A stretch of DNA of 64,000 nucleotides, taken from assembly GCF_000214355.1 (NCBI RefSeq), contig NC_015577.1, positions 3,153,389-3,217,388 on the forward strand, written 5' to 3'. Position 1 is the stretch's first letter, and every line of letters starts with the position of its first letter. Of the stretch, positions 1 through 64,000 are shown one piece after another. The notes below the pieces were generated by a model. It saw only the letters and a program-made list of their open reading frames with translations, made no database searches and was not told the origin of the DNA. A program made the position numbers and the translations under genes. The stretch is from Leadbettera azotonutricia ZAS-9. Its GTDB lineage: Bacteria; Spirochaetota; Spirochaetia; Treponematales; Breznakiellaceae.

Positions 1-48
1 GGGGTAGAGCCTTGTGCCTGATCCCCCGGCGAGTATAATGCCTTTCAT
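1..48 (-). CDS. rmlA: Partial glucose-1-phosphate nucleotidyltransferase, N-terminus only
   Basis: Only the first 16 codons lie in the window; the gene continues beyond the left edge. They read MKGIILAGGSGTRLYP, the N-terminal nucleotide-binding signature (GGxGTRL) of glucose-1-phosphate thymidylyltransferase and related sugar-nucleotide pyrophosphorylases, which activate glucose-1-phosphate for dTDP-rhamnose or other surface sugars. Its ATG overlaps the TGA stop of the upstream VanZ-like gene (ATGA), so the two are probably translationally coupled. The exact nucleotide specificity cannot be read from so short a piece. Confidence 0.8.
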   Translation of the reverse strand, partial: MKGIILAGGSGTRLYP

Positions 49-458
49 GCGGTTTTCAGATTCCGTGCTGTCCACATCGCCGCCCCTGCCCCGATCAGGG
101 CGCCCAGGGTGTCGGCCAGCCAGTCCCATACGCTGCTGTCGCGGCCGGGGACAAAGGACTGGTGGTATTCATCGATGCCCCCATAAATCGAAGCAATGGA
201 AGCTATTGCAAGCATAATGAAGATGCCCCGGCGGCGGCAAAGCTCCAGGGGGAACCAGAGGGCGCCGGCAGCAGCCAGGACCGCAAAGGCCAGCATATGC
301 TGGATTTTGTCTATGCCGAAAACACCCTTTATCTGGGGCAGGGTGCTTTGGGACGATAGAAACCAGATGGCAAGGATGACAAGAGGCGCAGGGAGTTTTA
401 AAAGGATAGAGAAAAGCTTGTTTTGGTTCATCATGGTTTTTCTGTTATTTTTGGGCAA
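45..458 (-). CDS. VanZ-like membrane protein
   Basis: A 137-residue protein with three to four hydrophobic segments (about residues 18-35, 52-70, 78-95 and 118-130) and the VanZ-family pattern of a conserved DKIQHMLAF motif after the first loop and GGIDEYHQSFVPGR between the later helices. VanZ-like proteins are small inner-membrane proteins of unknown biochemical role; the founding member gives low-level teicoplanin resistance, but most relatives are not resistance genes. The TTG start is chosen because AAGGG lies 6 nt upstream; two ATG codons nine and ten codons later have no ribosome-binding site. It is the upstream partner of the nucleotidyltransferase at the window edge. Confidence 0.8.
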   Translation of the reverse strand: MPKNNRKTMMNQNKLFSILLKLPAPLVILAIWFLSSQSTLPQIKGVFGIDKIQHMLAFAVLAAAGALWFPLELCRRRGIFIMLAIASIASIYGGIDEYHQSFVPGRDSSVWDWLADTLGALIGAGAAMWTARNLKTA

Positions 459-620
459 ACTAATCCCTTTTCCGGAAAACCCGGAAATTGGGGACTGAAC
501 CCATTCAAAGAGATAAAAGAACCTGCCGCCGCCGAAACAGGCTGGCAGAATCTGCCCTAAGGCATTAATTATTCTATTATAATTACAAATTTAATACAAT
601 ATTGGGAACAAGGGTAACAC

Positions 621-648
621 TTGATAAGCAATCACTATTCTCTACAAT
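621..648 (+). promoter_or_regulatory. Sigma70-type promoter upstream of the acyl-CoA synthetase
   Basis: TTGATA (621-626) and TACAAT (643-648) are separated by 16 bp in an AT-rich stretch. Transcription would begin near 655 and give a short leader of about 34 nt, but that leader has no ribosome-binding site in front of the ATG at 689. Confidence 0.55.
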
Positions 649-653
649 AAAGC

Positions 654-682
654 TCGACAAAACCCGGAAATTCGGATATATT
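654..682 (+). promoter_or_regulatory. Second promoter giving a probably leaderless acyl-CoA synthetase mRNA
   Basis: TCGACA (654-659), 17 bp, TATATT (677-682), then only 6 nt to the ATG at 689. The predicted start of transcription falls on or next to the start codon. No Shine-Dalgarno sequence is present, which agrees with leaderless translation. Confidence 0.5.
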
Positions 683-688
683 GCATAG

Positions 689-2422
689 ATGCTGGATTTT
701 AAAGATTATGTAGCAGATTGGCCCGATTTCCCCTATCCTAATTTTTCCGCATGGCTTGACGGAATTGCCTCAAAGTACGGGGAAAAAATCGCCATCTATT
801 ACCGTTTCGGCGGGCAGAAAGAATTCACCACCTGGTCCTTTACCAGGCTCGCGAGCGAAAGCCGCAGAATCGCCAGGGGCCTCCTGGCGGAAGGGCTTGC
901 CAAGGGCGACAGGGTTGCCCTTTGGGCGGAAAACCGCCCCGAATGGATGGCGGTCTGGCTCGGTGCGGCCATTGCGGGTCTCGTCATAGTTCCCATAGAC
1001 TTTTTGGCTTCCGAAAACGAATGTGCCAACATCCTCAAAATCACCAGGGCAAAAGCCTTTTTTTACGCTGCCAAAAAGCAAAGCTTTATCGACGGTCTTC
1101 CTTCGAGGGACATCTCCATCAAGACCCTGGTAAGCATGGCCCGGGAAGGGAACGACATTTTTTCGTCCTTTGGGGCTTCCGCGGGCGAACAAGCCCTGCC
1201 CTCCTCTTCGGACATTGCAGAAAAAGACCCTGTTTCCATAGTCTTCACTTCCGGGACCACAGGTTTCGCAAAAGGCGTAACCCTCTGTCACAAAGGCATC
1301 ATTTCCAACGCAAGCTCCGCCATACTTTCGCTCAGGGCCTGCCCCCAGGATATATTCATCAATGTGCTCCCCCTGCACCATACCTACCCCACCACCTGTT
1401 CTTTCATTGCCCCCCTCACGGCCGGGGCAGGCACTATTATTGTAGAAAAGCTCGTGGGCTCCGTTGTGATAGACGACATACACGACGCGGGCGGCACCTT
1501 CCTCATCGCAGTCCCCCTGCTCTACGACAAGGTGATGGCGGCCATCGAAAAGGGCTACAAGGCCCTGCCCGGCATTGTGCAGGGCATACTCAACATTTTC
1601 AGGGCAATTTCTCTGGCCCAGGCAAAGCGGGGAAACTTCAATTTCGGCCAGAATTTTTTCAGGTTTATAAGGAAGAAGGCCCGGCTCTCGTCCATCAGGA
1701 TAATGGTTGCAGGCGGCGGCCCCCTAAGCCCCAAAACTGCGGACTTCTTCGATTCCTTCGGCTTCAACATGGTCCATGGCTATGGCATGAGCGAAAACAG
1801 CCCCCTCATCAGCGTGAACACCCCCTGGCACAAAAACAATGTCTCCGTGGGCCTCCCGGTAAAACACACTGAAGTGAAGATCCTCGATCCCGACAAGGAA
1901 GGGACCGGCGAAATCGCCGCCCGTTCCTCCTCGATCATGCTGGGCTACTACGACAACCCCGAGGCCACCGCCGAAGTCATCACCAGCGACGGCTGGCTCA
2001 AGACCGGCGACTTGGGCTACCGGGATGACAAGGGCTTTATTTATATCAACGGCAGACAGAAAAACCTCATCGTCAGTTCCGGCGGCAAGAACATCTACCC
2101 CGAAGAAATTGAAACCCACTTCGCGGATTCCAAAATCACCGCCCAGATACTCGTTGTGGGCCGCAAAGAAAAAGAATACGGCGGCGAGCAGATCTTCGCC
2201 GTAGTAGTCCCCAGCTACGAAAACCTTGCCCATGATTATCCGGGCAAAGAAAACGACGAGGCCTTTATCAGGGAACTGGTAAAGAAAGAAATCGAAAAGG
2301 TGAATCGCACTCTGGTGGGCTACAAGAAGATAACAGACTTTACCCTGCGCAAGGAACCCTTTGAAATGAACGCCCAGCAGAAGATACGCAGGTTTTTGTA
2401 CAAAAATTATGAGAATCCCTAA
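689..2422 (+). CDS. AMP-forming acyl-CoA synthetase (long-chain fatty-acid-CoA ligase family)
   Basis: A 577-residue ANL-superfamily adenylating enzyme, expected to activate a carboxylic acid to acyl-AMP and then acyl-CoA in the cytoplasm. Visible motifs are the P-loop FTSGTTGFAKG (about residue 187), YGMSEN (about 364), the hinge region GWLKTGDLGY (about 434) and the A10-type GRQKNLIVSSGGKNIYPEE (about 454). The lysine expected in the last C-terminal segment is present in NAQQKIRRF. Length fits long-chain acyl-CoA or acyl-ACP ligases; the chain length of the substrate cannot be read. No ribosome-binding site precedes the ATG. The gene converges on the pseudouridine synthase and the two stop codons overlap (2419-2422). 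Confidence 0.9.
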   Translation: MLDFKDYVADWPDFPYPNFSAWLDGIASKYGEKIAIYYRFGGQKEFTTWSFTRLASESRRIARGLLAEGLAKGDRVALWAENRPEWMAVWLGAAIAGLVIVPIDFLASENECANILKITRAKAFFYAAKKQSFIDGLPSRDISIKTLVSMAREGNDIFSSFGASAGEQALPSSSDIAEKDPVSIVFTSGTTGFAKGVTLCHKGIISNASSAILSLRACPQDIFINVLPLHHTYPTTCSFIAPLTAGAGTIIVEKLVGSVVIDDIHDAGGTFLIAVPLLYDKVMAAIEKGYKALPGIVQGILNIFRAISLAQAKRGNFNFGQNFFRFIRKKARLSSIRIMVAGGGPLSPKTADFFDSFGFNMVHGYGMSENSPLISVNTPWHKNNVSVGLPVKHTEVKILDPDKEGTGEIAARSSSIMLGYYDNPEATAEVITSDGWLKTGDLGYRDDKGFIYINGRQKNLIVSSGGKNIYPEEIETHFADSKITAQILVVGRKEKEYGGEQIFAVVVPSYENLAHDYPGKENDEAFIRELVKKEIEKVNRTLVGYKKITDFTLRKEPFEMNAQQKIRRFLYKNYENP

Positions 2423-3093
2423 AGCTTCCCAAATCCTTCCGGTGCAGGGCTCGCAAATTCCATAATCTTCCCGTCCTTAGGATGATGAAAGGCGATCTTC
2501 TCCGCATGGAGGCAGAGGCGTTTTAAGGGATCTGTCCGGGCGGCATATTTTTTATCCCCCGCCACAGGATGGCCAAGCCAGCTTAAGTGGGCGCGGATCT
2601 GGTTGCGCCGCCCGGTTTCAAGTTCAAGGGATAAGAGAGTATAACTTTTGCCCGCTTTAAGGATTTTCCATTTGGTAATGGCAGGCTTGCCGCCTTCCTG
2701 CACAATCACCCGGCCTCCCCTGTCCTCGCCCAGAGGAGCATTAATGACGCCCTCGGTTTTTCCACCCTCGCCTGCAAGGCTGCCTTCGGCAAGGGCAATG
2801 TAGCGGCGCTCGGCAACCGTTTCGTTCCAGTGCTCCATCATTTTTTTCTTTGCCTGTTCCGACTTGGCGAAGATCATCACGCCGGAAGTTTCACGGTCAA
2901 GGCGATGCACCACGGCGGGACGGCGCTTCTCGCCTTTTTTGCGAAGGTATTCGGCCAATATCCAGTAAGCGGTTTTCTGCGTTTCTCCGCCGGAAGCAAT
3001 GGAGAGCAAGCCTGCGGGTTTATCAACTACGAGAAGATCCCTGTCTTCGTAGACGAGCATGAGACCATGGGGCAGGCGGCGGGAAGGTTCCAT
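2419..3093 (-). CDS. RluA-family RNA pseudouridine synthase
   Basis: A 224-residue enzyme that isomerises uridine to pseudouridine in rRNA or tRNA. It has the RluA catalytic motif HRLDRETSG, with the nucleophilic aspartate, then later blocks typical of the family (GRRNQIRAHLSWLGHPVAGD). It lacks an N-terminal S4 domain, like RluA/RluC-short and TruC types; the target base is unknown. An upstream in-frame extension to 3219 exists, but the ATG at 3093 overlaps the TAA of the HAD gene (TAATG), so this start is preferred. It is the last gene of the long minus-strand block that begins at ilvN. Confidence 0.88.
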   Translation of the reverse strand: MEPSRRLPHGLMLVYEDRDLLVVDKPAGLLSIASGGETQKTAYWILAEYLRKKGEKRRPAVVHRLDRETSGVMIFAKSEQAKKKMMEHWNETVAERRYIALAEGSLAGEGGKTEGVINAPLGEDRGGRVIVQEGGKPAITKWKILKAGKSYTLLSLELETGRRNQIRAHLSWLGHPVAGDKKYAARTDPLKRLCLHAEKIAFHHPKDGKIMEFASPAPEGFGKL

Positions 3094-3878
3094 TATTTGC
3101 GTTTGGCCAAAATAGTTTCTGCGATTTCCGCGAAACCATCGCCGCATTCTTTGGATGCAATATACGTGGGGAGGTTTTTGATGAGCGCGCCGTAACGGCG
3201 TACATTGGCAACGCCGCATGCCAGGGGGAAGCGGGCAAACATGGGCTCGTCGTTGGGGGAGTCGCCTGCAAAGACCACCTCGCGATCTCCTGAACCGCTG
3301 ATCCAGCCGAAACGGCTGGAAAGGAAACGTTCCGCCATACTCAGTTTGTCGTATTTTCCCATCCAGATATTCACATGGATTGACGACACTTTCGCCATTG
3401 CCCCTTCTTCGATAGCTATGGCCTTTATCCTTTCTGCAGCGCTCAGGGGCAGGATGGGCTCTTCTTCAGCAAAGTCCAATGCCAAATCGAAGAGCCGGGC
3501 GAATTGATCCTTTGCCACCCTGAGATCCGGGAATTCGGCCAAGGCCCTTGCCTTTATTTTTGCAAGCACAGGATGATCATTTCTGACAGCATCGGGGTAA
3601 AATTCAGTTTTAAGGGTTTTTGACTCCTCCCAAAAAGCCAGGGCGCCGTTTTCTCCCACTACGCCGTCCGCAGGCCATTCGCGGGCAATGAGATCGCACC
3701 ACCCTGCGGGCCTGCCTGTAACGGGTATCACTTTTAAGCCTGCTTCCTTAAGCTTCCATAAGGCAGCATAGGATGAGGCAAGCAGCTTCCCCTCCCTGGT
3801 GAGGGTATCGTCTATATCCATGAGTATATATTTTATCCCTTCGGCTTCTTCCCGGGTAATTTCTGAAATCAATTTCAT
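3093..3878 (-). CDS. HAD-superfamily phosphatase (Cof/MPGP-like)
   Basis: A 261-residue haloacid-dehalogenase phosphatase. Motif I is LMDIDDTLT (about residues 20-28), motif II is VTGR (about 53-56), and the C-terminal motif IV is FAGDSPNDEPMF (about 209-220). The cap between motif II and the C-terminal part fits the C2 (Cof/mannosyl-3-phosphoglycerate phosphatase) subclass, which acts on sugar phosphates. The substrate is not identifiable. The start codon overlaps the stop of the dehydrogenase by 4 nt and the stop overlaps the start of the pseudouridine synthase, so these three are one translational unit. Confidence 0.85.
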   Translation of the reverse strand: MKLISEITREEAEGIKYILMDIDDTLTREGKLLASSYAALWKLKEAGLKVIPVTGRPAGWCDLIAREWPADGVVGENGALAFWEESKTLKTEFYPDAVRNDHPVLAKIKARALAEFPDLRVAKDQFARLFDLALDFAEEEPILPLSAAERIKAIAIEEGAMAKVSSIHVNIWMGKYDKLSMAERFLSSRFGWISGSGDREVVFAGDSPNDEPMFARFPLACGVANVRRYGALIKNLPTYIASKECGDGFAEIAETILAKRK

Positions 3879-4906
3879 TTTATCTTAACCACAGCTTTAA
3901 TGCAGCCAGTCTCGGGCTTAATCCATTTGGGGAAATTGTCCGGGGCCTCTTCCATCGAAGCGGTATGGGTAACAAAACCTTTTGTGTTAACCCTGCCGCT
4001 TTCGATGGCTGCGATAACATTGGCAAAATCTTCTTTCCCGGCGTTTCTGCTTGCCATTAAGGTTATTTCCTTGGCATGCAATACAGGATCGCTAAAAACA
4101 ATATCGGCCCGTACAAGGCCCACGAAAACTATAGTACCTCCGGCACTGGCATAGCCAAAGGCTTTCATCATCTGGGCTGCATTCCCGGTGGCGTCCATTA
4201 CCAGGGGAGGGTTTTCCCCGCCTGCAATATCGGCAATTGTTTTTTCAGCATCAGTGTTAAGCGAATTGATGGCATAATCGGCGCCTGCTATCTCCCTGGC
4301 ATAGGCAAGGCGCTTATCGTTGATGTCCAGCACGATAACTTTGCAGCCCCGTTCCTTAAGGCCGTGGATTACCCCTATGCCTATAGGGCCTGCACCTACC
4401 ACAAGGGCTGCTTCCCCTGGACGCGGATTGGCCCTGCGCACCCCGTGGAAACCTATAGAAAAACATTCCACCAGGGATATATCCTGGGGGTTCACTTTTC
4501 CTGCCGGTATTGCATAACGGGCAGGAACTGTCAGGTATTCCTGCATGCCCCCGTCTATATGCACACCCAAAACCTTGAGGCTGGTACAGCAATTGGTTTT
4601 GCCGGCACGGCAGGCTATGCAGCTTCCGCAGTTGAGATAAGGAATAATGGAAACGATGTCCCCTTCCCTAAGGCTCCCCGCTTCTTTTTTTGCGGAATCA
4701 GGAATCCCCGCAATTTGCACTGCAAGCTCGTGGCCTACAACCCTTGGATAGGTAAAGAAAGGCTGGGTTCCCTCGTAGGCATGGAGATCGGTACCGCAAA
4801 CCCCGACTTGCAGTACTTTAAGCAATAGCTCGTCATTTTTTGGTTCCGGCCTGGAGCGATCTTCAATGTTGAATTCGCCGGGCTTGGCCATGACCAATGC
4901 TTTCAT
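3875..4906 (-). CDS. Zinc-dependent medium-chain alcohol dehydrogenase
   Basis: A 343-residue MDR-family dehydrogenase. The catalytic zinc site is seen in GVCGTDLHAYEG and the following GHE, the structural zinc site in CGSCIACRAGKTNCC, and the NAD(P) fold in VVGAGPIGIG (about residues 167-176) followed by an acidic residue at the end of the second strand (VLDIND), which favours NAD. It is most like the sorbitol/threonine dehydrogenase branch; the substrate is unknown. It follows ilvB by 21 nt with a good ribosome-binding site (AAGGAAGG), so it is likely co-transcribed with the branched-chain amino acid genes, although no direct role in that pathway is evident. Confidence 0.88.
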   Translation of the reverse strand: MKALVMAKPGEFNIEDRSRPEPKNDELLLKVLQVGVCGTDLHAYEGTQPFFTYPRVVGHELAVQIAGIPDSAKKEAGSLREGDIVSIIPYLNCGSCIACRAGKTNCCTSLKVLGVHIDGGMQEYLTVPARYAIPAGKVNPQDISLVECFSIGFHGVRRANPRPGEAALVVGAGPIGIGVIHGLKERGCKVIVLDINDKRLAYAREIAGADYAINSLNTDAEKTIADIAGGENPPLVMDATGNAAQMMKAFGYASAGGTIVFVGLVRADIVFSDPVLHAKEITLMASRNAGKEDFANVIAAIESGRVNTKGFVTHTASMEEAPDNFPKWIKPETGCIKAVVKIK

Positions 4907-4927
4907 TTTTCCTTCCTTTCATTTCCA

Positions 4928-6679
4928 TCACAGGATCTGCTCATCTATGGGCCTTCCCGTTGGTACCATGGGGAAGACCTTTTCGTCCTTGTCTATTTTA
5001 GCGTCGATGAGGGCTGCCTTGCCAGCGGCAATATCCGCAGAGGCTGCATCCAGGACTTTGAGGAAGGAATCCCTGTCCGTTGCGCGGTAAGCAGAAAGGC
5101 CGTAGGCATCGGCGAGTTTTACAAAATCAGGGTGGCCCGGAAGATCTGTTTCTGAATAACGCCCCTCGTAGAAAAAATTTTGCCACTGCCTCACCATTCC
5201 CAAGGTGCTATTGTCGAATACCACAATCAGTACCGGAATGCTATAGGTTTTGAGGGTTCCCATTTCGGCGCAGTTCATTCTGAAACAGCCGTCGCCTGTA
5301 AAAAGTACCACCGGCCTTTTGGGGTTTGCAACCTTGGCGCCCTCGGCAGCTCCCATGCCAAAGCCCATGGTGCCAAGCCCGCCGGAGCTGAGAAAAGACC
5401 GGGGTTTGCGGGCGGGAAAGAATTGGGCCGCCCAAATTTGGTGCTGCCCCACATCGGTAACAGCAATAGTGTCATGCCCAAGTTTCTTTGCAGTTTCTTC
5501 AATAACAAAGCGGGGATGGAGAGCGGTCTTCCTTATTCCGTCAGACTGGGCAGCAGCGGTATACGTGGTAGGCATATGGGTCTTCCACTTTTCAATCTCG
5601 CCATTCCATTCAGTTGCAACTTTGGACGGAAGTTTATCAAGGATTTTTATCAAGGTTTCTTTCACATCCCCCACCACCGAGGCTGTAGTATCAATATTCT
5701 TGTTGATCTCTGCAGCATCAATGTCAAGGTGCAGTATTTTTGCTGTCTTGGCAAACATATCCGCACGGCTTGTAACCCTGTCGGAGAAGCGGGCGCCTAT
5801 AGCAACAAGAAGGTCGGCTTTTTGAACCGCCTTGTTTGACGCCACCGTTCCATGCATGCCGATAAGTCCTGTGCAGAGTTTGTGATCCCCGGGGATGGCC
5901 CCTATACCCATAAGGCTCAGGGCTACAGGCGCATTGAGCCGCTCGGCCAGCTGTGTAAGTTCATCACCAGCACCAGCAATAATCACGCCGCCGCCTGCAT
6001 AAAGCACAGGCCGCTTGGCTTCTTTTAGCATTTTTGCTGCGTTTTCAATATCTTCATCGGTGTAGGTGAGCCTTTCATTGCGCAGGGCAAGGCGTTTTGC
6101 CCTGGCAGAAAACACATCGTCCGGGCCGGCCTTCTTTTTCCTATCCGATTTTTTCCCCGGCGTCCATTCGGCGGTGAGGGCGCTGATGTCTTTGGGAATA
6201 TCGATAAGCACAGGCCCGGGCCGCCCTGACTGGGCCACGATAAAGGCCTCGCGGATCACTTCTGCAAGTTCGTCAACCTTTTTGACAATCCAGTTATGCT
6301 TCACCACAGGCATGGAAATACCCGCGATGTCAACTTCCTGAAAACTGTCCTTGCCCAAAAGGCCAGTGGATACGTTCCCGGTGATGGCAACAAGGGGGAC
6401 AGAATCCATGCCGGCGGTAGCAATGCCGGTGATAAGGTTAGTGGCACCGGGGCCTGAGGTAGCAATGCACACGCCAACCTTCCCGGTGGATCGGGCATAG
6501 CCATCGGCGGCGTGGGCAGCGTGCTGTTCGTGGCTCACCAGTATATGCCTGATCCTATCCCTCTGTTTGTAGAGTTCATCATAAATAAACAAAACAGCGC
6601 CGCCGGGATAACCGAAAACGGTATCCACACCCTGCTCTATCAGTCCTTCTATCAAGATGCGAGATCCTGAATACTGCAT
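4928..6679 (-). CDS. ilvB: Acetolactate synthase, large catalytic subunit
   Basis: A 583-residue thiamine-diphosphate enzyme that condenses two pyruvates, or pyruvate with 2-oxobutyrate, in the first common step of valine/leucine/isoleucine synthesis. Seen are GYPGGAVLFIYDEL near residue 19, the catalytic glutamate in SHEQHAAHAADGYA (about 50), the central FAD/TPP-binding region, and the TPP motif GDGCFRMN followed by FDNSTLGMVRQWQ. The last motif matches anabolic, FAD-binding AHAS rather than catabolic AlsS. The ribosome-binding site (AGGAG) overlaps the end of ilvD. The regulatory subunit ilvN is encoded at the start of the same block rather than next to it. Confidence 0.96.
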   Translation of the reverse strand: MQYSGSRILIEGLIEQGVDTVFGYPGGAVLFIYDELYKQRDRIRHILVSHEQHAAHAADGYARSTGKVGVCIATSGPGATNLITGIATAGMDSVPLVAITGNVSTGLLGKDSFQEVDIAGISMPVVKHNWIVKKVDELAEVIREAFIVAQSGRPGPVLIDIPKDISALTAEWTPGKKSDRKKKAGPDDVFSARAKRLALRNERLTYTDEDIENAAKMLKEAKRPVLYAGGGVIIAGAGDELTQLAERLNAPVALSLMGIGAIPGDHKLCTGLIGMHGTVASNKAVQKADLLVAIGARFSDRVTSRADMFAKTAKILHLDIDAAEINKNIDTTASVVGDVKETLIKILDKLPSKVATEWNGEIEKWKTHMPTTYTAAAQSDGIRKTALHPRFVIEETAKKLGHDTIAVTDVGQHQIWAAQFFPARKPRSFLSSGGLGTMGFGMGAAEGAKVANPKRPVVLFTGDGCFRMNCAEMGTLKTYSIPVLIVVFDNSTLGMVRQWQNFFYEGRYSETDLPGHPDFVKLADAYGLSAYRATDRDSFLKVLDAASADIAAGKAALIDAKIDKDEKVFPMVPTGRPIDEQIL

Positions 6680-6680
6680 A

Positions 6681-8339
6681 TTAACTCCTAAAAACGGCTC
6701 CGCTTGCGGCAGAGCTCACTTGTCTGGCGTAACGGGCCAGATACCCCGAGGTCACCTTTGGGGGCAAGGGCTTCCAACCCTGCCTGCGGGCCGCTATTTC
6801 TTCCTCGCTCAATTTAACACTAATACTGCGGGCGTCTATATCTATCGAGATAATATCCCCCTCCTTGAGAAGGCCAATAACGCCCCCTTCAGCAGCTTCG
6901 GGAGATACATGGCCTATGCAAGCCCCCTTGGTAGCCCCTGAAAACCGGCCATCCGTGATGAGGGCTACTTTGTCGTCCATGCCCATGCCTGCCAGAGCGG
7001 CAGTAGGGCCCAGCATCTCCTGCATTCCGGGTCCGCCCTTGGGGCCTTCGTAACGTATTACTACTACATCCCCGGCCTTGATTTTATTTCCCATTGTGGC
7101 ATTAAAAGCCGTTTCCTCAGAATCAAAAACCCTTGCAGGGCCTTCGTGCTTGAGCATATTGGGAGCAACAGCGCTGCGCTTAACCACGCAGCCGTCGGGC
7201 GCAAGATTTCCCCTGAGACATGCAATGCCCCCTGTATTGGACCAGGGGTTTTCTATGGGGCGGATAATATCAGTATTTCTATTCACCGCAGTACGTATCA
7301 CGTCCCCAATGTTGCCGTAGACTGTCTGGGCCTTTAAGTCAATCAGGGATTTCTTTGCAAGCTCTTTAAGCACTGCGGGAATTCCTCCTGCAGCGTGGAG
7401 ATCTTCAATGGCTGCTGTGCCCGCAGGGGCAAGACGGCAGAGATTGGGAGTAACGGCACTCACTTTATTGAGGAGCTCCAGATCCAATTTGAAATCAACT
7501 TCGTTGGCTATGGCAGGAAGATGAAGGGCGGTATTTGTGGAACAGCCCAGGGCCATGTCCAGGGCAAGGGCGTTCATAAAAGCCCCCTCGGTAAGAATGG
7601 CTTTGGGGCGTATGTCCTTGCGGAGAACTTCAAGGGCCAGCATGCCTGTCTTTTTGGCAAGCCTTAAGCGTTCAGCCATAACCGCAGGAATAGTACCATT
7701 GCCGGGAAGGGCAAGGCCAAGGGCTTCGGTAACACAATTCATGGAATTGGCAGTAAACATGCCCGAACATGAACCGCAGCCCGGACAGGCAATGTCTTCC
7801 AGATCACTGAGTTCAGCTTCGCTCATTTTTCCGGCCCCAACAGCTCCGACCGCTTCGAACATGGTAGTAAGGGTGAGGGGCTTTCCATCTTTGCGGCCTG
7901 CCAGCATGGGTCCGCCGGAAATAAAGACAGAAGGCAGGTTGAGCCTGGCTGCCGCCATGATCATACCGGGCACTATCTTGTCGCAGTTGGGAATGAAAAT
8001 CACGGCGTCAAAACGATGAGCTGTAACCATGCATTCGATAGAATCGGCAATGAGTTCCCTCGTGGGAAGTGAGTAACGCATGCCTTCGTGGCCCATGGCG
8101 ATTCCGTCGCATACCCCGATTACCGGGAAGATCATAGGGACGCCCCCTGCCATGCGTACCCCGTCGGCGGCAGCTTTGGCGATTGTGTCCAGATGCAGAT
8201 GCCCCGGTACAATTTCGCTTTTGGCTGTTGCTATGCCGATGAGGGGCTTGTTGAATTCCTCGTCAATAAAGCCCAGGGCTTTAAAGAGAGACCGGTGGGG
8301 GGCGCGGGCTATGCCCTTGTTAACAGAATCACTGCGCAT
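6681..8339 (-). CDS. ilvD: Dihydroxy-acid dehydratase
   Basis: A 552-residue iron-sulfur dehydratase that converts 2,3-dihydroxy-isovalerate or -methylvalerate to the 2-oxo acids. Cluster-ligand cysteines lie in [12 protein letters not shown] and [18 protein letters not shown]; the C-terminal GRFSGATKG motif is also present. Length is standard. The start is fixed by GGAGG inside the last codons of leuB, one nucleotide of spacer between the genes. The oxygen-labile cluster suits an anaerobe. Confidence 0.96.
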
Positions 8340-8340
8340 T

Positions 8341-9495
8341 TTATTCCTCCAGTGCTTTACGTACAGCGGCTCCCATTTCTTTGGTGCCTACAACTTTTTC
8401 ATTTGCTCCGCCTGAACTGCGGTTTACAATATCTTTGGTTCGAAGGCCGTCGTCTAAAACCTTGTTGACAGCCCTTTCAATGTCTTTGGCCTCCTTTTCA
8501 AGGCCGAAGGAATATCTCAGCATCATTGCCGCTGAAAGTATCATTGCCAGAGGGTTCGCAATATCCTGGTCTGCAATGTCGGGAGCTGAACCGTGAATGG
8601 GTTCGTACATGCCCATGGGCCTGCCGTTTTTTGCAAGAGGATCTGCGGGGCTGCCAAGGCTGGCTGAAGGCAGCATGCCGATAGATCCCGTGAGCACCGA
8701 GGCTTCGTCGGAGAGTATGTCCCCAAAAAGATTGGAAGTAACAATCACGTCGAACTGGCCCGGCGCCCTTATGAGCTGCATGGCGGCATTGTCCACATAG
8801 AGATAGCTGGTTTCGATATCCGGGTAATCTTTGGAAACCACCGCAGCCACCTCGCGCCAGTACCTCGAGGATTCAAGCACATTGGCCTTGTCAACAATGC
8901 AAAGCTTATGGCGGCGCACTTTTGCTGCGTCGTAGCCGGCCCTGAGAACCCGCTCAATTTCTGTCCAGGAATAAGTTTCGGTGTCAAAGGCGGCCCCAGG
9001 ACTGTGACCGCCGGAAGCTTCGTCAATTCTGCCCCGCTTTCCGAAATAGAGGCCCCCGGTTAGCTCCCTTACTATGAGCAGATCGAAGCTGGCCTTGCCC
9101 TCGGGATTGCTTGCGGCCAATACCTCGTCCTTGATGGGGCAGGCTTGCCTAAGCTGGGGCAGCAATGCCGCAGGACGCAGATTTGCAAACACCCCAAGGC
9201 CCGCTCGTAAGCCCAGCAAGGCTCGCTCGGGGCGGAGATGTCCGGGAAGTGTATCCCACTTGGGGCCGCCTACCGCAGCCAGAAGCAGGGCATCGCATTG
9301 CTGCGCCGCTTCCAGGGTATCTGCGGGCAGAGGTTCGCCTGTGGAATCAATGGCTTTGCCCCCGGCTTCAAGTTCCACATAGTTAAAAACATGATCGTAT
9401 TTGTCCCCAATTGCATCAAGGATCTCCGTGGCATGCACCATCACCTCGGGGCCAATGCCGTCACCTGGTACTAACGCTACTTGATAGCTCATCAT
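8341..9495 (-). CDS. leuB: 3-isopropylmalate dehydrogenase
   Basis: A 384-residue isocitrate/isopropylmalate dehydrogenase family member, somewhat longer than the usual 350-370 residues. The N-terminus [13 protein letters not shown], the substrate-binding arginines in the [16 protein letters not shown] region, and the metal-binding [26 protein letters not shown] segment are visible. In a pathway that includes citramalate synthase it is expected also to oxidise 3-methylmalate, making 2-oxobutyrate for isoleucine. Two adjacent ATG codons (9495, 9492) can use the same AAGGA site; the choice is uncertain by one codon. Confidence 0.94.
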
Positions 9496-9503
9496 CTTTT
9501 CCT

Positions 9504-11105
9504 TTATAAGTATGTTTTAAACCGGCGCTCTATGTCGCCGATAAGTTTATATTCGATAGAATCCACCAGGGCCGCGCGGCTTGCCTCGATAATATCTTCC
9601 GATACGCCAACTGTAGTCCAATCCTGGATGCCGTCAGTCGACTGGATCAAAACACGCACTTTTGCTGCTGTTGCGGCGTTGCCGTCAATCACGCGGACTT
9701 TATAGTCCGAGAGGCGGACCTTTTCCAGTTCGGGGTAAAAATGCTTGAGAGCCCTCCGCAAAGCGCCGTCAAGGGCGTTCACCGGGCCAGCCCCTTCGGC
9801 GGCGGCAATCTCGTGCTGCCCGTCCACCAGAACCTTGACCCAGGCGTGGGAACAGGCGATGGTTTCGCCGGTGGGGTGTTCGCTCACTACCCTGTAAGCC
9901 TCGATACCGAAAAGCGGCTTATACCGGCCCAATTCACGGCGGACCAGAAGATCAAAACTGCCGTCGGCGCCCTCGAACTGCCAGCCCTGGGCTTCCAGGT
10001 TTTTCAGCTTTGAAGCCAAGGCAGCGGTAACAGGGTGATCTTTTGTAATAGCCGGATCTATCTTCTTTGCCCTTTCGGCAATTGCGGATCTCCCCCCGAC
10101 TTCGCTCATAAGAAAATGGCGGTCGTTCCCCACCAGGGAAGGATCAACATGCTCAAAGGAACGGCGCACTTTTAGTATGCCGTCGGCATGCATGCCCGCT
10201 TTATGGGCAAAGGCATGGGCACCGACATAGGGCAGGTTGTCGGGCACTGCCACATTGGCTATCTCCGCCACCTTGCGGGTAAGATCGGAAATGCGTTCCA
10301 GCTTGCCTTCGGGGAGGCATTGGAAACCAAGCTTGATTTCCAGACTGGGTATCACCGCCGCGAGGCTGGTATTGCCGCAGCGTTCGCCGAAACCCACGAG
10401 AGTTCCCTGAACATGACGGCAGCCTGCGCGAACCGCAGCAATAGTGTTGGAGATTGACATACCGGCGTCATCGTGGGTATGTATACCCACAATCACATCT
10501 TTACTGCCAACTAATTCCATTACTGCATTTACCCCATCAGCAATAGTATCAGGAAAAGCGCCGCCGTTGGTATCGCAGAGCACTATACGGCTTGCCCCTG
10601 CGTCAATGACAGCTTTAATTGTAGAGAGCGCATAATCGCGATTAGCAGTAAAACCATCAAAGAAATGTTCCGCATCGTAGATCACGACCCTGCCCTTCCC
10701 ATTAAGAAAGGCAGCGGTCTCGGCAATCATGGCGGTATTTTCTTCAAGGCTCACTTTTAGTACTTCTGTCACATGGAGATCCCAGCTCTTGCCGAAAATC
10801 ACCACTGCGCTGGTTTCAGCCTGGAGGAGGCTTAAGACCTGGGCATCCTCCTCTGGTTTAAGGCCCTTTTTGCGGGTAGGGCCAAAAGCGCAGAGTTTGG
10901 CGTTTTCAAGCTTGAGGGAAGACGCGAGGCGGAAAAATTCCATATCCTTGGGATTGCTCCCCGGATTCCCCGCCTCTATCCACGACACCCCCAGCTCGTC
11001 AAGGGCTTTGACCACCGCGAGTTTGTCCTGCACAGAAAAGGTAATTCCTTCGCCCTGGGCGCCGTCCCTCAGGGTTGTGTCCAGGATCTCCACATGGTTA
11101 TTCAA
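9504..11105 (-). CDS. cimA: (R)-citramalate synthase
   Basis: A 533-residue member of the HMGL/LeuA family in the CimA subgroup, which condenses acetyl-CoA with pyruvate to give citramalate and so makes isoleucine without threonine deaminase. The N-terminal motif [15 protein letters not shown], the metal-binding [12 protein letters not shown], and [11 protein letters not shown] are characteristic. A C-terminal LeuA-type regulatory domain spans about residues 390-525. It begins with TTG; the ribosome-binding site GGAG lies in the last codons of leuA, 7 nt upstream. LeuA itself is the neighbouring gene, so the two paralogues are clearly separated in sequence. Confidence 0.93.
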
Positions 11106-11108
11106 AAT

Positions 11109-12647
11109 CTACTCCTGCGGCCTTTTGGCTGATGCTGCTAACTCCCATTCCATGGCGTTAATGGCCGATATATAAGCCTTTATCGACGATTCCACCACGT
11201 CCGTGGAAACACCCCGCCCGTTATAGCGCCTGCCGTCCCAGCATATCTTCACCATGGTCTCGCCCTGGGACGAAGAACCCCCGGTGATGGCGCCTATCTC
11301 GTACAGCTCCAGTTCAGGGTCTTTCCCCACAATGTGGTTGATAGCCTTAAAGATGGAATCAATAGGCCCGTCTCCCATGGAGACCTCTTTCTGGGCAGGG
11401 CCGTCCTTGTGCTGAAGCCTGATGGTTCCTGATGCGCCGAGAGCAGAACCGGTATTCACCACCCAGTGATCAAGCTTCCATGTTTCGGGAACCGAAGCCG
11501 AAGCGCCCATCACCAAAGCTTCGATATCCCTGTCGCTGACGACCTTTTTCTTGTCCGCCAGATTTTTAAAATCCCCAAAGACTGTTTCAAGTGTTTTACT
11601 GTCAACGCTCAAGCCCAGATCCTTCAGGCGATCCTCAAAGGCATGCTTGCCGGAATGCTTCCCCAAGACCATGCGGTTTTTGGGAATGCCGATGGATTCG
11701 GGGGTCATGATTTCGTAGGTGGCGCGGTTAGCCAAAACCCCGTGCTGGTGTATGCCTGCTTCATGGGCAAAGGCATTGTCCCCCACGATGGCCTTGTTCG
11801 GCTGAACCTTGACGCCTGTAACCTGCGAAACAAGCCGGCTTGCGGTGTATATCTGGGTAGTATCAATTTTAGTGTCCACATCCAGCATATCTTTCCTGAC
11901 CCTCAGGGCCATGACGATTTCTTCGAGGGAGGCATTGCCCGCCCGCTCGCCGATGCCGTTAACCGTGCACTCGGCCTGCTCCGCGCCATTGACAACCGCA
12001 GCAATACTGTTAGCCACAGCAAGCCCCAGGTCGTTATGGCAATGCACCGAAAGCTTCGCCTTCCCCATACCCGGAGTATGCTCTTTGATGTACTTGATAC
12101 GGGCGCCGAATTCATCGGGCAGGGCATAGCCCACAGTATCAGGGAAATTCACCGTCGTTGCCCCTGCTTCGATTACCGCTCCGAAGACCTTGCAGACAAA
12201 ATCGGGATCGCTCCTGAAAGCGTCCTCGGCGGAAAACTCCACATCAGAGCAAAACTTTTTGGCGTACTTTACCGAAGCTATTGCCTGGGCCAAAACCTGA
12301 TCGGCTGTCATCTTGAGTTTGTATTCCATGTGTATAGGGCTTGTGGCAAGGAACACATGAACACGGGGACTAACGGCATTACCGAGGGCTTCCCTCGCAG
12401 CATCAATGTCTTTTTCAAGACAGCGGCAAAGGCCCGCCACGGTGCTGTTTTTGATAATCCCCGCAATGGTCTTTACCGCCTCAAGATCTCCGGGACTTGA
12501 AGCAGGAAAACCCGCTTCCATCACATCCACCCCAAGAAGTTCCAGACGCTTTGCGACTTCCAGCTTTTCCTGCAGGTTCATGGAGCAGCCCGGCGACTGT
12601 TCCCCGTCTCTCAATGTTGTGTCAAATATTGTTACTGTACGGCCCAT
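11109..12647 (-). CDS. leuA: 2-isopropylmalate synthase
   Basis: A 512-residue enzyme committing 2-oxoisovalerate and acetyl-CoA to leucine synthesis. Catalytic-domain motifs are [31 protein letters not shown] (metal-binding histidines) and NGIGERAGN. The C-terminal half contains the LeuA dimer/allosteric domain with [13 protein letters not shown], the region that binds leucine in feedback-regulated enzymes. ATG preceded by AAGGAGG at good spacing. The leuC and leuD genes are not in this window. Confidence 0.95.
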
Positions 12648-12670
12648 AACGGCCTCCTTCCATAATTAAG

Positions 12671-13696
<1,026 letters not shown>

Positions 13697-13735
13697 TCAC
13701 CCCTTAAAAGTTTTCTTTTAAAGAAGGGTGAGAAG

Positions 13736-13798
13736 CCGGTTATTGTCTTTTAGGCTGCTTTGCCGAACCAGGTTCCGCAAGCCGCCGTACAATACCGG
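13736..13798 (-). other. Structured spacer between ilvN and ilvC
   Basis: The 120-nt gap between the ilvN stop and the ilvC start can fold. An outer stem pairs 13736-13746 with 13789-13798 (CCGG-ATTGT type, one bulged base) and an inner stem, nine of ten positions paired, lies at about 13760-13780. There is no following T-run, so it is not a simple terminator. It may stabilise or separate parts of the operon mRNA; this role is inference. Confidence 0.4.
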
Positions 13799-14329
13799 TT
13801 AGTTGCTAATGCTTAGTACGGGTACAGGAAGGGAGGGTACGGTTAGTACCTCGGGGCCGCGCTCAAGGGCTACAAGACCCGTGCGGGCAAGTTCAAGCAC
13901 GCCGTAAGGGCGCAGGAGAAGGAGGAGGCCGTCGAGCTTTTCTATATCCCCTGTGGCCTCGACAGTAATGGTAGAAGGGGAAACATCGACAACGCGGGAA
14001 CGGAAAATGCCCGCTATCTGGATAACCGCGGGCCTGGTCTTTTCGTCTGCGCTGACCTTGATGAGGATGATCTCCCGGCGCAGGCACAGGGACGACTCCA
14101 GCTCACGCACAGCGATGACGTCAACGAGTTTGCTAAGCTGTTTTATGATCTGTTCCAGCACCCCATCATCCCCTGAAACTGCAATGGTCATCCGGGAGAC
14201 TGAAGCGTCTTGAGTCTCCCCGACGGTCAGGCTGTCAATATTGAAGCCCCGGCGGCTGAAGAGCCCGGATACCCGGCTGAGTGTCCCCGCCCGGTTTTCC
14301 ACCAGCGCCGACACCACATGCTGCTTCAT
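13799..14329 (-). CDS. ilvN: Acetolactate synthase, small regulatory subunit
   Basis: A 176-residue regulatory subunit. The N-terminal ACT domain (about residues 3-75) begins HVVSALVENRAGTLSRVSGLFSRRGFNIDSL, the site that binds valine in this family, and a second ACT-like domain follows (about 80-160). Length matches the IlvH/IlvN long form. The ATG at 14329 is preferred to the in-frame GTG at 14335, because GGGAGG lies 5 nt before the ATG and would touch the GTG. It is the first gene of the branched-chain block. Confidence 0.94.
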   Translation of the reverse strand: MKQHVVSALVENRAGTLSRVSGLFSRRGFNIDSLTVGETQDASVSRMTIAVSGDDGVLEQIIKQLSKLVDVIAVRELESSLCLRREIILIKVSADEKTRPAVIQIAGIFRSRVVDVSPSTITVEATGDIEKLDGLLLLLRPYGVLELARTGLVALERGPEVLTVPSLPVPVLSISN

Positions 14330-14361
14330 TACCACCTCCCATTATAATAGTATTCTCCCAT

Positions 14362-14390
14362 TATATACCATAGGCAGAAAACTTATGCAA
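14362..14390 (-). promoter_or_regulatory. Promoter of the branched-chain amino acid block
   Basis: Reading on the minus strand, TTGCAT (14385-14390) and TATATA (14362-14367) are separated by 17 bp; an overlapping TATAAT (14360-14365) gives 19 bp. The transcript leader would be only about 25 nt and ends in a strong ribosome-binding site, so there is no room for a leader peptide or T-box. Confidence 0.5.
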
Positions 14391-14450
14391 GGCCTTTTCT
14401 TAACAAATACTGTTTTTTATGCAGTATAGTTAAATATGCCTTTGAACATA

Positions 14451-15155
14451 TTATCTCCCCAATACCACGGGTGTCGATTTGTACCCTATGCCCATGCGGT
14501 CAATCCCCAGGTTAATAAGCTCAAAGAATTGAGCCTGGGTACGGATGCCGCCGGAGCCTTTTACCTTGCAGCGATTTCCTGCGGCCTCAATCATCACCTT
14601 GACAACTTCCGGCGTCGCCCCTTTGGACTCCCCGCCGATGTAAAAACCGGTGGAGGTTTTTACAAAGTCGGCCTTCGCGATACAGGCCACATCGGTCGCC
14701 TTGGCAACTTCGTCAAGGGTCAGGGCATCGGTTTCAAAGATCACTTTTAGAAGGGCATGATATTGATGGCAAAGATCCGCAAGACCCTTGATTTCCGCAC
14801 CCACCTTATCCCAGAGGCCGCTCCGTATCCACCCGTAATTGGCAACCACGTCCAGATCCTGGATGCCCCCGCCCCGGAGGATAATTTCGGCCTGGGCAAT
14901 CTTTGATTCGGTTGAACCCAGCCCAAAGGGAAAGTCGCATACCGCGCAAATTCCCGTATCCGTGGAGGCGCAAAGCTCCCGGGCAATGCCGATGGAGGCA
15001 GGGTTGATGCAGACCGTTTTGCATTTGAAGTCTATCCCTTCCTGGATGTAGCGGCGGATTTCAGCCTGGGTAAACTCGGGCTTCAGGACGGATTGATCGA
15101 TGTATGACGCCAGTTCCGCACTGGTCATATCTTCGGCTTTCTTATTCGGAATCAT
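14451..15155 (-). CDS. deoC: Deoxyribose-phosphate aldolase
   Basis: A 234-residue class I aldolase that cleaves 2-deoxyribose-5-phosphate to acetaldehyde and glyceraldehyde-3-phosphate in deoxynucleoside breakdown. The Schiff-base lysine motif FVKTSTGF and the final GIRTQAQFFELINLGIDRMG region are typical. GGGAGG precedes the ATG. It lies 11 nt after the aromatic fusion gene and is probably co-transcribed with it, though the two have no obvious pathway link. Confidence 0.93.
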   Translation of the reverse strand: MIPNKKAEDMTSAELASYIDQSVLKPEFTQAEIRRYIQEGIDFKCKTVCINPASIGIARELCASTDTGICAVCDFPFGLGSTESKIAQAEIILRGGGIQDLDVVANYGWIRSGLWDKVGAEIKGLADLCHQYHALLKVIFETDALTLDEVAKATDVACIAKADFVKTSTGFYIGGESKGATPEVVKVMIEAAGNRCKVKGSGGIRTQAQFFELINLGIDRMGIGYKSTPVVLGR

Positions 15156-15166
15156 TTAATACCTCC

Positions 15167-17149
15167 CTAAAGCATCGCCCTATAAGCCCCAAGAAAATGG
15201 AAATCTTTTGTTTTTCCCTTAAGCTCGGCTATAGCCTTGTCAAAGTCGCCCTCCCCTTCGGGGATGCTCACGTCCACGTAAAAGAGATACTCCCAGGGCT
15301 TGCCCTGTATGGGGCGGGATTCGAGCTTGGAAAGGTTGATGCCCTTTTCGCTTAAAATTTGAAGGCAGGCAAAAAGGCTGCCCGGCTCGTCGGGAACCGA
15401 GAACACGAGGCTCGCCTTATTGGGCTTGCCCGAACCCAGGCTGGGGGGCACCGGAGCTTTATCGCCCTGCCTGAGGGCCATGATGACAAAGCGGGTATAA
15501 TTGAGGGGATTGGTCTCGATGCCTTCCCGCAGAATCTTAAGCCCGTGGGCTTTTGCCGCGGCCTCCCCCGCAATGGCGGCAACCTTGACCGCGCCTTCCC
15601 GGGCAATGGACGCAACGGCTGTGGCTGTGGTCGTTGCGGGCTCAAGGATCCAATCGGGGTGCTTGTCAAGGAATTCCTTGCACTGGGCAAAACCCTGGGG
15701 ATGGCTGCGGACTATGCGTATGCTTTCAATGCTGGCCCTTTCGTCCGCGATAAGGCAATGGACTATGCGGAGCTTGAGCTCCCCCACTATGGCAATATCA
15801 GGGTAACGCAGGAAAAGATCGTAGTTCTCGTGGATAGATCCGGTCTGGCTGTTTTCTACCGGCACCACGCCGGCAGAAGCGGAGCCGTCCAAAACCGCGT
15901 CAAAGAGCCCGGTAAAGGAAGACGCCTGAAGCCGTGGAGATTCCTCGCCAAAGATGCGCATCAGGGCCTGCTCGGCGTAAGCACCGCTTTCCCCGCAGAA
16001 GGCAACGGGCAGTTCCCGGGGAACTCCCTGCTGCTCCGGGGTTTTGCCATTCCCTTCGGGAACCGCCTTTGAAATGTCCGTACCGGCGCTTGCCGCCCCG
16101 TGATGGGGCTTCGGGGTGCGGAGCAGTTCTTTCCCTACCACCGGGGCAAGGGCCTCGATATCCCGCATGAGCTTTTCAAACTGTTCGGGATAAAGGGACT
16201 GGGGCCCGTCGGAAAGGGCTTCGTCCGGACGGGGGTGGACTTCCACGGTAAGACCATCGGCCCCTGCAGCAATGGCGGCAAGGGCGGCGGAACTCACCTT
16301 GGCCCTGATGCCCACAGCGTGGCTGGGATCGACGATCACCGGCAGATGGCAAAGGCCCTTCACCACGGGAATCGCCGAAATGTCCAGGGTGTTGCGGGTG
16401 TAGGTTTCAAAAGTGCGGATGCCCCGCTCGCAAAGCACCACGTCCTTGGTTCCCGAAGCCAGAAGGTACTCAGCCGCCATGAGCCATTCTTCGATGGTCG
16501 CCGAAGGCCCCCGCTTCAGCAAGACAGGCTTGCCCAGGGAGCCGACTTTTTTAAGCAGCTCAAAATTCTGCATGTTCCGTGCGCCTATCTGGAACATGTC
16601 GGTCAAATCCTTCATCTGCACGGCAAGCTCGGGGGACACCACTTCGGTAACAATGGGCATGCCGTTGGCCTCGCCTGCGGCCTTCATGAATTCAAGGCCC
16701 TGCATGCCAAGCCCCTGGAAGGCGTAAGGACTCGTGCGGGGTTTATACGCCCCGCCCCTGAGCAGCACAGCCCCCGATTCCCTCACCATGGCGGCAGTCT
16801 CCATGATCTGATCCTTGCTCTCCACCGCGCAGGGCCCCGCAATGACCGTGATACGGGAGCCGCCGATTTTGACGATGGGACAGGAAGGCCCGGCGCTCAC
16901 CGAGACTATGGAATCCTCCGCCTTGGTTTCCCGTGAAGCAAGCTCGTATGGCTTGGAAGTGGCAGCCACCCGCTCCACACCGGGGAGGAGGGAAAGCTCC
17001 CGTATATCCACCACACCCTTGCCGACCGCCCCGATAATGGCGTCATCGCCCAGGCTCTGTTCGCGGGTGCTGAAGCCCCTGTCTTTGAGAAATATGCGCA
17101 CTATCTCCTTGTCATGGGAAGTAACGTCTTTGGATAAAACTACAATCAT
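15167..17149 (-). CDS. DAHP synthase fused to prephenate dehydratase
   Basis: A 660-residue bifunctional protein. Residues about 1-335 are a type I-beta DAHP synthase, including the N-terminal ACT-like regulatory domain (MIVVLSKDVTSHDKEIV), GPCAVES and the KPRTSPY metal/PEP region. After a polar, proline/glycine-rich linker (about 336-375), residues about 378-560 form a prephenate dehydratase with VPVENSQTGSIHENYD and NYTRF. A C-terminal ACT domain (about 577-655) has the ESRP motif that binds phenylalanine. No chorismate mutase domain is seen. The first and a late step of phenylalanine synthesis are thus in one chain with two regulatory domains. The ATG at 17149 matches family N-termini; an upstream TTG at 17176 is possible but less likely. 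Confidence 0.92.
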   Translation of the reverse strand: MIVVLSKDVTSHDKEIVRIFLKDRGFSTREQSLGDDAIIGAVGKGVVDIRELSLLPGVERVAATSKPYELASRETKAEDSIVSVSAGPSCPIVKIGGSRITVIAGPCAVESKDQIMETAAMVRESGAVLLRGGAYKPRTSPYAFQGLGMQGLEFMKAAGEANGMPIVTEVVSPELAVQMKDLTDMFQIGARNMQNFELLKKVGSLGKPVLLKRGPSATIEEWLMAAEYLLASGTKDVVLCERGIRTFETYTRNTLDISAIPVVKGLCHLPVIVDPSHAVGIRAKVSSAALAAIAAGADGLTVEVHPRPDEALSDGPQSLYPEQFEKLMRDIEALAPVVGKELLRTPKPHHGAASAGTDISKAVPEGNGKTPEQQGVPRELPVAFCGESGAYAEQALMRIFGEESPRLQASSFTGLFDAVLDGSASAGVVPVENSQTGSIHENYDLFLRYPDIAIVGELKLRIVHCLIADERASIESIRIVRSHPQGFAQCKEFLDKHPDWILEPATTTATAVASIAREGAVKVAAIAGEAAAKAHGLKILREGIETNPLNYTRFVIMALRQGDKAPVPPSLGSGKPNKASLVFSVPDEPGSLFACLQILSEKGINLSKLESRPIQGKPWEYLFYVDVSIPEGEGDFDKAIAELKGKTKDFHFLGAYRAML

Positions 17150-17156
17150 GATGAGC

Positions 17157-17185
17157 ATAATACAGAGGAATGGCAAGTTTTACAA
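17157..17185 (-). promoter_or_regulatory. Promoter of the aromatic fusion gene, leaderless type
   Basis: On the minus strand TTGTAA (17180-17185), 17 bp, TATTAT (17157-17162), then 7 nt to the ATG at 17149. No ribosome-binding site precedes the ATG. Transcription would start at or next to the start codon. Confidence 0.45.
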
Positions 17186-17207
17186 GAATAATATAGAATA
17201 AAGCATC

Positions 17208-17990
17208 ATGAAAGATTTAGCCCTCATCAGAGCAAAGAAAGCCTTTATCATTGATATGGACGGAGTCATCTACCACGGGAACAGTGTCCTCAAAGGCGCA
17301 GGCGAATTCGTGGAATGGCTTGAAAAGAGCGGCAAGGCCTATCTCTTTCTTACGAATTCCAGCGAACGCTCCCCCCTGGAGCTTTCCCAGAAGCTCGACC
17401 GCCTTGGCATATCCGTCGAGCCCGAGCATTTCTACACCAGCGCCCTTGCCACCGCCGGCTTTCTGGCCTCCCAGCGTCCCGGCGGTTCGGTCTTTGTCAT
17501 CGGCGAGCCGGGCCTCATCCAGGCCCTCTACGACGTTGGCTTTACCATGAACAACGTGAACCCCGACTACGTGGTGGTGGGCGAAGGCAGGGGCTACAGC
17601 CTCGAAGCCATCGAACGCGCCGTCCGCCTCGTGCTCGGCGGCGCCCGCCTCATCGGCACCAACCCGGACATCACCGGCCCCACCGAAGCCGGCATAGTCC
17701 CCGCCTGCGGTTCCCTCGTCGCCCCCATCGAAATGTCCACGGGCATCAAAGCCTATTTCGTCGGCAAGCCCAACCCCCTCATGATGCGCCAGGGCCTCCG
17801 CCGCCTCAACGCCCGCCGCGAGGACACCGTCATCATAGGCGACCGCATGGACACCGACATCGTAGCCGGAGTGGAATCAGAAATCGAAACAGTGCTGGTA
17901 CTGTCGGGGGTAACTACCCTCGAGGAGATCCCCTCCTTCCCGTACCAGCCAAGGCACATTCTGGAAGGGGTCTTTGAGATAGCGGAATAG
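17208..17990 (+). CDS. HAD-IIA phosphatase (NagD/phosphoglycolate-phosphatase-like)
   Basis: A 260-residue HAD hydrolase of the C2A cap class. Motif I is IDMDGVIYHGN (residues about 15-25), motif II is FLTNSSERS (about 45-53), and the C-terminal GKPNPLMMR and IIGDRMDTDIVAG motifs supply the lysine and acidic residues. Family members hydrolyse nucleotide monophosphates, p-nitrophenyl phosphate or 2-phosphoglycolate; the substrate here is unknown. The gene diverges from the aromatic fusion gene. No ribosome-binding site precedes the ATG, and a possible -10 (TAGAAT, 17194-17199) lies only 8 nt upstream. Confidence 0.9.
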   Translation: MKDLALIRAKKAFIIDMDGVIYHGNSVLKGAGEFVEWLEKSGKAYLFLTNSSERSPLELSQKLDRLGISVEPEHFYTSALATAGFLASQRPGGSVFVIGEPGLIQALYDVGFTMNNVNPDYVVVGEGRGYSLEAIERAVRLVLGGARLIGTNPDITGPTEAGIVPACGSLVAPIEMSTGIKAYFVGKPNPLMMRQGLRRLNARREDTVIIGDRMDTDIVAGVESEIETVLVLSGVTTLEEIPSFPYQPRHILEGVFEIAE

Positions 17991-18009
17991 GGGAGATTTC
18001 CATGCATTT

Positions 18010-18029
18010 GCCCGGCTCAAACTCCGGGC
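18010..18029. terminator. Hairpin between convergent genes, possible weak terminator
   Basis: GCCCGG (18010-18015) and CCGGGC (18024-18029) form a 6-bp GC stem with an 8-nt loop between the HAD-IIA phosphatase and the convergent hypothetical gene. No uninterrupted T-run follows on either strand, so termination efficiency is doubtful. Confidence 0.3.
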
Positions 18030-18064
18030 AGCCCTATTCTTGATTACTTCTTCTGCTTCTTCGA

Positions 18065-18727
18065 CTACGGAATAATCGCCTGGAAAATCGAGCCCCATGG
18101 CCCTGCTTCGCCCTTGGAGTTTTCGGCACGGATGCAGAAGTACACCGTTTTGCCCCGGTCTTCCGCAGAGAACTCGAAGCGTTCCTTTTTGTGGCGGGTG
18201 AACTTTTCGTGGGGGAGCGCCTCGCCTGCCAATGGGGCATTGGGCATGATCCCGTAGTGGATGCTGTACCCGCTAATGACTCTGGGAGTGTCCTGGGGAA
18301 CATCGTCCGCGGACTGGATGCGGAATTCCACCCCGCCCATGCTGAGCCTGGTTGGAACCCCGGTGAACTTGCCCTTGGGGACCCCTTTGGGCGAACGGAC
18401 CGTGTCCTTCGGCTTCAGGCCCAGGGAGACACGATCCGCGTCAGTGAGAGGGGGCATAAAAAAATACCGCTCCTTGATGAACCGCATCTTTCCTACCAAT
18501 GCCTCAAACGCCGCCTTGCATTTGGCAGTGTTTACCGGCCCTCGCCCTTCCCCGGTCGCTGCATCCAGGGCTTTAGCGGACGCCGAAACCAGGCTGTTCA
18601 AACCTGTCAATTCTGCGGCAGGGATACTCCAGGCTTTGGCATTGCTGCTTAAAACTGTTGACCATGTTCTGGCCATTTCCAATTGACCTTCCCTTGTACC
18701 GGGAAGCCATTTACTGCTGTACGGCAT
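18065..18727 (-). CDS. Uncharacterised protein with C-terminal fibronectin-III-like region
   Basis: A 220-residue soluble protein without signal peptide or membrane segment. The N-terminal half is helical and alanine-rich with a cluster of aromatic residues (KWLPGTREGQLEMARTW). The C-terminal part (about residues 115-218) alternates short strands and ends ENSKGEAGPWGSIFQAIIP, with the VYFCIRAENSKGEAGPW pattern found at the end of fibronectin-type-III-like modules. I do not recognise a function. GGAGG lies 8 nt before the ATG. An inverted repeat (GGGCGG/CCGCCC, 18756-18776) lies in the upstream region. Confidence 0.75.
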   Translation of the reverse strand: MPYSSKWLPGTREGQLEMARTWSTVLSSNAKAWSIPAAELTGLNSLVSASAKALDAATGEGRGPVNTAKCKAAFEALVGKMRFIKERYFFMPPLTDADRVSLGLKPKDTVRSPKGVPKGKFTGVPTRLSMGGVEFRIQSADDVPQDTPRVISGYSIHYGIMPNAPLAGEALPHEKFTRHKKERFEFSAEDRGKTVYFCIRAENSKGEAGPWGSIFQAIIP

Positions 18728-18920
18728 AAAATGCCTCCTTGCAAATTATTTGTTTGGGCGGCAGTACTGACCGCCCACATATAGAAGATACTAAATTAAA
18801 AATAAAAGGCAATAGTTTTAGTCAAGAATTTTCAAGAATTTCAACTTTTTTTGATGGAAATGGCCTGATAACTTTCAAATGTAATTGATTTATTTATCAA
18901 ATATAATTTGCTGTTGACAT

Positions 18921-19172
18921 GATATGCTTTGAATCCCATCGGATTTATTCTGTATCCGATCGGATTTACTTTGTATCTGATCGGATCTATTTTGAATCCG
19001 ATCAGATATGCTTTAAATCTCGTCGGAAATGCTTTGAAACTTATCAGATTTACTTTGTATCTGATCGGAAATGCTTTAAATCCCATGAGATTTGCTTTGG
19101 AATCGATCAATTCTATCTTGTTTCTGAGCAGAAATGCTTTGGTTCTGACAAGAATCAGCCTGTTTTTGCTGA
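18921..19172. repeat. Tandem array of twelve 21-bp units
   Basis: Twelve units of exactly 21 bp run from 18921 to 19172 without any insertion or deletion; the core is close to GATTTACTTTGTATCTGATCG. Units differ by up to about half their bases, but the 21-bp phase is kept. Because 21 is a multiple of three, several frames are open across the array and encode seven-residue repeats, for example a (F/Y)K(A/V)xxI(R/G) pattern on the minus strand. Weaker units may continue down to about 18845. The interval 18728-19207 holds no other feature I can support and is much more AT-rich than its neighbours. Confidence 0.85.
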
Positions 19173-19207
19173 TACGGAAAGCCGCGTATCTTCGTAAAAT
19201 GTGCCAA

Positions 19208-20254
19208 TCATTTATAAACTTCCCCTGTCTTCGCCGCCGCTCTCCGCAGCCTGTCATTGATCGCCGCGCCCAGCCCTTCCATGGGCGTTTCCTCGGCGTG
19301 TATCACGTCAAGCCCAAGGCTGTCCAGTTCATGAAGCATGTCGAACAAATTGGCCGCAGCCTCGATCAGATTCCCGGTCTTTGAAAGCACACGCGTTTTT
19401 TCGGTCGCACTTTTACTGCTAATTCCCGAATCGGGTGTTTTGAAATACAGTCTTCCCTCATTCTGTCCTGCGGGCAATTCATCAAGCCCTCCAAGAGGAT
19501 GAAGCACCAGCGGAGTACGCGGGGCGTAATGGCTTTTGAGCTGTCCGGGAGACAATACATTCGCGGAAAGATTCGCCCCTGACGGCGCCGCCTCTGCTGC
19601 GGGATTCGCCCCCGTCTCCACATGCCCTATAACGGCCTCGATGCTCTCGCGCGAACACCCGCCGGGGCGAAGTATGCGGGCAGGAAGAGCCGTAATATCC
19701 AGCACTGTGGATTCCACCCCCACAGAAGTCTTCCCCCCGTCAATAATGAAGTCAACCTCGCCGCCAAGCTGATCCCGCACATGTTCAGCCCTGGTGGGCG
19801 AAAGGCAGCCAAAGGGGTTGGCGCTGGGTGCCGCTACTGCGCCTGTGGAAAGGCGTATGAGCTTTTGCGCAACAGGATGATTGGGAAAGCGTATTGCCGC
19901 GGTGGGGAGGCCGCTGGTGGCCAGGCCGGGCACTTCGAGGCGTTTAGGAAGTATCAGGGTGAGGGGGCCAGGCCAGAGTTTTTCGCAGAGCAGGTCCAGC
20001 TTGTTTCTTATGGAAGGGTCAAGCAGTTCAAGATCCGCTATGCGATCCAGATCGTTGATACCGGCGATGTGAATGATGAGAGGATCGAAGCGGGGGCGCT
20101 TTTTGGCCTCGAAGATACGGGCAAGAGCGTTGGTATTGAAGGCATCGCCGCCAAGGCCGTAAACAGTCTCTGTGGGGAAGGCAACAAGGCGGCCCTCTTT
20201 AAGGGCGGATGCGGCCAGGGATATATCGGCATCAGAGGAGGAAAGGAGCCTCAC
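19208..20254 (-). CDS. tsaC: Threonylcarbamoyl-AMP synthase, Sua5 type
   Basis: A 348-residue enzyme that makes threonylcarbamoyl-adenylate from threonine, bicarbonate and ATP for the universal t6A37 tRNA modification. The YrdC domain (about residues 8-200) shows FPTETVYGLGGDAF, KKRPRFDPLIIHI and SANPFGCLSPT; a C-terminal Sua5 domain (about 230-345) contains LSPGQLKSHYAPRTPL, so this is the long form. It begins with GTG, 6 nt after the corA stop, with no clear ribosome-binding site, which suggests coupling to corA translation. Confidence 0.92.
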   Translation of the reverse strand: MRLLSSSDADISLAASALKEGRLVAFPTETVYGLGGDAFNTNALARIFEAKKRPRFDPLIIHIAGINDLDRIADLELLDPSIRNKLDLLCEKLWPGPLTLILPKRLEVPGLATSGLPTAAIRFPNHPVAQKLIRLSTGAVAAPSANPFGCLSPTRAEHVRDQLGGEVDFIIDGGKTSVGVESTVLDITALPARILRPGGCSRESIEAVIGHVETGANPAAEAAPSGANLSANVLSPGQLKSHYAPRTPLVLHPLGGLDELPAGQNEGRLYFKTPDSGISSKSATEKTRVLSKTGNLIEAAANLFDMLHELDSLGLDVIHAEETPMEGLGAAINDRLRRAAAKTGEVYK

Positions 20255-20260
20255 GTTGAA

Positions 20261-21247
20261 TTACATCCAGTGCCGGCGCTTAAAGACGATGAGCATTCCG
20301 GCGACAATGAGTATCATTACACCCCAGACTATTGGGTAGGCGTAACGCATTTCAATTTCGGGCATGAATCTGAAGTTCATGCCGTAGACGCCGACGATGA
20401 ATGTGAGGGGTATGAAAATCGTGGAGATAATCGTGAGCACCTTCATAACAGAATTCATGCGGTGGGACATCATGGAAAGCCGTACCTCCATGACACCCGC
20501 AATGAGTTCCCGGTAGGACTCCACAGTTTCCGCAGCCTGTATCACCGCGTCATGAACGTCCTTGAAGAAAGGTTCAAGCTCGGGCTCGATGAATTTTGAT
20601 TCCAGGTGGAGTATCATGGAGAGGCTATCCCTGAGGGGCCAGACTATGCGCCTTACGTGAAGGAGGCTCTGCTTAACGCCCTGGAGATCCCGAATAAAGT
20701 TGTCGTCCCGCTCGTCAACAGCCCTGTCTTCAAAATCCTCTATGCTGCTCCCCAGCTTGTCAAGGACCAGAAAGTAATCGTCCACTATGGCGTCCATGAT
20801 CGCATAGGCAAGATAATCGGTGCCCATTTTGCGTATGCGGCCGGCGTTGTTGAGTATTCGCTTGCGTATGCCGTTAAAGGAATCGCCGGGGATCTCCTGA
20901 AAGGTGATCACCGTGCTCTCCATAAGCACGAGGCTCATCTGCTCGAATATGTTGGTTCCTTCCTCGCTTGTCCTATTCCGGTTTACCGCCTTAAAGGTGA
21001 TAAAAATATAATCGTCGAATTCTTCGGCCTTGGGGCGCTGCTCGGTGTCCATAATGTCTTCTACCGTCAATGGGTGTATTTTGTAATTTTCGGCAAGCTT
21101 GACGATGTCCAGCTTGTTCCCGATGCCCTCCACATTGATCCAGGTGATGCCCGAGGGGTTGCGGTAGCTTAATAGTTCCTCTGCGGTGCCGGCAGTCTTC
21201 ATCCAGGCGCCCACAGGGTCATAGCCAATAATGGAAAGATCCATCAC
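20261..21247 (-). CDS. corA: Magnesium/cobalt transporter CorA
   Basis: A 328-residue inner-membrane divalent-cation channel. A large cytoplasmic N-terminal domain is followed by two C-terminal transmembrane helices (about residues 270-290 and 302-320) with the diagnostic pore motif YGMNF at the end of the first helix. The helices close with the basic KRRHWM tail. Two start codons are adjacent (GTG 21247, ATG 21244), neither with a ribosome-binding site; a TAGTAT hexamer lies 5 nt before the GTG. Confidence 0.94.
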   Translation of the reverse strand: MMDLSIIGYDPVGAWMKTAGTAEELLSYRNPSGITWINVEGIGNKLDIVKLAENYKIHPLTVEDIMDTEQRPKAEEFDDYIFITFKAVNRNRTSEEGTNIFEQMSLVLMESTVITFQEIPGDSFNGIRKRILNNAGRIRKMGTDYLAYAIMDAIVDDYFLVLDKLGSSIEDFEDRAVDERDDNFIRDLQGVKQSLLHVRRIVWPLRDSLSMILHLESKFIEPELEPFFKDVHDAVIQAAETVESYRELIAGVMEVRLSMMSHRMNSVMKVLTIISTIFIPLTFIVGVYGMNFRFMPEIEMRYAYPIVWGVMILIVAGMLIVFKRRHWM

Positions 21248-21333
21248 TAACGATACTATGAGGGGCCGGGCAGGGGCAAGGGGTTTTCAAAAACCGGCAT
21301 ATCCAAAAAGCCCCTTCACGGGTATGATAAGCC

Positions 21334-21963
21334 ATGATCAAGCAAATCATCTTTGATTTGGACAACACCCTCTATTCGCCCCGGCACGGCCTTGAGATCC
21401 GTGTCATGAAGCGGGTAAATGAATTCGTTGCCGCATACCTTGGGCTTTCTGCTGAAGAAGCCATAGAGGAGCGGAGGAAGCATATCGCTCATTACGGCAC
21501 TACCCTGGAATGGCTCAGGGCCGAAAAGGGCTTCACCGATATAGAAACCTATTTCAAAGCTGTCCATCCCGAAAACGAGGCTGACGACCTGCTTCCCGAT
21601 CCTGAACTCCGAAGCTTCCTTCAAGGCCTCCCCTGCCCTTATGCGATCCTGACCAATGCGCCTATTGAGCACGCCGAAAGGCTTCTCAGGCTTCTTGGGG
21701 CGGCGGATCTTTTTACCGAGATTTTTGACATAAGGCGGCTGAATTACAGGGGCAAGCCCCGCCCCGATGCATATCGTTTTGTTTTGGAAAGCCTGGGGCA
21801 AAAAGCGGGCGAAACCTTATTTATTGATGATGTGCCCAAATATGTGGAGGGCTTTCTTGACATTGGGGGCAGGGGCGTCCTGATTGACGAGCTTGATGAA
21901 TTCCCCGGCTATCCCCATGAAAAAATCCGTGCCTTAAGAGAGCTTAACTCCCTTTTGAACTGA
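21334..21963 (+). CDS. HAD-IA hydrolase, pyrimidine 5'-nucleotidase-like
   Basis: A 209-residue HAD hydrolase. Motif I is IFDLDNTLYSP at the N-terminus, motif II AILTNAPIEHAERLL (about residues 107-121), the lysine lies in GKPRPDAYRF, and motif IV is FIDDVPKYVEG. The FDLDNTLY start with a small C1 cap matches the SDT1/YjjG pyrimidine nucleotidase group, but substrate assignment is tentative. No ribosome-binding site is present; TATGAT ends 5 nt before the ATG, again pointing to a very short or absent leader. Its last 30 bp overlap the convergent MerR gene. Confidence 0.85.
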   Translation: MIKQIIFDLDNTLYSPRHGLEIRVMKRVNEFVAAYLGLSAEEAIEERRKHIAHYGTTLEWLRAEKGFTDIETYFKAVHPENEADDLLPDPELRSFLQGLPCPYAILTNAPIEHAERLLRLLGAADLFTEIFDIRRLNYRGKPRPDAYRFVLESLGQKAGETLFIDDVPKYVEGFLDIGGRGVLIDELDEFPGYPHEKIRALRELNSLLN

Positions 21964-22359
21964 TTTGGCATTGAGCCCCTCGGCGTACTTTTTGTACTGC
22001 TTCGAAAACTTTTCGATTTTGCAGGTGACCTTTTCCAGGTGCTGGTGCATTTCCCGGATTTGCTCTTCCACGTTTTTTTTGTGCTCCTGCAGCATTTCCA
22101 CCCGCTGCTTCAGGGTCTTGTCGCCCTTGACGCTCAGTTCCACAAAATTCTTTATCTGCTTGATGGACATGCCCGTGTTTTTGAGGCAGCAGATGAGACC
22201 TATCCACTCCAGGTCTTCGTCAGAGTACCGGCGCACACCATTCCTGCTTCTGGATATGCTGGGAAGAAGCCCTTCGTTCTCATAGTACCTGAGCACATGG
22301 GGAGGAAGGAAAGTTTTTTCCGAAACTTGCTTAATAGTGTAGGCGACTGCTTTTTCCAT
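21934..22359 (-). CDS. MerR-family transcriptional regulator
   Basis: A 141-residue regulator. The N-terminal winged helix-turn-helix (about residues 6-75) contains YTIKQVSEKTFLPPHVLRYYENEGLLP and the RRYSDEDLEWIGLI segment; a long coiled-coil dimerisation helix follows (about 80-125). No effector-binding cysteine cluster or large ligand domain is present, so the inducer cannot be predicted. It starts immediately after the larC stop, with GGGGGAGG in the larC end as its ribosome-binding site, so it is the last gene of a DUF3842-larC-merR unit. Confidence 0.9.
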   Translation of the reverse strand: MEKAVAYTIKQVSEKTFLPPHVLRYYENEGLLPSISRSRNGVRRYSDEDLEWIGLICCLKNTGMSIKQIKNFVELSVKGDKTLKQRVEMLQEHKKNVEEQIREMHQHLEKVTCKIEKFSKQYKKYAEGLNAKSVQKGVKLS

Positions 22360-23586
22360 TCAGTTATCCTCCCCCGAACGAATCAAACGTTCAGCGTTAT
22401 CAAGGGAGATATTTTTTTCCCTTGCAATCCTTGCCCTGTCCTCAAATTCAATTTTTGAACTCCGCTTCTCTTCGCCAAGATAAACAATTTTCTCCCTGGC
22501 TTTGCCGAATTCCCCTTCCAGGATTTTTTCCTCGCGTCCCAGGGAAAGACGGTTTATCCTTGTCTCCCTGAAGCCAATGGTGGTGGAATATCGGAACAAG
22601 GCATCCCGCAAAGGATCAGGGTCTTCAAGGCCGCAGAGGACAGATACCAGGGTTCCGGGCCTTGATTTTTTCATGACACAGGAAGCAAAGGTAACATCCA
22701 AAGCGCCTGCCTCGAAAAGCTTTTCCATGAGGAAGCCCAGGGCTTCTCCTGTCATATCGTCGATGTTGGTTTCCATGAGGAGCAGTTCTTCTGCTTTCCA
22801 AGGCTTTGGCTTTTCCGCACTGGCCGCGACAGCTTCCCTCCAGGAAGCCCGCAGCATATTGGGCTTGTCCATCTTCCTGCCCCCGATGCCTATGCCCGTT
22901 TTTATCACCTTGTAAGAAACAGGGCCGGTAATAAATTCATCGACACAGGACGCAAGAATCGCAGCCCCTGTTGGGGTTGTCATCTCCTTGTCAAAACCGC
23001 CGGCACTGACAGGAAGCCCTTTTAGCAGTATTACTACTGCGGGAGCCGGGACAGGGAGTATGCCATGGGCGCATTTCACCGTCCCTCCCCCAAGTTCAAT
23101 TATGCTTGAAGTAATGCGATCGGGTTTAAGGATATCGAGGCAAATGGCAACACCCACAATATCAATGATGGAATCCAAAGCGCCTACTTCATGGAAGCCA
23201 ATATCATTGACAGGGATCCCATGCACCTGGGATTCCGCTTCGGCAATGCGGGTAAAAATATCCAGGGCTTTATTCTTTGCGCCTTCCCGGACAGCGGATC
23301 TTTCTATGAGGGAGCGTATCTCTTTCCAGGAATTATGGGCGTGGCCGTGATCGTGCCCATGATGATGATCGTGCTCATGATCATGAGCATCCTGGAGTAT
23401 TACCATTGCATGGGTGCCTGAAATACCGTTGCGTTCATCACGGGTAAAATCAAGCTTCCAGCCGCCTATGTTGAGCTTGTTAAGCTCATCCCTGAGCTCA
23501 TCAGGATCAACGCCAAGATCCACCAAGGCCCCCAGGCTCATGTCCCCTGAGATGCCGGCAAAACAGTCAAAGTGCAGAGTTTTCAA
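22360..23586 (-). CDS. larC: Nickel-pincer cofactor biosynthesis protein LarC
   Basis: A 408-residue protein of the LarC family (formerly DUF111), which inserts nickel into the pyridinium-thiocarboxylate pincer cofactor of lactate racemase and related enzymes using CTP. The N-terminus HFDCFAGISGDMSLGALVDLG and the histidine-rich segment HDHEHDHHHGHDHGHAH (about residues 70-86) are typical and probably bind metal. The family often uses a split or frameshifted gene, but here it is one continuous frame. The partner genes larB and larE and a client such as larA are not in the window. The start overlaps the stop of DUF3842 by 4 nt. Confidence 0.92.
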   Translation of the reverse strand: MKTLHFDCFAGISGDMSLGALVDLGVDPDELRDELNKLNIGGWKLDFTRDERNGISGTHAMVILQDAHDHEHDHHHGHDHGHAHNSWKEIRSLIERSAVREGAKNKALDIFTRIAEAESQVHGIPVNDIGFHEVGALDSIIDIVGVAICLDILKPDRITSSIIELGGGTVKCAHGILPVPAPAVVILLKGLPVSAGGFDKEMTTPTGAAILASCVDEFITGPVSYKVIKTGIGIGGRKMDKPNMLRASWREAVAASAEKPKPWKAEELLLMETNIDDMTGEALGFLMEKLFEAGALDVTFASCVMKKSRPGTLVSVLCGLEDPDPLRDALFRYSTTIGFRETRINRLSLGREEKILEGEFGKAREKIVYLGEEKRSSKIEFEDRARIAREKNISLDNAERLIRSGEDN

Positions 23587-24008
23587 ACTGACCCCTTTTC
23601 AAGCCTTTCTTTAAGAATGTCCATGGCCTTGTCTATCATTCTTGCCAGGGACAGGGCTTCAAGTCCGGCAATGAAGAAATGCTCCTGCTGCAGGGGGAGG
23701 AGTATGCGCTCCCCTGGGGAAGAAAGCACTGCCTCCGCCATAACCCGGGTAATCTCCCCCATCATGCTGTCGGCAATGACTATGCCGATAGGCCCAAGAA
23801 TAAACGAAGCGGTTTTCGCGGCAACCCTGACGGCGTTTTCCCCGGCCGCGCCCCGGTGGGCGCCTGCTTTAACCATGCGCTCCGCAGCCACGGCGTTTGT
23901 GCCTATGGCAATGACTTCGGCATTGCCGCAAATTTCCTTGACCCTGCCTACAAGCTGGACGCCTATGCCGCCGCCCATGCCGTCAATTATAACTATTGCT
24001 GTTTTCAT
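23583..24008 (-). CDS. DUF3842-family protein
   Basis: A 141-residue soluble alpha/beta protein of the DUF3842 family; the function is unknown. It opens with a glycine-rich loop (IVIIDGMGGGIG) similar to nucleotide-binding loops, followed by GTNAVAAERMVKAGAHRGAAGENAV. It is joined to larC by a 4-nt overlap, so a link with nickel-pincer cofactor metabolism or its client is a reasonable guess from position only. Confidence 0.8.
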   Translation of the reverse strand: MKTAIVIIDGMGGGIGVQLVGRVKEICGNAEVIAIGTNAVAAERMVKAGAHRGAAGENAVRVAAKTASFILGPIGIVIADSMMGEITRVMAEAVLSSPGERILLPLQQEHFFIAGLEALSLARMIDKAMDILKERLEKGSV

Positions 24009-24013
24009 AAAAA

Positions 24014-24742
24014 TCAGTTCCGCCTTGCAGGTGGGCCTATGGTAAACACGACTTCCCTATAGGCAAGGTTATGATTATCATCCCCAGGAAAATAGACAAC
24101 CACATAATAGGCGCCTTGTTCAATAGGCGCCCGCTCAACCCGCCTAAGCCCGCTGAGGGCCGCGGAAACACCAGACCGGGCGTCGGCGTCAGGCTGGGCC
24201 AAAGCCCTGATTGCGGCACGGGCCGCATTTGCATTGGGGTAATAGGAAAAAGAAAGGGGCACATCCGGTTCCGCAGAAGCAACAACCCGCTTGGGATCGC
24301 CGTTATACGCGGCTCTCTGGATCCCCTCGGCAATGATCTCCACCGTTGCCTTTTTGATGTGGTACTCTGCCTCCACATCCTCGCCCTGGGCATAACCGTT
24401 CCAGGAAGGCCGCCGTATCTTTGCGTAGTAGACCCCGGTATTCACAGGAACCTCGTCATATCTATCCTCATCAAACCAGCGGGCTGTGGGAGAAGGATAA
24501 TAAATAACTTCAAGGGGCACGTCAACCTCGGCCCTGGCTTCGAGAGGCTGGGGCTGGCCGCTATAAACAACTTCCTGATAGAGGGGGGAAACAATTCCGG
24601 GAGAAGGAATAAGAGGCTTGGCGGAATTTCCATCGTCAGCGTCCAGGGTTTTACAGGCTGCCAAATCCATGAGCAAAACCCCGCTGAGCACAGCTGGAAC
24701 GAGGGATTTGAACAGGCTTCTGCAAAACTTCAAAAGGACCAT
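24014..24742 (-). CDS. Lipoprotein with two related extracytoplasmic blocks
   Basis: A protein of about 242 residues with a lipoprotein signal peptide ending LLMDLAAC, a lipobox acceptable for spirochetes. The mature part holds two alignable blocks of about 90 residues: one starts EVVYSGQPQPLEARAEVDVPLEVIYYP, the other RAAYNGDPKRVVASAEPDVPLSFSYYP, each ending in a strand with YY(A/V)xxxxP. This layout resembles MBG-like beta domains of surface proteins; function is unknown. The start is uncertain: ATG at 24742 gives the best signal peptide; an in-frame GTG at 24778 would add 12 residues. Confidence 0.7.
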   Translation of the reverse strand: MVLLKFCRSLFKSLVPAVLSGVLLMDLAACKTLDADDGNSAKPLIPSPGIVSPLYQEVVYSGQPQPLEARAEVDVPLEVIYYPSPTARWFDEDRYDEVPVNTGVYYAKIRRPSWNGYAQGEDVEAEYHIKKATVEIIAEGIQRAAYNGDPKRVVASAEPDVPLSFSYYPNANAARAAIRALAQPDADARSGVSAALSGLRRVERAPIEQGAYYVVVYFPGDDNHNLAYREVVFTIGPPARRN

Positions 24743-24784
24743 ACTTGAATTAAAGCACATTCCGGGGAGAAATTCCACTTTTGT

Positions 24785-25462
24785 TTACAGCAGCTTAAGG
24801 GCTTCTCCCGGATAGTCCAGCGCCAAATCTGCCGCTGCCTTGAGCGAAGGCCAATCCGGGGTAGCATCGTCGAAGATCGCCACGAAACCCCCGATGCCCG
24901 CAGAATGGCAGCCGAGAAGGGAGTCGGGCAAATCCTCAAAGACTACGCATTTTCCCGGAAGGGTTCCCAGGCGGGACGCGGCCGCAAGCCAGATGTCAGG
25001 GCAGCTCTTGTTCCTCACCTGTCCATTGGGCGATCTCATCTCGTCAGTATAAACGATAGAAGAAAAGCAGTGCCTTAACTGATGGCGGCTCAAAACACCT
25101 TCGCAGAGATGCGGAAAGGACGATGTTGCCATGCCAAGTTTTATGCCCCTGGCCGCGAGGGCTTTTACGAGATCGCCGGCGCCTTTTTTAAGGGGAACTT
25201 TTGCAAGATAAGCCTCTTCCACCATTTTTATCCATTGGCTTCTGATTTCTTCGGCAGACAGGCTGAGGCCGTAACGCCGGGTCATATATAAGACTGATTC
25301 GGAAAAGGGCATGGTCTTTATGCTATCGTCACAATCACTGTCAGGGGTTTTGCCCAGTGATATAAGCCAATCGCTGGCAACATGATCCCAGAGATGCATG
25401 GAATCAATGAGGGTGCCGTCGAGATCAAAAATTGCGGCTTGAAATTTATCGAAAAAACCCAT
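24785..25462 (-). CDS. HAD-IA hydrolase in the thiamine unit
   Basis: A 225-residue beta-phosphoglucomutase-like HAD phosphatase. Motif I IFDLDGTLIDSMHLWDHV is at residues about 12-29, motif II MATSSFPHLCEG at about 115, and motif IV VFEDLPDSLLGC near 172. It lies 9 nt after thiE and is likely co-transcribed with it. A thiamine-related phosphatase role, for example on thiamine monophosphate or an intermediate, is possible by position but not shown by the sequence. AAGGA precedes the ATG. Confidence 0.85.
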   Translation of the reverse strand: MGFFDKFQAAIFDLDGTLIDSMHLWDHVASDWLISLGKTPDSDCDDSIKTMPFSESVLYMTRRYGLSLSAEEIRSQWIKMVEEAYLAKVPLKKGAGDLVKALAARGIKLGMATSSFPHLCEGVLSRHQLRHCFSSIVYTDEMRSPNGQVRNKSCPDIWLAAASRLGTLPGKCVVFEDLPDSLLGCHSAGIGGFVAIFDDATPDWPSLKAAADLALDYPGEALKLL

Positions 25463-25471
25463 AGAGCATCC

Positions 25472-26098
25472 TTAACCCAGGCAACGCCTGAGAATCATTG
25501 CGGCTTCCCTGATATCGGGCTGGGAAAGTATGGCCGAGATAACCGCGATTCCCGCAGCTCCCGACGCAATGACCTCCGCTGCATTTTTGGGGCCAATGCC
25601 GCCTATGCCGATGACAGGTATTTTTACTGATGCCGCTGCGGCCTTGAGCCCGTCGAGACCGATGATTGCGCTGACATCAGCCTTGCTCCCTGTGGGGAAT
25701 ACCGCGCCTGCGCCTATGTAATCCGCCCCATCCCTCTCGGCTCTTACAGCCTCTGCCGGGGTATGTGCCGAAACGCCGATAATAAAATCCTCGCCCCCAA
25801 CGCGGCGTGCTTCAATGCAGGGCAGATCGGACTGTCCCAGGTGCACGCCCTCCGCTCCTATTGCCAGAGCTATGTCCAGGCGATCATTGATAATGAGGGG
25901 TATATGATGAGCCCGCGTTACCCTGAGCGCCTGAAGAGCGAGATCATAAAATTCCCGGGAAGGAATATCCTTCTCCCGGATCTGCACCATGGTAACCCCG
26001 CCTGCGATTGCATCCTCTACAGTCTCTACAAGAGGCCGCCCCAGGGAAAGCCCCCTGTCAGTGCAGAGATAGAGCTTAAGGTCTTCGATATTAAGCAA
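25472..26098 (-). CDS. thiE: Thiamine-phosphate synthase
   Basis: A 208-residue TIM-barrel enzyme that joins hydroxymethylpyrimidine diphosphate and thiazole phosphate to thiamine monophosphate. Motifs are VQIREKDIPSREF, NDRLDIALAIGAEGVHLGQSDL and GIGGIGPKNAAEVIASGAAGIAVISAI. The start overlaps the end of cytX by 8 nt. Because no thiC, thiG or thiD is nearby, at least the pyrimidine moiety is probably salvaged through the transporter next door. Confidence 0.93.
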   Translation of the reverse strand: MLNIEDLKLYLCTDRGLSLGRPLVETVEDAIAGGVTMVQIREKDIPSREFYDLALQALRVTRAHHIPLIINDRLDIALAIGAEGVHLGQSDLPCIEARRVGGEDFIIGVSAHTPAEAVRAERDGADYIGAGAVFPTGSKADVSAIIGLDGLKAAAASVKIPVIGIGGIGPKNAAEVIASGAAGIAVISAILSQPDIREAAMILRRCLG

Positions 26099-27257
26099 GC
26101 TTTGCCCCTTTTGAATTCAACCACAGCGAAAGGGGAATGTAAAGGACAGCAACCAGGGCTATACATAAAAGAGTAGGTATCCAGATTTCAAAATTCGAAA
26201 AAAGCCGGTAAGAAACCATTCCTATAACGATAACAATCAGACCCGGCACATGAAGGACCTTCCCAAAGCGTTCTTTCTTCATAATAAAATCCAAAAAGAT
26301 AACAGAATAAACCGGGACAAACACCATGCCTATGGCACCCAAAAATGTTTCAAGGAAAGTTCCGTATTGCTCAACCGGGAAGAAAACCGAAACAACAATG
26401 GTAAAGAAACCAATTACCAGGAGGGGGAGCTTTTCATTCTTTGGCTTTACCAGCTGCCGGGAAGATACCGCCGCTGAATAGAGATCCAAAAATGCTGTCG
26501 TAAGGGTGGATAGCACCACAACAGCGCATGCGACAAAGCGGAAAGAACTCCCTGCAATAAAAGCGAAAATATCCCCGCCCGTAGTCACCCCGATAAACAA
26601 GCCAAAGCCATACATGAGGACAGAGCCCACAAAATACCCGATAAAGGGCATCAGTGCCGCACTGGTCCCGGATTCGGCCTTGCAGGCATAATCCCCTGCC
26701 AGGGGCAGCCAGGAAACAGGCATGGCGATGGAAAGCTCTATGCCGAGAGTTACGCTCATTGTTCCCGAGAGGGCTGCGCCTCCATTCCCCGCAGATTCGG
26801 CAAAAAGAACCACGCAAAGGCAGGCTAACAGTATTACTGCGATTTCGTTCAGTTTTCCTGCGGGACTACCCAGTATCAATGCCCAAATTAGTACTAATAC
26901 TGATAAAACAAGCGCAATTATCCAAAACGGAAAATCAGTAAAAACACCGGCAATGGCGCTCCCTGCCTGTACCACCATGACTATAGTCCACCCTGTAAGC
27001 TGTATCACATTGCAGAGTGCCACCAATATGCCCCCCGCCTTCCCCAGGGAAAACCCGACACTGTCCATGGCGTTCTCTTTCCGGGTATATGAAACCCAGG
27101 AGCCGAAAGCCAAAAGCCCTGTACCGATAATATGGCCCGCGATAATGACGACAATCCCCCGGGCAAGACCCAACGGCGCCAGAAGTCCCCCGGTGTAGAT
27201 CTCCGAAATGGAGATGGCAGCGCCGAGCCACAGGAGAAGCATGGTATGTTTCTTCAT
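26091..27257 (-). CDS. cytX: Putative hydroxymethylpyrimidine transporter CytX
   Basis: A 388-residue NCS1-family permease with about 10-12 predicted transmembrane helices, beginning LLWLGAAISISEIYTGGLLAPLG. The CytX subgroup is usually controlled by TPP riboswitches and proposed to import hydroxymethylpyrimidine; here the gene is directly behind a TPP riboswitch and ahead of thiE, which supports the assignment. The ribosome-binding site GGAGG is part of the regulatory terminator stem. Confidence 0.88.
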   Translation of the reverse strand: MKKHTMLLLWLGAAISISEIYTGGLLAPLGLARGIVVIIAGHIIGTGLLAFGSWVSYTRKENAMDSVGFSLGKAGGILVALCNVIQLTGWTIVMVVQAGSAIAGVFTDFPFWIIALVLSVLVLIWALILGSPAGKLNEIAVILLACLCVVLFAESAGNGGAALSGTMSVTLGIELSIAMPVSWLPLAGDYACKAESGTSAALMPFIGYFVGSVLMYGFGLFIGVTTGGDIFAFIAGSSFRFVACAVVVLSTLTTAFLDLYSAAVSSRQLVKPKNEKLPLLVIGFFTIVVSVFFPVEQYGTFLETFLGAIGMVFVPVYSVIFLDFIMKKERFGKVLHVPGLIVIVIGMVSYRLFSNFEIWIPTLLCIALVAVLYIPLSLWLNSKGAKLA

Positions 27258-27290
27258 AAAAAAGCCTCCGCATGGGTATGACGCGAAGGC
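27258..27290 (-). terminator. Riboswitch-controlled terminator that also contains the cytX ribosome-binding site
   Basis: On the minus strand GCCTTCGC (27283-27290) and GCGGAGGC (27264-27271) form an 8-bp stem, followed at once by six T residues and then the cytX ATG. The GGAGG in the second arm is the only ribosome-binding site for cytX. One hairpin can therefore end transcription and block translation. Confidence 0.85.
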
Positions 27291-27307
27291 GAAAATGCCA
27301 AGACATT

Positions 27308-27392
27308 CTCCCTACGCCGGCATTACCCGGATCAGGTTTAAGGGTTAGAAGGGCCAATTCCCTTCTTCTCAGCCGATTGCTCAGCACCCCTG
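27308..27392 (-). ncRNA. TPP riboswitch (thi box)
   Basis: The minus strand carries the THI-box signature in order: GGGGTGCT near 27392, GCTGAGA, the variable P3 arm, ACCCTTAAACCTGATC, and the pyrophosphate-binding end GGGTAATGCCGGCGTAGGGA ending near 27309. It precedes cytX-thiE-HAD and should lower their expression when thiamine diphosphate is abundant. Confidence 0.95.
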
Positions 27393-27407
27393 TTAAATTG
27401 TTGATAC

Positions 27408-27436
27408 ATTCTCTACTGCAACACAAATAATGTCAA
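27408..27436 (-). promoter_or_regulatory. Promoter of the thiamine unit
   Basis: TTGACA (27431-27436 on the minus strand), 17 bp, then GAGAAT (27408-27413), four of six matches to the -10 consensus. Transcription would start near 27401, just ahead of the riboswitch aptamer. Confidence 0.5.
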
Positions 27437-27469
27437 GGACTGAAGTCCCCGGCTCTTTAACGGACGAGG

Positions 27470-28213
27470 CTATTCCTGCCTGATTATCTCCGTGTCGAAG
27501 CTTGGCGCAATTGCCTTGCCCGGCGGCACTATGAGCACTTCAGATTCGTTGAATTCGCCTTTTAGCATCTTTTCCAATAACGAAGGGCTCCCCTGCTCCT
27601 CGCTGAAATTCCACTTGAGGTAGTCGGCGCTCTCTTTGGTGAAGGAACGGTAAAAATCGGAATTGCCCAAACATTCCCAATTAATGAAAAATGCCCGGTT
27701 GTATGATTTGAACCAGCCCTGCTCCATCTCCATAAGGTACTCGGCGTTATCGTCGCCGTATTTATCCACATAGGATTTATACGTGATTTCGTAACGCTCT
27801 TTGCCAGGCTGGAGGGATCGCTCGATCCAGCCCCGGGAATACCAAAAAGTTCCCGGGTATTCATTAAAAAGCTCTGTGTAGCGTTCTTTTGATCCCAGAA
27901 TCATGGTGATGCAGTCGTGGGCTTTGGGAACTGCCAGAGGTATATTGAGGCTTTTAAGCCCCACGATGCTGTTGTCGCAGAGGCCGTAAGCCAGAATTAT
28001 ATAATCGTAGGAAATCTTTTTTTCAAAAAGCTGGTAGGGGAAACTGCCGTTGGCCTTTTCAATTTCTTCCGCAAGGAAAGCCCTGAGCTTGTCGGGATTT
28101 TCGTGAAGCCCCTGGGGCAAAAAGGTAGTGTCCACATAGCAGGGCGAGCGGCTGCTCAGATAGGAAATCTCCCGCCTCAACACATCGCAGGCAATTACTT
28201 TCAGCCTTAGCAT
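27470..28213 (-). CDS. DUF1638-family protein
   Basis: A 247-residue cytoplasmic protein of the DUF1638 family. Recognisable are IACDVLRREI at the N-terminus, YDYIILAYGLCDNSIVGL (about residues 69-86), the PKAHDCITMILGSKERYTELF block with conserved HDC, and GTFWYSRGWIE. In other organisms DUF1638 genes are often near corrinoid-dependent methyltransferase genes, but none is visible here and no biochemical role is established. GAGG lies 6 nt before the ATG. It diverges from the potABCD operon. Confidence 0.85.
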   Translation of the reverse strand: MLRLKVIACDVLRREISYLSSRSPCYVDTTFLPQGLHENPDKLRAFLAEEIEKANGSFPYQLFEKKISYDYIILAYGLCDNSIVGLKSLNIPLAVPKAHDCITMILGSKERYTELFNEYPGTFWYSRGWIERSLQPGKERYEITYKSYVDKYGDDNAEYLMEMEQGWFKSYNRAFFINWECLGNSDFYRSFTKESADYLKWNFSEEQGSPSLLEKMLKGEFNESEVLIVPPGKAIAPSFDTEIIRQE

Positions 28214-28258
28214 AGCATCCTCATTCGCCCATCTTATGCAGCTTTATTGGGCGTTGTC

Positions 28259-28287
28259 TAGACATCCCTTAACCATGCTTGTATGGT
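28259..28287 (+). promoter_or_regulatory. Promoter of potABCD, leaderless type
   Basis: TAGACA (28259-28264), exactly 17 bp, TATGGT (28282-28287), then 6 nt to the GTG at 28294. The fit of both boxes and spacings supports that GTG as the start. Confidence 0.5.
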
Positions 28288-28293
28288 GGAGAA

Positions 28294-29427
28294 GTGAGTG
28301 GACAGGAACTCAAAAAACAGGGATTGCTCAGAGTCGAGGGCATAAAAAAAAGTTTCGGCGAAACCCAGATTTTGCGGGGCATTGATCTTTCCGTGGAGAA
28401 AGGGGAATTCATCACCATACTGGGTTCCTCTGGCTGCGGGAAAACCACCCTCCTCAGGATCATCGCGGGCCTTGAGACCGCTGACGAGGGCCGCATTTTC
28501 CTTAATAACCGTGAAGTGTCCGGTGATGAGCCCCACAAGCGGGATGTGCGCATGGTCTTCCAGAACTATGCGCTTTTCCCCCACATGAATGTAGAAGCCA
28601 ACATTGGCTACAGCCTCCGATTAAAACATGCTTCCAGGGGAAAAATAAAACAGGAAACCGCGGATGCCCTCAATCTGGTGCAGCTCCATGGTTATGAAAA
28701 ACGCATGCCTTCCGAGCTTTCAGGAGGCCAGCGGCAAAGGGTGGCATTGGCACGCGCCCTGGTCAACAAGCCTCCCCTCCTTCTCCTGGACGAGCCCCTG
28801 GGCGCATTGGATTTGCAGCTCCGCAGGCAGATGCAGATTGAACTTAAGCGCATACAGCAGCAGCTGGGAATTACCTTCATATATATAACCCACGATCAGG
28901 AAGAAGCCCTCACCATGTCTGACAGGATAGCGGTGATGCGCCATGGTTTTTTTGAACAGCTGGGTTCGGCCACGGATATTTACAACCTGCCTGCTACAAG
29001 CTATGTTGCCCGCTTTGTGGGGAACGCCAATATCCTGAGGGGTAAACTGATCTCAAAAGAAAAAGCCGATGGAAAAACTATTCTCGGCATTGAAGTTTCC
29101 GGCAGTACAGTAAAGGCTGCTATAGCGCAAAATGATAGCTCAAACACGTTTGCCATTCCAAATCCCGGCGAGGCCGCAGCCATTGCAATACGCACAGAGC
29201 ATGTAATCCTTTCGCCCCCGGGCAGTGCGGGCGGCCAGGGCCTCCTTGCCAGAATTACTGCCCGCAGTTTTACCGGTGGACAGCTCCGTATAACCGCAGT
29301 TCTCAAGGAAGGCGGGGAAATAACCGCTTCACGCCATGGCATGGATTCGCCCCTTCAAATTGGCGAAGAGGTCTTTGCCAACTGGGCTTCCCCGGAGGAT
29401 GCGATTTTAGTGGAAGACACAGAATGA
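28294..29427 (+). CDS. potA: Spermidine/putrescine ABC transporter, ATP-binding subunit
   Basis: A protein of about 377 residues energising polyamine uptake. Walker A GSSGCGKTT, Q-loop QNYALFPHMNV, signature SGGQRQRVALARAL, Walker B LLLLDEPLGALD and the switch histidine (THDQEEAL) are all present, with a C-terminal TOBE-like domain (about residues 280-370). The start is uncertain between TTG 28279 and GTG 28294; GTG is preferred because a promoter ends 6 nt before it. It overlaps potB by 4 nt. Confidence 0.93.
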   Translation: MSGQELKKQGLLRVEGIKKSFGETQILRGIDLSVEKGEFITILGSSGCGKTTLLRIIAGLETADEGRIFLNNREVSGDEPHKRDVRMVFQNYALFPHMNVEANIGYSLRLKHASRGKIKQETADALNLVQLHGYEKRMPSELSGGQRQRVALARALVNKPPLLLLDEPLGALDLQLRRQMQIELKRIQQQLGITFIYITHDQEEALTMSDRIAVMRHGFFEQLGSATDIYNLPATSYVARFVGNANILRGKLISKEKADGKTILGIEVSGSTVKAAIAQNDSSNTFAIPNPGEAAAIAIRTEHVILSPPGSAGGQGLLARITARSFTGGQLRITAVLKEGGEITASRHGMDSPLQIGEEVFANWASPEDAILVEDTE

Positions 29428-30299
29428 AAAACAACGGGAAGCTGCGGCTCCCTCCAAAAGCGGCGCTGTTCAACGCGGCCCTCCCCATGTTCATCTTCAC
29501 CCTGGCCTTTGTGCTGGGCCCCATGATTTACATGGTGGTCTTAAGCTTTATGCAGCGGGAAGGGAATTGGGGGGTAGCGGCGAATTTCACTTTAAGGAAT
29601 TATGCCCGCATCGGGGAGCCGGTGTACCTTGCGACCTTTGCACAGTCAGTGAGGCTGGCATTCACCACCACTATCCTCACCGGCGCCCTGGGCTATCCCT
29701 TCGGCTATTATATGGCGAGGCTCAAACCTGTATGGCGGGGGCGGGTCATGCTCCTCATCATTATTCCTTTTTGGACAAGCTCGCTCATGCGGCTCTACGG
29801 CTGGATCATCATGTTCAGGGCTAACGGGGTTCTGGACAGCATGCTTCTCAAATTGGGCTTTGCTTCCGGGCCGCTGCGTCTCCTCTACACCTACCCTGCG
29901 GTGGTTACGGGCATGGTTTACGCCCTCATCCCCTTCATGATCTATTCGGTTTATGCAAGCGCGGAAAAGCTGGATTGGGCTCTTGTGGAAGCGGCCCGCA
30001 ATCTTGGGGCTTCACGGTTCAAGGCTTTTGCCACTGTAAGCTTCCCCCTCACCATGCCGGGGCTTTTTTCGGGCATAGTCCTCACCTTCATCCCTTCCAT
30101 GGGGCTTTTCTTCATTGCTGATATTCTAGGAGGCAACAAGGTGGTACTGGTGGGGAATGTCATACAGGAGCAATTGATGAAAGCCCACGATTGGCCTTAT
30201 GCCGCAGCCCTCAGCGTGATGCTTATGGCCATGACCAGTTTATTTATCTTCTTATATAGAAGGCTCACAAGGTCGGGCGACCTGGAGGGGCTGGTGTGA
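29424..30299 (+). CDS. potB: Polyamine ABC transporter permease PotB
   Basis: A 291-residue inner-membrane permease with six predicted transmembrane helices and a long first periplasmic loop. The cytoplasmic EAA loop that contacts the ATPase reads VEAARNLGASRFKAFATVSFPLTMPG (about residues 189-214). It overlaps potA at its start and potC at its end (GTGA), consistent with a tightly coupled operon. Confidence 0.93.
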   Translation: MKNNGKLRLPPKAALFNAALPMFIFTLAFVLGPMIYMVVLSFMQREGNWGVAANFTLRNYARIGEPVYLATFAQSVRLAFTTTILTGALGYPFGYYMARLKPVWRGRVMLLIIIPFWTSSLMRLYGWIIMFRANGVLDSMLLKLGFASGPLRLLYTYPAVVTGMVYALIPFMIYSVYASAEKLDWALVEAARNLGASRFKAFATVSFPLTMPGLFSGIVLTFIPSMGLFFIADILGGNKVVLVGNVIQEQLMKAHDWPYAAALSVMLMAMTSLFIFLYRRLTRSGDLEGLV

Positions 30300-31108
30300 G
30301 GGGCGCAAAAGGAAGGGGCAGGAAAATCTACATCGCTTTGCTCCTGACTTTGATGTATGTCCCCATAGTGCTGGTAATAGTGTACTCATTTAACCAGAGC
30401 AGGCTTTCGTCGGTGTGGAGCGGTTTTACCCTGAGCTGGTACAGGGAGCTTTTCCGGGACAGGGCCATATTCGAGGCATTGAGGAACAGCCTGGTGCTGG
30501 CAGTGATTTCAAGCTTCTCGGCTGCGGTCATCGGAACCCTGGGGGCTGTGGGCATGGCAAGGCTCAAGCCTCCGCCGGGAAAAATCGGCAAGGCCATGGA
30601 GTACCTTTCCATACTCCCCATCATGATACCCGAGATTATTCTGGGCATGGTGATGCTGGCTTTCTTCTCCCTTTTGGGGCTGCCCCTGGGCATGCTCACC
30701 CTTATTCTGGCGCATACCTGTTTTTGCATACCCTACATTTACCTTCTTGTAAAGGCGAGGCTTGCAGGGCTGGACAAAAGCTTTGCCGAGGCTGCCCGCA
30801 ACCTGGGCGCCAACGAATGGCGGGCCTTCAGGGACATCACCTTCCCCCTCATACTTCCTGCGGTTGTCTCAGGCATACTCCTCTCCTTTGCCATGAGTTT
30901 CGACGATGTGATCATCAGCGTCTTTGTGACAGGGCCCCATACCAATACATTGCCCATACGCATCTATTCCCAGATGAAAACAGGGGTCACCCCGAAGACC
31001 AACGCTCTCTGCACCCTGGTCTTTGCGGCCACAGTTCTTTTGTGTATACTATCAACAGTGGCTGCCCGTATAAGGGTAAAGACGCCAAAAAAGGAGCAAA
31101 GTAAATGA
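30296..31108 (+). CDS. potC: Polyamine ABC transporter permease PotC
   Basis: A 270-residue second permease of the same transporter, six predicted helices, with the EAA loop AEAARNLGANEWRAFRDITFPLILP near residues 163-187 and the PotC-typical MSFDDVIISVFVTGP segment. It starts with GTG overlapping the potB stop and ends with ATGA overlapping potD. Confidence 0.93.
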   Translation: MRGAKGRGRKIYIALLLTLMYVPIVLVIVYSFNQSRLSSVWSGFTLSWYRELFRDRAIFEALRNSLVLAVISSFSAAVIGTLGAVGMARLKPPPGKIGKAMEYLSILPIMIPEIILGMVMLAFFSLLGLPLGMLTLILAHTCFCIPYIYLLVKARLAGLDKSFAEAARNLGANEWRAFRDITFPLILPAVVSGILLSFAMSFDDVIISVFVTGPHTNTLPIRIYSQMKTGVTPKTNALCTLVFAATVLLCILSTVAARIRVKTPKKEQSK

Positions 31109-32166
31109 AGAAGATCGCGGTTATGTTGGGATTGGCTTTTATCTTAGTAATCCCATCGATTCTCTTTGCGGGCGGGTCCAAAGACAAGCAGGCAAAGAAA
31201 GAATTCACCCTCTACACCTGGTCGGAGATGTTCCCCCAGGAGATTCTCGACGGCTTTGAAAAAGAGACGGGAATCCGGATAAATTATGTCAACTTTGATT
31301 ATGACGAAACCATGCTCACCAAGCTTGAGACAGCAGGGGGCGGGGATTACGATCTGGTCATAGCCGACGACTACATTATCGAGACCGCCGTCGAAAAGGG
31401 CCTGGCGCAAAAACTGGACAAATCAAAAATTAAAAACTACAGCGGCATCAATCCCATTTATCAGAAGCAGTTCTACGACCTCAGGGATGAATACACTGTG
31501 CCTTACGGCGCCGGGGTTCAAACCATCGTATACGATCCTTCCACAGTAAAAGTGAAGATATCAGGGTACGCCGATCTTTGGGACCCAAGCCTTAGAAACA
31601 GCATTGGCACCATCGAAAACTACAGGGTGATAAACGGCATGGCCCTCAAGGTTTTGGGCAAGAGTTACAACACTGAAAATATTGCAGATATCCAGGCTGC
31701 CGGCGACAGGCTCACAGCCTTGGCCCCGAATATCAGGCTTATAAAAGACGATAACCTCCAGGACGAAATTATCTCCGGAGAAATTTCCGCGGCGGTAATG
31801 TACACCTCCCAGGTAACCATGGCGAAGATTGAGAACCCGAATCTCGAAGTGGTATTCCCCAAAGAAGGAATAGGCTTTGGCATCATGGCGGGCTTCATTC
31901 CCAGCAAGGCCCCCAACGCCGAAGCTGCTTATGCCTTCCTCAACTATATTATGGACGCACAGAGAGGCGCCGAATGTTTTGAATACCTGGGCTACTACAG
32001 TACCTGGACTTCTTCTGATTCCTACATCAGCCCTGAATATAAGGACTTCCTCACCCTGCCTGCAGGCTTCAATCTGGATATGGAAATGATCCAGAACATC
32101 AGCCCCAGAGCTGACGAGGAACATTCCAAGATTTGGACAGCCTTTAAGACTGCCGCGGGTAATTAA
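31105..32166 (+). CDS. potD: Spermidine/putrescine-binding periplasmic protein
   Basis: A 353-residue substrate-binding protein. A signal peptide (about residues 1-22, ending IPSILFAGG) has no lipobox cysteine, so the mature protein should be soluble in the periplasm, unless the GG-proximal region is processed otherwise. The mature part begins FTLYTWSEMFPQEILDGFEKETG and contains the family pattern YDLVIADDYIIE and YGAGVQTIVYD. The acidic residues that hold polyamines in PotD/PotF lie in these regions. Confidence 0.92.
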   Translation: MKKIAVMLGLAFILVIPSILFAGGSKDKQAKKEFTLYTWSEMFPQEILDGFEKETGIRINYVNFDYDETMLTKLETAGGGDYDLVIADDYIIETAVEKGLAQKLDKSKIKNYSGINPIYQKQFYDLRDEYTVPYGAGVQTIVYDPSTVKVKISGYADLWDPSLRNSIGTIENYRVINGMALKVLGKSYNTENIADIQAAGDRLTALAPNIRLIKDDNLQDEIISGEISAAVMYTSQVTMAKIENPNLEVVFPKEGIGFGIMAGFIPSKAPNAEAAYAFLNYIMDAQRGAECFEYLGYYSTWTSSDSYISPEYKDFLTLPAGFNLDMEMIQNISPRADEEHSKIWTAFKTAAGN

Positions 32167-32208
32167 CGCATAAAGTGTGTTGATTCATTTTCCCTTAAGG
32201 AGCACAAG

Positions 32209-34401
32209 ATGAAGATTGGAAAAAAACTGATAATAATGATTATCACTCTCAATATTATCGGTACCGGTATTCTGGTCACCGCCATCTTGAGTAACGCCCG
32301 GAAGGAAATCAACACTCTTATTACCAGCGAAGTTACCAACCTTGCCGGTGAAAACGGCAAGGAAATTCAGGCCTGGCTGGGAGTTTACATGGATGCGGTT
32401 CGCACTGTGGCCCAAATCATGGAACAGTATGAACAGGTGCCGGTAGGCGAACGGCGGGATTTTTTCAATATGCTGGTCAGAACCCTGGTCGAAAAAAATC
32501 CCGAGATTGCCGCCGCTTCCAATATCTGGGAACCTAACGCCCTGGACGGCCTTGACGCCCAATTTGTAAATACCGAAGGAACTGACGAGACCGGCAGGTT
32601 TATCCCCTATTGGTACCGGACCAAGGATGGCGTCTTCCTGGATCCCCTGGTGGATTATGATACCCCGGGAGACGGCGATTATTATCTGATTCCCAAGCGA
32701 ACCGGAGAAGAAACCCTGGATGAACCTTACTGGTATCCCATTGACGGCCAGGATCAACTGATAACCACCGTTACTGTGCCGATAAAAAATTCCGGCCGTT
32801 TTATCGGGACCATAAATATCGATCTCTCCCTTGTAGCAATTCAGGATCAGGTCAGCAAAATAAAGCCCTACCCGGGAAGCGTCGCCATGGTTTACAGTAA
32901 CGGCGGTATGGTAAGCGCTCACTTCGACGGGAACCGGGTTGGAAAAGCCCTGACCGAAAGTGAAAGAGATGTGGCAGGGCCTTACCTTAGCCAGCTTGCG
33001 GACGCTGTAGAGCAGGGCAAAAGATTAACCTTTACCAATCATGTAAACCAGCTTGATGCTAATATGTTTTTTACCTGCATCCCCATTACTGTGGGAAAAT
33101 CGACCACCCCCTGGACCCTGATGGTGGGGATTCCCGAAAGCATCATTACCGCTCCCATATATCAGATGCTCTTTCTGAGCTTAGTCATCGGGGGGATCAT
33201 GATCCTGGTTACCGCCGCTGCAGCCTTCTTTATGGCCCGTTCCATCAGCAGTCCCCTCAAATACATGATTGGGATGTTTAACGACATAGGGAACGGGGAT
33301 CTTACCAAGCGGCTGGATATCCACACCAAAGATGAAATCGGGGACATGACCGCCTCCTTCAACGGCACTATCGACAAGATCCGGGGTCTTATCGGGGTAA
33401 TTAAAGACAAATCGGTTTCCCTCTCGGACATCGGAAACGAACTCCAGGCCAACATGAACCAGACTGCTGCGGCAATCAACGAGATTACCGCCAATATCCA
33501 GAGCATGAAAGCCCAGGTTGCCAACCAGACCGCCAGTGTGGAGGAAACCGGGGACGCCATGGAAAAAATCACCGGCAATATCAATGCGCTTAACAGTCAT
33601 ATAGATCGCCAGTCCGGCAGCGTGGCCCAGTCTTCTTCTGCCATCGAAGAAATGCTCGCCAATATTCAATCCGTAACCCAGACTCTGATTAAAAATGCCG
33701 ACAACGTAAAGGAACTGGCCGATGCTTCCGAAATAGGCCGGTCGGGGCTGCAGGAAGTATCCGCCGACATTCAGGAAATCAACCGGGAATCCGAAGGGCT
33801 CCTGGAAATCAACGCGGTAATGGAAAATATCGCCAGCCAGACCAATCTCCTTTCCATGAACGCTGCCATTGAAGCAGCCCATGCCGGGGAAGCGGGCAAA
33901 GGCTTTGCGGTAGTAGCCGACGAAATCCGCAAACTCGCCGAAAGTTCCGGAGAGCAGTCCAAGACCATTTCGGACGTACTCAAGAAGATCAAAGCTTCCA
34001 TCGAAAAGATCATCAAATCCGCTGACGAAGTGCTGATCCGGTTTGGCGCTATCGATCATGGAGTCAAAACCGTGGCCCAGCAGGAAGAAATAATCCGCGG
34101 CGCCATGGAAGAACAGGGAGAAGGAAGCAAGCAGATTCTGGACGCCGTAGGACATCTTAACGAAATCACCGGCCAGGTAAAAAACGGATCAACGGAAATG
34201 CTCTCGGGCAGCCAGGAAGTAATATCCGGCAGCAAGACCCTGGAATCCATAAGCCAGGAAATATCCAATGGGATGGTAGAAATGGCTGCCGGCGCTGATC
34301 AGATAAATACCGCTGTAAACCGGGTCAACGAAATAAGCGGGGCCAATAAAGACAACATCGACGGACTTATCAGCGAGGTCGCAAAATTCAAGATCGAGTA
34401 A
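32209..34401 (+). CDS. Methyl-accepting chemotaxis protein with dCache sensor
   Basis: A 730-residue chemoreceptor: transmembrane helix 1 (about 7-28), a periplasmic dCache-type sensor (about 35-305) with the WYRTKDG and [15 protein letters not shown] blocks, transmembrane helix 2 (about 317-343), HAMP (about 340-395), and a long cytoplasmic signalling hairpin whose tip reads ETN-type [21 protein letters not shown] (tip at about 545-565). There is no C-terminal CheR/CheB-tethering pentapeptide. It follows potD by 42 nt with its own AAGGAG site. Sensing of polyamines or of PotD is conceivable from position, but the ligand is unknown. Its end overlaps the convergent amidohydrolase by 14 bp. Confidence 0.94.
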
Positions 34402-35167
34402 TCTCCAAGGCATTCTTATAGAGGATAAGCTCATTTTCCTCTTCGCTTAACCCAAGGCCCCGGAATTCTTCAAGGCACTTTCCGGGGTCCCACATGGGAA
34501 AATCAGAGCCAAAGAGGAAACGTTTTGCGCCGTATATCCTGATAAGTTCCACAGATCTCCTCTTCCCCAAAAAGGGAATAGCGCTTGAAACATCAAAATA
34601 ACAGAAACGCTTTTCCAAATATTCCAGGGCCAGATCGAACATTGACCAGCCTCCGAAATGCGCGGCAATAGTAATAAGTTTTGGATACTCGTCCAGCACA
34701 TGGGCAAGGCGGGAAGGATGGGAATAGGTATAACGGTAATCGCCGGTATGAAAAACCACGGGCAGCTTCCCTTCGAGAAGGGCGTAAATCTTCATCATCC
34801 TTTCGTCATCAATGTTGAATTCCTGCATATCAGGATGCAGCTTAATCCCCTTAAGCCCAAGGCTCACGATATGCTCAATCTCTTCTTCCGGGTTTTCCAG
34901 CCCTGCGTGAAGTGTGCCGAAGCCTGTAAACTCGGGATGATCCTTGCAGCATGAAGCGATGTATTCATTGATGCGCTTCACCTGGGCGGGCACCGCTGCA
35001 GCTGAAAAAACAACAAAGCGGTCTATGCCGCCCTCTTTGCCCGCGTTTACCAAATCCTGGACAGTCCCGTCCCTTTCCATGGGGAGTTTATAAAAATCAT
35101 GGATGCTGTCCACAGCCTTCGAGGCAATCTTGTCAGGATAAATGTGGGTATGAAAATCTATTATCAT
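34388..35167 (-). CDS. Metal-dependent amidohydrolase (TIM-barrel, Amidohydro_2 type)
   Basis: A 259-residue hydrolase/decarboxylase-type barrel. The metal-binding motif HTH is in [15 protein letters not shown] at the N-terminus; further histidines are in [27 protein letters not shown] and IAAHFGGW, and the final aspartate in [10 protein letters not shown]. The substrate is unknown. AAGGAT precedes the ATG within the end of the YitT gene; the two are probably one transcript. Confidence 0.88.
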
Positions 35168-35171
35168 GGTT

Positions 35172-36050
35172 CTAATCCTTGGGCCTTTGGTAGAAACGGC
35201 CGTTTACTTGTTCGGTTTTAATCACATTGATAAAGGCGTTGGGATCAACATTTTTGATGGCGTTTATCAGGGGTATTACATCGTTGGCCGAGACCACAGA
35301 GTAAAGCATTACCCGGTGGGCCTTATCGTAATTGCCAAAGCCGTCAAAAGAAGTTGCCCCGTGATTAGTTACGTCCCGGATGAGGGCGTAAATCTCATCG
35401 CTTTTATTGGTGATGATGAGGAGGGTTTTTTGCTGATAGCTGTTGTAAAGGGCTTTGAGGGCGGCTGTGGTGGTAAACTGGAAGATGATGGAATAGAGGG
35501 CCTTGTCCAGGGTAAAAAGCCAGCCAGCCAGAATCAGGATGACACAGTTCCCGGCAAAAATATAGTTCCATGCATCCTTGCGGTATTTTTCGGAAATGAA
35601 GATGGCGATAAAATCGGTGCCGCCGCTGGTGGCATCGGCATAGAGGCAGAGGCTTATGGAGATGGCATTGAGAAGGCCGCCGAAGACTGCCGAAAGGAGC
35701 GTGTCGTGAAGCTGGAGAAAATTGATAAACATGGCGGGCATCCAGTCCGTGAGAAGGCCGCTTACGACAATCATGAGGCAGGAATAGAGGGCGAATTTTT
35801 TCCCGATAAACTTGAAGCAAATCGCCGCAGGGACCGCATTCAGGGTGTAGTTGATAACAGAAAAGGGGAGATGGAAATGTCCATAACGCCAGCAAATTTC
35901 CTGGATAAGCAGGGTAAGGCCCGTGAAGCCCCCGGGTATGAGCCCCCCTGCATGGACAAAGGTGTTGATATTAAAGGCCATGAGAACCGAGCCCGCCAGG
36001 AGAAGAACAACACGCTTCAGGGTGTATAAGGCCGTCTGATTGTTTGGCAT
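35172..36050 (-). CDS. YitT-family membrane protein
   Basis: A 292-residue protein with five to six transmembrane helices (about residues 14-165) typical of the YitT_membrane family, and a C-terminal cytoplasmic DUF2179 domain (about 220-285) in which TNKSDEIYALIRDVTNHGATSFDG is typical. The transport role is unproven. The ATG is preceded by a -10-like element rather than a ribosome-binding site. Confidence 0.9.
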   Translation of the reverse strand: MPNNQTALYTLKRVVLLLAGSVLMAFNINTFVHAGGLIPGGFTGLTLLIQEICWRYGHFHLPFSVINYTLNAVPAAICFKFIGKKFALYSCLMIVVSGLLTDWMPAMFINFLQLHDTLLSAVFGGLLNAISISLCLYADATSGGTDFIAIFISEKYRKDAWNYIFAGNCVILILAGWLFTLDKALYSIIFQFTTTAALKALYNSYQQKTLLIITNKSDEIYALIRDVTNHGATSFDGFGNYDKAHRVMLYSVVSANDVIPLINAIKNVDPNAFINVIKTEQVNGRFYQRPKD

Positions 36051-36056
36051 ACTGTC

Positions 36057-36085
36057 ATAATACTAAAAGAGCCTTGCCTTGACTA
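36057..36085 (-). promoter_or_regulatory. Promoter of the YitT gene, leaderless type
   Basis: On the minus strand TAGTCA (36080-36085), 17 bp, TATTAT (36057-36062), then 6 nt to the ATG at 36050. No ribosome-binding site is seen. The -35 box overlaps a TTGACT element (36079-36084) on the opposite strand that may serve ilvE. Confidence 0.45.
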
Positions 36086-36144
36086 TTCTTTTAGTAGTAA
36101 TATCTCCGAAAAGATATCTTTTTTGCTTTTTCAAGGAGGAATTT

Positions 36145-37233
36145 ATGGCTTTTGCGTTGAGCAGCTATCCGGTGGTGTACCGGGCCAAATACGGAGATGG
36201 AAAATGGTCCGGGGAATACATAGAAAAGCCCCATAAAAAAGCTGACGAAGAAGCAGCCATGGGCGAGGCCGAAAGGGACGCCTTGGCGGATTCGCGGAAT
36301 TTTTATGCTGATATGCCTTTGGTGAATTACACAACCCAGTACGGCCTTGGCTGTTTTGAAGGCATCAAAGCTCTGCCCCAAAAAAACGGGGGCTTGGCCA
36401 TTTTCCGGCCCGACAGGAACGCCTCACGGTTTTACCGTTCCATGAAGGGCCTCTACATGCCGCCCTTCCCGGAGGATGAATTTGTCAAAGCCTGCGTGGA
36501 AACCGTTAAGCGCAATGCGGCAATGGGCTTTAAGCCTAGCTATAAAGCTGAATGGGAAAAAGATTCCTTCCAGAGCGCCGATTCCATTTATATACGGCCT
36601 TTTACCCTGGCCGAAGGCGGCATAGGGGTGAATATCAGCAGTGCACCCTGGGTAATGATAGTTACAAGCCCGGTGAGTTCCTATTTCTCGGGGGGCAATT
36701 CCGATGCGATTATCACCGACAGGCTCAGGGCTACCCCAAAGGGGACAGGCTGGATTAAGGCTGCCTCCAACTATGTCATCGCAGCCCTTGCAAAGCACGA
36801 GGCTGCCGAGGCGGGCTTTATGGAATGCGTGTTCCTTGATGCGATTAATCACAAATATATTGAAGAAGGTTCCTCCTGTAATATTTTTTTCTATCTTAAA
36901 TCAGGGGAACTGGCAACCCCCGAACTGGGGGACACCATACTTCCCGGCATCACCAGGGCTTCCATTATCGAACTTGCCAAAGACCTGAAGGTAAAAATCT
37001 CGGAACGGAAAATTTCCTGGGAAGAAGCCATGACGGAAACAAAAGAATGTTTTGTCAGCGGCACTGCTGCTGGGGCGACCCCCATAGAGTCGCTTAGCTA
37101 TCAGGGGAAGAAGGCTGTATTCAACAGCGGCAAGGTTGGCGAGCTCACCTCAAAAATCCGGGATACCATCAAGGGCATACAATACGGAACCCTGCCTGAT
37201 ACCAAGGGCTGGATGGTTCATGTTCCCGTTTAA
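36145..37233 (+). CDS. ilvE: Branched-chain amino acid aminotransferase
   Basis: A 362-residue fold-type IV PLP enzyme that makes valine, leucine and isoleucine from their 2-oxo acids, completing the pathway of the ilv/leu block. TQYGLGCFEGIKAL, YIRPFTLAEGGIGV, KAASNYVIAAL with the PLP lysine, the EEGSSCNIFF block and the SGTAAGATPIESL loop place it in the long (BCAT, class II) subgroup. The ATG at 36145 is selected because AAGGAGG lies 5 nt upstream; earlier codons have none. A possible -35 is TTGACT at 36079, but the -10 is poor. Confidence 0.94.
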   Translation: MAFALSSYPVVYRAKYGDGKWSGEYIEKPHKKADEEAAMGEAERDALADSRNFYADMPLVNYTTQYGLGCFEGIKALPQKNGGLAIFRPDRNASRFYRSMKGLYMPPFPEDEFVKACVETVKRNAAMGFKPSYKAEWEKDSFQSADSIYIRPFTLAEGGIGVNISSAPWVMIVTSPVSSYFSGGNSDAIITDRLRATPKGTGWIKAASNYVIAALAKHEAAEAGFMECVFLDAINHKYIEEGSSCNIFFYLKSGELATPELGDTILPGITRASIIELAKDLKVKISERKISWEEAMTETKECFVSGTAAGATPIESLSYQGKKAVFNSGKVGELTSKIRDTIKGIQYGTLPDTKGWMVHVPV

Positions 37234-37307
37234 TCTTATCTGATGGAAGGTGCAATTTTTCTTTCCGCCGGTGTTGTATATTCTGAAGATTGAAAAAAGA
37301 AGGATAC

Positions 37308-38582
37308 ATGACGAATAATAATCACTTCCTCTTCAGAAGCATCGGCGTGAATGTGCTATTTTTTATAGTGGTGTTATTTCTGCCTGGTTTTATATTTGCG
37401 GATGATAATGGGGAAGCTCACAGAAACCTGCGCATCAGCGCGGTTTCGATTACCGGACTAAAACGTACCAAGCCTCATGTAGCCCAAAAAGCGCTGAAAA
37501 AATTCATCGGCATGGAAGCGGAAAATCTCAACATTGATGATGTCAAAGCTGCGGTGATAGACACCGGGATTCTGGATCCCCTTGAGGTAGAAGTAATAGA
37601 AGAAAACAACGAAGCCATTCTCCATGTAACGGTAAGGGAAAAGTGGTCCATCTTTCCCATCCCCATGATCATGGCGGGCTCCAATGGTTTTAGTTTCGGA
37701 GGCTTTTTTGGCGATATGAATGCCTTCGGCCTGAGGGATATTTTTTTTGTGGGCGGCATGTACTCCAAACAGGAATGGATGGTAACCGGAGGATACATGC
37801 ACAACCCCCGGACAGATTATCTCCCAGGCTGGCGCCTCATGGGCATGTTTGCCCGCCAGGAAAGGCATGACACGGATCAGAATAAAAACAATCTCCGGGT
37901 TTTTGATCTTGATTCTTTCGGCGGCTCCGGCGGGTTAAGCTATGCCTTTTTCGGTTTTCTCAATCTTTCTGTGGGGCTTGGTTTTGAAGAGCAGATCCTA
38001 AAAAACAAGGAAGAAGCCCAAAACGGCCCCATTGAAGGCGGGCGCTATTTAAAAACAGAAACCAATCTTTCCATACGGAAAAGCAACTGGGATGGCTACC
38101 TCCTCTCCCAGCAAAGCATTTCCCTGGGTTACGAGTGGACAGCGGGCCTGGACTACGATTCTTTCCATTCCCTAAGCTTCAGGGGAATCTGGGAAAAATC
38201 CCTACTCCCGGGTTTCAGGCTGAATTTCAAGGCCGGAGGCATCTGGTCGCCTGATGCGCCTGTATTGCAGGAATCTTCCCCTTTTGCCGCACAGGTGAAT
38301 ATTTTGCCTTCGGGTTATAAAGCCAAAAATTTTGCGGGGACTTCTTTGGGGCTGGAAAAATACATTTTCAAATTTTCATTCGGCACTCTTTCAGCATTGC
38401 TGTCATGGCAGGCTGCCTGGTCGGATGGCTCTATCCTCAAAAACCAGTTTGATCAGGGCATAGCCGGGGGTATTTCATTTTACATGAGCAAACTGGCAAT
38501 ACCTGCCCTGACTGTAGGCGGGGCATACAATATTACTGCTCATTATTTTCAAGGGTCCTTCAGCCTGGGCATGAGCTTTTAG
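37308..38582 (+). CDS. BamA/TamA-like outer-membrane protein with one POTRA domain
   Basis: A 424-residue exported protein. A signal peptide (about residues 1-31, ending FIFADD) is followed by a single POTRA-like domain (about 40-110: RISAVSITGLKRTKPHVAQKAL, then IDTGILDPLEVEVIEE) and about 300 residues of alternating beta strands with glycine/aromatic content, ending GSFSLGMSF with terminal phenylalanine as in outer-membrane barrels. It is far shorter than BamA (five POTRAs), so it is more likely a lineage-specific Omp85 relative than the assembly core. The ATG at 37308 has AGAAGGA; an upstream TTG (37290) does not. Confidence 0.8.
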   Translation: MTNNNHFLFRSIGVNVLFFIVVLFLPGFIFADDNGEAHRNLRISAVSITGLKRTKPHVAQKALKKFIGMEAENLNIDDVKAAVIDTGILDPLEVEVIEENNEAILHVTVREKWSIFPIPMIMAGSNGFSFGGFFGDMNAFGLRDIFFVGGMYSKQEWMVTGGYMHNPRTDYLPGWRLMGMFARQERHDTDQNKNNLRVFDLDSFGGSGGLSYAFFGFLNLSVGLGFEEQILKNKEEAQNGPIEGGRYLKTETNLSIRKSNWDGYLLSQQSISLGYEWTAGLDYDSFHSLSFRGIWEKSLLPGFRLNFKAGGIWSPDAPVLQESSPFAAQVNILPSGYKAKNFAGTSLGLEKYIFKFSFGTLSALLSWQAAWSDGSILKNQFDQGIAGGISFYMSKLAIPALTVGGAYNITAHYFQGSFSLGMSF

Positions 38583-38601
38583 CGGCTCGCCGGCGTAAAC
38601 C

Positions 38602-39780
38602 TTACATTTTGCTTCCTTTCCATTCAGGCTTTATTCCGCAAAAACCAATAATAGTAAGAAAAGTAAAATACACAGGCGTAAACAGCAGCTGCAGTATGTA
38701 AGCTGGTCCTTTCTTGGGAAGGGAAACGCCAAAGAGGCCGAGAGTAGCAATAGTGTCAGCCGTCATTGACAGTATTACTGCTGCAGGCAGAGGCCAGATT
38801 GAGGGGAAAAAAGGCAGGAATGGAATGGCAAGTATGCCCATGGAAATAGTTACCATGAGAAAGCCAAAGTTCAAACGGGTCGAAAAATCGGGGCTGAAAA
38901 GACCGCCGTTATTCCAGCGCAGGGTTTGATTGATGAAATCCTTCCACCCCAGTTCACCCTTGGTGATCACGTGAACATCCGGGCCCAGGGCTGCCCTGAT
39001 TTGAAAATCAGAGCAGGCCCGAATCCTGGATACCAGGGCAGCGTCTTCGGTGGGCGAAGGGGGGATGCTTTCGTAGCCTCCAACGGCTTCAAGGCTTGCA
39101 CGCCTCAGGATGAGGTTGTTTCCAAACCCCCCTCCCGCAGCCCCGAGGCCTGTAGAACCTGCCAAATACATGAACCGCACCCCATGCTCAAAACACTGAT
39201 ATAAATGGAAGAAACCTTGCCCCCCCGATCTTTTCAGCACCGGCCCAATGGCCGCCCCTACCTTCTTGTCGGCCATGCGTTTCACCATAGCGGCTATCCA
39301 GCCCTGGGGAATTTCGCAATCCGCATCGGTAAAAAGGAAAAATTCCCCGGAAGAAACCTCGATGCCCCTGGCAAGGGCAAACTGCTTGTGGTTGAATCCC
39401 GGGTTTTCAGTCAGGCTAATCAGGCGCATGGAAGGCTTGTTTTTAAGGAAGGCGGATATCAGTTGGGCGCTCTCATCAGAAGACCTGTCATCAATAAAAA
39501 TAAATTCAGCCTCAGGGTAATCCTGGGTTTCAAGGCTTCGGAATATGCCTTCCATACGGCTGCTCTCATTATGGACAGGAATGATAACCGTAACCTTGGG
39601 CATCCAGGAAACCGCCGCAGGGTTAAACCGGGCCCTTTTATCCCGTTTCCATTCCATATAAAGACCTGCCATAAGGGCAGCGTGGAGGCCAACAAAAACC
39701 AGGGCAAAACCGAAGCGGAATATATTGTACAAAAGCATTAAGGTCACTATGCAAGCATACCCTCTCCAAAGGGTTGACAC
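38602..39780 (-). CDS. Membrane-associated family 2 glycosyltransferase
   Basis: A 392-residue glycosyltransferase with one N-terminal and two or three C-terminal transmembrane segments. The GT-A catalytic part shows VTVIIPVHNESSRMEG, FIDDRSSDES, the metal-binding TDADC, EDAALVSRI as the base region and QTLRWNNGG, corresponding to Q/RxxRW of processive enzymes. Likely it acts on lipid or polysaccharide at the inner membrane; donor and acceptor are unknown. The start is uncertain: GTG at 39780 is the longest, and a GTG at 39747 or ATG at 39738 are alternatives. The -35 of the divergent small gene lies across the 39780 start. Confidence 0.87.
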   Translation of the reverse strand: MSTLWRGYACIVTLMLLYNIFRFGFALVFVGLHAALMAGLYMEWKRDKRARFNPAAVSWMPKVTVIIPVHNESSRMEGIFRSLETQDYPEAEFIFIDDRSSDESAQLISAFLKNKPSMRLISLTENPGFNHKQFALARGIEVSSGEFFLFTDADCEIPQGWIAAMVKRMADKKVGAAIGPVLKRSGGQGFFHLYQCFEHGVRFMYLAGSTGLGAAGGGFGNNLILRRASLEAVGGYESIPPSPTEDAALVSRIRACSDFQIRAALGPDVHVITKGELGWKDFINQTLRWNNGGLFSPDFSTRLNFGFLMVTISMGILAIPFLPFFPSIWPLPAAVILSMTADTIATLGLFGVSLPKKGPAYILQLLFTPVYFTFLTIIGFCGIKPEWKGSKM

Positions 39781-39802
39781 AAGCCGTGAGATTCAATAAA
39801 TT
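39774..39802 (+). promoter_or_regulatory. Promoter of the small exported-protein gene, leaderless type
   Basis: A perfect -35 TTGACA (39774-39779), 17 bp, TAAATT (39797-39802), then 7 nt to the ATG at 39810. The region between has no ribosome-binding site. Confidence 0.55.
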
Positions 39803-39809
39803 TTAGACA

Positions 39810-40133
39810 ATGAAACGGACTTCGATCATTGCGGTGATGATGCTTCTATCTCTTATCTTCCTTCAAAGGCAGGCAGGCGCCGAGATTCGTGTCCTGGCAT
39901 CCATGTCCGTGCTGAGCAACGGAAACGATGTTCTGTCCGATGAGGGAATACGGGAATTTGTCACTGCAAGCTTTGAAAGAAACACCCCGGCGCGCATGAA
40001 CACACCCCAGGATCTGGACATAAACCGGAATTCCAATTCCAAAGCTATGCCTTTTGTAACCCAGCTGTTTGCCAAAACAGCAAACAAGGGCATGGTCCTG
40101 AGAAACAACATACTCATCAAACTCAGAATCTGA
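39810..40133 (+). CDS. Small exported protein of unknown function
   Basis: A 107-residue protein with a clear signal peptide (about residues 1-24; MKRTSIIAVMMLLSLIFL, then AGA). The mature part of about 83 residues is polar, with LASMSVLSNGNDVLSDEGIREFVTASFERN, and has no cysteine or recognised domain. I do not know the family. The strong promoter immediately upstream and the coding-like composition support it as real. It lies between a divergent glycosyltransferase and a PTS IIA-like gene. Confidence 0.6.
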   Translation: MKRTSIIAVMMLLSLIFLQRQAGAEIRVLASMSVLSNGNDVLSDEGIREFVTASFERNTPARMNTPQDLDINRNSNSKAMPFVTQLFAKTANKGMVLRNNILIKLRI

Positions 40134-40203
40134 TACTCATCCCTCCTATTTATCAGTTTAGTTCTGACTCTGCAATCGAGTTTAAGGAAGGTGAGGTATA
40201 TTT

Positions 40204-40686
40204 ATGCTGTTAATAAAAGTATTTAACAAAGATGCAATAAACACGGATCTCAAAAGCAAAACCAAACAAGATGCTTTTGAAGAATTGCTGGAAGCCATAC
40301 AAAATGTTCAACCCGAACTGAACACCGAAGAGGCCCTGGAAGCCCTAACCGCAAGGGAATCCCAAATGAGTACCGGCATCATGCCCCATGTGGCTGTGCC
40401 CCATGCCTTGTGTCCTTCAGCAAGAGGAGCTATAGGCGCCATAGGCATCTCGCGATCAGGGATAGATTATAACGCCCTGGACGGGTCGCCGGTACATTTG
40501 ATATTCATGCTCCTGGCCAACCCCGAAAGCTGCAGCCAAAGCCTCAGGGTGCTGAAGCATTTAGCCCAGCTTTTGGATACCCCCCAGTTCGCCGCTGATT
40601 TAATAAGGAAAAGGACAGTTGAAGAAATTCAGGGTATGCTTAACCTGCAGAACCTTGCAAAAGCGCCAATGCTGGCAGCGGGATAA
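40204..40686 (+). CDS. ptsN: PTS EIIA (fructose/nitrogen, PtsN-like) domain protein
   Basis: A 160-residue phosphotransferase IIA protein of the fructose/mannitol-nitrogen family. The phospho-accepting histidine is His67 in MPHVAVPHALCP; GISRSGIDYNALDGSPVHLIFMLLANPES matches the family core. No IIB or IIC permease, HPr or EI gene is near, so a regulatory role like PtsN is more likely than sugar transport, but the assignment is by family only. A GGTGAGG site lies 7 nt before the ATG. Confidence 0.85.
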   Translation: MLLIKVFNKDAINTDLKSKTKQDAFEELLEAIQNVQPELNTEEALEALTARESQMSTGIMPHVAVPHALCPSARGAIGAIGISRSGIDYNALDGSPVHLIFMLLANPESCSQSLRVLKHLAQLLDTPQFAADLIRKRTVEEIQGMLNLQNLAKAPMLAAG

Positions 40687-40713
40687 GGAATTGAACTCGG
40701 GGGTTAATACCCC
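40684..40713. repeat. Dispersed 28-30 nt repeat, copy 1
   Basis: A sequence starting TAAGGAATTGAACTCGGG overlaps the ptsN stop codon and recurs at 48174-48203 with 26 of the first 28 bases identical. The meaning is unknown. Confidence 0.55.
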
Positions 40714-40731
40714 CTCGCCACGAATGAAAAT

Positions 40732-42654
40732 TTATCCATTTCGCAGTGCTTTTATAGTTAGAGTATCTCCATTTAGCTCTCCCTTAATATACCCATACTG
40801 TTCATCGTCTATTGAAAAATAACCGCGAATAATTTTATCGATATTTTCCTGAAACCCCTGCGTGTTTTTTTCTTTGAGTATCATTTTCCGATACATAGCA
40901 TATATATTTTTATGTTCCTTTGCAGTCAGTATTGGCAATGGCAAATCTTGCAAATGGGACTTCAATATTTTGCGGGAATGAAATTTTTTTTTGTAAATAA
41001 ACGAATATATATCGCTGTTAAGCAAACCCACAATTGATTCCATGGGGTAATTATGAGGTATAAAAAGATTGGCGCTGTTCAATAACAGCGCATTGCCGCA
41101 GTCAAGCGTACAGATCAATGTATCACTAATAAATCGATATGCTATTTTCTTTTGCCGATAAAATTCAATTGGCGCGATCTGCTGATAACAACCAGGACTA
41201 AACACGATATGACATTGGGGAGATTCATAGTAATATTTTTGTATATCCTTGCCGCGAAATATTGGCTCCGAATTCTTCATGGAATTTTGCAGGATATATC
41301 TTGCATTATTTCCTGTAACAATGCCAAGGGCAAAGGAAGCATTATTCTTCAAATCAACATGTTCAGTATTGTACATTTTATTTATTAAAATGGAATCATA
41401 ATCATTAATATTTGCGCTTATAATATAATCAGGCGAAATAATATCATTTTTTGATAATTGATATATATTGCCATCTTTATCCTTTATATGTATATTATTA
41501 TCTTTTCTCCCAGCTTCAATATGAAGCAAAATACTTTCAGATAAAACATCTTTAAAAACATTCCCAAGTAATTTAATTGATATTTTATTATCATTATTTA
41601 AAATACAATACCGAATATTATGATGCGCCGCCACATTTAAGAAACTATGGGGAAGGAAATAATACAATTTCCCATTACTCTTGAGCATGGTCATTGCATT
41701 ATACAAAGCAATACTATATATTTCATTTGTTTTAATTTCCGGGTATAATTTTAGAAGACACTCCTTTTGAGACTTAGTCCATTTACTACCCCATGGTGGA
41801 TTGGTAACAATAAAATCAAATTCTTGTTTTTGTCCGGCTGAAGCAAAATGAAAATCTTCCGAATCAGCAAACGCTATATCTTGCTTGATTATATGTGCCG
41901 ATAGATTTTTATCATTAAAATAGAGAACCAGATTTATAAAACATATTTTTAAAGCTAATTCATCAACATCCCGTGCAAATATTTTTGAGGGATCATGTTC
42001 CTTCGTCAATATTCCAATCAATATCCCACCGCTGCCGCAGCATGGATCAAGAATGGTTTTATCTTTAGGGATATTTATTTCTTTTAACAATTTGGAGGGG
42101 GTATAATATGATCCAAATGTGGATTTTTGCGAAATACTTTGAATAGATTGATAAAACGCTCCAAGAATATCATCATTTTTATTGGTTATTTCAAATTTTG
42201 AATAAAGGGCTTTAACCAAATCGATATTTTTGCTTTCCGCTATCCATGCCGATAAAAATGAATCAAGACGCGTGTCTTTATTTACTTGCCAATCGTTATC
42301 GATTATTTTATTTGTTCGTAAGGTTGCCAATACCAATGCCAATACACCGTCGCTTAATGAAAGTTCATGCATTTCAAATTCTCTTACTATATTATTTAAT
42401 AATAATTTTCTTGATTTTTCAGTTATCCCCAAATAGCATATATATTTCTTTTCCAACAACGAACGATTGGCTCTGGAATTTAGACGTGATGGCTCATCTT
42501 TTATCTTATTTATTATTGATGCAAATGCGCTTTGGCTATACTGGTCAGATACATCGGGCGGGGGAATAACCTGTGTTTTTATCCAATTATTAACAGTAGC
42601 CAAAGAGATACCGAGTTTTTCTCCAATTTGTTCCTTTTTTAACAAATTTTCCAT
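40732..42654 (-). CDS. Orphan N6-adenine DNA methyltransferase
   Basis: A 640-residue class gamma-type methyltransferase. An N-terminal helix-turn-helix (about residues 1-35: KKEQIGEKLGISLATVNNWI) is followed by a helical region; AdoMet motif I is ILDPCCGSGG (about 197-206) and the catalytic motif IV is VTNPPW (about 283-288). The C-terminal third (about 430-620) resembles TaqI-type target-recognition domains. No endonuclease motif or partner restriction gene is seen, so it may be an orphan modification enzyme or a degenerate type IIG protein. Base composition is much more AT-rich than the neighbours and it lies beside a tRNA gene, both signs of transfer. Confidence 0.85.
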   Translation of the reverse strand: MENLLKKEQIGEKLGISLATVNNWIKTQVIPPPDVSDQYSQSAFASIINKIKDEPSRLNSRANRSLLEKKYICYLGITEKSRKLLLNNIVREFEMHELSLSDGVLALVLATLRTNKIIDNDWQVNKDTRLDSFLSAWIAESKNIDLVKALYSKFEITNKNDDILGAFYQSIQSISQKSTFGSYYTPSKLLKEINIPKDKTILDPCCGSGGILIGILTKEHDPSKIFARDVDELALKICFINLVLYFNDKNLSAHIIKQDIAFADSEDFHFASAGQKQEFDFIVTNPPWGSKWTKSQKECLLKLYPEIKTNEIYSIALYNAMTMLKSNGKLYYFLPHSFLNVAAHHNIRYCILNNDNKISIKLLGNVFKDVLSESILLHIEAGRKDNNIHIKDKDGNIYQLSKNDIISPDYIISANINDYDSILINKMYNTEHVDLKNNASFALGIVTGNNARYILQNSMKNSEPIFRGKDIQKYYYESPQCHIVFSPGCYQQIAPIEFYRQKKIAYRFISDTLICTLDCGNALLLNSANLFIPHNYPMESIVGLLNSDIYSFIYKKKFHSRKILKSHLQDLPLPILTAKEHKNIYAMYRKMILKEKNTQGFQENIDKIIRGYFSIDDEQYGYIKGELNGDTLTIKALRNG

Positions 42655-42660
42655 ACAAAA

Positions 42661-42689
42661 ATGGTATTATCCCATTTTGACCTTGTCAA
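42661..42689 (-). promoter_or_regulatory. Promoter of the methyltransferase gene, leaderless type
   Basis: On the minus strand a perfect TTGACA (42684-42689), 17 bp, TACCAT (42661-42666), then 6 nt to the ATG at 42654. There is no ribosome-binding site. Confidence 0.55.
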
Positions 42690-42762
42690 TGCATCCGTTT
42701 TTACGCCAATAGTCCCGGCCTGAATTATGCGTTTTTTTGTCATACGGAAAAGGGCAACCTCA

Positions 42763-42793
42763 GTGTAATTCTTTATCCCATAAAGAATTACAC
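42763..42793. repeat. Perfect 14-bp inverted repeat at the 3' end of tRNA-Ala
   Basis: GTGTAATTCTTTAT (42763-42776) and its exact complement (42780-42793) flank a 3-nt loop CCC. The repeat ends 3 bp from the tRNA 3' end. It has no T-run on either side, so it is an atypical terminator; it could instead mark an integration or recombination site. Confidence 0.8.
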
Positions 42794-42796
42794 CAT

Positions 42797-42869
42797 TGGA
42801 GCATGGGGGAGTCGAACCCCCGACCTATAGATTGCGAACCTATCGCTCTACCAACTGAGCTAATGCCCC
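42797..42869 (-). tRNA. tRNA-Ala(CGC)
   Basis: The 73-nt minus-strand sequence folds as a complete cloverleaf: acceptor GGGGCAT/ATGCTCC, D arm GCTC-GAGC, anticodon stem ATAGG/TCTAT with loop TTCGCAA, variable loop AGGTC, and T arm GGGGG-TTCGACT-CCCCC. The anticodon is CGC, read from positions 34-36. The G3-U70 pair confirms alanine identity. The discriminator is A and CCA is not encoded. Confidence 0.95.
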
Positions 42870-42902
42870 GCTAAGCCAAAATAGCTTAGCAAATAGTGAT
42901 TT

Positions 42903-45023
42903 TTAAGTCAACTGAACCTTCGCCGTCACCGGCTTGGTTGCGCCTTTCTCGACTGAAACCGGGAGAGGCGCGGCGTCAGCCGCTATAACCGTGTAGGAAC
43001 CGGGGATGAGAACACTCGCCCCCTCTGCGTTAATGGTTTCAAAGGCAGATGCAGGAAGCTCGATCTCTACCGAGGCTGATTTGCCTGCCAGAATCTTGAG
43101 CCTGCGGAAACCCCTGAGTGAGGAGGCGGGCTCATCTTCACTGCGGTTGTCCTTGGCAATGTAAAGCTGAACAACTTCTTCTGCATCCCGCTTCCCGGTA
43201 TTGGAAACCTGGACTTTGGCTTTCACGGAGTTTCCTGCGCTGATCTTGGAGCTTGAAAGTTCAACCGAATCGAAGCGGAAGCTGGTGTAGGAAAGTCCGA
43301 AGCCGAAGGGATAGAGGGGCGTCTCCTTCATGTACCGGTAGGTGCGTCCCTTGAGGGCATAGTCGTCGTAAGGGGGGAGCTGTGCCGTGGACTGGGGGAA
43401 GGTTATGGGAAGCTTGCCCGAGGGGCTTACATCGCCAAAAAGAATGTCCGCTACCGCGTTCCCGCCCTGCTCGCCGGGATACCATGCAAAGAGTACGGCA
43501 TCCGCAAGATCCTCGGGGAAGGCTATGGGGCTACCGCCTGTTAGTATCAATACAACTTTCTTGCCCGCCTTCCTGATCCTTCTCAAGAAATTAAGCTGCC
43601 AGGACGGTAATTCAATAGTATCCCTGTCGCCATTGGCATCTGAGGCAATGGAGTCCCCTTCTTCCCCTTCCATGGAACCGTCAAGGCCGTAAACAGCGAT
43701 GACCAGGTCAATTTCATCCAGACCGTAGATGGGAGCTTCGGCATCGACGCCGGTGCTTCCAAAGGGCACATTGGAAAGATGGTTCGGTTCGTACATGAGG
43801 GAACCCTGGCGGTATTCAAAGCTAATCGCGGTTTTAGTTTTAATTTTCTCAGCCAGCCCTTCGAGTATGGTGACAAGCCTTGAACTCATGCCGTAGTAGT
43901 TGGCAAGCAGGGTTAGTATATTTGCCGCCCCCGGCCCCATGAGGAGTATCTTCCTGGCTGAATCGTCGAGAGGGAGAATGTTGCTATCGTTCTTGAGGAG
44001 CACTATGGATTTCTGGGCCGCTTCCAGCGCCAGATTGCGGTGCTTTTCACAGCCCACAATATCGTTACCCAGGTTACGGTAGGGATCCTGCTCAGGCGGA
44101 TCGAACAGCCCGAGCTTAAAGCGGGTACGGAGAAGCCGGGTCAGGGCGGTGTCAATGGTTTCGTCGGTGACCAGGCCCTTCTTATGCGAAACCGTGAGGT
44201 AGGGATAGGTACAGCCGCAGTTAAGATCGCAGCCCGCGTTCAGGGCCATGGCGGCGGATTCTTCAGGACTCTTGGTCACTTTGTGGTTTTCATGGAAATC
44301 CCTGATGGCCCAGCAGTCGGAAGTCACGTGGCCTTTAAAGCCCCATCTGCCCCGCAGTATTTCTTTCAATAAATACGTGCTGCCCCCGCAAGGTTCGCCC
44401 AAGGTGCGGTTATACGCGCCCATGACCGCTTCAACCCCGTTTTCGACCAGGAGCTTGAATGCCGGAAGGTAGGTTTCGAAAAGATCTTTTTTGGACACAA
44501 CCGCGTCAAATGTATGACGCAATTTTTCAGGCCCCGAGTGGACAGCATAATGTTTGGCGCAGGCGGCCACCTTGAGGTGTTCAGTATCATCGCCCTGAAG
44601 GCCCTTCATAAAGGCCAGGCCTATGCGGCCCGTGAGGTAGGGATCCTCGCCGTACGTTTCCTGCCCCCTGCCCCAGCGGGGATCCCGAAAAATGTTGACA
44701 TTAGGGGTCCAGAAGGTAAGACCGTAGTACTGGCTGCGGTTTCCCCGCTTCACCGCCTCGTTGTACTTCGCCCTGCCTTCGTCGGAGATGGCATCGGCCA
44801 CGCTCCGGATAAAAGCCTCGTCAAAAGTCGCAGCCAGGGCAATGGCCTGGGGGAAAACCGTGGCAAGACCTGCCCTGGCAACCCCGTGGAGACATTCGTT
44901 CCACCAGTTGTACTTCGGGATGCCTGCGCTCTCCACCGCGGGCGCATCATAGCTCAGCTGGGAGACTTTTTCTTCCAGGGTCATTTTGGAAATCATTTCT
45001 TTTATACGAGATTCTCTATCCAT
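42903..45023 (-). CDS. Glycoside hydrolase family 3 (beta-xylosidase/glucosidase type)
   Basis: A 706-residue GH3 enzyme. The N-terminal barrel holds the nucleophile in HVTSDCWAI (Asp at about residue 235), followed by LNCGCTYPYL; the second alpha/beta domain contains GPGAANILTLLANYYG, and the C-terminal fibronectin-III-like domain is at about 590-700 (VQVSNTGKRDAEEVVQLYI). The SDC nucleophile block and LNCG are most like xylan 1,4-beta-xylosidases of GH3. There is no signal peptide, so it probably acts on imported oligosaccharides. AAGAAGGA precedes the ATG. Confidence 0.92.
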   Translation of the reverse strand: MDRESRIKEMISKMTLEEKVSQLSYDAPAVESAGIPKYNWWNECLHGVARAGLATVFPQAIALAATFDEAFIRSVADAISDEGRAKYNEAVKRGNRSQYYGLTFWTPNVNIFRDPRWGRGQETYGEDPYLTGRIGLAFMKGLQGDDTEHLKVAACAKHYAVHSGPEKLRHTFDAVVSKKDLFETYLPAFKLLVENGVEAVMGAYNRTLGEPCGGSTYLLKEILRGRWGFKGHVTSDCWAIRDFHENHKVTKSPEESAAMALNAGCDLNCGCTYPYLTVSHKKGLVTDETIDTALTRLLRTRFKLGLFDPPEQDPYRNLGNDIVGCEKHRNLALEAAQKSIVLLKNDSNILPLDDSARKILLMGPGAANILTLLANYYGMSSRLVTILEGLAEKIKTKTAISFEYRQGSLMYEPNHLSNVPFGSTGVDAEAPIYGLDEIDLVIAVYGLDGSMEGEEGDSIASDANGDRDTIELPSWQLNFLRRIRKAGKKVVLILTGGSPIAFPEDLADAVLFAWYPGEQGGNAVADILFGDVSPSGKLPITFPQSTAQLPPYDDYALKGRTYRYMKETPLYPFGFGLSYTSFRFDSVELSSSKISAGNSVKAKVQVSNTGKRDAEEVVQLYIAKDNRSEDEPASSLRGFRRLKILAGKSASVEIELPASAFETINAEGASVLIPGSYTVIAADAAPLPVSVEKGATKPVTAKVQLT

Positions 45024-45141
45024 GGTTTAATCCTTCTTGAAATTTAATTGAATTCTAGGCTAGTATAGTACAGCACTGATAAATTTTCTATCCACAATCA
45101 GGGAATCTCCGCGAAGCGCGAAGTTCCCCGCCGGAGGCTCA

Positions 45142-45645
45142 ATGAACTACGATAAATTTATTGCCCTCGCCCAAAAGCAGGAAGAGCTGCTCCAATTCCC
45201 AAGCTTCAGCCGTCAGGATGTATGGGACCTCGGAAGCCTTATGGCTTCCATGGCTTTGGAAAAAAAACTGGGCCTCTCCATAAGCATCAGATCCATTTCG
45301 GGCCTGGTGCTTTTCCAGTATTTCCCGCCGGGAACCAACCTCAACCATGAAAGCTGGATGACCAGAAAATACAATGTGGTAAGGGATCTTGAAATCTCAA
45401 GCCTCCTTAATTATTTAAGGCTCCTCAAAGGCAAGCACGTTTTGCAGGACCAGGGTCTCGACCCCAAATTCTATGCCCCATCGGGCGGCGCTTTTCCCAT
45501 TAAGCTTAAGGATTCCGGATTGGTTGCCGTAGTGGCGGATTCGGGCCTCCACCAATTGGAAGATCACGATTTCCTCGTGGAAAGCATAAGCCGTTTCCTT
45601 CACATTGCAGACGTGCCCCGGATACCCCTAAAGCTGAAATTATAG
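45142..45645 (+). CDS. UPF0303 / heme-degrading-domain (GlcG/HbpS-like) protein
   Basis: A 167-residue cytoplasmic protein of the UPF0303 group (related to DUF336, yeast YBR137W). The family pattern WDLGSLMASMALEKKLGLSISI, HESWMTRKYNVV and the end region SGLHQLEDHDFLVESISRFL is clear. Relatives bind heme or flavin-like ligands or act as small chaperone-like proteins; no catalytic role is established. GGAGG lies 5 nt before the ATG. It is 12 nt ahead of metA and likely co-transcribed with it. Confidence 0.85.
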   Translation: MNYDKFIALAQKQEELLQFPSFSRQDVWDLGSLMASMALEKKLGLSISIRSISGLVLFQYFPPGTNLNHESWMTRKYNVVRDLEISSLLNYLRLLKGKHVLQDQGLDPKFYAPSGGAFPIKLKDSGLVAVVADSGLHQLEDHDFLVESISRFLHIADVPRIPLKLKL

Positions 45646-45657
45646 CGGAGACAGCAA

Positions 45658-46578
45658 ATGCCAATCAAAATACCGCGGGCCCTGCCCGCCTATAACGCCC
45701 TCAGGGAAGAACGGGTTTTCGTTATGACCGAAGACCGCGCCGAACACCAGGACATTCGCCCCCTCAAAGTGGGGATAGTAAACCTCATGCCCACCACCGT
45801 GGACACGGAGATCCAGCTTCTGCGCCTTTTGGGGAATTCGCCTCTTCAAGTGGACATCACCTTTCTCAGAATGGGAAGCCACGAATCCAAAAACGCGCCC
45901 CCGGGGCACCTCGATAAATTCTACATCAGCGCCAAGGAGGTCATTTCCCTGGGCATGCACTTCGACGGCCTCATCATCACAGGCGCGCCGGTGGAGACCC
46001 TCCCCTTCGAGGAAGTGGACTACTGGGACGAGCTTGCGGCGGTCATCGACTATTCGGTGAAGAGCGCATGGTCAACCATGCACATCTGCTGGGGCGCCCA
46101 GGCAGCCCTCTACCGCCATTATGGCATACCCAAGCAGCCCCTCGCCAAAAAACTGTTCGGCGTCTTCCCCCACAAGATCAACGAGCGCCATTCCCCCCTG
46201 TTCAGGGGTTTTGACGATGAGTTCCTTGCCCCCCAGTCCAGGCACACAAGCTGCGACCGCGATGCCCTGGCCGCGAGGCCCGAGCTGACCATACAATCCG
46301 AGTCAGTCGAAACCGGCGTCTTTCTAGCCACCGCCCGGGACCTCCGGGAGATCTACGTAACAGGCCACCTGGAGTACGACTCCCTCACCCTGGACAGGGA
46401 ATACCGCCGCGACCTTGGGCAGGGCAAGCCCATCGCCATACCGAGGAATTACTACCCCGGCGACGACGCCTCGCAGGCGCCGGTAGTCCGCTGGCGGGCC
46501 CACGCCCACCTCTTCTTTTCCAACTGGCTCAACTATGTGTACCAGGAGACGCCCTTCAACCTGGACGATATAAAATAG
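45658..46578 (+). CDS. metA: Homoserine O-acetyltransferase (MetA family)
   Basis: A 306-residue enzyme of the MetA fold. The nucleophilic cysteine is about residue 144 in MHICWGAQAALYRHYG; the PHK and ATARDLREIYVTGHLEYD motifs with active-site histidine and glutamate are seen. In GAPVETLPFEEVDYW a glutamate occupies the position that selects acetyl-CoA over succinyl-CoA in this family, so the product is probably O-acetylhomoserine. The next gene metY uses exactly that product, which supports the inference. Confidence 0.93.
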   Translation: MPIKIPRALPAYNALREERVFVMTEDRAEHQDIRPLKVGIVNLMPTTVDTEIQLLRLLGNSPLQVDITFLRMGSHESKNAPPGHLDKFYISAKEVISLGMHFDGLIITGAPVETLPFEEVDYWDELAAVIDYSVKSAWSTMHICWGAQAALYRHYGIPKQPLAKKLFGVFPHKINERHSPLFRGFDDEFLAPQSRHTSCDRDALAARPELTIQSESVETGVFLATARDLREIYVTGHLEYDSLTLDREYRRDLGQGKPIAIPRNYYPGDDASQAPVVRWRAHAHLFFSNWLNYVYQETPFNLDDIK

Positions 46579-46607
46579 AAGAAAAGCGAGAAAAATCAGA
46601 AATTCCC

Positions 46608-46636
46608 TTGACAGATTGGTTGAAGGGGTATATCAT
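46608..46636 (+). promoter_or_regulatory. Promoter of metY
   Basis: TTGACA (46608-46613), 17 bp, TATCAT (46631-46636). The leader of about 48 nt contains a small hairpin (TGGCA-AAA-TGCCA) directly before the AAAGGAG ribosome-binding site. No SAM riboswitch core is seen in the metA-metY gap. Confidence 0.65.
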
Positions 46637-46690
46637 ACTAATCCGATAGGTATTATATTTTTATATGGCAAAATGCCAAAGGAGCTCATT

Positions 46691-47974
46691 ATGGCTAATT
46701 ACAAGTTCGAGACCGCTCAAGTTCACGCAGGGCAGGAGACGCCCGACTCGGCAACAGACGCCAGGGCCGTGCCCATCTACCAGACATCTTCCTACGTGTT
46801 CCCCTCGTCAAAGTCCGCGGCAGACCGCTTCGGCCTTACAGAGTCCGGGAACATCTACACCCGGATCATGAACCCCACCTGGGACGTTTTTGAAAAACGC
46901 ATCGCCGCCCTCGAAGGAGGCGTTGCCGCCCTGGCAACCTCGTCAGGCGCCGCCGCCATCACCTACGCCATTCAGAACATCACCCGCGCAGGGGATCACA
47001 TCGTTTCCGACAACCAGCTTTACGGCGGAACCTACAACCTCTTTGCCAACACCTTCAAAGACCTCGGCGTGGAAGTCACCTTTGTGGACGGCTCCAAGCC
47101 CGAAAACTTCGAAAAAGCCATAAAGCCCAACACCAAGGCCCTGTATTTCGAAACCCTGGGAAACCCCAACGCCACCATCGTGGATGTCGAAGCAGTTGCG
47201 AAAATCGCCCACAAGCACGGAATCCCCGCCATCGTGGACAACACCTTCCCCACCCCCTACCTGCTCCGCCCCTTTGATTATGGCGTAGACATAGCCGCCC
47301 ATTCAGCCACCAAGTTCATAGGCGGCCACGGCACATCCATAGGCGGCGTCCTCGTTGACTCCGGCAAATTCGACTGGGCCCAGAACGACAAATTCCCCGG
47401 CCTCTCCCAGCCCAACAACAGCTACCACGGCGTCGTGTTCACCCAGGCCGTCGGCAACCTTGCCTATATCATCAAAGCCCGCGTTACCCTGCTCCGGGAC
47501 ACCGGCGCTTCCCTCTCTCCCTTCAACGCCTTCCTCTTCCTCCAGGGCCTCGAGACCCTCTCCCTCAGAGTGGATAGGCACCTCGAAAACACCTTCAAGG
47601 TTTTGGACTTCCTCAAAGGCAATCCCCAGGTCGAAAAGATCAATCACCCGGCGCTTCCGGATCACAAAGATCACGCCCTCTACAAGAAATACTTCCCCAA
47701 AGGCGGCGCCTCAATCTTCACCTTCGAGATCAAGGGCAACGCCGACAAGGCCAAAAAATTCACCGAGAGCCTTGAACTCTTCTCCCTCCTGGCGAACGTG
47801 GCGGACGTGAAGTCCCTGGTAATCCACCCCGCTTCCACCACCCACTCCCAATTGAGCGAGAAGGACCTTCTCGAACAGGGAATAAAGCCCAACACCGTGC
47901 GCCTCTCCATAGGCACCGAGCACATCGACGACATCATCGCCGACCTCAAGCATGGGTTCGAGGCTGTTAAGTAA
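46691..47974 (+). CDS. metY: O-acetylhomoserine sulfhydrylase
   Basis: A 427-residue Cys/Met-metabolism PLP enzyme that makes homocysteine from O-acetylhomoserine and sulfide. Features are FETAQVHAGQE, YTRIMNPTWDVFEKRIAALEGG, the PLP lysine in HSATKFIGGHGTSIGG and the long MetY-type insertion (DSGKFDWAQNDKFPGLSQPN) absent in MetB/MetC. The ATG at 46691 has AAAGGAG; in-frame extension upstream to 46616 crosses the promoter and is rejected. Confidence 0.95.
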   Translation: MANYKFETAQVHAGQETPDSATDARAVPIYQTSSYVFPSSKSAADRFGLTESGNIYTRIMNPTWDVFEKRIAALEGGVAALATSSGAAAITYAIQNITRAGDHIVSDNQLYGGTYNLFANTFKDLGVEVTFVDGSKPENFEKAIKPNTKALYFETLGNPNATIVDVEAVAKIAHKHGIPAIVDNTFPTPYLLRPFDYGVDIAAHSATKFIGGHGTSIGGVLVDSGKFDWAQNDKFPGLSQPNNSYHGVVFTQAVGNLAYIIKARVTLLRDTGASLSPFNAFLFLQGLETLSLRVDRHLENTFKVLDFLKGNPQVEKINHPALPDHKDHALYKKYFPKGGASIFTFEIKGNADKAKKFTESLELFSLLANVADVKSLVIHPASTTHSQLSEKDLLEQGIKPNTVRLSIGTEHIDDIIADLKHGFEAVK

Positions 47975-47995
47975 CGTAAGAGAATAAAGAATAAT

Positions 47996-48038
47996 GAGGG
48001 GGAAAGCCTTCCCCCTCGCTTCAAAGCCTGCGGCTTTT
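47996..48038 (+). terminator. Two hairpins after metY, probable terminator region
   Basis: GAGGGGGAA/TTCCCCCTC (47996-48017, loop AGCC) is a strong 9-bp stem without a T-run; immediately after it AAAGCC/GGCTTT (48023-48037, loop TGC) is followed by one further T. Together they likely end or protect the metY transcript. Confidence 0.5.
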
Positions 48039-48060
48039 CCGCTACCCTCTTCGTAATGCA

Positions 48061-48112
48061 CAAAGGGCACGAAGTTTTTTGACTTATCCTTAGTGTAACT
48101 TTGTGTCCTTTG
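48061..48112. repeat. REP-like imperfect palindrome, copy 1
   Basis: Arms at 48061-48076 (CAAAGGGCACGAAGTT) and 48097-48112 (AACTTTGTGTCCTTTG) are complementary at 14 of 16 positions. A similar but weaker element lies before the second lipoprotein gene. The interval 47975-48572 otherwise holds only the hairpins, repeats and promoter-like elements described here. Confidence 0.55.
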
Positions 48113-48173
48113 AGGTTATTAAATCTTTTAATCAACAACCTCGCCGCAGAGCGGACAAGGCATGTTGTTCTCT

Positions 48174-48203
48174 TAAGGAATTGGACTCGGGGCTTAATAC
48201 CTT
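48174..48203. repeat. Dispersed 28-30 nt repeat, copy 2
   Basis: TAAGGAATTGGACTCGGG and the following bases repeat the element at 40684-40713 with two differences in 28 positions. It is intergenic here. Confidence 0.55.
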
Positions 48204-48331
48204 TTTAACCGCAGCAAGTCCTAAACTTGACCCACAGATTTATTGAGGAAAAGAATACAGAAAAAACCGCAAAAAACAGTAATTTTTGGCTATTTCCGGC
48301 TGAGTGATCTTTATTCCCTCAATGTTCAGAC

Positions 48332-48381
48332 AGGTCTACTTAGACCTTTTTTGCCATAAAATAGGTCTAAACAGACCTATT
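48332..48381. repeat. Twin palindromes sharing an AGGTCT core
   Basis: AGGTCTA-CT-TAGACCT (48332-48347), followed by a T-run, and AATAGGTCT-AAAC-AGACCTATT (48360-48381). Each is a perfect inverted repeat, and both use the same AGGTCT/AGACCT half-sites. They lie about 190 bp upstream of the first lipoprotein gene and may be hairpins or binding sites. Confidence 0.65.
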
Positions 48382-48536
48382 TGTTTCTCTCCATAAATCT
48401 ATCATGACTTATTGCACCTGTAAATTCCCCAAGGTAAAAATCGTGCGTAATTTACTCAAGACAGAACCGAATACGGAGCTTTATAATTATCCTGAAAAAG
48501 GGTGTTGTCCGCTTATGCGGAGAACAAAAACAAAGC

Positions 48537-48666
48537 TGAAAGCGGTATAAAAACCGCAAAGGGGTTATTGAAATGAAGAACAATAGATTTTTCATTCGGG
48601 GAATGTCGGCGGCATTGCTGGCATTGGGATTGGTTCTGGCGGGGTGCGACAACGGATCAACCAGTA
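48537..48666 (+). repeat. Leader cassette, copy 1 (5' UTR hairpin, RBS, signal peptide)
   Basis: This 130-bp segment is repeated at 49269-49398 with about ten differences. It comprises the hairpin GCGGT-ATAAAA-ACCGC, the ribosome-binding site AAAGGGG, and the coding part for the lipoprotein signal through CDNGSTS. Identity stops abruptly after the serine-rich codons. Confidence 0.9.
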
Positions 48667-49079
48667 CCGAAAGCGCTAACAAGTTTACACTAACACAGAT
48701 TAGTAATACACAGGTTGCGGAAGCTAGTTACACATGCCTTGTGGGCTTATTTCCTGAATCTACAACTAGAGCAACAGCTCTAGCTGATGCCCAGGCAATT
48801 GTCCTGGACTCTGGTTATTTTACCGATATTGTTGCCGGCGCGTTTGAACCACAGACTTCTGGATCTTATGACAATTATACCATTAGCGGACCTTTACAAT
48901 CAACAGAATCCGGTTTTTTATCCGACTGGCGGGGTGAAGGTTCCTACCATATCTGGTTTGCGCTAAGCAGTGGTAGTAGTGCTGGGCCATGGACGCTTTA
49001 CAGAACAAACAGTCCTGTATCACTCACCGCAGGTGGTTCTATCTCACTTAATGCACAAACAGATCTTTCAAAAAAATAG
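48573..49079 (+). CDS. Lipoprotein A with shared leader, mature part unknown
   Basis: A 168-residue lipoprotein. Signal peptide FIRGMSAALLALGLVLAGC with the lipidated cysteine at about residue 25, then a DNGSTSTES linker. The mature part of about 140 residues is rich in Ser, Thr and Gly, contains single short beta-like stretches (SYDNYTISGPLQ, YHIWFALSSGSSAGPWTLYRT) and has no recognised domain. The last third reads like a small beta-sandwich with a GPWTLYR strand. AAAGGGG lies 8 nt before the ATG. TATAAT at 48482-48487 may be its -10. Its leader is nearly identical to that of the next gene. Confidence 0.8.
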   Translation: MKNNRFFIRGMSAALLALGLVLAGCDNGSTSTESANKFTLTQISNTQVAEASYTCLVGLFPESTTRATALADAQAIVLDSGYFTDIVAGAFEPQTSGSYDNYTISGPLQSTESGFLSDWRGEGSYHIWFALSSGSSAGPWTLYRTNSPVSLTAGGSISLNAQTDLSKK

Positions 49080-49175
49080 TAATCCGACCACATTGGAGTA
49101 TTAATGCAAAGGTGCCTGGTTTATGCAGAAGCGCCAGGCGCCTTATTGCCATCATCCATTTTTTCACCGTAAAGT

Positions 49176-49255
49176 CGCACAAGGTCGCGCGAAGGAAAGG
49201 AAAAAGAAAAATTCCCAATCTTCTAAAACTTTGTGTTACTTCGTGTGATCTCGCG
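49176..49255. repeat. REP-like imperfect palindrome, copy 2
   Basis: Arms at 49176-49194 and 49239-49255 are only partly complementary, and the second arm shares AACTTTGTGT with the element at 48061-48112. It separates the two lipoprotein genes, in the same position relative to lipoprotein B as copy 1 has to lipoprotein A. Confidence 0.35.
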
Positions 49256-49268
49256 GTTAAAAAGAATT

Positions 49269-49398
49269 TGAAAGCGGGTATAAAAACCGCAAAGGGGTGT
49301 TTAAATCAAAAACAATAGATTTTTCATTATGGGAATGTCGGCGGCATTGCTGGCATTGGGATTGGTTCTGGCAGGGTGCGACAACGGATCAACCAGTA
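49269..49398 (+). repeat. Leader cassette, copy 2
   Basis: This is the counterpart of 48537-48666. The hairpin, AAAGGGG and the signal-peptide codons are conserved, but the original start codon is ATC (49305-49307) instead of ATG, and a CGG codon has become ATG (49329). Confidence 0.9.
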
Positions 49399-49754
49399 GT
49401 GTCGGTGAATACAATTTAATATGGGGAGCCTATAATAATTATGTTACTATGACTGATATCGAAAATACTATTGCCAATCAAAATTGGCCTGTTACATCAG
49501 CCAATGATGGTAAATATGCAATAGGCGACACTGCACGATCAATTCGTACCTACTGTGTAGGATCTCAGTATTTCACTGATGGCGGAGCGGCAGACGGATC
49601 TTATGAAGACCTGCTGAATTATACATCAAATGGCATTGGATTGCCGTCAGATCTTAAAAATGCGATGGCTTCTCAAAAAGCCAGTGTACCAATAGCGGGG
49701 GTTTTTAAAAATCCACTAAACCTGGAGGTCATGTTCTATGTAAGCAAAAACTAA
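49329..49754 (+). CDS. Lipoprotein B with shared leader, different mature part
   Basis: A lipoprotein of 141 residues from the ATG at 49329 (149 if the ancestral codon at 49305, now ATC, is still used). The signal peptide GMSAALLALGLVLAGC and CDNGSTSS linker are the same as in lipoprotein A, but the mature part (YNLIWGAYNNYVTMTDIENTI and onward) is unrelated. It has charged, asparagine-rich repeats and ends with a hydrophobic LNLEVMFYVSKN strand. The ribosome-binding site is spaced for the lost start and is 24 nt too far for the new one, so expression may be weak. Its stop overlaps the convergent membrane-protein gene. Confidence 0.65.
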   Translation: MGMSAALLALGLVLAGCDNGSTSSVGEYNLIWGAYNNYVTMTDIENTIANQNWPVTSANDGKYAIGDTARSIRTYCVGSQYFTDGGAADGSYEDLLNYTSNGIGLPSDLKNAMASQKASVPIAGVFKNPLNLEVMFYVSKN

Positions 49755-50425
49755 AGGCCTCGGCCACCATCGGAATCTTCCCCTATCCTTCGGTACAGCA
49801 GTGAAATGCCGTAACCGCCGAATACGGCGATAAAGCGGTCAACGATATTGATGGGTATGCGGGAAAGGATCGCCGCCGCCGGTACAGGCACATTGTTCCT
49901 GATGAGGCCGAGTTTGAAGATGTCCTCGGGGTACAGGCCCCGGGGCGCCGAAACAAGTTTGAAGAGGGCAAAATCGATAATGCCGCCCATGATACTGATG
50001 AGTATGCAGTCAAGCGCCACCAGTACCATGAGCCTTGCGGCTGTGCTTATAAAGGAAGAAAGAGGAGCTTCTTTAGCAAAAAGCCTTTGCCGCATTTTTA
50101 ATTTGGTCCGGAAAAAGCAGACCAAAAGCATTTCCGTAACCGTGCACAGGACAAACGCGTTGCCTGCCCAGAATATGCTCTCTCCTGAGTGAAATAACAG
50201 ATTGCGCAAAATTTCGCAGAGTGGATAGAGCAGCACGCCAGTCAGCATACCGGGCAGGAGGCCAAAACTGAAGATTATGGCAACGGTAAAAACCGTATCC
50301 AGATATAATGGCGCGCCGAATATACCGCTTACCAGTATGCCGAGGGCAGCATTGCCAAGGGCCGATACCAGGCAAAGAACAAGCATTTTCCATCTGATTG
50401 ATAACTGCGGTTTACCATTCGCCAT
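49751..50425 (-). CDS. Multi-pass membrane protein, ECF S-component-like
   Basis: A 224-residue protein with five to six hydrophobic helices (about residues 13-35, 40-60, 62-80, 85-105, 130-155, 190-210). The N-terminal half (GAPLYLDTVFTVAIIFSFGLLPGMLTG) resembles vitamin/metal ECF S components or related integral sensors, but I cannot assign a substrate and no EcfA/EcfT gene is near. It diverges from the sensor kinase and their promoter regions overlap. Confidence 0.7.
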   Translation of the reverse strand: MANGKPQLSIRWKMLVLCLVSALGNAALGILVSGIFGAPLYLDTVFTVAIIFSFGLLPGMLTGVLLYPLCEILRNLLFHSGESIFWAGNAFVLCTVTEMLLVCFFRTKLKMRQRLFAKEAPLSSFISTAARLMVLVALDCILISIMGGIIDFALFKLVSAPRGLYPEDIFKLGLIRNNVPVPAAAILSRIPINIVDRFIAVFGGYGISLLYRRIGEDSDGGRGL

Positions 50426-50483
50426 TATTATATTACAATGAGTTTGTCCTGTTGCATTGTCAAGAGGGGAACCTTCGAGAGTT

Positions 50484-51698
50484 ATGGCACGTTATATACT
50501 GAAAATCATTGCACTATTTACCGCCTGTATGTTTGCTTCAGGCTGCAGCAGTAAAAGTGAATATCCGTCAGTCTCTTCCCTAGCACACGAGTGGCTCGAA
50601 ATTAAAACAATGCTCACGGCCCACGGAACCGGGCAAGGCCCTGAAAGCGAAGCTCTGGACAGTTTTACTTCTGCCCTGGACAAATTTTCCGCCTCCCCTG
50701 CGGGAAACCTCTATCTGATCAATCGTCCGGCCATTACGAAATCTGTGACCAGCATTGGCAAAACAGCGGAAAGGCTTAAGGCGGCGGCAGAGACGAGCGA
50801 CGAGAATGGGGTACGTTCAATTATGCTTGAAATCGACACCGCCGTTGACCAGCTTCAGATTATAGACACAGGGCTATCAGACACCATTCAGCTCAGGTAC
50901 TTCCAGCTTTTTTTCTTTTTTTCGCTGCTGGTGCTTTTAACGGTACTGGTTTTATGGCTATTGGACCGCAGACTCGAAAAGGCCATAAGCATGGGACAGC
51001 AGAGCCTTATTTTTTCCAGGGAAACGGTTCTCGCCCAGGAACAGGAGCGTTCCCGCATTGCCCGTGAACTCCACGATACGATTGCCCAGGATCTGTGGCG
51101 TCTTTCCTTCAGGGCCGACAGCATAAACAGGGCCGAACAGGCCGAAGAGCGCCGCCGTATCTGCGAAGAAGTAGTCAAAGGCCAGCAGGAGCTTATGCAG
51201 CGTATCAGGACAATCTGCGATACCCTGGTGCCGCCCGATTTCAGACGCAGGGGCCTGCCTGATGCTATCCGCAGTTTGTGTTATGATTTTTCCCGGCGTA
51301 CCGGCATTGAATGTGCCGTAACCGTGCAGGAAGGCTTAAACCTTGAACCCCTTAACGTGGATATGCAATTGCAGTGCTTCCGTATAGTGCAGGAATGTCT
51401 TGCCAATATTGAAAAACACGCAGAGGCGAGCGAGGCATCGGTACTGGTCAGTAACAGGGGAGAAGGTCAGGCCGAAACTCCGGCCATGGGGCTTCTGCAT
51501 ATATGCGTTTCCGATAACGGCAGGGGCTTTGATGCGCCGGACAGCGATACGCAGTTCCTACTCAGAGCCAAAGGCCACTTCGGCCTGTGGAACATGAATG
51601 CGCGGGCAGAGGCCCTGCGCGGAACGCTGACCATTGACAGCGAAACAGGCTGCGGCGTCCGGATTACCCTGGATCTGCCTCTGGAAACGGAAGTATGA
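50484..51698 (+). CDS. Membrane-bound NarL-family sensor histidine kinase
   Basis: A 404-residue kinase. The N-terminal signal MARYILKIIALFTACMFASGC has a lipobox-like end (Cys21); a periplasmic helical region (about 22-135) is followed by one transmembrane helix (about 142-162). The HisKA_3 phospho-acceptor is in RIARELHDTIAQDLW (His about 197), and the HATPase_c domain (about 290-400) contains NIEKHAEAS, VSDNGRGFD and GHFGLWNMNARAEALRG. It pairs with the LuxR-type regulator that follows. A TTG upstream (50457) is possible. The stop TGA overlaps an ATG (ATGA) that opens the poly-C leader frame. Confidence 0.92.
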   Translation: MARYILKIIALFTACMFASGCSSKSEYPSVSSLAHEWLEIKTMLTAHGTGQGPESEALDSFTSALDKFSASPAGNLYLINRPAITKSVTSIGKTAERLKAAAETSDENGVRSIMLEIDTAVDQLQIIDTGLSDTIQLRYFQLFFFFSLLVLLTVLVLWLLDRRLEKAISMGQQSLIFSRETVLAQEQERSRIARELHDTIAQDLWRLSFRADSINRAEQAEERRRICEEVVKGQQELMQRIRTICDTLVPPDFRRRGLPDAIRSLCYDFSRRTGIECAVTVQEGLNLEPLNVDMQLQCFRIVQECLANIEKHAEASEASVLVSNRGEGQAETPAMGLLHICVSDNGRGFDAPDSDTQFLLRAKGHFGLWNMNARAEALRGTLTIDSETGCGVRITLDLPLETEV

Positions 51699-51751
51699 TA
51701 CCCCCCCCCCCCCCCCCGTACAAGCAGACCCTGCAAAGGTTCCTCCCGTGA
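51695..51751 (+). CDS. Short leader frame MIPPPPPPYKQTLQRFLP containing the poly-C tract
   Basis: The ATG overlaps the kinase stop (ATGA). With 17 C residues the frame has 18 codons, six of them consecutive prolines, and ends in TGA at 51749-51751, which overlaps the GTG at 51748 that can start the response regulator (GTGA). If the tract had 15 or 18 C residues the frame would run directly into the response regulator. Translation is not proven. Confidence 0.5.
   Translation: MIPPPPPPYKQTLQRFLP
51701..51717. repeat. Homopolymeric C17 tract
   Basis: Seventeen consecutive C residues lie between the kinase stop and the response-regulator start. Such runs are prone to length change by slipped-strand mispairing; tracts of G/C of this kind switch genes in other bacteria, including Treponema pallidum. 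Nothing else this long occurs in the window. Confidence 0.97.
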
Positions 51752-52353
51752 TTACGGTAGTACTCATAGACGATCACCCACTTGCAGTCAACGGCATAGG
51801 CGAGTGGCTAAGATCCACCGGACGCTTTGCCATTGCCGGTACAGCGGGCAGCCTTGCCCAGGCTCAGGCCCTGTTTGAAAACCTTGAAATCCTGCCTTCT
51901 GTCGTCATTCTTGATATTGCCCTTGGACCTGAAGACGGCCTTGAGGTAATCCCCATGCTAAAAACAATAGCCAAAAAAAGAAAAACGGCCCTGCCCGGCA
52001 TCGTGGTGTGCTCCATGTTCGAGGACCCCTTCCTGATTCAAAATGCCCGCAATGCGGGGGCCGGGGCCTATGTCGCAAAATCGGCGGATATTAACGAAGT
52101 CACCAGCGCCATAGACGCAGTGCTTGCCGGCAATACCTACATCAGGGCCGAATACCAGCTGCCTGTGCAGAAGTGGGCGTCATCAGGGCTTTCCCGCCGG
52201 GAACGCGAAATCGTCGCCCTGATAAAACAGCGCTTAAACAACAAAGAGATAGCCGAAAAAATGTATATCAGCATACGAACTGTGGAAAACCATTTATCCC
52301 ATATTTATGTAAAAACCAATACCAATTCCCGAAACGAACTCTCGGAATTGTAG
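51748..52353 (+). CDS. LuxR/NarL-type response regulator
   Basis: A regulator of about 201 residues. The receiver domain begins VITVVLIDDHPLAVNG, the phospho-acceptor aspartate is in SVVILDIALG (about residue 55), and a lysine of the pocket in AYVAKSADINE. The C-terminal LuxR helix-turn-helix (about 148-200) reads LSRREREIVALIKQRLNNKEIAEKMY with SIRTVENHLSHIY. The GTG start is inferred from AAAGG 8 nt upstream and from the GTGA overlap with the leader frame. With 15 or 18 C residues, an N-terminal extension starting at 51695 would be fused in frame. Confidence 0.88.
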   Translation: MITVVLIDDHPLAVNGIGEWLRSTGRFAIAGTAGSLAQAQALFENLEILPSVVILDIALGPEDGLEVIPMLKTIAKKRKTALPGIVVCSMFEDPFLIQNARNAGAGAYVAKSADINEVTSAIDAVLAGNTYIRAEYQLPVQKWASSGLSRREREIVALIKQRLNNKEIAEKMYISIRTVENHLSHIYVKTNTNSRNELSEL

Positions 52354-52364
52354 ACATTTTGGAA

Positions 52365-52393
52365 TTGCAAAGATCCTCTTAAACGGTTATAGT
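52365..52393 (+). promoter_or_regulatory. Promoter of rubrerythrin
   Basis: TTGCAA (52365-52370), 17 bp, TATAGT (52388-52393), immediately after the response-regulator stop. The leader of about 20 nt contains AGGAG before the ATG. No clear PerR box is visible. Confidence 0.65.
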
Positions 52394-52421
52394 AAAAGTA
52401 ACTTTTATTTAGGAGAAAAAT

Positions 52422-52964
52422 ATGGCTGATTTAAAAGGAACCAAAACAGAAGAGAACCTGAAGGCGGCGTTTGCGGGCGAGGCCCAGGCTCATACCAAGT
52501 ACCAGTATTACGCCTCCAAGGCTGAAAAAGACGGCTACCAGCAGATAGGCGCCATCTTCAGGGAAACCGCCCAGAACGAAAAAGAACATGCCAAGATTTG
52601 GTTCAAACTCCTCCACGGCGACGAGGTGCCAGGCACCGAAACGAACCTCAAGGACGCCGCCGCAGGTGAACATTACGAGTGGACCGACATGTACGCGGGT
52701 TTTGCCAAAACCGCCAAAGAAGAAGGCTTTACCACTATTGCCGCGCTCTTCGAAATGGTCGGCAAAATCGAAAAGGAACATGAAGAACGGTACAAAAAGC
52801 TCCTTAAAAATATCGAGAGCAGCATCGTGTTCTCCAGGGACGGCGACCAGATTTGGCAATGCGCAAACTGCGGGCACATTATCATCGGCAAAAAGGCCCC
52901 CGAGCTTTGCCCGGTCTGCAAGCACCCCAAGGCTTACTTCCAGATCCGCGCTGACAACTACTAA
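52422..52964 (+). CDS. rbr: Rubrerythrin
   Basis: A 180-residue non-heme iron peroxidase that reduces hydrogen peroxide in anaerobes, using electrons from rubredoxin. The N-terminal four-helix part (about residues 5-140) has the diiron ligands in [26 protein letters not shown] and [11 protein letters not shown]; the C-terminal rubredoxin-like domain has [10 protein letters not shown] and CPVC. It has its own promoter and terminator, so it is a single-gene unit. Confidence 0.97.
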
Positions 52965-52998
52965 AAAACCTGCAATTTAGCGTATGCCGTAAATTTCC

Positions 52999-53033
52999 AA
53001 AACCTCCAGGAAGCGGAGGTTTTATTTTTTTCT
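52999..53033 (+). terminator. Rho-independent terminator of rubrerythrin
   Basis: AAAACCTCC (52999-53007) and GGAGGTTTT (53015-53023) form a 9-bp stem with a 7-nt loop, followed by a T-rich tail up to about 53033. Confidence 0.9.
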
Positions 53034-53058
53034 CTCTTTTGGTATAATTCTGTCCATA

Positions 53059-56000
53059 ATGAAAAGGATCTTAAAATATTCAGTTTATACTGCCATGATA
53101 CTCGCTGCGGTAATTATACTGATTTTTCTTTTAAAACCCCGAAACACCCAGGTAAGTCCCCTTCATATTGATTTATCCGCAAGCCCGATTTACGCAAAAA
53201 CAGGCTTTGATCCTGCTGATACCCTGCGCCATCCCTTAACAATAGCGAACTGGCAAAACATATTGCAGCCAGGCCGCAGGAATGCAGCGATAATCCGGGA
53301 TATAGTCCCCATTAATAACCGCCGTTCCTTCCTTGCCCTGAAGGACGAGGCGGATGAAGAATTTACCCTGGCAATTCCTTTTGAAGTAGACGCAAAGGCC
53401 ATGGCAGCCATGAATGGCGTTATTCCTGTATCACCGGGCATTCTCCTGGCCGGTATTGGAGACAACTGGGAAGTGTACATCAACGGTACTTTGGTAGAAT
53501 ATCAGGTATTCCTGGATAATGGGGGGCGTATTACTTCCCATCGCTCTTACCGGAGCATAGGCATCCCAATTCATAAAGAACTCCTTAAGGAAGGGGATAA
53601 TTTTCTGGTCTTCAGGATCATAGGGCCGCCTTCTTTTGGCTATACAGGCTTTTTTTATTCTGCCCCCTACTATATTGATGATTACCGTCTCGTAGAGAAT
53701 TACAGAAATGATTACACCATGGTAATTTTTTGTACCCTCTATATCTTTATGGGCCTATACCATCTGCTGCTTTTTCTTATGCGCCGCTCGGCGAGATACA
53801 ATCTTTATTATAGTTTCTTGTCTGTAACAGTGGGGATTTATTTTATAACCCGCAGCCCGATTGTGTATAATTTTATTGTCGATTCCAGCATCACCCAAAG
53901 GCTGGAATATGCTTCACTCTTCCTTCTGGTTTTCTTTCTGGGTTCCTTTATTGAGCAACTAAATTTTCAACGCATACTTTTGCCTACCCGTATTTATGGT
54001 GTTTTCTGTACCATCCTGATTATGCTGCAGGCTGCTTTTCCACTCCAGTTTGGAGAAGAAATTTTAGTTATATGGGAAATCTGCTGTCTCCCGGCTTTTG
54101 CCTATATAGTGATCAATGATGTAATATTAACTTTTGGCAGAAATATAACCCGCCAATGGAAGCATCAGGGTGAAACATCAAAAAAAATTAAACTCCATGA
54201 TATAGGAAACGCCCTCCTCCAAACGCCGTTGGGAAATATCGTACTGGCCATTTTTCTTCTCGTTTGTTCTTTTGTCTTTGATTTACTTGATACGCTTGTA
54301 CTCCACACAGGGATACTGTTAAGTCGTTACAGTTTCTTTCTTTTTACCATGAGTTCAGCATTTATTCTGGCAAGGAATCTTTCCAATTCTTATAGCCAGG
54401 TAAGCCAGCAAAAGGATGAGCTTGAAGCGCTGGTAGATGAGCGGACTCAGGAGCTGGCCAGGCAGGTTAAAATTGCCGAAAGCGCTTCCCGGGCAAAAAG
54501 CGAATTCATGGCTACCATGAGCCACGAAATCCGTACACCTCTTAACGCCATTATCGGCTTTTCGGATATTGAACTGGGGAAGCCCCTGCCGGAAACAACC
54601 TATGGCAATATTGAAAAAATCAGGAGTTCCGGCGCAACCCTTTTAGGTATTATCAATGATATTCTGGACATTTCAAAAATTGAAGCGGGTAGTTTTGAAA
54701 TTATCCCGGTGGCGTATGATACTGCGGCCCTTATCAGCGAAGCTGTCCGCCTAAATATGGTACGTATAGGTGAAAAGCCCATTATTTTTGAGCTTTCTGT
54801 AAGCGAGACTATTCCTGAGAAACTTTTCGGCGATGAACTGCGGATAAAACAGGTTTTCAACAATATACTTTCAAATGCCATAAAATATACCAAAGCAGGA
54901 AAAGTACGTCTTGAGATAAACCATGATCCGCTCAGCGGAGTTCCCGGCAGCCAGGCCCTTATCACTATCAAGGTTTCAGATACAGGCATGGGTATCAGAC
55001 AGGAAGACATTGAGAAACTCTTTTCTGAATACAGCCAGCTGGACACCAAAGCCAACCGCAAAATTGAAGGCACCGGCCTCGGGCTTTCCATCACCAAAAA
55101 ATTACTGACCCTTATGGGTGGAACTATCAGTGTCGAAAGTGAATATGGAAAAGGCAGCATCTTTACCATAACAGTTCCCCAAAAAATTATCAGCGATTCT
55201 GTCATTGGAAAGGAAAAGGCAGAGATGTTGACAGCTTTACACTTGACTGAAGATCATAACAATCCTGCCCAGGATCTCAAAAGAGCCTGGATGCCCTATG
55301 GCAGAGTGCTGGTGGTAGATGATGTACTTACAAACCTCGAAGTAGCCCGTGGTCTCCTTGAACCCTATGGCCTCGCCATTGATTGCGTCTCAAGCGGCAG
55401 GGAAGCCATCAATGTTATAAAAGCAGAAACACTCCGCTACGATCTGGTTCTCATGGATCACATGATGCCCGAAATGGACGGCATCGAAGCGGTTCAAATT
55501 ATCCGGAACGAAATCGGAACCAGTTATGCAAAAAATATTCCCATTATAGCCCTTACCGCTAACGCTTTGACAGGTAATGACGAAATATTTATGTCAAAAG
55601 GCTTTAACGGCTTTGTATCCAAACCCATCGACATCATGGAGCTTGACGCTGTTCTCAACAAATGGATAAAGGACAGGCAAAGTACTGAAACGTTGGAAAA
55701 AGCTGAGAAAGAAAGGCCTGGGGAAGCTGCTAAGGTAACAGATATACATCAGATAGAGGTCCAGGCAGAAAAAAGCAACATCCCCGGTCTGGATATGGAA
55801 GGCGGTATTAAACGCTACAATAACGAGAAAATATATCTCCGTATTCTGGAAGCTTTCCTGAAAAGCGCGCCTTTGCTTCTCGAAAAACTGCGTAACCCAA
55901 GCGAAGAAAATCTTAAAGCCTACGCCATTTCGGTTCACGGTTTAAAAGGGGCTGCAAGGGGGATTAGCGCCAATGATATCGGCAATATGGCTGAAGAGCT

Positions 56001-56112
56001 GGAATTTGCCGCCAAAGCCGGGGATTTTAAAACCGTTTCTGAAAAGAACAGCCTTCTGCTTGAGGCCGCAGAAACGCTCCTTGAGGATCTTAAGCACTAT
56101 CTGGTAAGATAA
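53059..56112 (+). CDS. Hybrid sensor histidine kinase with 7-helix membrane sensor, receiver and HPt domains
   Basis: A 1017-residue signalling protein. A first transmembrane segment (about 9-26) and a periplasmic beta-rich domain (about 30-215) are followed by seven transmembrane helices (about 222-445) of 7TMR-DISM type and a coiled coil. HisKA has the histidine in MATMSHEIRTPLNAIIGFSD (about 489); HATPase_c has NILSNAIKYT (about 602), DTGMGI and GTGLGLSI. A receiver domain (about 748-865) has its aspartate in LVLMDHMMPEMDG, and a C-terminal HPt domain (about 915-1010) has a histidine in SVHGLKGAARGI. All relay sites are intact. There is no ribosome-binding site; TATAAT (53043-53048) ends 10 nt before the ATG. 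Confidence 0.93.
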   Translation: MKRILKYSVYTAMILAAVIILIFLLKPRNTQVSPLHIDLSASPIYAKTGFDPADTLRHPLTIANWQNILQPGRRNAAIIRDIVPINNRRSFLALKDEADEEFTLAIPFEVDAKAMAAMNGVIPVSPGILLAGIGDNWEVYINGTLVEYQVFLDNGGRITSHRSYRSIGIPIHKELLKEGDNFLVFRIIGPPSFGYTGFFYSAPYYIDDYRLVENYRNDYTMVIFCTLYIFMGLYHLLLFLMRRSARYNLYYSFLSVTVGIYFITRSPIVYNFIVDSSITQRLEYASLFLLVFFLGSFIEQLNFQRILLPTRIYGVFCTILIMLQAAFPLQFGEEILVIWEICCLPAFAYIVINDVILTFGRNITRQWKHQGETSKKIKLHDIGNALLQTPLGNIVLAIFLLVCSFVFDLLDTLVLHTGILLSRYSFFLFTMSSAFILARNLSNSYSQVSQQKDELEALVDERTQELARQVKIAESASRAKSEFMATMSHEIRTPLNAIIGFSDIELGKPLPETTYGNIEKIRSSGATLLGIINDILDISKIEAGSFEIIPVAYDTAALISEAVRLNMVRIGEKPIIFELSVSETIPEKLFGDELRIKQVFNNILSNAIKYTKAGKVRLEINHDPLSGVPGSQALITIKVSDTGMGIRQEDIEKLFSEYSQLDTKANRKIEGTGLGLSITKKLLTLMGGTISVESEYGKGSIFTITVPQKIISDSVIGKEKAEMLTALHLTEDHNNPAQDLKRAWMPYGRVLVVDDVLTNLEVARGLLEPYGLAIDCVSSGREAINVIKAETLRYDLVLMDHMMPEMDGIEAVQIIRNEIGTSYAKNIPIIALTANALTGNDEIFMSKGFNGFVSKPIDIMELDAVLNKWIKDRQSTETLEKAEKERPGEAAKVTDIHQIEVQAEKSNIPGLDMEGGIKRYNNEKIYLRILEAFLKSAPLLLEKLRNPSEENLKAYAISVHGLKGAARGISANDIGNMAEELEFAAKAGDFKTVSEKNSLLLEAAETLLEDLKHYLVR

Positions 56113-56115
56113 ACC

Positions 56116-56712
56116 ATGAGCGCATTACAATCTTCCATAACCCGGGATCAGGCCTGGGATCTTTTGAGGCAGTACAACAAGGACCCCTTTCACCTCCAGC
56201 ATGCCCTGACTGTCGAAGGCGTGATGAAATGGTATGCCGCCGAATTGGGCTTTGGAGACGAAAAGCATTTCTGGGGCATCGTGGGGCTTCTCCACGACAT
56301 AGACTTTGAGCAATACCCCCAGGAACACTGCCTCAAGGCGCCTGAGCTTCTCCGTGCAGGGGGAGTAAACGAGGAGATAATCCACGCGGTTTGCAGCCAT
56401 GGTTACGAACTTACGGTGGACGTCAAACCTGAACACCAGATGGAAAAAGTCCTCTATGCCAGTGATGAACTCACGGGCCTTATCTGGGCCGCTGCCATCA
56501 TCAGGCCGTCGAAAAGCGTTCAGGATATGGAAATAAAGTCGGTTAAAAAGAAGTACAAGGCCCTCAACTTTGCGGCGGGCTGTTCCCGTGAAGTAATTGA
56601 AAAAGGGGCGGCCATGCTGGGCTGGGAGCTGGACAAACTCATCGGCGACACCATTCTGGCAATGCGTTCCTGCGAGGCGGAAATTAACGCTGCCATGGAA
56701 AAGCTCTCATAA
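56116..56712 (+). CDS. HD-domain hydrolase
   Basis: A 198-residue HD-superfamily metal-dependent phosphohydrolase. Metal ligands are His in LQHALTVEGVM, HD in GLLHDIDFEQYPQEHC and the later aspartate/histidine in HAVCSHGYELTVD; GLIWAAAIIRPSKSVQDME matches the group once named predicted hydrolase-HD. It is 3 nt after the hybrid kinase stop, so it may be co-transcribed; nucleotide or small-molecule phosphate turnover is the likely activity, substrate unknown. Confidence 0.85.
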   Translation: MSALQSSITRDQAWDLLRQYNKDPFHLQHALTVEGVMKWYAAELGFGDEKHFWGIVGLLHDIDFEQYPQEHCLKAPELLRAGGVNEEIIHAVCSHGYELTVDVKPEHQMEKVLYASDELTGLIWAAAIIRPSKSVQDMEIKSVKKKYKALNFAAGCSREVIEKGAAMLGWELDKLIGDTILAMRSCEAEINAAMEKLS

Positions 56713-56735
56713 ACCCTCCCGCAGCCAACGCGCCC

Positions 56736-57791
56736 ATGAATGAAAAAGCAGTAATCGCCATGTCCGGGGGCGTGGACAGTTCCGTGGCGGCCTCCCTCAT
56801 GCTCAGTCAGGGTTATGACTGCATAGGCATTACGCTGAAACTTTTTTCAGGCGGAAGCCGCTGCTGTTCCCTAGAGGACGTAAACGATGCCCGTGATGTG
56901 GCGTACCGTCTGGGCATGCCCCACTATGTGCTCAATTTTATTGAAGATTTTAAAGAAGACGTGATAGAACGTTTCATCAAAATATATGAAGAAGGGGGAA
57001 CCCCCAACCCCTGCATTGACTGTAACCGCTCTATCAAATTTGAAAAACTCCTGCACCGGGCAAAGGAACTTGAATATGGTAACATCGTAACCGGCCACTA
57101 TGCTCGTATCGAGAAGGATATTGCAAGCGGGCGTTATCTGTTAAAAAAAGCCATAGACGAAAAAAAAGACCAGAGCTATGTGCTGTACTGCCTTACTCAG
57201 GACCAGCTTGAACATACTATCTTCCCCCTGGGGGCTATGACCAAAACTGAAGTACGGGAAATCGCACTGCAAAAAGATTTTATCAACGCTAAAAAACACG
57301 ATAGCCAGGACATCTGCTTTGTTCCCGACGGCAACTACGGCGGCTTTATGGAACAGTATACAGGCAGGCATTACCCCGAAGGGGACATCATCGACCTTAA
57401 CGGAAAAGTCATAGGCAGGCACAAGGGCATAGTGCGCTACACTATCGGACAGAGGCGAGGCCTTGGCGTTGCCTGCAACGAACCGGTTTATGTAGCCCGC
57501 AAGGACATACGCAGTAATACTGTTACCATGGGGCCCGACGCTTCACTCTACTCAAAAAGCCTTGACGCCCATGGCATAAACCTCATTGCCTGCGCTGCTA
57601 TCGAAAAACCCCTGCGTGTAAAAGTCAAAACCAGGTATCTCCAAAAGGAACAATGGGCATGGGCTGAACAAAGCGCCCCTGACACTATCCATGTTGAATT
57701 TGAGGAAGGCCAGCGGGCTGTGACGCCCGGACAGGCCATGGTGATGTACGACGGGGATATCGTGGTAGGCGGTGGAACAATCAGCTCATAG
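56736..57791 (+). CDS. mnmA: tRNA-specific 2-thiouridylase
   Basis: A 351-residue enzyme that thiolates U34 of tRNA-Lys/Glu/Gln. The PP-loop AMSGGVDSSVAASLM binds ATP; the catalytic cysteines are in GTPNPCIDCNRSIKF (about residue 91) and DICFVPDGNYGGF (about 192). The central GQRRGLGVACNEPVYV segment is typical. There is no ribosome-binding site ahead of the first ATG. The end overlaps hydE by 11 bp on the opposite strand. Confidence 0.95.
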   Translation: MNEKAVIAMSGGVDSSVAASLMLSQGYDCIGITLKLFSGGSRCCSLEDVNDARDVAYRLGMPHYVLNFIEDFKEDVIERFIKIYEEGGTPNPCIDCNRSIKFEKLLHRAKELEYGNIVTGHYARIEKDIASGRYLLKKAIDEKKDQSYVLYCLTQDQLEHTIFPLGAMTKTEVREIALQKDFINAKKHDSQDICFVPDGNYGGFMEQYTGRHYPEGDIIDLNGKVIGRHKGIVRYTIGQRRGLGVACNEPVYVARKDIRSNTVTMGPDASLYSKSLDAHGINLIACAAIEKPLRVKVKTRYLQKEQWAWAEQSAPDTIHVEFEEGQRAVTPGQAMVMYDGDIVVGGGTISS

Positions 57792-58803
57792 CAACAAGCT
57801 GTAAGCTCGGGTGATCTCCCCTGACCATCTTGGGTTCAAAACCATAACCCCGTATGCGCCCCTCCATGCAGAGGCGACATTCGGCAGCTTCGTCGCCAGT
57901 GCAAATTTTGTTGTCGTACAGGGCATAAAGCTTGCGTACCGCTTTGGGCGAAAGATTCGGCATCACCACATTCGCACCTGAGAGAAGCCCCTTTTCCCTA
58001 CCCTTGGGATCGATGGTACCCAAAGCAGTGGTAGCCGGAATCAGGGCATCGGGCAAGAGCAGCCGCGTCAGTGCAACCATACGCAGGGTTTGGTTAAGCG
58101 AGCCTTGCCGGAAATGAGCAAAGGGCGTATCAGCCTGGGGGATAAAGGGGCCAATGCCCGCCATGTGAGGTTTCAGATCCTCAAGGAAGCGGAGATCCTC
58201 CAAAAGACATTCGGGGGTCTGAAAGGGGCTTCCGACCATAAAGCCCGCCCCAACCTGATAGCCGATTTCTTTCAATATATAAAGACATTCTTTCCGTTCC
58301 GAAAGCTTCATGGCCTCTGGATGCATTTTTTTATAATGATCATCGTTGGCGGTCTCATGGCGCAGGAGATAGCGGTTTGCGCCCGCCTCGAAATAGGCTT
58401 CGTAACTTTGTCGGCTTTTTTCTCCAATGGAGAGGGTAATGGCATGATCGGGATATTCTTTCCGTATAAGTTGCACAATTTCTACAATACGGTCATCGGT
58501 AAAATACGGATCTTCCCCGCCCTGGAGCACAAAAGTTTTATAACCCAGCAGGTCCCCCATACGGCAGCAATTCAGTATTTCTTCCGCGCTAAGCCTGTAG
58601 CGTTTAACATTTTTGTTGCTTCCCCTGATGCCGCAGTAAAAGCAATCGTTTTTGCAATAATTGGTAAATTCGATGAGGCCCCGAAAATACACATCCTTTC
58701 CGTAATGTCCGGCGCGGATTTCCCGGGCCGCAGAAAAAAGTTCCTCCATCTCGGCGGGATCTTCGGTAGTAATAAAATGAAGCAGCTCGGCATCACTATA
58801 CAT
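57781..58803 (-). CDS. hydE: [FeFe]-hydrogenase maturase HydE
   Basis: A 340-residue radical-SAM enzyme of the HydE group that acts in assembling the diiron part of the H-cluster. The SAM-binding cysteines are in FTNYCKNDCFYCGIR (about residues 49-63). The second, non-essential C-terminal cluster site is also present as CTGDEAAECRLC (Cx7CxxC). It starts 8 nt inside the end of hydG. The hydrogenase structural gene is not in the window. Confidence 0.95.
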   Translation of the reverse strand: MYSDAELLHFITTEDPAEMEELFSAAREIRAGHYGKDVYFRGLIEFTNYCKNDCFYCGIRGSNKNVKRYRLSAEEILNCCRMGDLLGYKTFVLQGGEDPYFTDDRIVEIVQLIRKEYPDHAITLSIGEKSRQSYEAYFEAGANRYLLRHETANDDHYKKMHPEAMKLSERKECLYILKEIGYQVGAGFMVGSPFQTPECLLEDLRFLEDLKPHMAGIGPFIPQADTPFAHFRQGSLNQTLRMVALTRLLLPDALIPATTALGTIDPKGREKGLLSGANVVMPNLSPKAVRKLYALYDNKICTGDEAAECRLCMEGRIRGYGFEPKMVRGDHPSLQLVAMS

Positions 58804-60220
58804 AAAAATCCCGCTCGCCGGAGGAAAATATTTTATCGATATTCTGCGCAGCTTTGGTACGGATTATTTCATTTTGAATTTCGGGAAGGGAGTTTTTAAT
58901 GGCAACCTGAGCCCTTTCTTTAAATAATAAATCACCGTAATCCTCTGCATATTCGCTCAGGGTCATGAGAGCATTGGGAAGGCAGACATTTTTTATCTGC
59001 CCTGATTTCGCAAGGCTCATAAAGCGGTCGCCGGTACGGCCTGAACGGTAACAGGCGGTACAGAAGCTGGGTATGTATCCGTCATCCATGAGTTCGGAAA
59101 TTATTTCCAAGGCAGTACGTTCATCGTTTACAAAGAACTGGGGGTTGGCGGCTTCTTGGTGTTCCCGTTTTGCATACCCCCCAACATCGGTGCTTGAACC
59201 TGCACTGATCTGTGAAATCCCCATCCGAAGCAGCTTTGTCCTCATGCGGTGATTTTCCCTGGTGGAAAGTATCATCCCCGTAAAGGGAACCGCCAGCCTG
59301 ATAATTGCAACGATCCGTTCAAAAGTTTCGTCATCCACCAGATGGGGAAAATTCTCAATATCCATACCTGCGGCAGGACAAAGGCGGGGAACGGAAATAG
59401 TATGAAAGCCAACGTTGAATTCCTTTTCAAGATGTTCGTTGTGGATCATGAGGCCCAAAACTTCATAATACGGATCAGCCAAACCGAAAAGCACACCTCC
59501 CCCGACATCGTCAATGCCGCCCTCATGGGCGCGGTCAAAGGCAGTAAGATGATAGGTAAAATCCTTTTTCGGCCCCGAAACATGCACCTTTTCGTACGTG
59601 GGTTGATGGTAGGTTTCCTGGAAAAGTATGTACGTCCCTATGCCCACGTCCGCAAGTTTTTTGTAATTCTCAACTTTGGTGGCGGCGATATTCACATTGA
59701 TGCGCCTTATGGCGCCGTTTTCAAACTTCATGTCATAGATGGTCTTCATGCAGTCGAGTATGTAATCAATGGGGCAAATTTCGTCATGCTCGCCCGCCTC
59801 AAGGGCAATCCTCTTGTGCCCCATGGACTCGAGTATCTTCACTTCCTCCCTGATTTCATCCATGCTGAGCTTACGCCTTCCGAATTCATGGCTGCAGTTG
59901 TAACTGCAATAGGCGCAGCGGTTTACACAGTAATCGCTCACATAGAGGGGAGCGAACATAACGATACGGTTGCCGTAAATATGGCGCTTTATTTCCCCCG
60001 CAATAGAAAAGATCCTTGCATTATGGACGGGATCTTTGGTGGTTAAAAGGCTTGCGATTTCAATATGGTTGAGGCCCTCAAAACGCTCAGCCTTGTCCAG
60101 TATTTTTTCAATTTCTGAACTCGCAGTGTTTTTTGATTCTTCAAGAAGCCCTTCGATATAGGCTTGATCGATAAAATTTTTAGTGTTTGTAAGAAAGGCT
60201 CTGTCCAGTTCCGCTGTCAT
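58796..60220 (-). CDS. hydG: [FeFe]-hydrogenase maturase HydG
   Basis: A 474-residue tyrosine lyase that produces CO and CN- as part of an iron-cysteine synthon. The N-terminal radical-SAM cluster is in SDYCVNRCAYCSYN; the C-terminal auxiliary cluster uses FCTACYRSGRTGDRFM with a cysteine further on in NVCLPN, giving CxxCx22C. AAGGAGG is 8 nt before the ATG, which also overlaps the TM1266-type gene by 4 nt. Confidence 0.96.
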   Translation of the reverse strand: MTAELDRAFLTNTKNFIDQAYIEGLLEESKNTASSEIEKILDKAERFEGLNHIEIASLLTTKDPVHNARIFSIAGEIKRHIYGNRIVMFAPLYVSDYCVNRCAYCSYNCSHEFGRRKLSMDEIREEVKILESMGHKRIALEAGEHDEICPIDYILDCMKTIYDMKFENGAIRRINVNIAATKVENYKKLADVGIGTYILFQETYHQPTYEKVHVSGPKKDFTYHLTAFDRAHEGGIDDVGGGVLFGLADPYYEVLGLMIHNEHLEKEFNVGFHTISVPRLCPAAGMDIENFPHLVDDETFERIVAIIRLAVPFTGMILSTRENHRMRTKLLRMGISQISAGSSTDVGGYAKREHQEAANPQFFVNDERTALEIISELMDDGYIPSFCTACYRSGRTGDRFMSLAKSGQIKNVCLPNALMTLSEYAEDYGDLLFKERAQVAIKNSLPEIQNEIIRTKAAQNIDKIFSSGERDFYV

Positions 60221-60486
60221 TTGTCCGCCTCCTTGCCTTTTAATTCGCTGGAAACGGCAGTCTTGACGATTACCCCTTTGAGATTTCCCAATTTTCCTGT
60301 GAGGGAATTGATTTCGTCCAAATCACCCTGGAGAGTAATGGAGATGACCGCAAGGTCTTCCTCGTCTACAGGAATGCCCATGCGGCCTTTGACTATGCCC
60401 CTAAAGGCGGACACTGTTTCGTTAAAGCTTTTTTGGCTTGTCCGGGGGTTTTGCAAAATCGCCCCTATTACTGCAATTCGTTCCAT
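60217..60486 (-). CDS. TM1266-type hydrogenase-associated ACT-like regulator
   Basis: An 89-residue protein with a single ACT/ferredoxin-like fold, matching the TM1266 iron-only-hydrogenase system putative regulator family. It begins MERIAVIGAILQNPRTSQKSFNETV and continues GRMGIPVDEEDLAVISITLQG. The ATG at 60486 has TAGGAG; an in-frame extension to 60531 has none. Linkage to hydG-hydE is a common arrangement; the ligand is unknown. Confidence 0.88.
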   Translation of the reverse strand: MERIAVIGAILQNPRTSQKSFNETVSAFRGIVKGRMGIPVDEEDLAVISITLQGDLDEINSLTGKLGNLKGVIVKTAVSSELKGKEADK

Positions 60487-60581
60487 TTTCGCTCCTAAGC
60501 TTGCCAGAATTAACTTGGCCCGCAAGGTCATAATTTAGTGCCACTTCCTGCAAGATTGCTCTCACTGGAAATGGATGTTTC

Positions 60582-60610
60582 ATGTTAATCTGTTTTTAAA
60601 AATAAATCAA
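60582..60610 (-). promoter_or_regulatory. Promoter of the TM1266-hydG-hydE unit
   Basis: On the minus strand TTGATT (60605-60610), 17 bp, TAACAT (60582-60587). This allows hydG and hydE to be expressed apart from hydF-aspA upstream, with an untranslated leader of about 90 nt. Confidence 0.55.
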
Positions 60611-60636
60611 CAACCCCACTCAAGCGGTCATAGCGC

Positions 60637-61956
60637 CTACAGCAAATCCAGGGCTTGCCTTACCCTTTCGGGATCGCCATTGTTCTCTGCAATAATCCGG
60701 TTTACTGTGTCATAACCCAAACGGGGGACATAAGAAGCTGCAAAGGCGCAGGAATTTTCAAGCAGGGCAGCACAGCGCCCCTCTACAGGTTCAAGTGTTT
60801 CTATGCATTTGGTGCGGAATATACGGACTGTCCTGCATAAAAGCAAAAGGCTTTCCAAAAGCGCATCGGCAATCAAGGGGGAAAAAGCATTAAGCTCGAA
60901 TTCCCCCCGGCTCGCAGCGGCGGTAATGGCAAAATCATTGGCGGCAACTTTTATCCCGACCTGTATTGCCATCTCGGGTATCACGGGGTTTACTTTGCCG
61001 GGCATAATACTGCTCCCTTTTTGCATGGGCGCAAGCCGTATTTCACCCAGACCGCCTCGTGGACCCGAATTCATGAGCCTTAAGTCATTGGCTATTTTGG
61101 TCAAATTTACACCCAGGCTTTTAAGAAGCCCCGAAACTTCCACAAAGACATCGCAGTTTTGGGTCAGATCCATGGGGTATTCTGCTGCGGCAAGACCCAT
61201 GCCGGTTATTTCCCTGAGCTGTTCCAGAACCCCATGGTGGTACAGCTTCTCATTTTTTCCTGCAAGGCCCACTGCGGCGCCGCCAAGGTTTACCTGCCTG
61301 AGCCTTTCTTCCACTTTGTAAAGACGCCAGCGATCACGTCCTATGGCTTGGGCGTAAGCGCCGAATTCTTCACCCAAGGTAATGGGGACTGCATCCATTA
61401 ACTCAGTGCGCCCAAGTTTTTTTATACCGCTGTATTCGGTTTCCTTTTTCTGGAGGCTTTCCTGAAGCCTGGCACAGTTGTCGCTCAATTCACGCAGTAA
61501 ATCTATGGCGGCAATGCGCAGGCTCGTGGGGTACACATCGTTGGTTGACTGGAGGCGGTTCACATGATCCAGGGGATGAATAATGGCATAAGCGCCTCTA
61601 GGCTTCCCCAATATTTCAAGGGCGAGGTTTGCGAGAACCTCGTTCACATTCATATTGGTGGAAGTCCCTGCCCCGCCCTGCAGGGCGTCAATTTTGAATT
61701 GGTCGTCAGCCTTGCCTTGAAGTACCTCATCGCAGGCTTGGGCAATGGCGCGGTATTTAAGGGCTTCGTCTTGAGAAGCCAGCTTGACAAGGCAAAGGGC
61801 AGCCGCCTTCTTCACCTTTACCATGGCGTAGATCAATTTAAGGCTTACCCTTTTGTATCCGAGAGAAAAGTTCTCCATTGCCCTGGCTGTTTGTGTCCCG
61901 TAAAAGGCATTATCAGGTATTTGAATTTCCCCCAATTCATCTTTTTCAGTGCGCAT
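60637..61956 (-). CDS. aspA: Aspartate ammonia-lyase
   Basis: A 439-residue fumarase/aspartase-superfamily lyase, aspartate to fumarate and ammonia. The signature GSSIMPGKVNPVIPEM is present, and the N-terminus RTEKDELGEIQIPDNAFYGTQTARAMENFS is aspartase-like; GAGTSTNMNVNEVLAN supports aspartase more than fumarase. It is translationally coupled to the flavodoxin gene and lies in the hydrogenase-maturation locus, as in several other anaerobes. The reason for that linkage is not established. Confidence 0.92.
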   Translation of the reverse strand: MRTEKDELGEIQIPDNAFYGTQTARAMENFSLGYKRVSLKLIYAMVKVKKAAALCLVKLASQDEALKYRAIAQACDEVLQGKADDQFKIDALQGGAGTSTNMNVNEVLANLALEILGKPRGAYAIIHPLDHVNRLQSTNDVYPTSLRIAAIDLLRELSDNCARLQESLQKKETEYSGIKKLGRTELMDAVPITLGEEFGAYAQAIGRDRWRLYKVEERLRQVNLGGAAVGLAGKNEKLYHHGVLEQLREITGMGLAAAEYPMDLTQNCDVFVEVSGLLKSLGVNLTKIANDLRLMNSGPRGGLGEIRLAPMQKGSSIMPGKVNPVIPEMAIQVGIKVAANDFAITAAASRGEFELNAFSPLIADALLESLLLLCRTVRIFRTKCIETLEPVEGRCAALLENSCAFAASYVPRLGYDTVNRIIAENNGDPERVRQALDLL

Positions 61957-62435
61957 CAGAGCTTAATGGTTTTAATCCATTCATCAAGCTGGGCGCTTAA
62001 TGTGTTTTTATCAATACTGCCGGGATTATGAAAATCAATTTCACCGGCAATGGTGTTTCCCGGGATCAGGGCCTTGAGTTTTTCCATAGCTCCGCCTTTG
62101 CCTCCTGCATGGCAGCAATAGAGGGCAACTTTTTTGCCCGTTATTTTAGTTCCCTTTAAAAAGGAAACCAGGGGAGGCGCAGGGGAGGCAGCCCATACGG
62201 GGCAGCCCAGGATGATCAAATCATAAGCGTCTATATTGATGGCCAGCGGCTTAACTGGAGGGGTCCTGTGCATAAACACCATGCTGCCGCCCCAGGCATA
62301 TTTGGCAAAACCTTTCCTCTTTTTTGCATCTTTTAATTCCACAGGAAAAATATCCGCCTTGAATCTTTCCGCAAGAAGCGATGCAACCGCCGTGCTGTTG
62401 CCCTCAAAAGAATAATAAATAACCGCCGTTTTCAT
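61956..62435 (-). CDS. Flavodoxin
   Basis: A 159-residue flavodoxin-like FMN protein. The phosphate-binding loop is YYSFEGNSTAVAS at the N-terminus, and the second loop contains LGCPVWAASPAPPLVSF. It lacks a signal peptide and should be a cytoplasmic electron carrier. The start overlaps the end of hydF by 4 nt and its stop overlaps the aspA start by 1 nt, so it may supply electrons to the radical-SAM maturases; this is inference. Confidence 0.9.
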   Translation of the reverse strand: MKTAVIYYSFEGNSTAVASLLAERFKADIFPVELKDAKKRKGFAKYAWGGSMVFMHRTPPVKPLAINIDAYDLIILGCPVWAASPAPPLVSFLKGTKITGKKVALYCCHAGGKGGAMEKLKALIPGNTIAGEIDFHNPGSIDKNTLSAQLDEWIKTIKL

Positions 62436-63652
62436 AAAACCTCCAATTCAGCAAGTATATGGGGAAATACTTCAAGGCTGCGCCTGAGTATGCCCTGCAT
62501 AAACGCAATACTGATTCCATAATTGGTAAAGGGAACGCCCTGGTCTGCAGCACATTCCTGTCTGTAACGCATTTCCCTTTCGTTGAGCATACAGGCGCCG
62601 CAGTGTATGACCATCTCAAAAGAGGACAGATCCTCCGGATAATCACCCCCCGATGTAAACACAAATTCGGGATTCACCCCCGTATATTGCTTTATCCAAC
62701 GGGGGAGTTTCACCGTTCCTATATCGTCGCACTGTTTGTGATGGGTGCAACCCTCGCATATCAGAATACGGCTTCCCTCCCCTATATGGTCAAGGTGTTT
62801 GACACCCCGAACAGCAGGAGCCAGGAAGCCCTTGTACCTGGCAAAAATTATCGAAAAAGAAGTGAGGGGAATATCAAGAGGCGTATCGGCGCTCGCCTTG
62901 GCAAAAACCTGGCTGTCTGTAATCACCAGGCTTGGCTTCTTTCCCAAATGCTCCAGAGTTTCCTTAAGCTCAAATTCTTTGACCACCACCGCAATTGCGT
63001 CAGTTTCAAGCACATCCCTGATGGTTTGTTGCTGGGGGAGTATGAGCCGCCCCTTGGGGGCAGCCTTATCGATAGGAGTTACCAATACCACAAAGTCGCC
63101 GGGCTTTATCAAATCCCCCACAAGCTGAAGCTTCATGTCTTCGGTATGCACAAGGCTTGCGATGAGATCTTTCAATGCTTCTATATTATGCCCTGTCTTT
63201 GCACTGACATAAATTTCATTTGCCTCAACTGCGGCGGAATTCAATGAACCTCCGGGAAGCTCATCGCACTTATTGTAAGCAATAATGTAAGTCACATTTT
63301 TATATTTAAAAATATCTAATAGATCATTGTCAGCCTTATCCCTGCCCAGCACTGCATCAACCACGAGAACAGCGACATCGGTCTTGTTGAGAACCTGTTT
63401 TGCCTTGAGAACCCGCTTGGCGCCAAGCTCCCCTTCATCGTCGATGCCGGGGGTATCAATAACCAGCACCGGCCCCAGGGGGAGAAGCTCCATGGCCTTG
63501 GAAACAGGATCTGTGGTGGTGCCCTTAACTTCGGAAACCACCGCCAGATCCTGGCCTGTGATTGCATTGAGAAGGCTCGACTTCCCCGCGTTGCGCCTGC
63601 CGAAAAAGCCTATATGCACCCTGTTCCCCGAAGGGGTATCGTTCAGTCCCAT
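62432..63652 (-). CDS. hydF: [FeFe]-hydrogenase maturation GTPase HydF
   Basis: A 406-residue scaffold that carries the diiron subcluster to the hydrogenase. The GTPase domain has GRRNAGKSSLLN, GTTTDPVSK and DTPGIDDEGELG; the C-terminal cluster ligands fit CxH...HCxxC as CTHHKQC and HCGACM. The ATG at 63652 has AAGGA; in-frame codons to 63712 overlap the promoter. It heads the hydF-flavodoxin-aspA unit. Confidence 0.95.
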   Translation of the reverse strand: MGLNDTPSGNRVHIGFFGRRNAGKSSLLNAITGQDLAVVSEVKGTTTDPVSKAMELLPLGPVLVIDTPGIDDEGELGAKRVLKAKQVLNKTDVAVLVVDAVLGRDKADNDLLDIFKYKNVTYIIAYNKCDELPGGSLNSAAVEANEIYVSAKTGHNIEALKDLIASLVHTEDMKLQLVGDLIKPGDFVVLVTPIDKAAPKGRLILPQQQTIRDVLETDAIAVVVKEFELKETLEHLGKKPSLVITDSQVFAKASADTPLDIPLTSFSIIFARYKGFLAPAVRGVKHLDHIGEGSRILICEGCTHHKQCDDIGTVKLPRWIKQYTGVNPEFVFTSGGDYPEDLSSFEMVIHCGACMLNEREMRYRQECAADQGVPFTNYGISIAFMQGILRRSLEVFPHILAELEVL

Positions 63653-63668
63653 GGAATCCTTTTGGCAC

Positions 63669-63697
63669 TTCAAACAGTGCCCTAAAATTGATACACT
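63669..63697 (+). promoter_or_regulatory. Promoter of the ABC exporter gene, leaderless type
   Basis: TTCAAA (63669-63674), 17 bp, TACACT (63692-63697), then 6 nt to the ATG at 63704. No ribosome-binding site is present. Confidence 0.45.
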
Positions 63698-63700
63698 AGC

Positions 63701-63729
63701 ATTATGCATCAAAAAATCAACTTCGACAA
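63701..63729 (-). promoter_or_regulatory. Promoter of hydF
   Basis: On the minus strand TTGTCG (63724-63729), 17 bp, CATAAT (63701-63706). It overlaps the start of the divergent ABC gene, so the two promoters may interfere. The leader is about 42 nt. Confidence 0.5.
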
Positions 63730-64000
63730 ACCCCTATTGAAAATTTTCGCAGGATATTACAAGCCCCATTGGAAGCTGTTCGCAGCCGACATGTTCTGCG
63801 CCGCCCTTATCTCGGGTACAGATCTTGCCTTCCCCATGATGACTAAATTTACCATAGAGAAGCTCCTCCCAACAGGACGTTACCAATTCTTTTTTTTCCT
63901 TATAAGTCTTATGGTTGCGCTTTACCTCCTCAGGATGGGCTTTACCTATTTTGTGACTTATTGGGGGCATACCGTAGGGGCTTATATCGAGGCTGACATG
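63704..64000 (+). CDS. Partial ABC exporter (transmembrane-domain N-terminus)
   Basis: The first 99 codons run off the right edge without a stop. Two hydrophobic segments (about residues 25-47 and 63-88) and the end GFTYFVTYWGHTVGAYIEADM match the start of type I ABC exporters with fused ATPase (MsbA/LmrA-like), where a GxxVGxxxExDxR-type coupling segment follows helix 2. The ATPase part lies outside the window. The start is chosen from the leaderless promoter and similarity. Confidence 0.8.
   Translation, partial: MHQKINFDKPLLKIFAGYYKPHWKLFAADMFCAALISGTDLAFPMMTKFTIEKLLPTGRYQFFFFLISLMVALYLLRMGFTYFVTYWGHTVGAYIEADM

Follow-up and report, generated by a model that had tools for sequence, protein, structure and literature searches.

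We identified a two-component system in the window, the 64-kb stretch of DNA analysed here from Leadbettera azotonutricia ZAS-9, a bacterium formerly placed in Treponema that we take to be a termite-gut isolate. A HisKA_3/HATPase_c sensor histidine kinase adjoins a response regulator with receiver and GerE domains (Table 1), the arrangement of NarL/LuxR-type two-component systems. Comparison with NCBIfam families placed both proteins near the NarX/NarL, UhpB/UhpA, LiaS and MctS/MctR types; as all similarities are well below the family cut-offs, neither has an exact NCBIfam family. Measured against the nearest ortholog (G196, 81% identity), the regulator has a dN/dS of 0.15 and the kinase one of 0.29; both values point to purifying selection, so that the two genes are maintained and the signaling pair is in use. 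The kinase N-terminus (window 50484-50560) carries a lipobox-like signal, MARYILKIIALFTACMFASGC, followed by one transmembrane helix, as if the protein were a lipid-anchored periplasmic sensor. In the nearest ortholog (L017:1283, reverse-complement coordinates; L044:2783), a C10 run lies in frame within the ATPase region of the kinase. The divergently transcribed membrane protein next to the kinase is probably a third component of the system, as a similar protein (L002:2114-2743, minus strand) overlaps a paralogous regulator in the same genome.

Table 1. Features of the kinase/regulator locus in the window, and C/G tracts at homologous junctions in other genomes of the family.
Feature	Position or locus	Strand	Basis or detail
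Divergent 224-aa membrane protein, weakly ECF-S-like	49751..50425	-	Weak ECF-S similarity
ORF of kinase	50457-51698	+	ORF list; stop TGA 51696-51698
Sensor histidine kinase, NarX/UhpB/LiaS-like	50484..51698	+	Pfam HisKA_3 and HATPase_c, E 1e-10 both
ATGA: kinase stop and ancestral regulator start	51695..51698	+	Junctions of relatives; alignment to the 81% ortholog
18-codon out-of-frame ORF of the 17-C allele, MIPPPPPPYKQTLQRFLP	51695..51751	+	Stop 51749-51751; frame computation
Extra ~53 nt (tract and ~30 nt) lacking in relatives	51699..51751	+	Alignment to L044; ends ambiguous (repeated TGAT)
C17 homopolymer tract	51701-51717	+	Read from sequence, directly 3' of ATGATA
Response regulator, receiver and GerE/LuxR HTH	51748..52353	+	Pfam Response_reg 2e-14, GerE 2e-13
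Junction tract	G030 (L015)		G13, three bases ahead of ATG
Junction tract	G188 (L034)		C13
Junction tract	G169 (L132)		C16
Junction tract	G205 (L143)		C21
Junction tract	G147 (L140)		C11
Junction tract	G019 (L153)		G12

A run of 17 C lies between the kinase stop and GTG 51748 of the regulator. Elsewhere in the window, C runs reach 7 bases at most, and under a first-order model 0.0002 C/G runs of at least 17 would be expected in 64 kb and 0.013 in the whole genome; the run is thus not a product of chance. The 3,855,671-bp genome contains only six C/G runs of at least 10 bases, with lengths of 13, 15, 16, 17, 17 and 45. We computed the reading frames from ATG 51695 for every tract length from 12 to 24 C. 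When the number of C is a multiple of three, the open frame of the regulator reads on from the tract, giving MI-P(n)-VQADPAKVPP-VITVVLIDDHP... (219 aa at 18 C). Lengths of n = 2 mod 3 give, at 17 C, MIPPPPPPYKQTLQRFLP*, an 18-aa product that ends on GTGA, and lengths of n = 1 mod 3 give an out-of-frame overrun product of 60 aa at 16 C. A sequence-only reading of this DNA had described the stop/ATG overlap (ATGA) ahead of the run, the 18-residue peptide whose TGA overlaps GTG 51748, an N-terminally extended regulator at 15 or 18 C, and a frame that passes the GTG out of the regulator frame at 16 or 19 C. The sequence and the frame computation bear out each of these points, as well as its claim that tract length leaves the kinase unaffected, since the kinase stop precedes the tract.

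The same reading took ATG 51695 as the start of a separate overlapping leader frame, a view that did not hold up because relatives start the regulator at this ATG. In G196 the kinase ends in GTATGA and the regulator (ATG AAC ACC GTA GCG CTT ATA GAC) overlaps the kinase stop; ATGA with the ATG as regulator start was found in L017 and at least eight other homologs (L018, L020, L023, L024, L135, L137, L138, L145). In these relatives, the receiver domain directly follows the ATG. Judged from the aligned junctions, ATG 51695 is the ancestral start of a NarL-type response regulator and not a separate leader start. The window carries an extra segment of ~53 nt behind this start, and an 18-C allele would bring the segment to 54 nt and restore the frame. 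As the regulator starts ancestrally at this ATG and the segment lacks one base to be divisible by three, we read the sequenced 17-C allele as a regulator allele that is out of frame, with GTG 51748 as a possible restart.

The sequence TGAT occurs at both ends of the extra segment, and its second copy carries a duplicate of the old stop, which accounts for the peptide ending exactly on GTGA. The GTGA restart may therefore be a by-product of the repeat. GTG 51748 is a possible secondary start: it overlaps the 17-C stop and is preceded by AAAGG at ~8 nt, so that the 17-C allele may still make the regulator, a point that weighs against a switch. A search allowing 3 mismatches found no second copy in the genome of the 30 nt 3' of the tract, and a mobile or repeated insert was rejected on this ground.

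We propose, with a probability of roughly 0.6, that the tract is a translational contingency (phase-variation) switch on the response regulator. Replication slippage is established behavior for C/G runs of such length, and from this and the length of the run we infer that the number of C changes. At multiples of three, the ancestral ATG would read into the receiver domain, and the regulator would carry a short, Pro-rich tail at its N-terminus. At 17 C, translation would give the 18-aa peptide, with the regulator either off or produced in smaller amounts through re-initiation at the GTG, and at 16 or 19 C the overrun would leave the regulator off. Cells of one clone would then differ in whether the signaling pair is complete, the kinase always being made. 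Tract length had been suggested to choose among three translational outcomes; the three-frame logic stands, but three designed states do not follow from it, and since ATG 51695 is the ancestral start, the simplest reading is ON (multiples of three) versus OFF or weak. The six consecutive Pro codons may slow ribosomes, although a designed stall finds no support here. By mechanism, the locus appears to belong among simple-sequence contingency loci in the features examined: the homopolymer is long enough for instability and exceeds chance, and it is sited downstream of the ancestral start, where its length alters the frame. Within the species, these statements refer to one genome sequence.

We searched 200 family genomes for homologs of the regulator, retrieved almost all of the homologous loci and read their junctions. 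In six further loci of the same spirochete family, a long C/G run precedes the regulator by no more than about 60 nt (Table 1). The recurrence of this kind of run at other kinase/regulator junctions supports an effect of tract length on translation of the regulator. At these six junctions the run lies at the 3' end of the kinase gene and its length sets the position of the kinase stop; the window is a variant with the run just behind that stop. The kinase stop falls on the regulator start, as in coupled genes, with C16 in L132 and C21 in L143, and past it with G13 in L015 and C11 in L140. Tract lengths taken from metagenome assemblies are unreliable. Frame computation predicts in-frame kinase-polyPro-regulator fusions at C13 in L140 and at C19 or C22 in L143.

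A pattern search recovered the C-tract junctions independently of the junction reading, and the reversed control pattern had no match. Beyond the family, the same C pattern gave no convincing case in ~217 genomes of the order. Matches to the G-tract pattern in G154, G002 and G178 and to the C-tract pattern in G079 and G038 were set aside as chance, judged from the matched sequences alone. Long C/G runs also lie 100-320 bp from homologous regulators (L033:1326-1343; L029:1182-1199 and 2128-2142), and in L032 a C19 run follows the regulator at a distance of about 300 bp; all of these fall outside the junction window of the enrichment test described below.

Runs of at least 12 were seen upstream of the regulator at five of 64 homologous loci. 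From per-genome counts of such runs and 65 homologs, the expectation for 60 nt upstream is 0.02 if runs are evenly spread, or 0.03-0.1 if 10-30% of them lie just before genes. The enrichment corresponds to a Poisson P of about 1e-7 or less, or 4e-5 with a 20-fold local density, for loci that are related and hence not fully independent. The set comprised homologous loci outside the genome of the window and its own copies, the window itself being left out because the test was framed after it had been seen. Of 58 tracts sampled, just a few were within 60 nt of a start. On the regulator tree, tract state changes at least six times by a quick method that does not distinguish gains from losses. The rows for the window, G030, G188 and G019 each adjoin a tract-less row, and within one clade one member has C and another G. 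These changes, together with the use of both bases within a clade, make repeated gain of junction tracts likely, although three tract rows of one paralogous clade may share an origin. Because relatives appear to have grown such runs independently at the same joint, an inherited on/off gamble at the regulator is likely.

Several other explanations were weighed against this switch. The insertion might simply be tolerated, with the regulator made constitutively from GTG 51748 by termination-reinitiation at GTGA after the peptide or the kinase, so that length matters little. Consistent with this, the GTG lies in the regulator frame and overlaps the stop reached at 17 C, it is preceded by AAAGG, the residues V-I-T-V-V-L-I-D match the M-I-x-V-x-L-I-D starts of relatives, and long C/G runs are freely made in most genomes of the family. 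However, junction tracts are far commoner than expected, and length would not be wholly silent, as ribosomes on 16- or 19-C alleles pass the GTG and 15- or 18-C alleles extend the regulator. We consider a tolerated insertion unlikely. An error of sequencing or assembly in the C run is extremely unlikely: a single sequence of the locus is available and the exact length of 17 could be off, yet the surrounding ~30 nt and the frame structure are also absent from relatives, and similar tracts occur in many independent assemblies. The insert is thus real whatever the exact number of C.

Ribosomal (or polymerase) slippage on a fixed allele would fit the 17-C regulator frame, which is -1 relative to the frame of the ATG; a -1 shift would yield some extended regulator, and the six consecutive Pro codons could pace ribosomes (EF-P). 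We regard this as improbable, since tract length, slip site and stimulatory structure are not conserved, relatives use C or G at varying places relative to the stop, and RNA folding shows no structure beyond that of shuffled sequences (z = -0.24). Control of regulator transcription by a promoter-type tract, as at the tpr genes of Treponema pallidum, is suggested by the other five tracts of this genome: four of them precede lipoprotein genes, and TATAAT-like boxes follow some of these tracts. Here, no -10-like box was found 8-32 nt downstream of the tract (best 3 of 6) and no promoter-like site between 51500 and the regulator, and the regulator gene overlaps the kinase gene and is probably co-transcribed with it. 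A promoter-type tract was rejected on the lack of these sites, and we hold it to be very improbable.

The sequence-only reading considered control of a two-component regulator by an internal proline leader unusual. C tracts that control two-component genes have precedents, namely bvgS of Bordetella pertussis, with C6/C7 frameshift phase variation (PMC1891110), and arsS of Helicobacter pylori, with a C15/C14 tract near the kinase 3' end that varies between single-colony isolates (PMC12838425); the placement at the regulator start differs from both. As in bvgS, a one-base change in a C tract of a two-component gene would remove one partner, and a global effect is expected, but the bvgS tract is short and inside the kinase coding sequence whereas that of the window is long, at the regulator start, and spares the kinase. 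The arsS tract is likewise a long C tract at a histidine-kinase 3' end and is closest to those of G169, G205, G147 and G188; it alters the kinase C-terminus, whereas the window tract lies behind the kinase stop and alters the regulator. Tracts within the kinase reading frame, as in bvgS and arsS, were found in L132, L143, L140, L015 and L153.

Passages of PMC8355987 citing Hendrixson 2006 and 2008 describe frame-shifting homopolymers that control a response regulator in flgR/flgS of Campylobacter jejuni; unlike the window tract, these are described there as short A/T tracts in coding regions, with mutations termed non-reversible. In Treponema pallidum, of a related spirochete order, poly-G promoter tracts at tprE/G/J, TP0126 and tprL (PMC7864442) also set expression by homopolymer length, and the tpr tracts resemble the lipoprotein-upstream tracts of the family. 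Those tracts are transcriptional, with G on the sense strand, whereas the window tract would act in translation, with C on the sense strand, and no promoter box was found for it, which sets it apart from the tpr promoter type. C-tract phase variation of two-component genes is thus known, and the locus is best read as a variant with a long tract behind the regulator start and the kinase spared.

Phase variation is most familiar from the surface molecules of pathogens. More tentatively, homopolymer switches may have arisen again and again at the kinase/regulator joint of termite-gut spirochetes, an evolutionary hot spot where length would select separate coupled proteins, an uncoupled regulator or an in-frame kinase-polyproline-regulator fusion. 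If so, cells of one clone would differ in signaling wiring and not in surface antigens alone. A mutualist lineage that repeatedly places such switches on its signaling pairs would be a case of a gut symbiont hedging its bets in sensing and regulation, and the cultured, harmless strain offers a test bed for a switch on a signaling pair.

C/G runs of at least 12 were found in 182 of the 200 genomes of the family, with up to 265 in one 2.5-Mb genome and often several within 50 bp, compared with 0-6 per genome in other families of the order (23 genomes). In the complete genomes G000 and G168, most long runs lie 70-190 bp upstream of lipoprotein-like genes, with C on the sense strand. This abundance, with most runs preceding lipoprotein genes in the two finished genomes, points to a broad phase-variable repertoire in the family. 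The literature searched makes no mention of the abundance and yielded no relevant paper on termite treponemes and their homopolymers; neither homopolymers nor phase variation come up in a Breznakiellaceae genome paper of 2026. The lipoprotein-upstream tracts resemble contingency loci that act in transcription or in a 5' leader. The window tract differs from them in type, as indicated by its position inside translated sequence and the lack of a -10 box or promoter-like site.

Sense-C tracts in the C12-C45 range lie ~70-190 bp before lipoprotein-like genes at L009, L010, L012 and L013 in the genome of the window and at L156, L157, L160, L164, L165, L167 and L168 in G168. Several lipoprotein-upstream tracts share the flank TTA-C(n)-GATAGGTTTACYAGGATATAAC; with C(n)-GATAGGTTTACYAGGATATAAC present in two genera, this flank resembles a dispersed cassette. 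Most tracts have A as the base preceding the run of C, frequently as part of TTA or CTA, above the expected one in three. Two single-contig genomes contain C/G runs of 45 (L012:1466-1510) and 61 bases (L109:1502-1562), the latter within the 3' part of a membrane-acyltransferase-like ORF.
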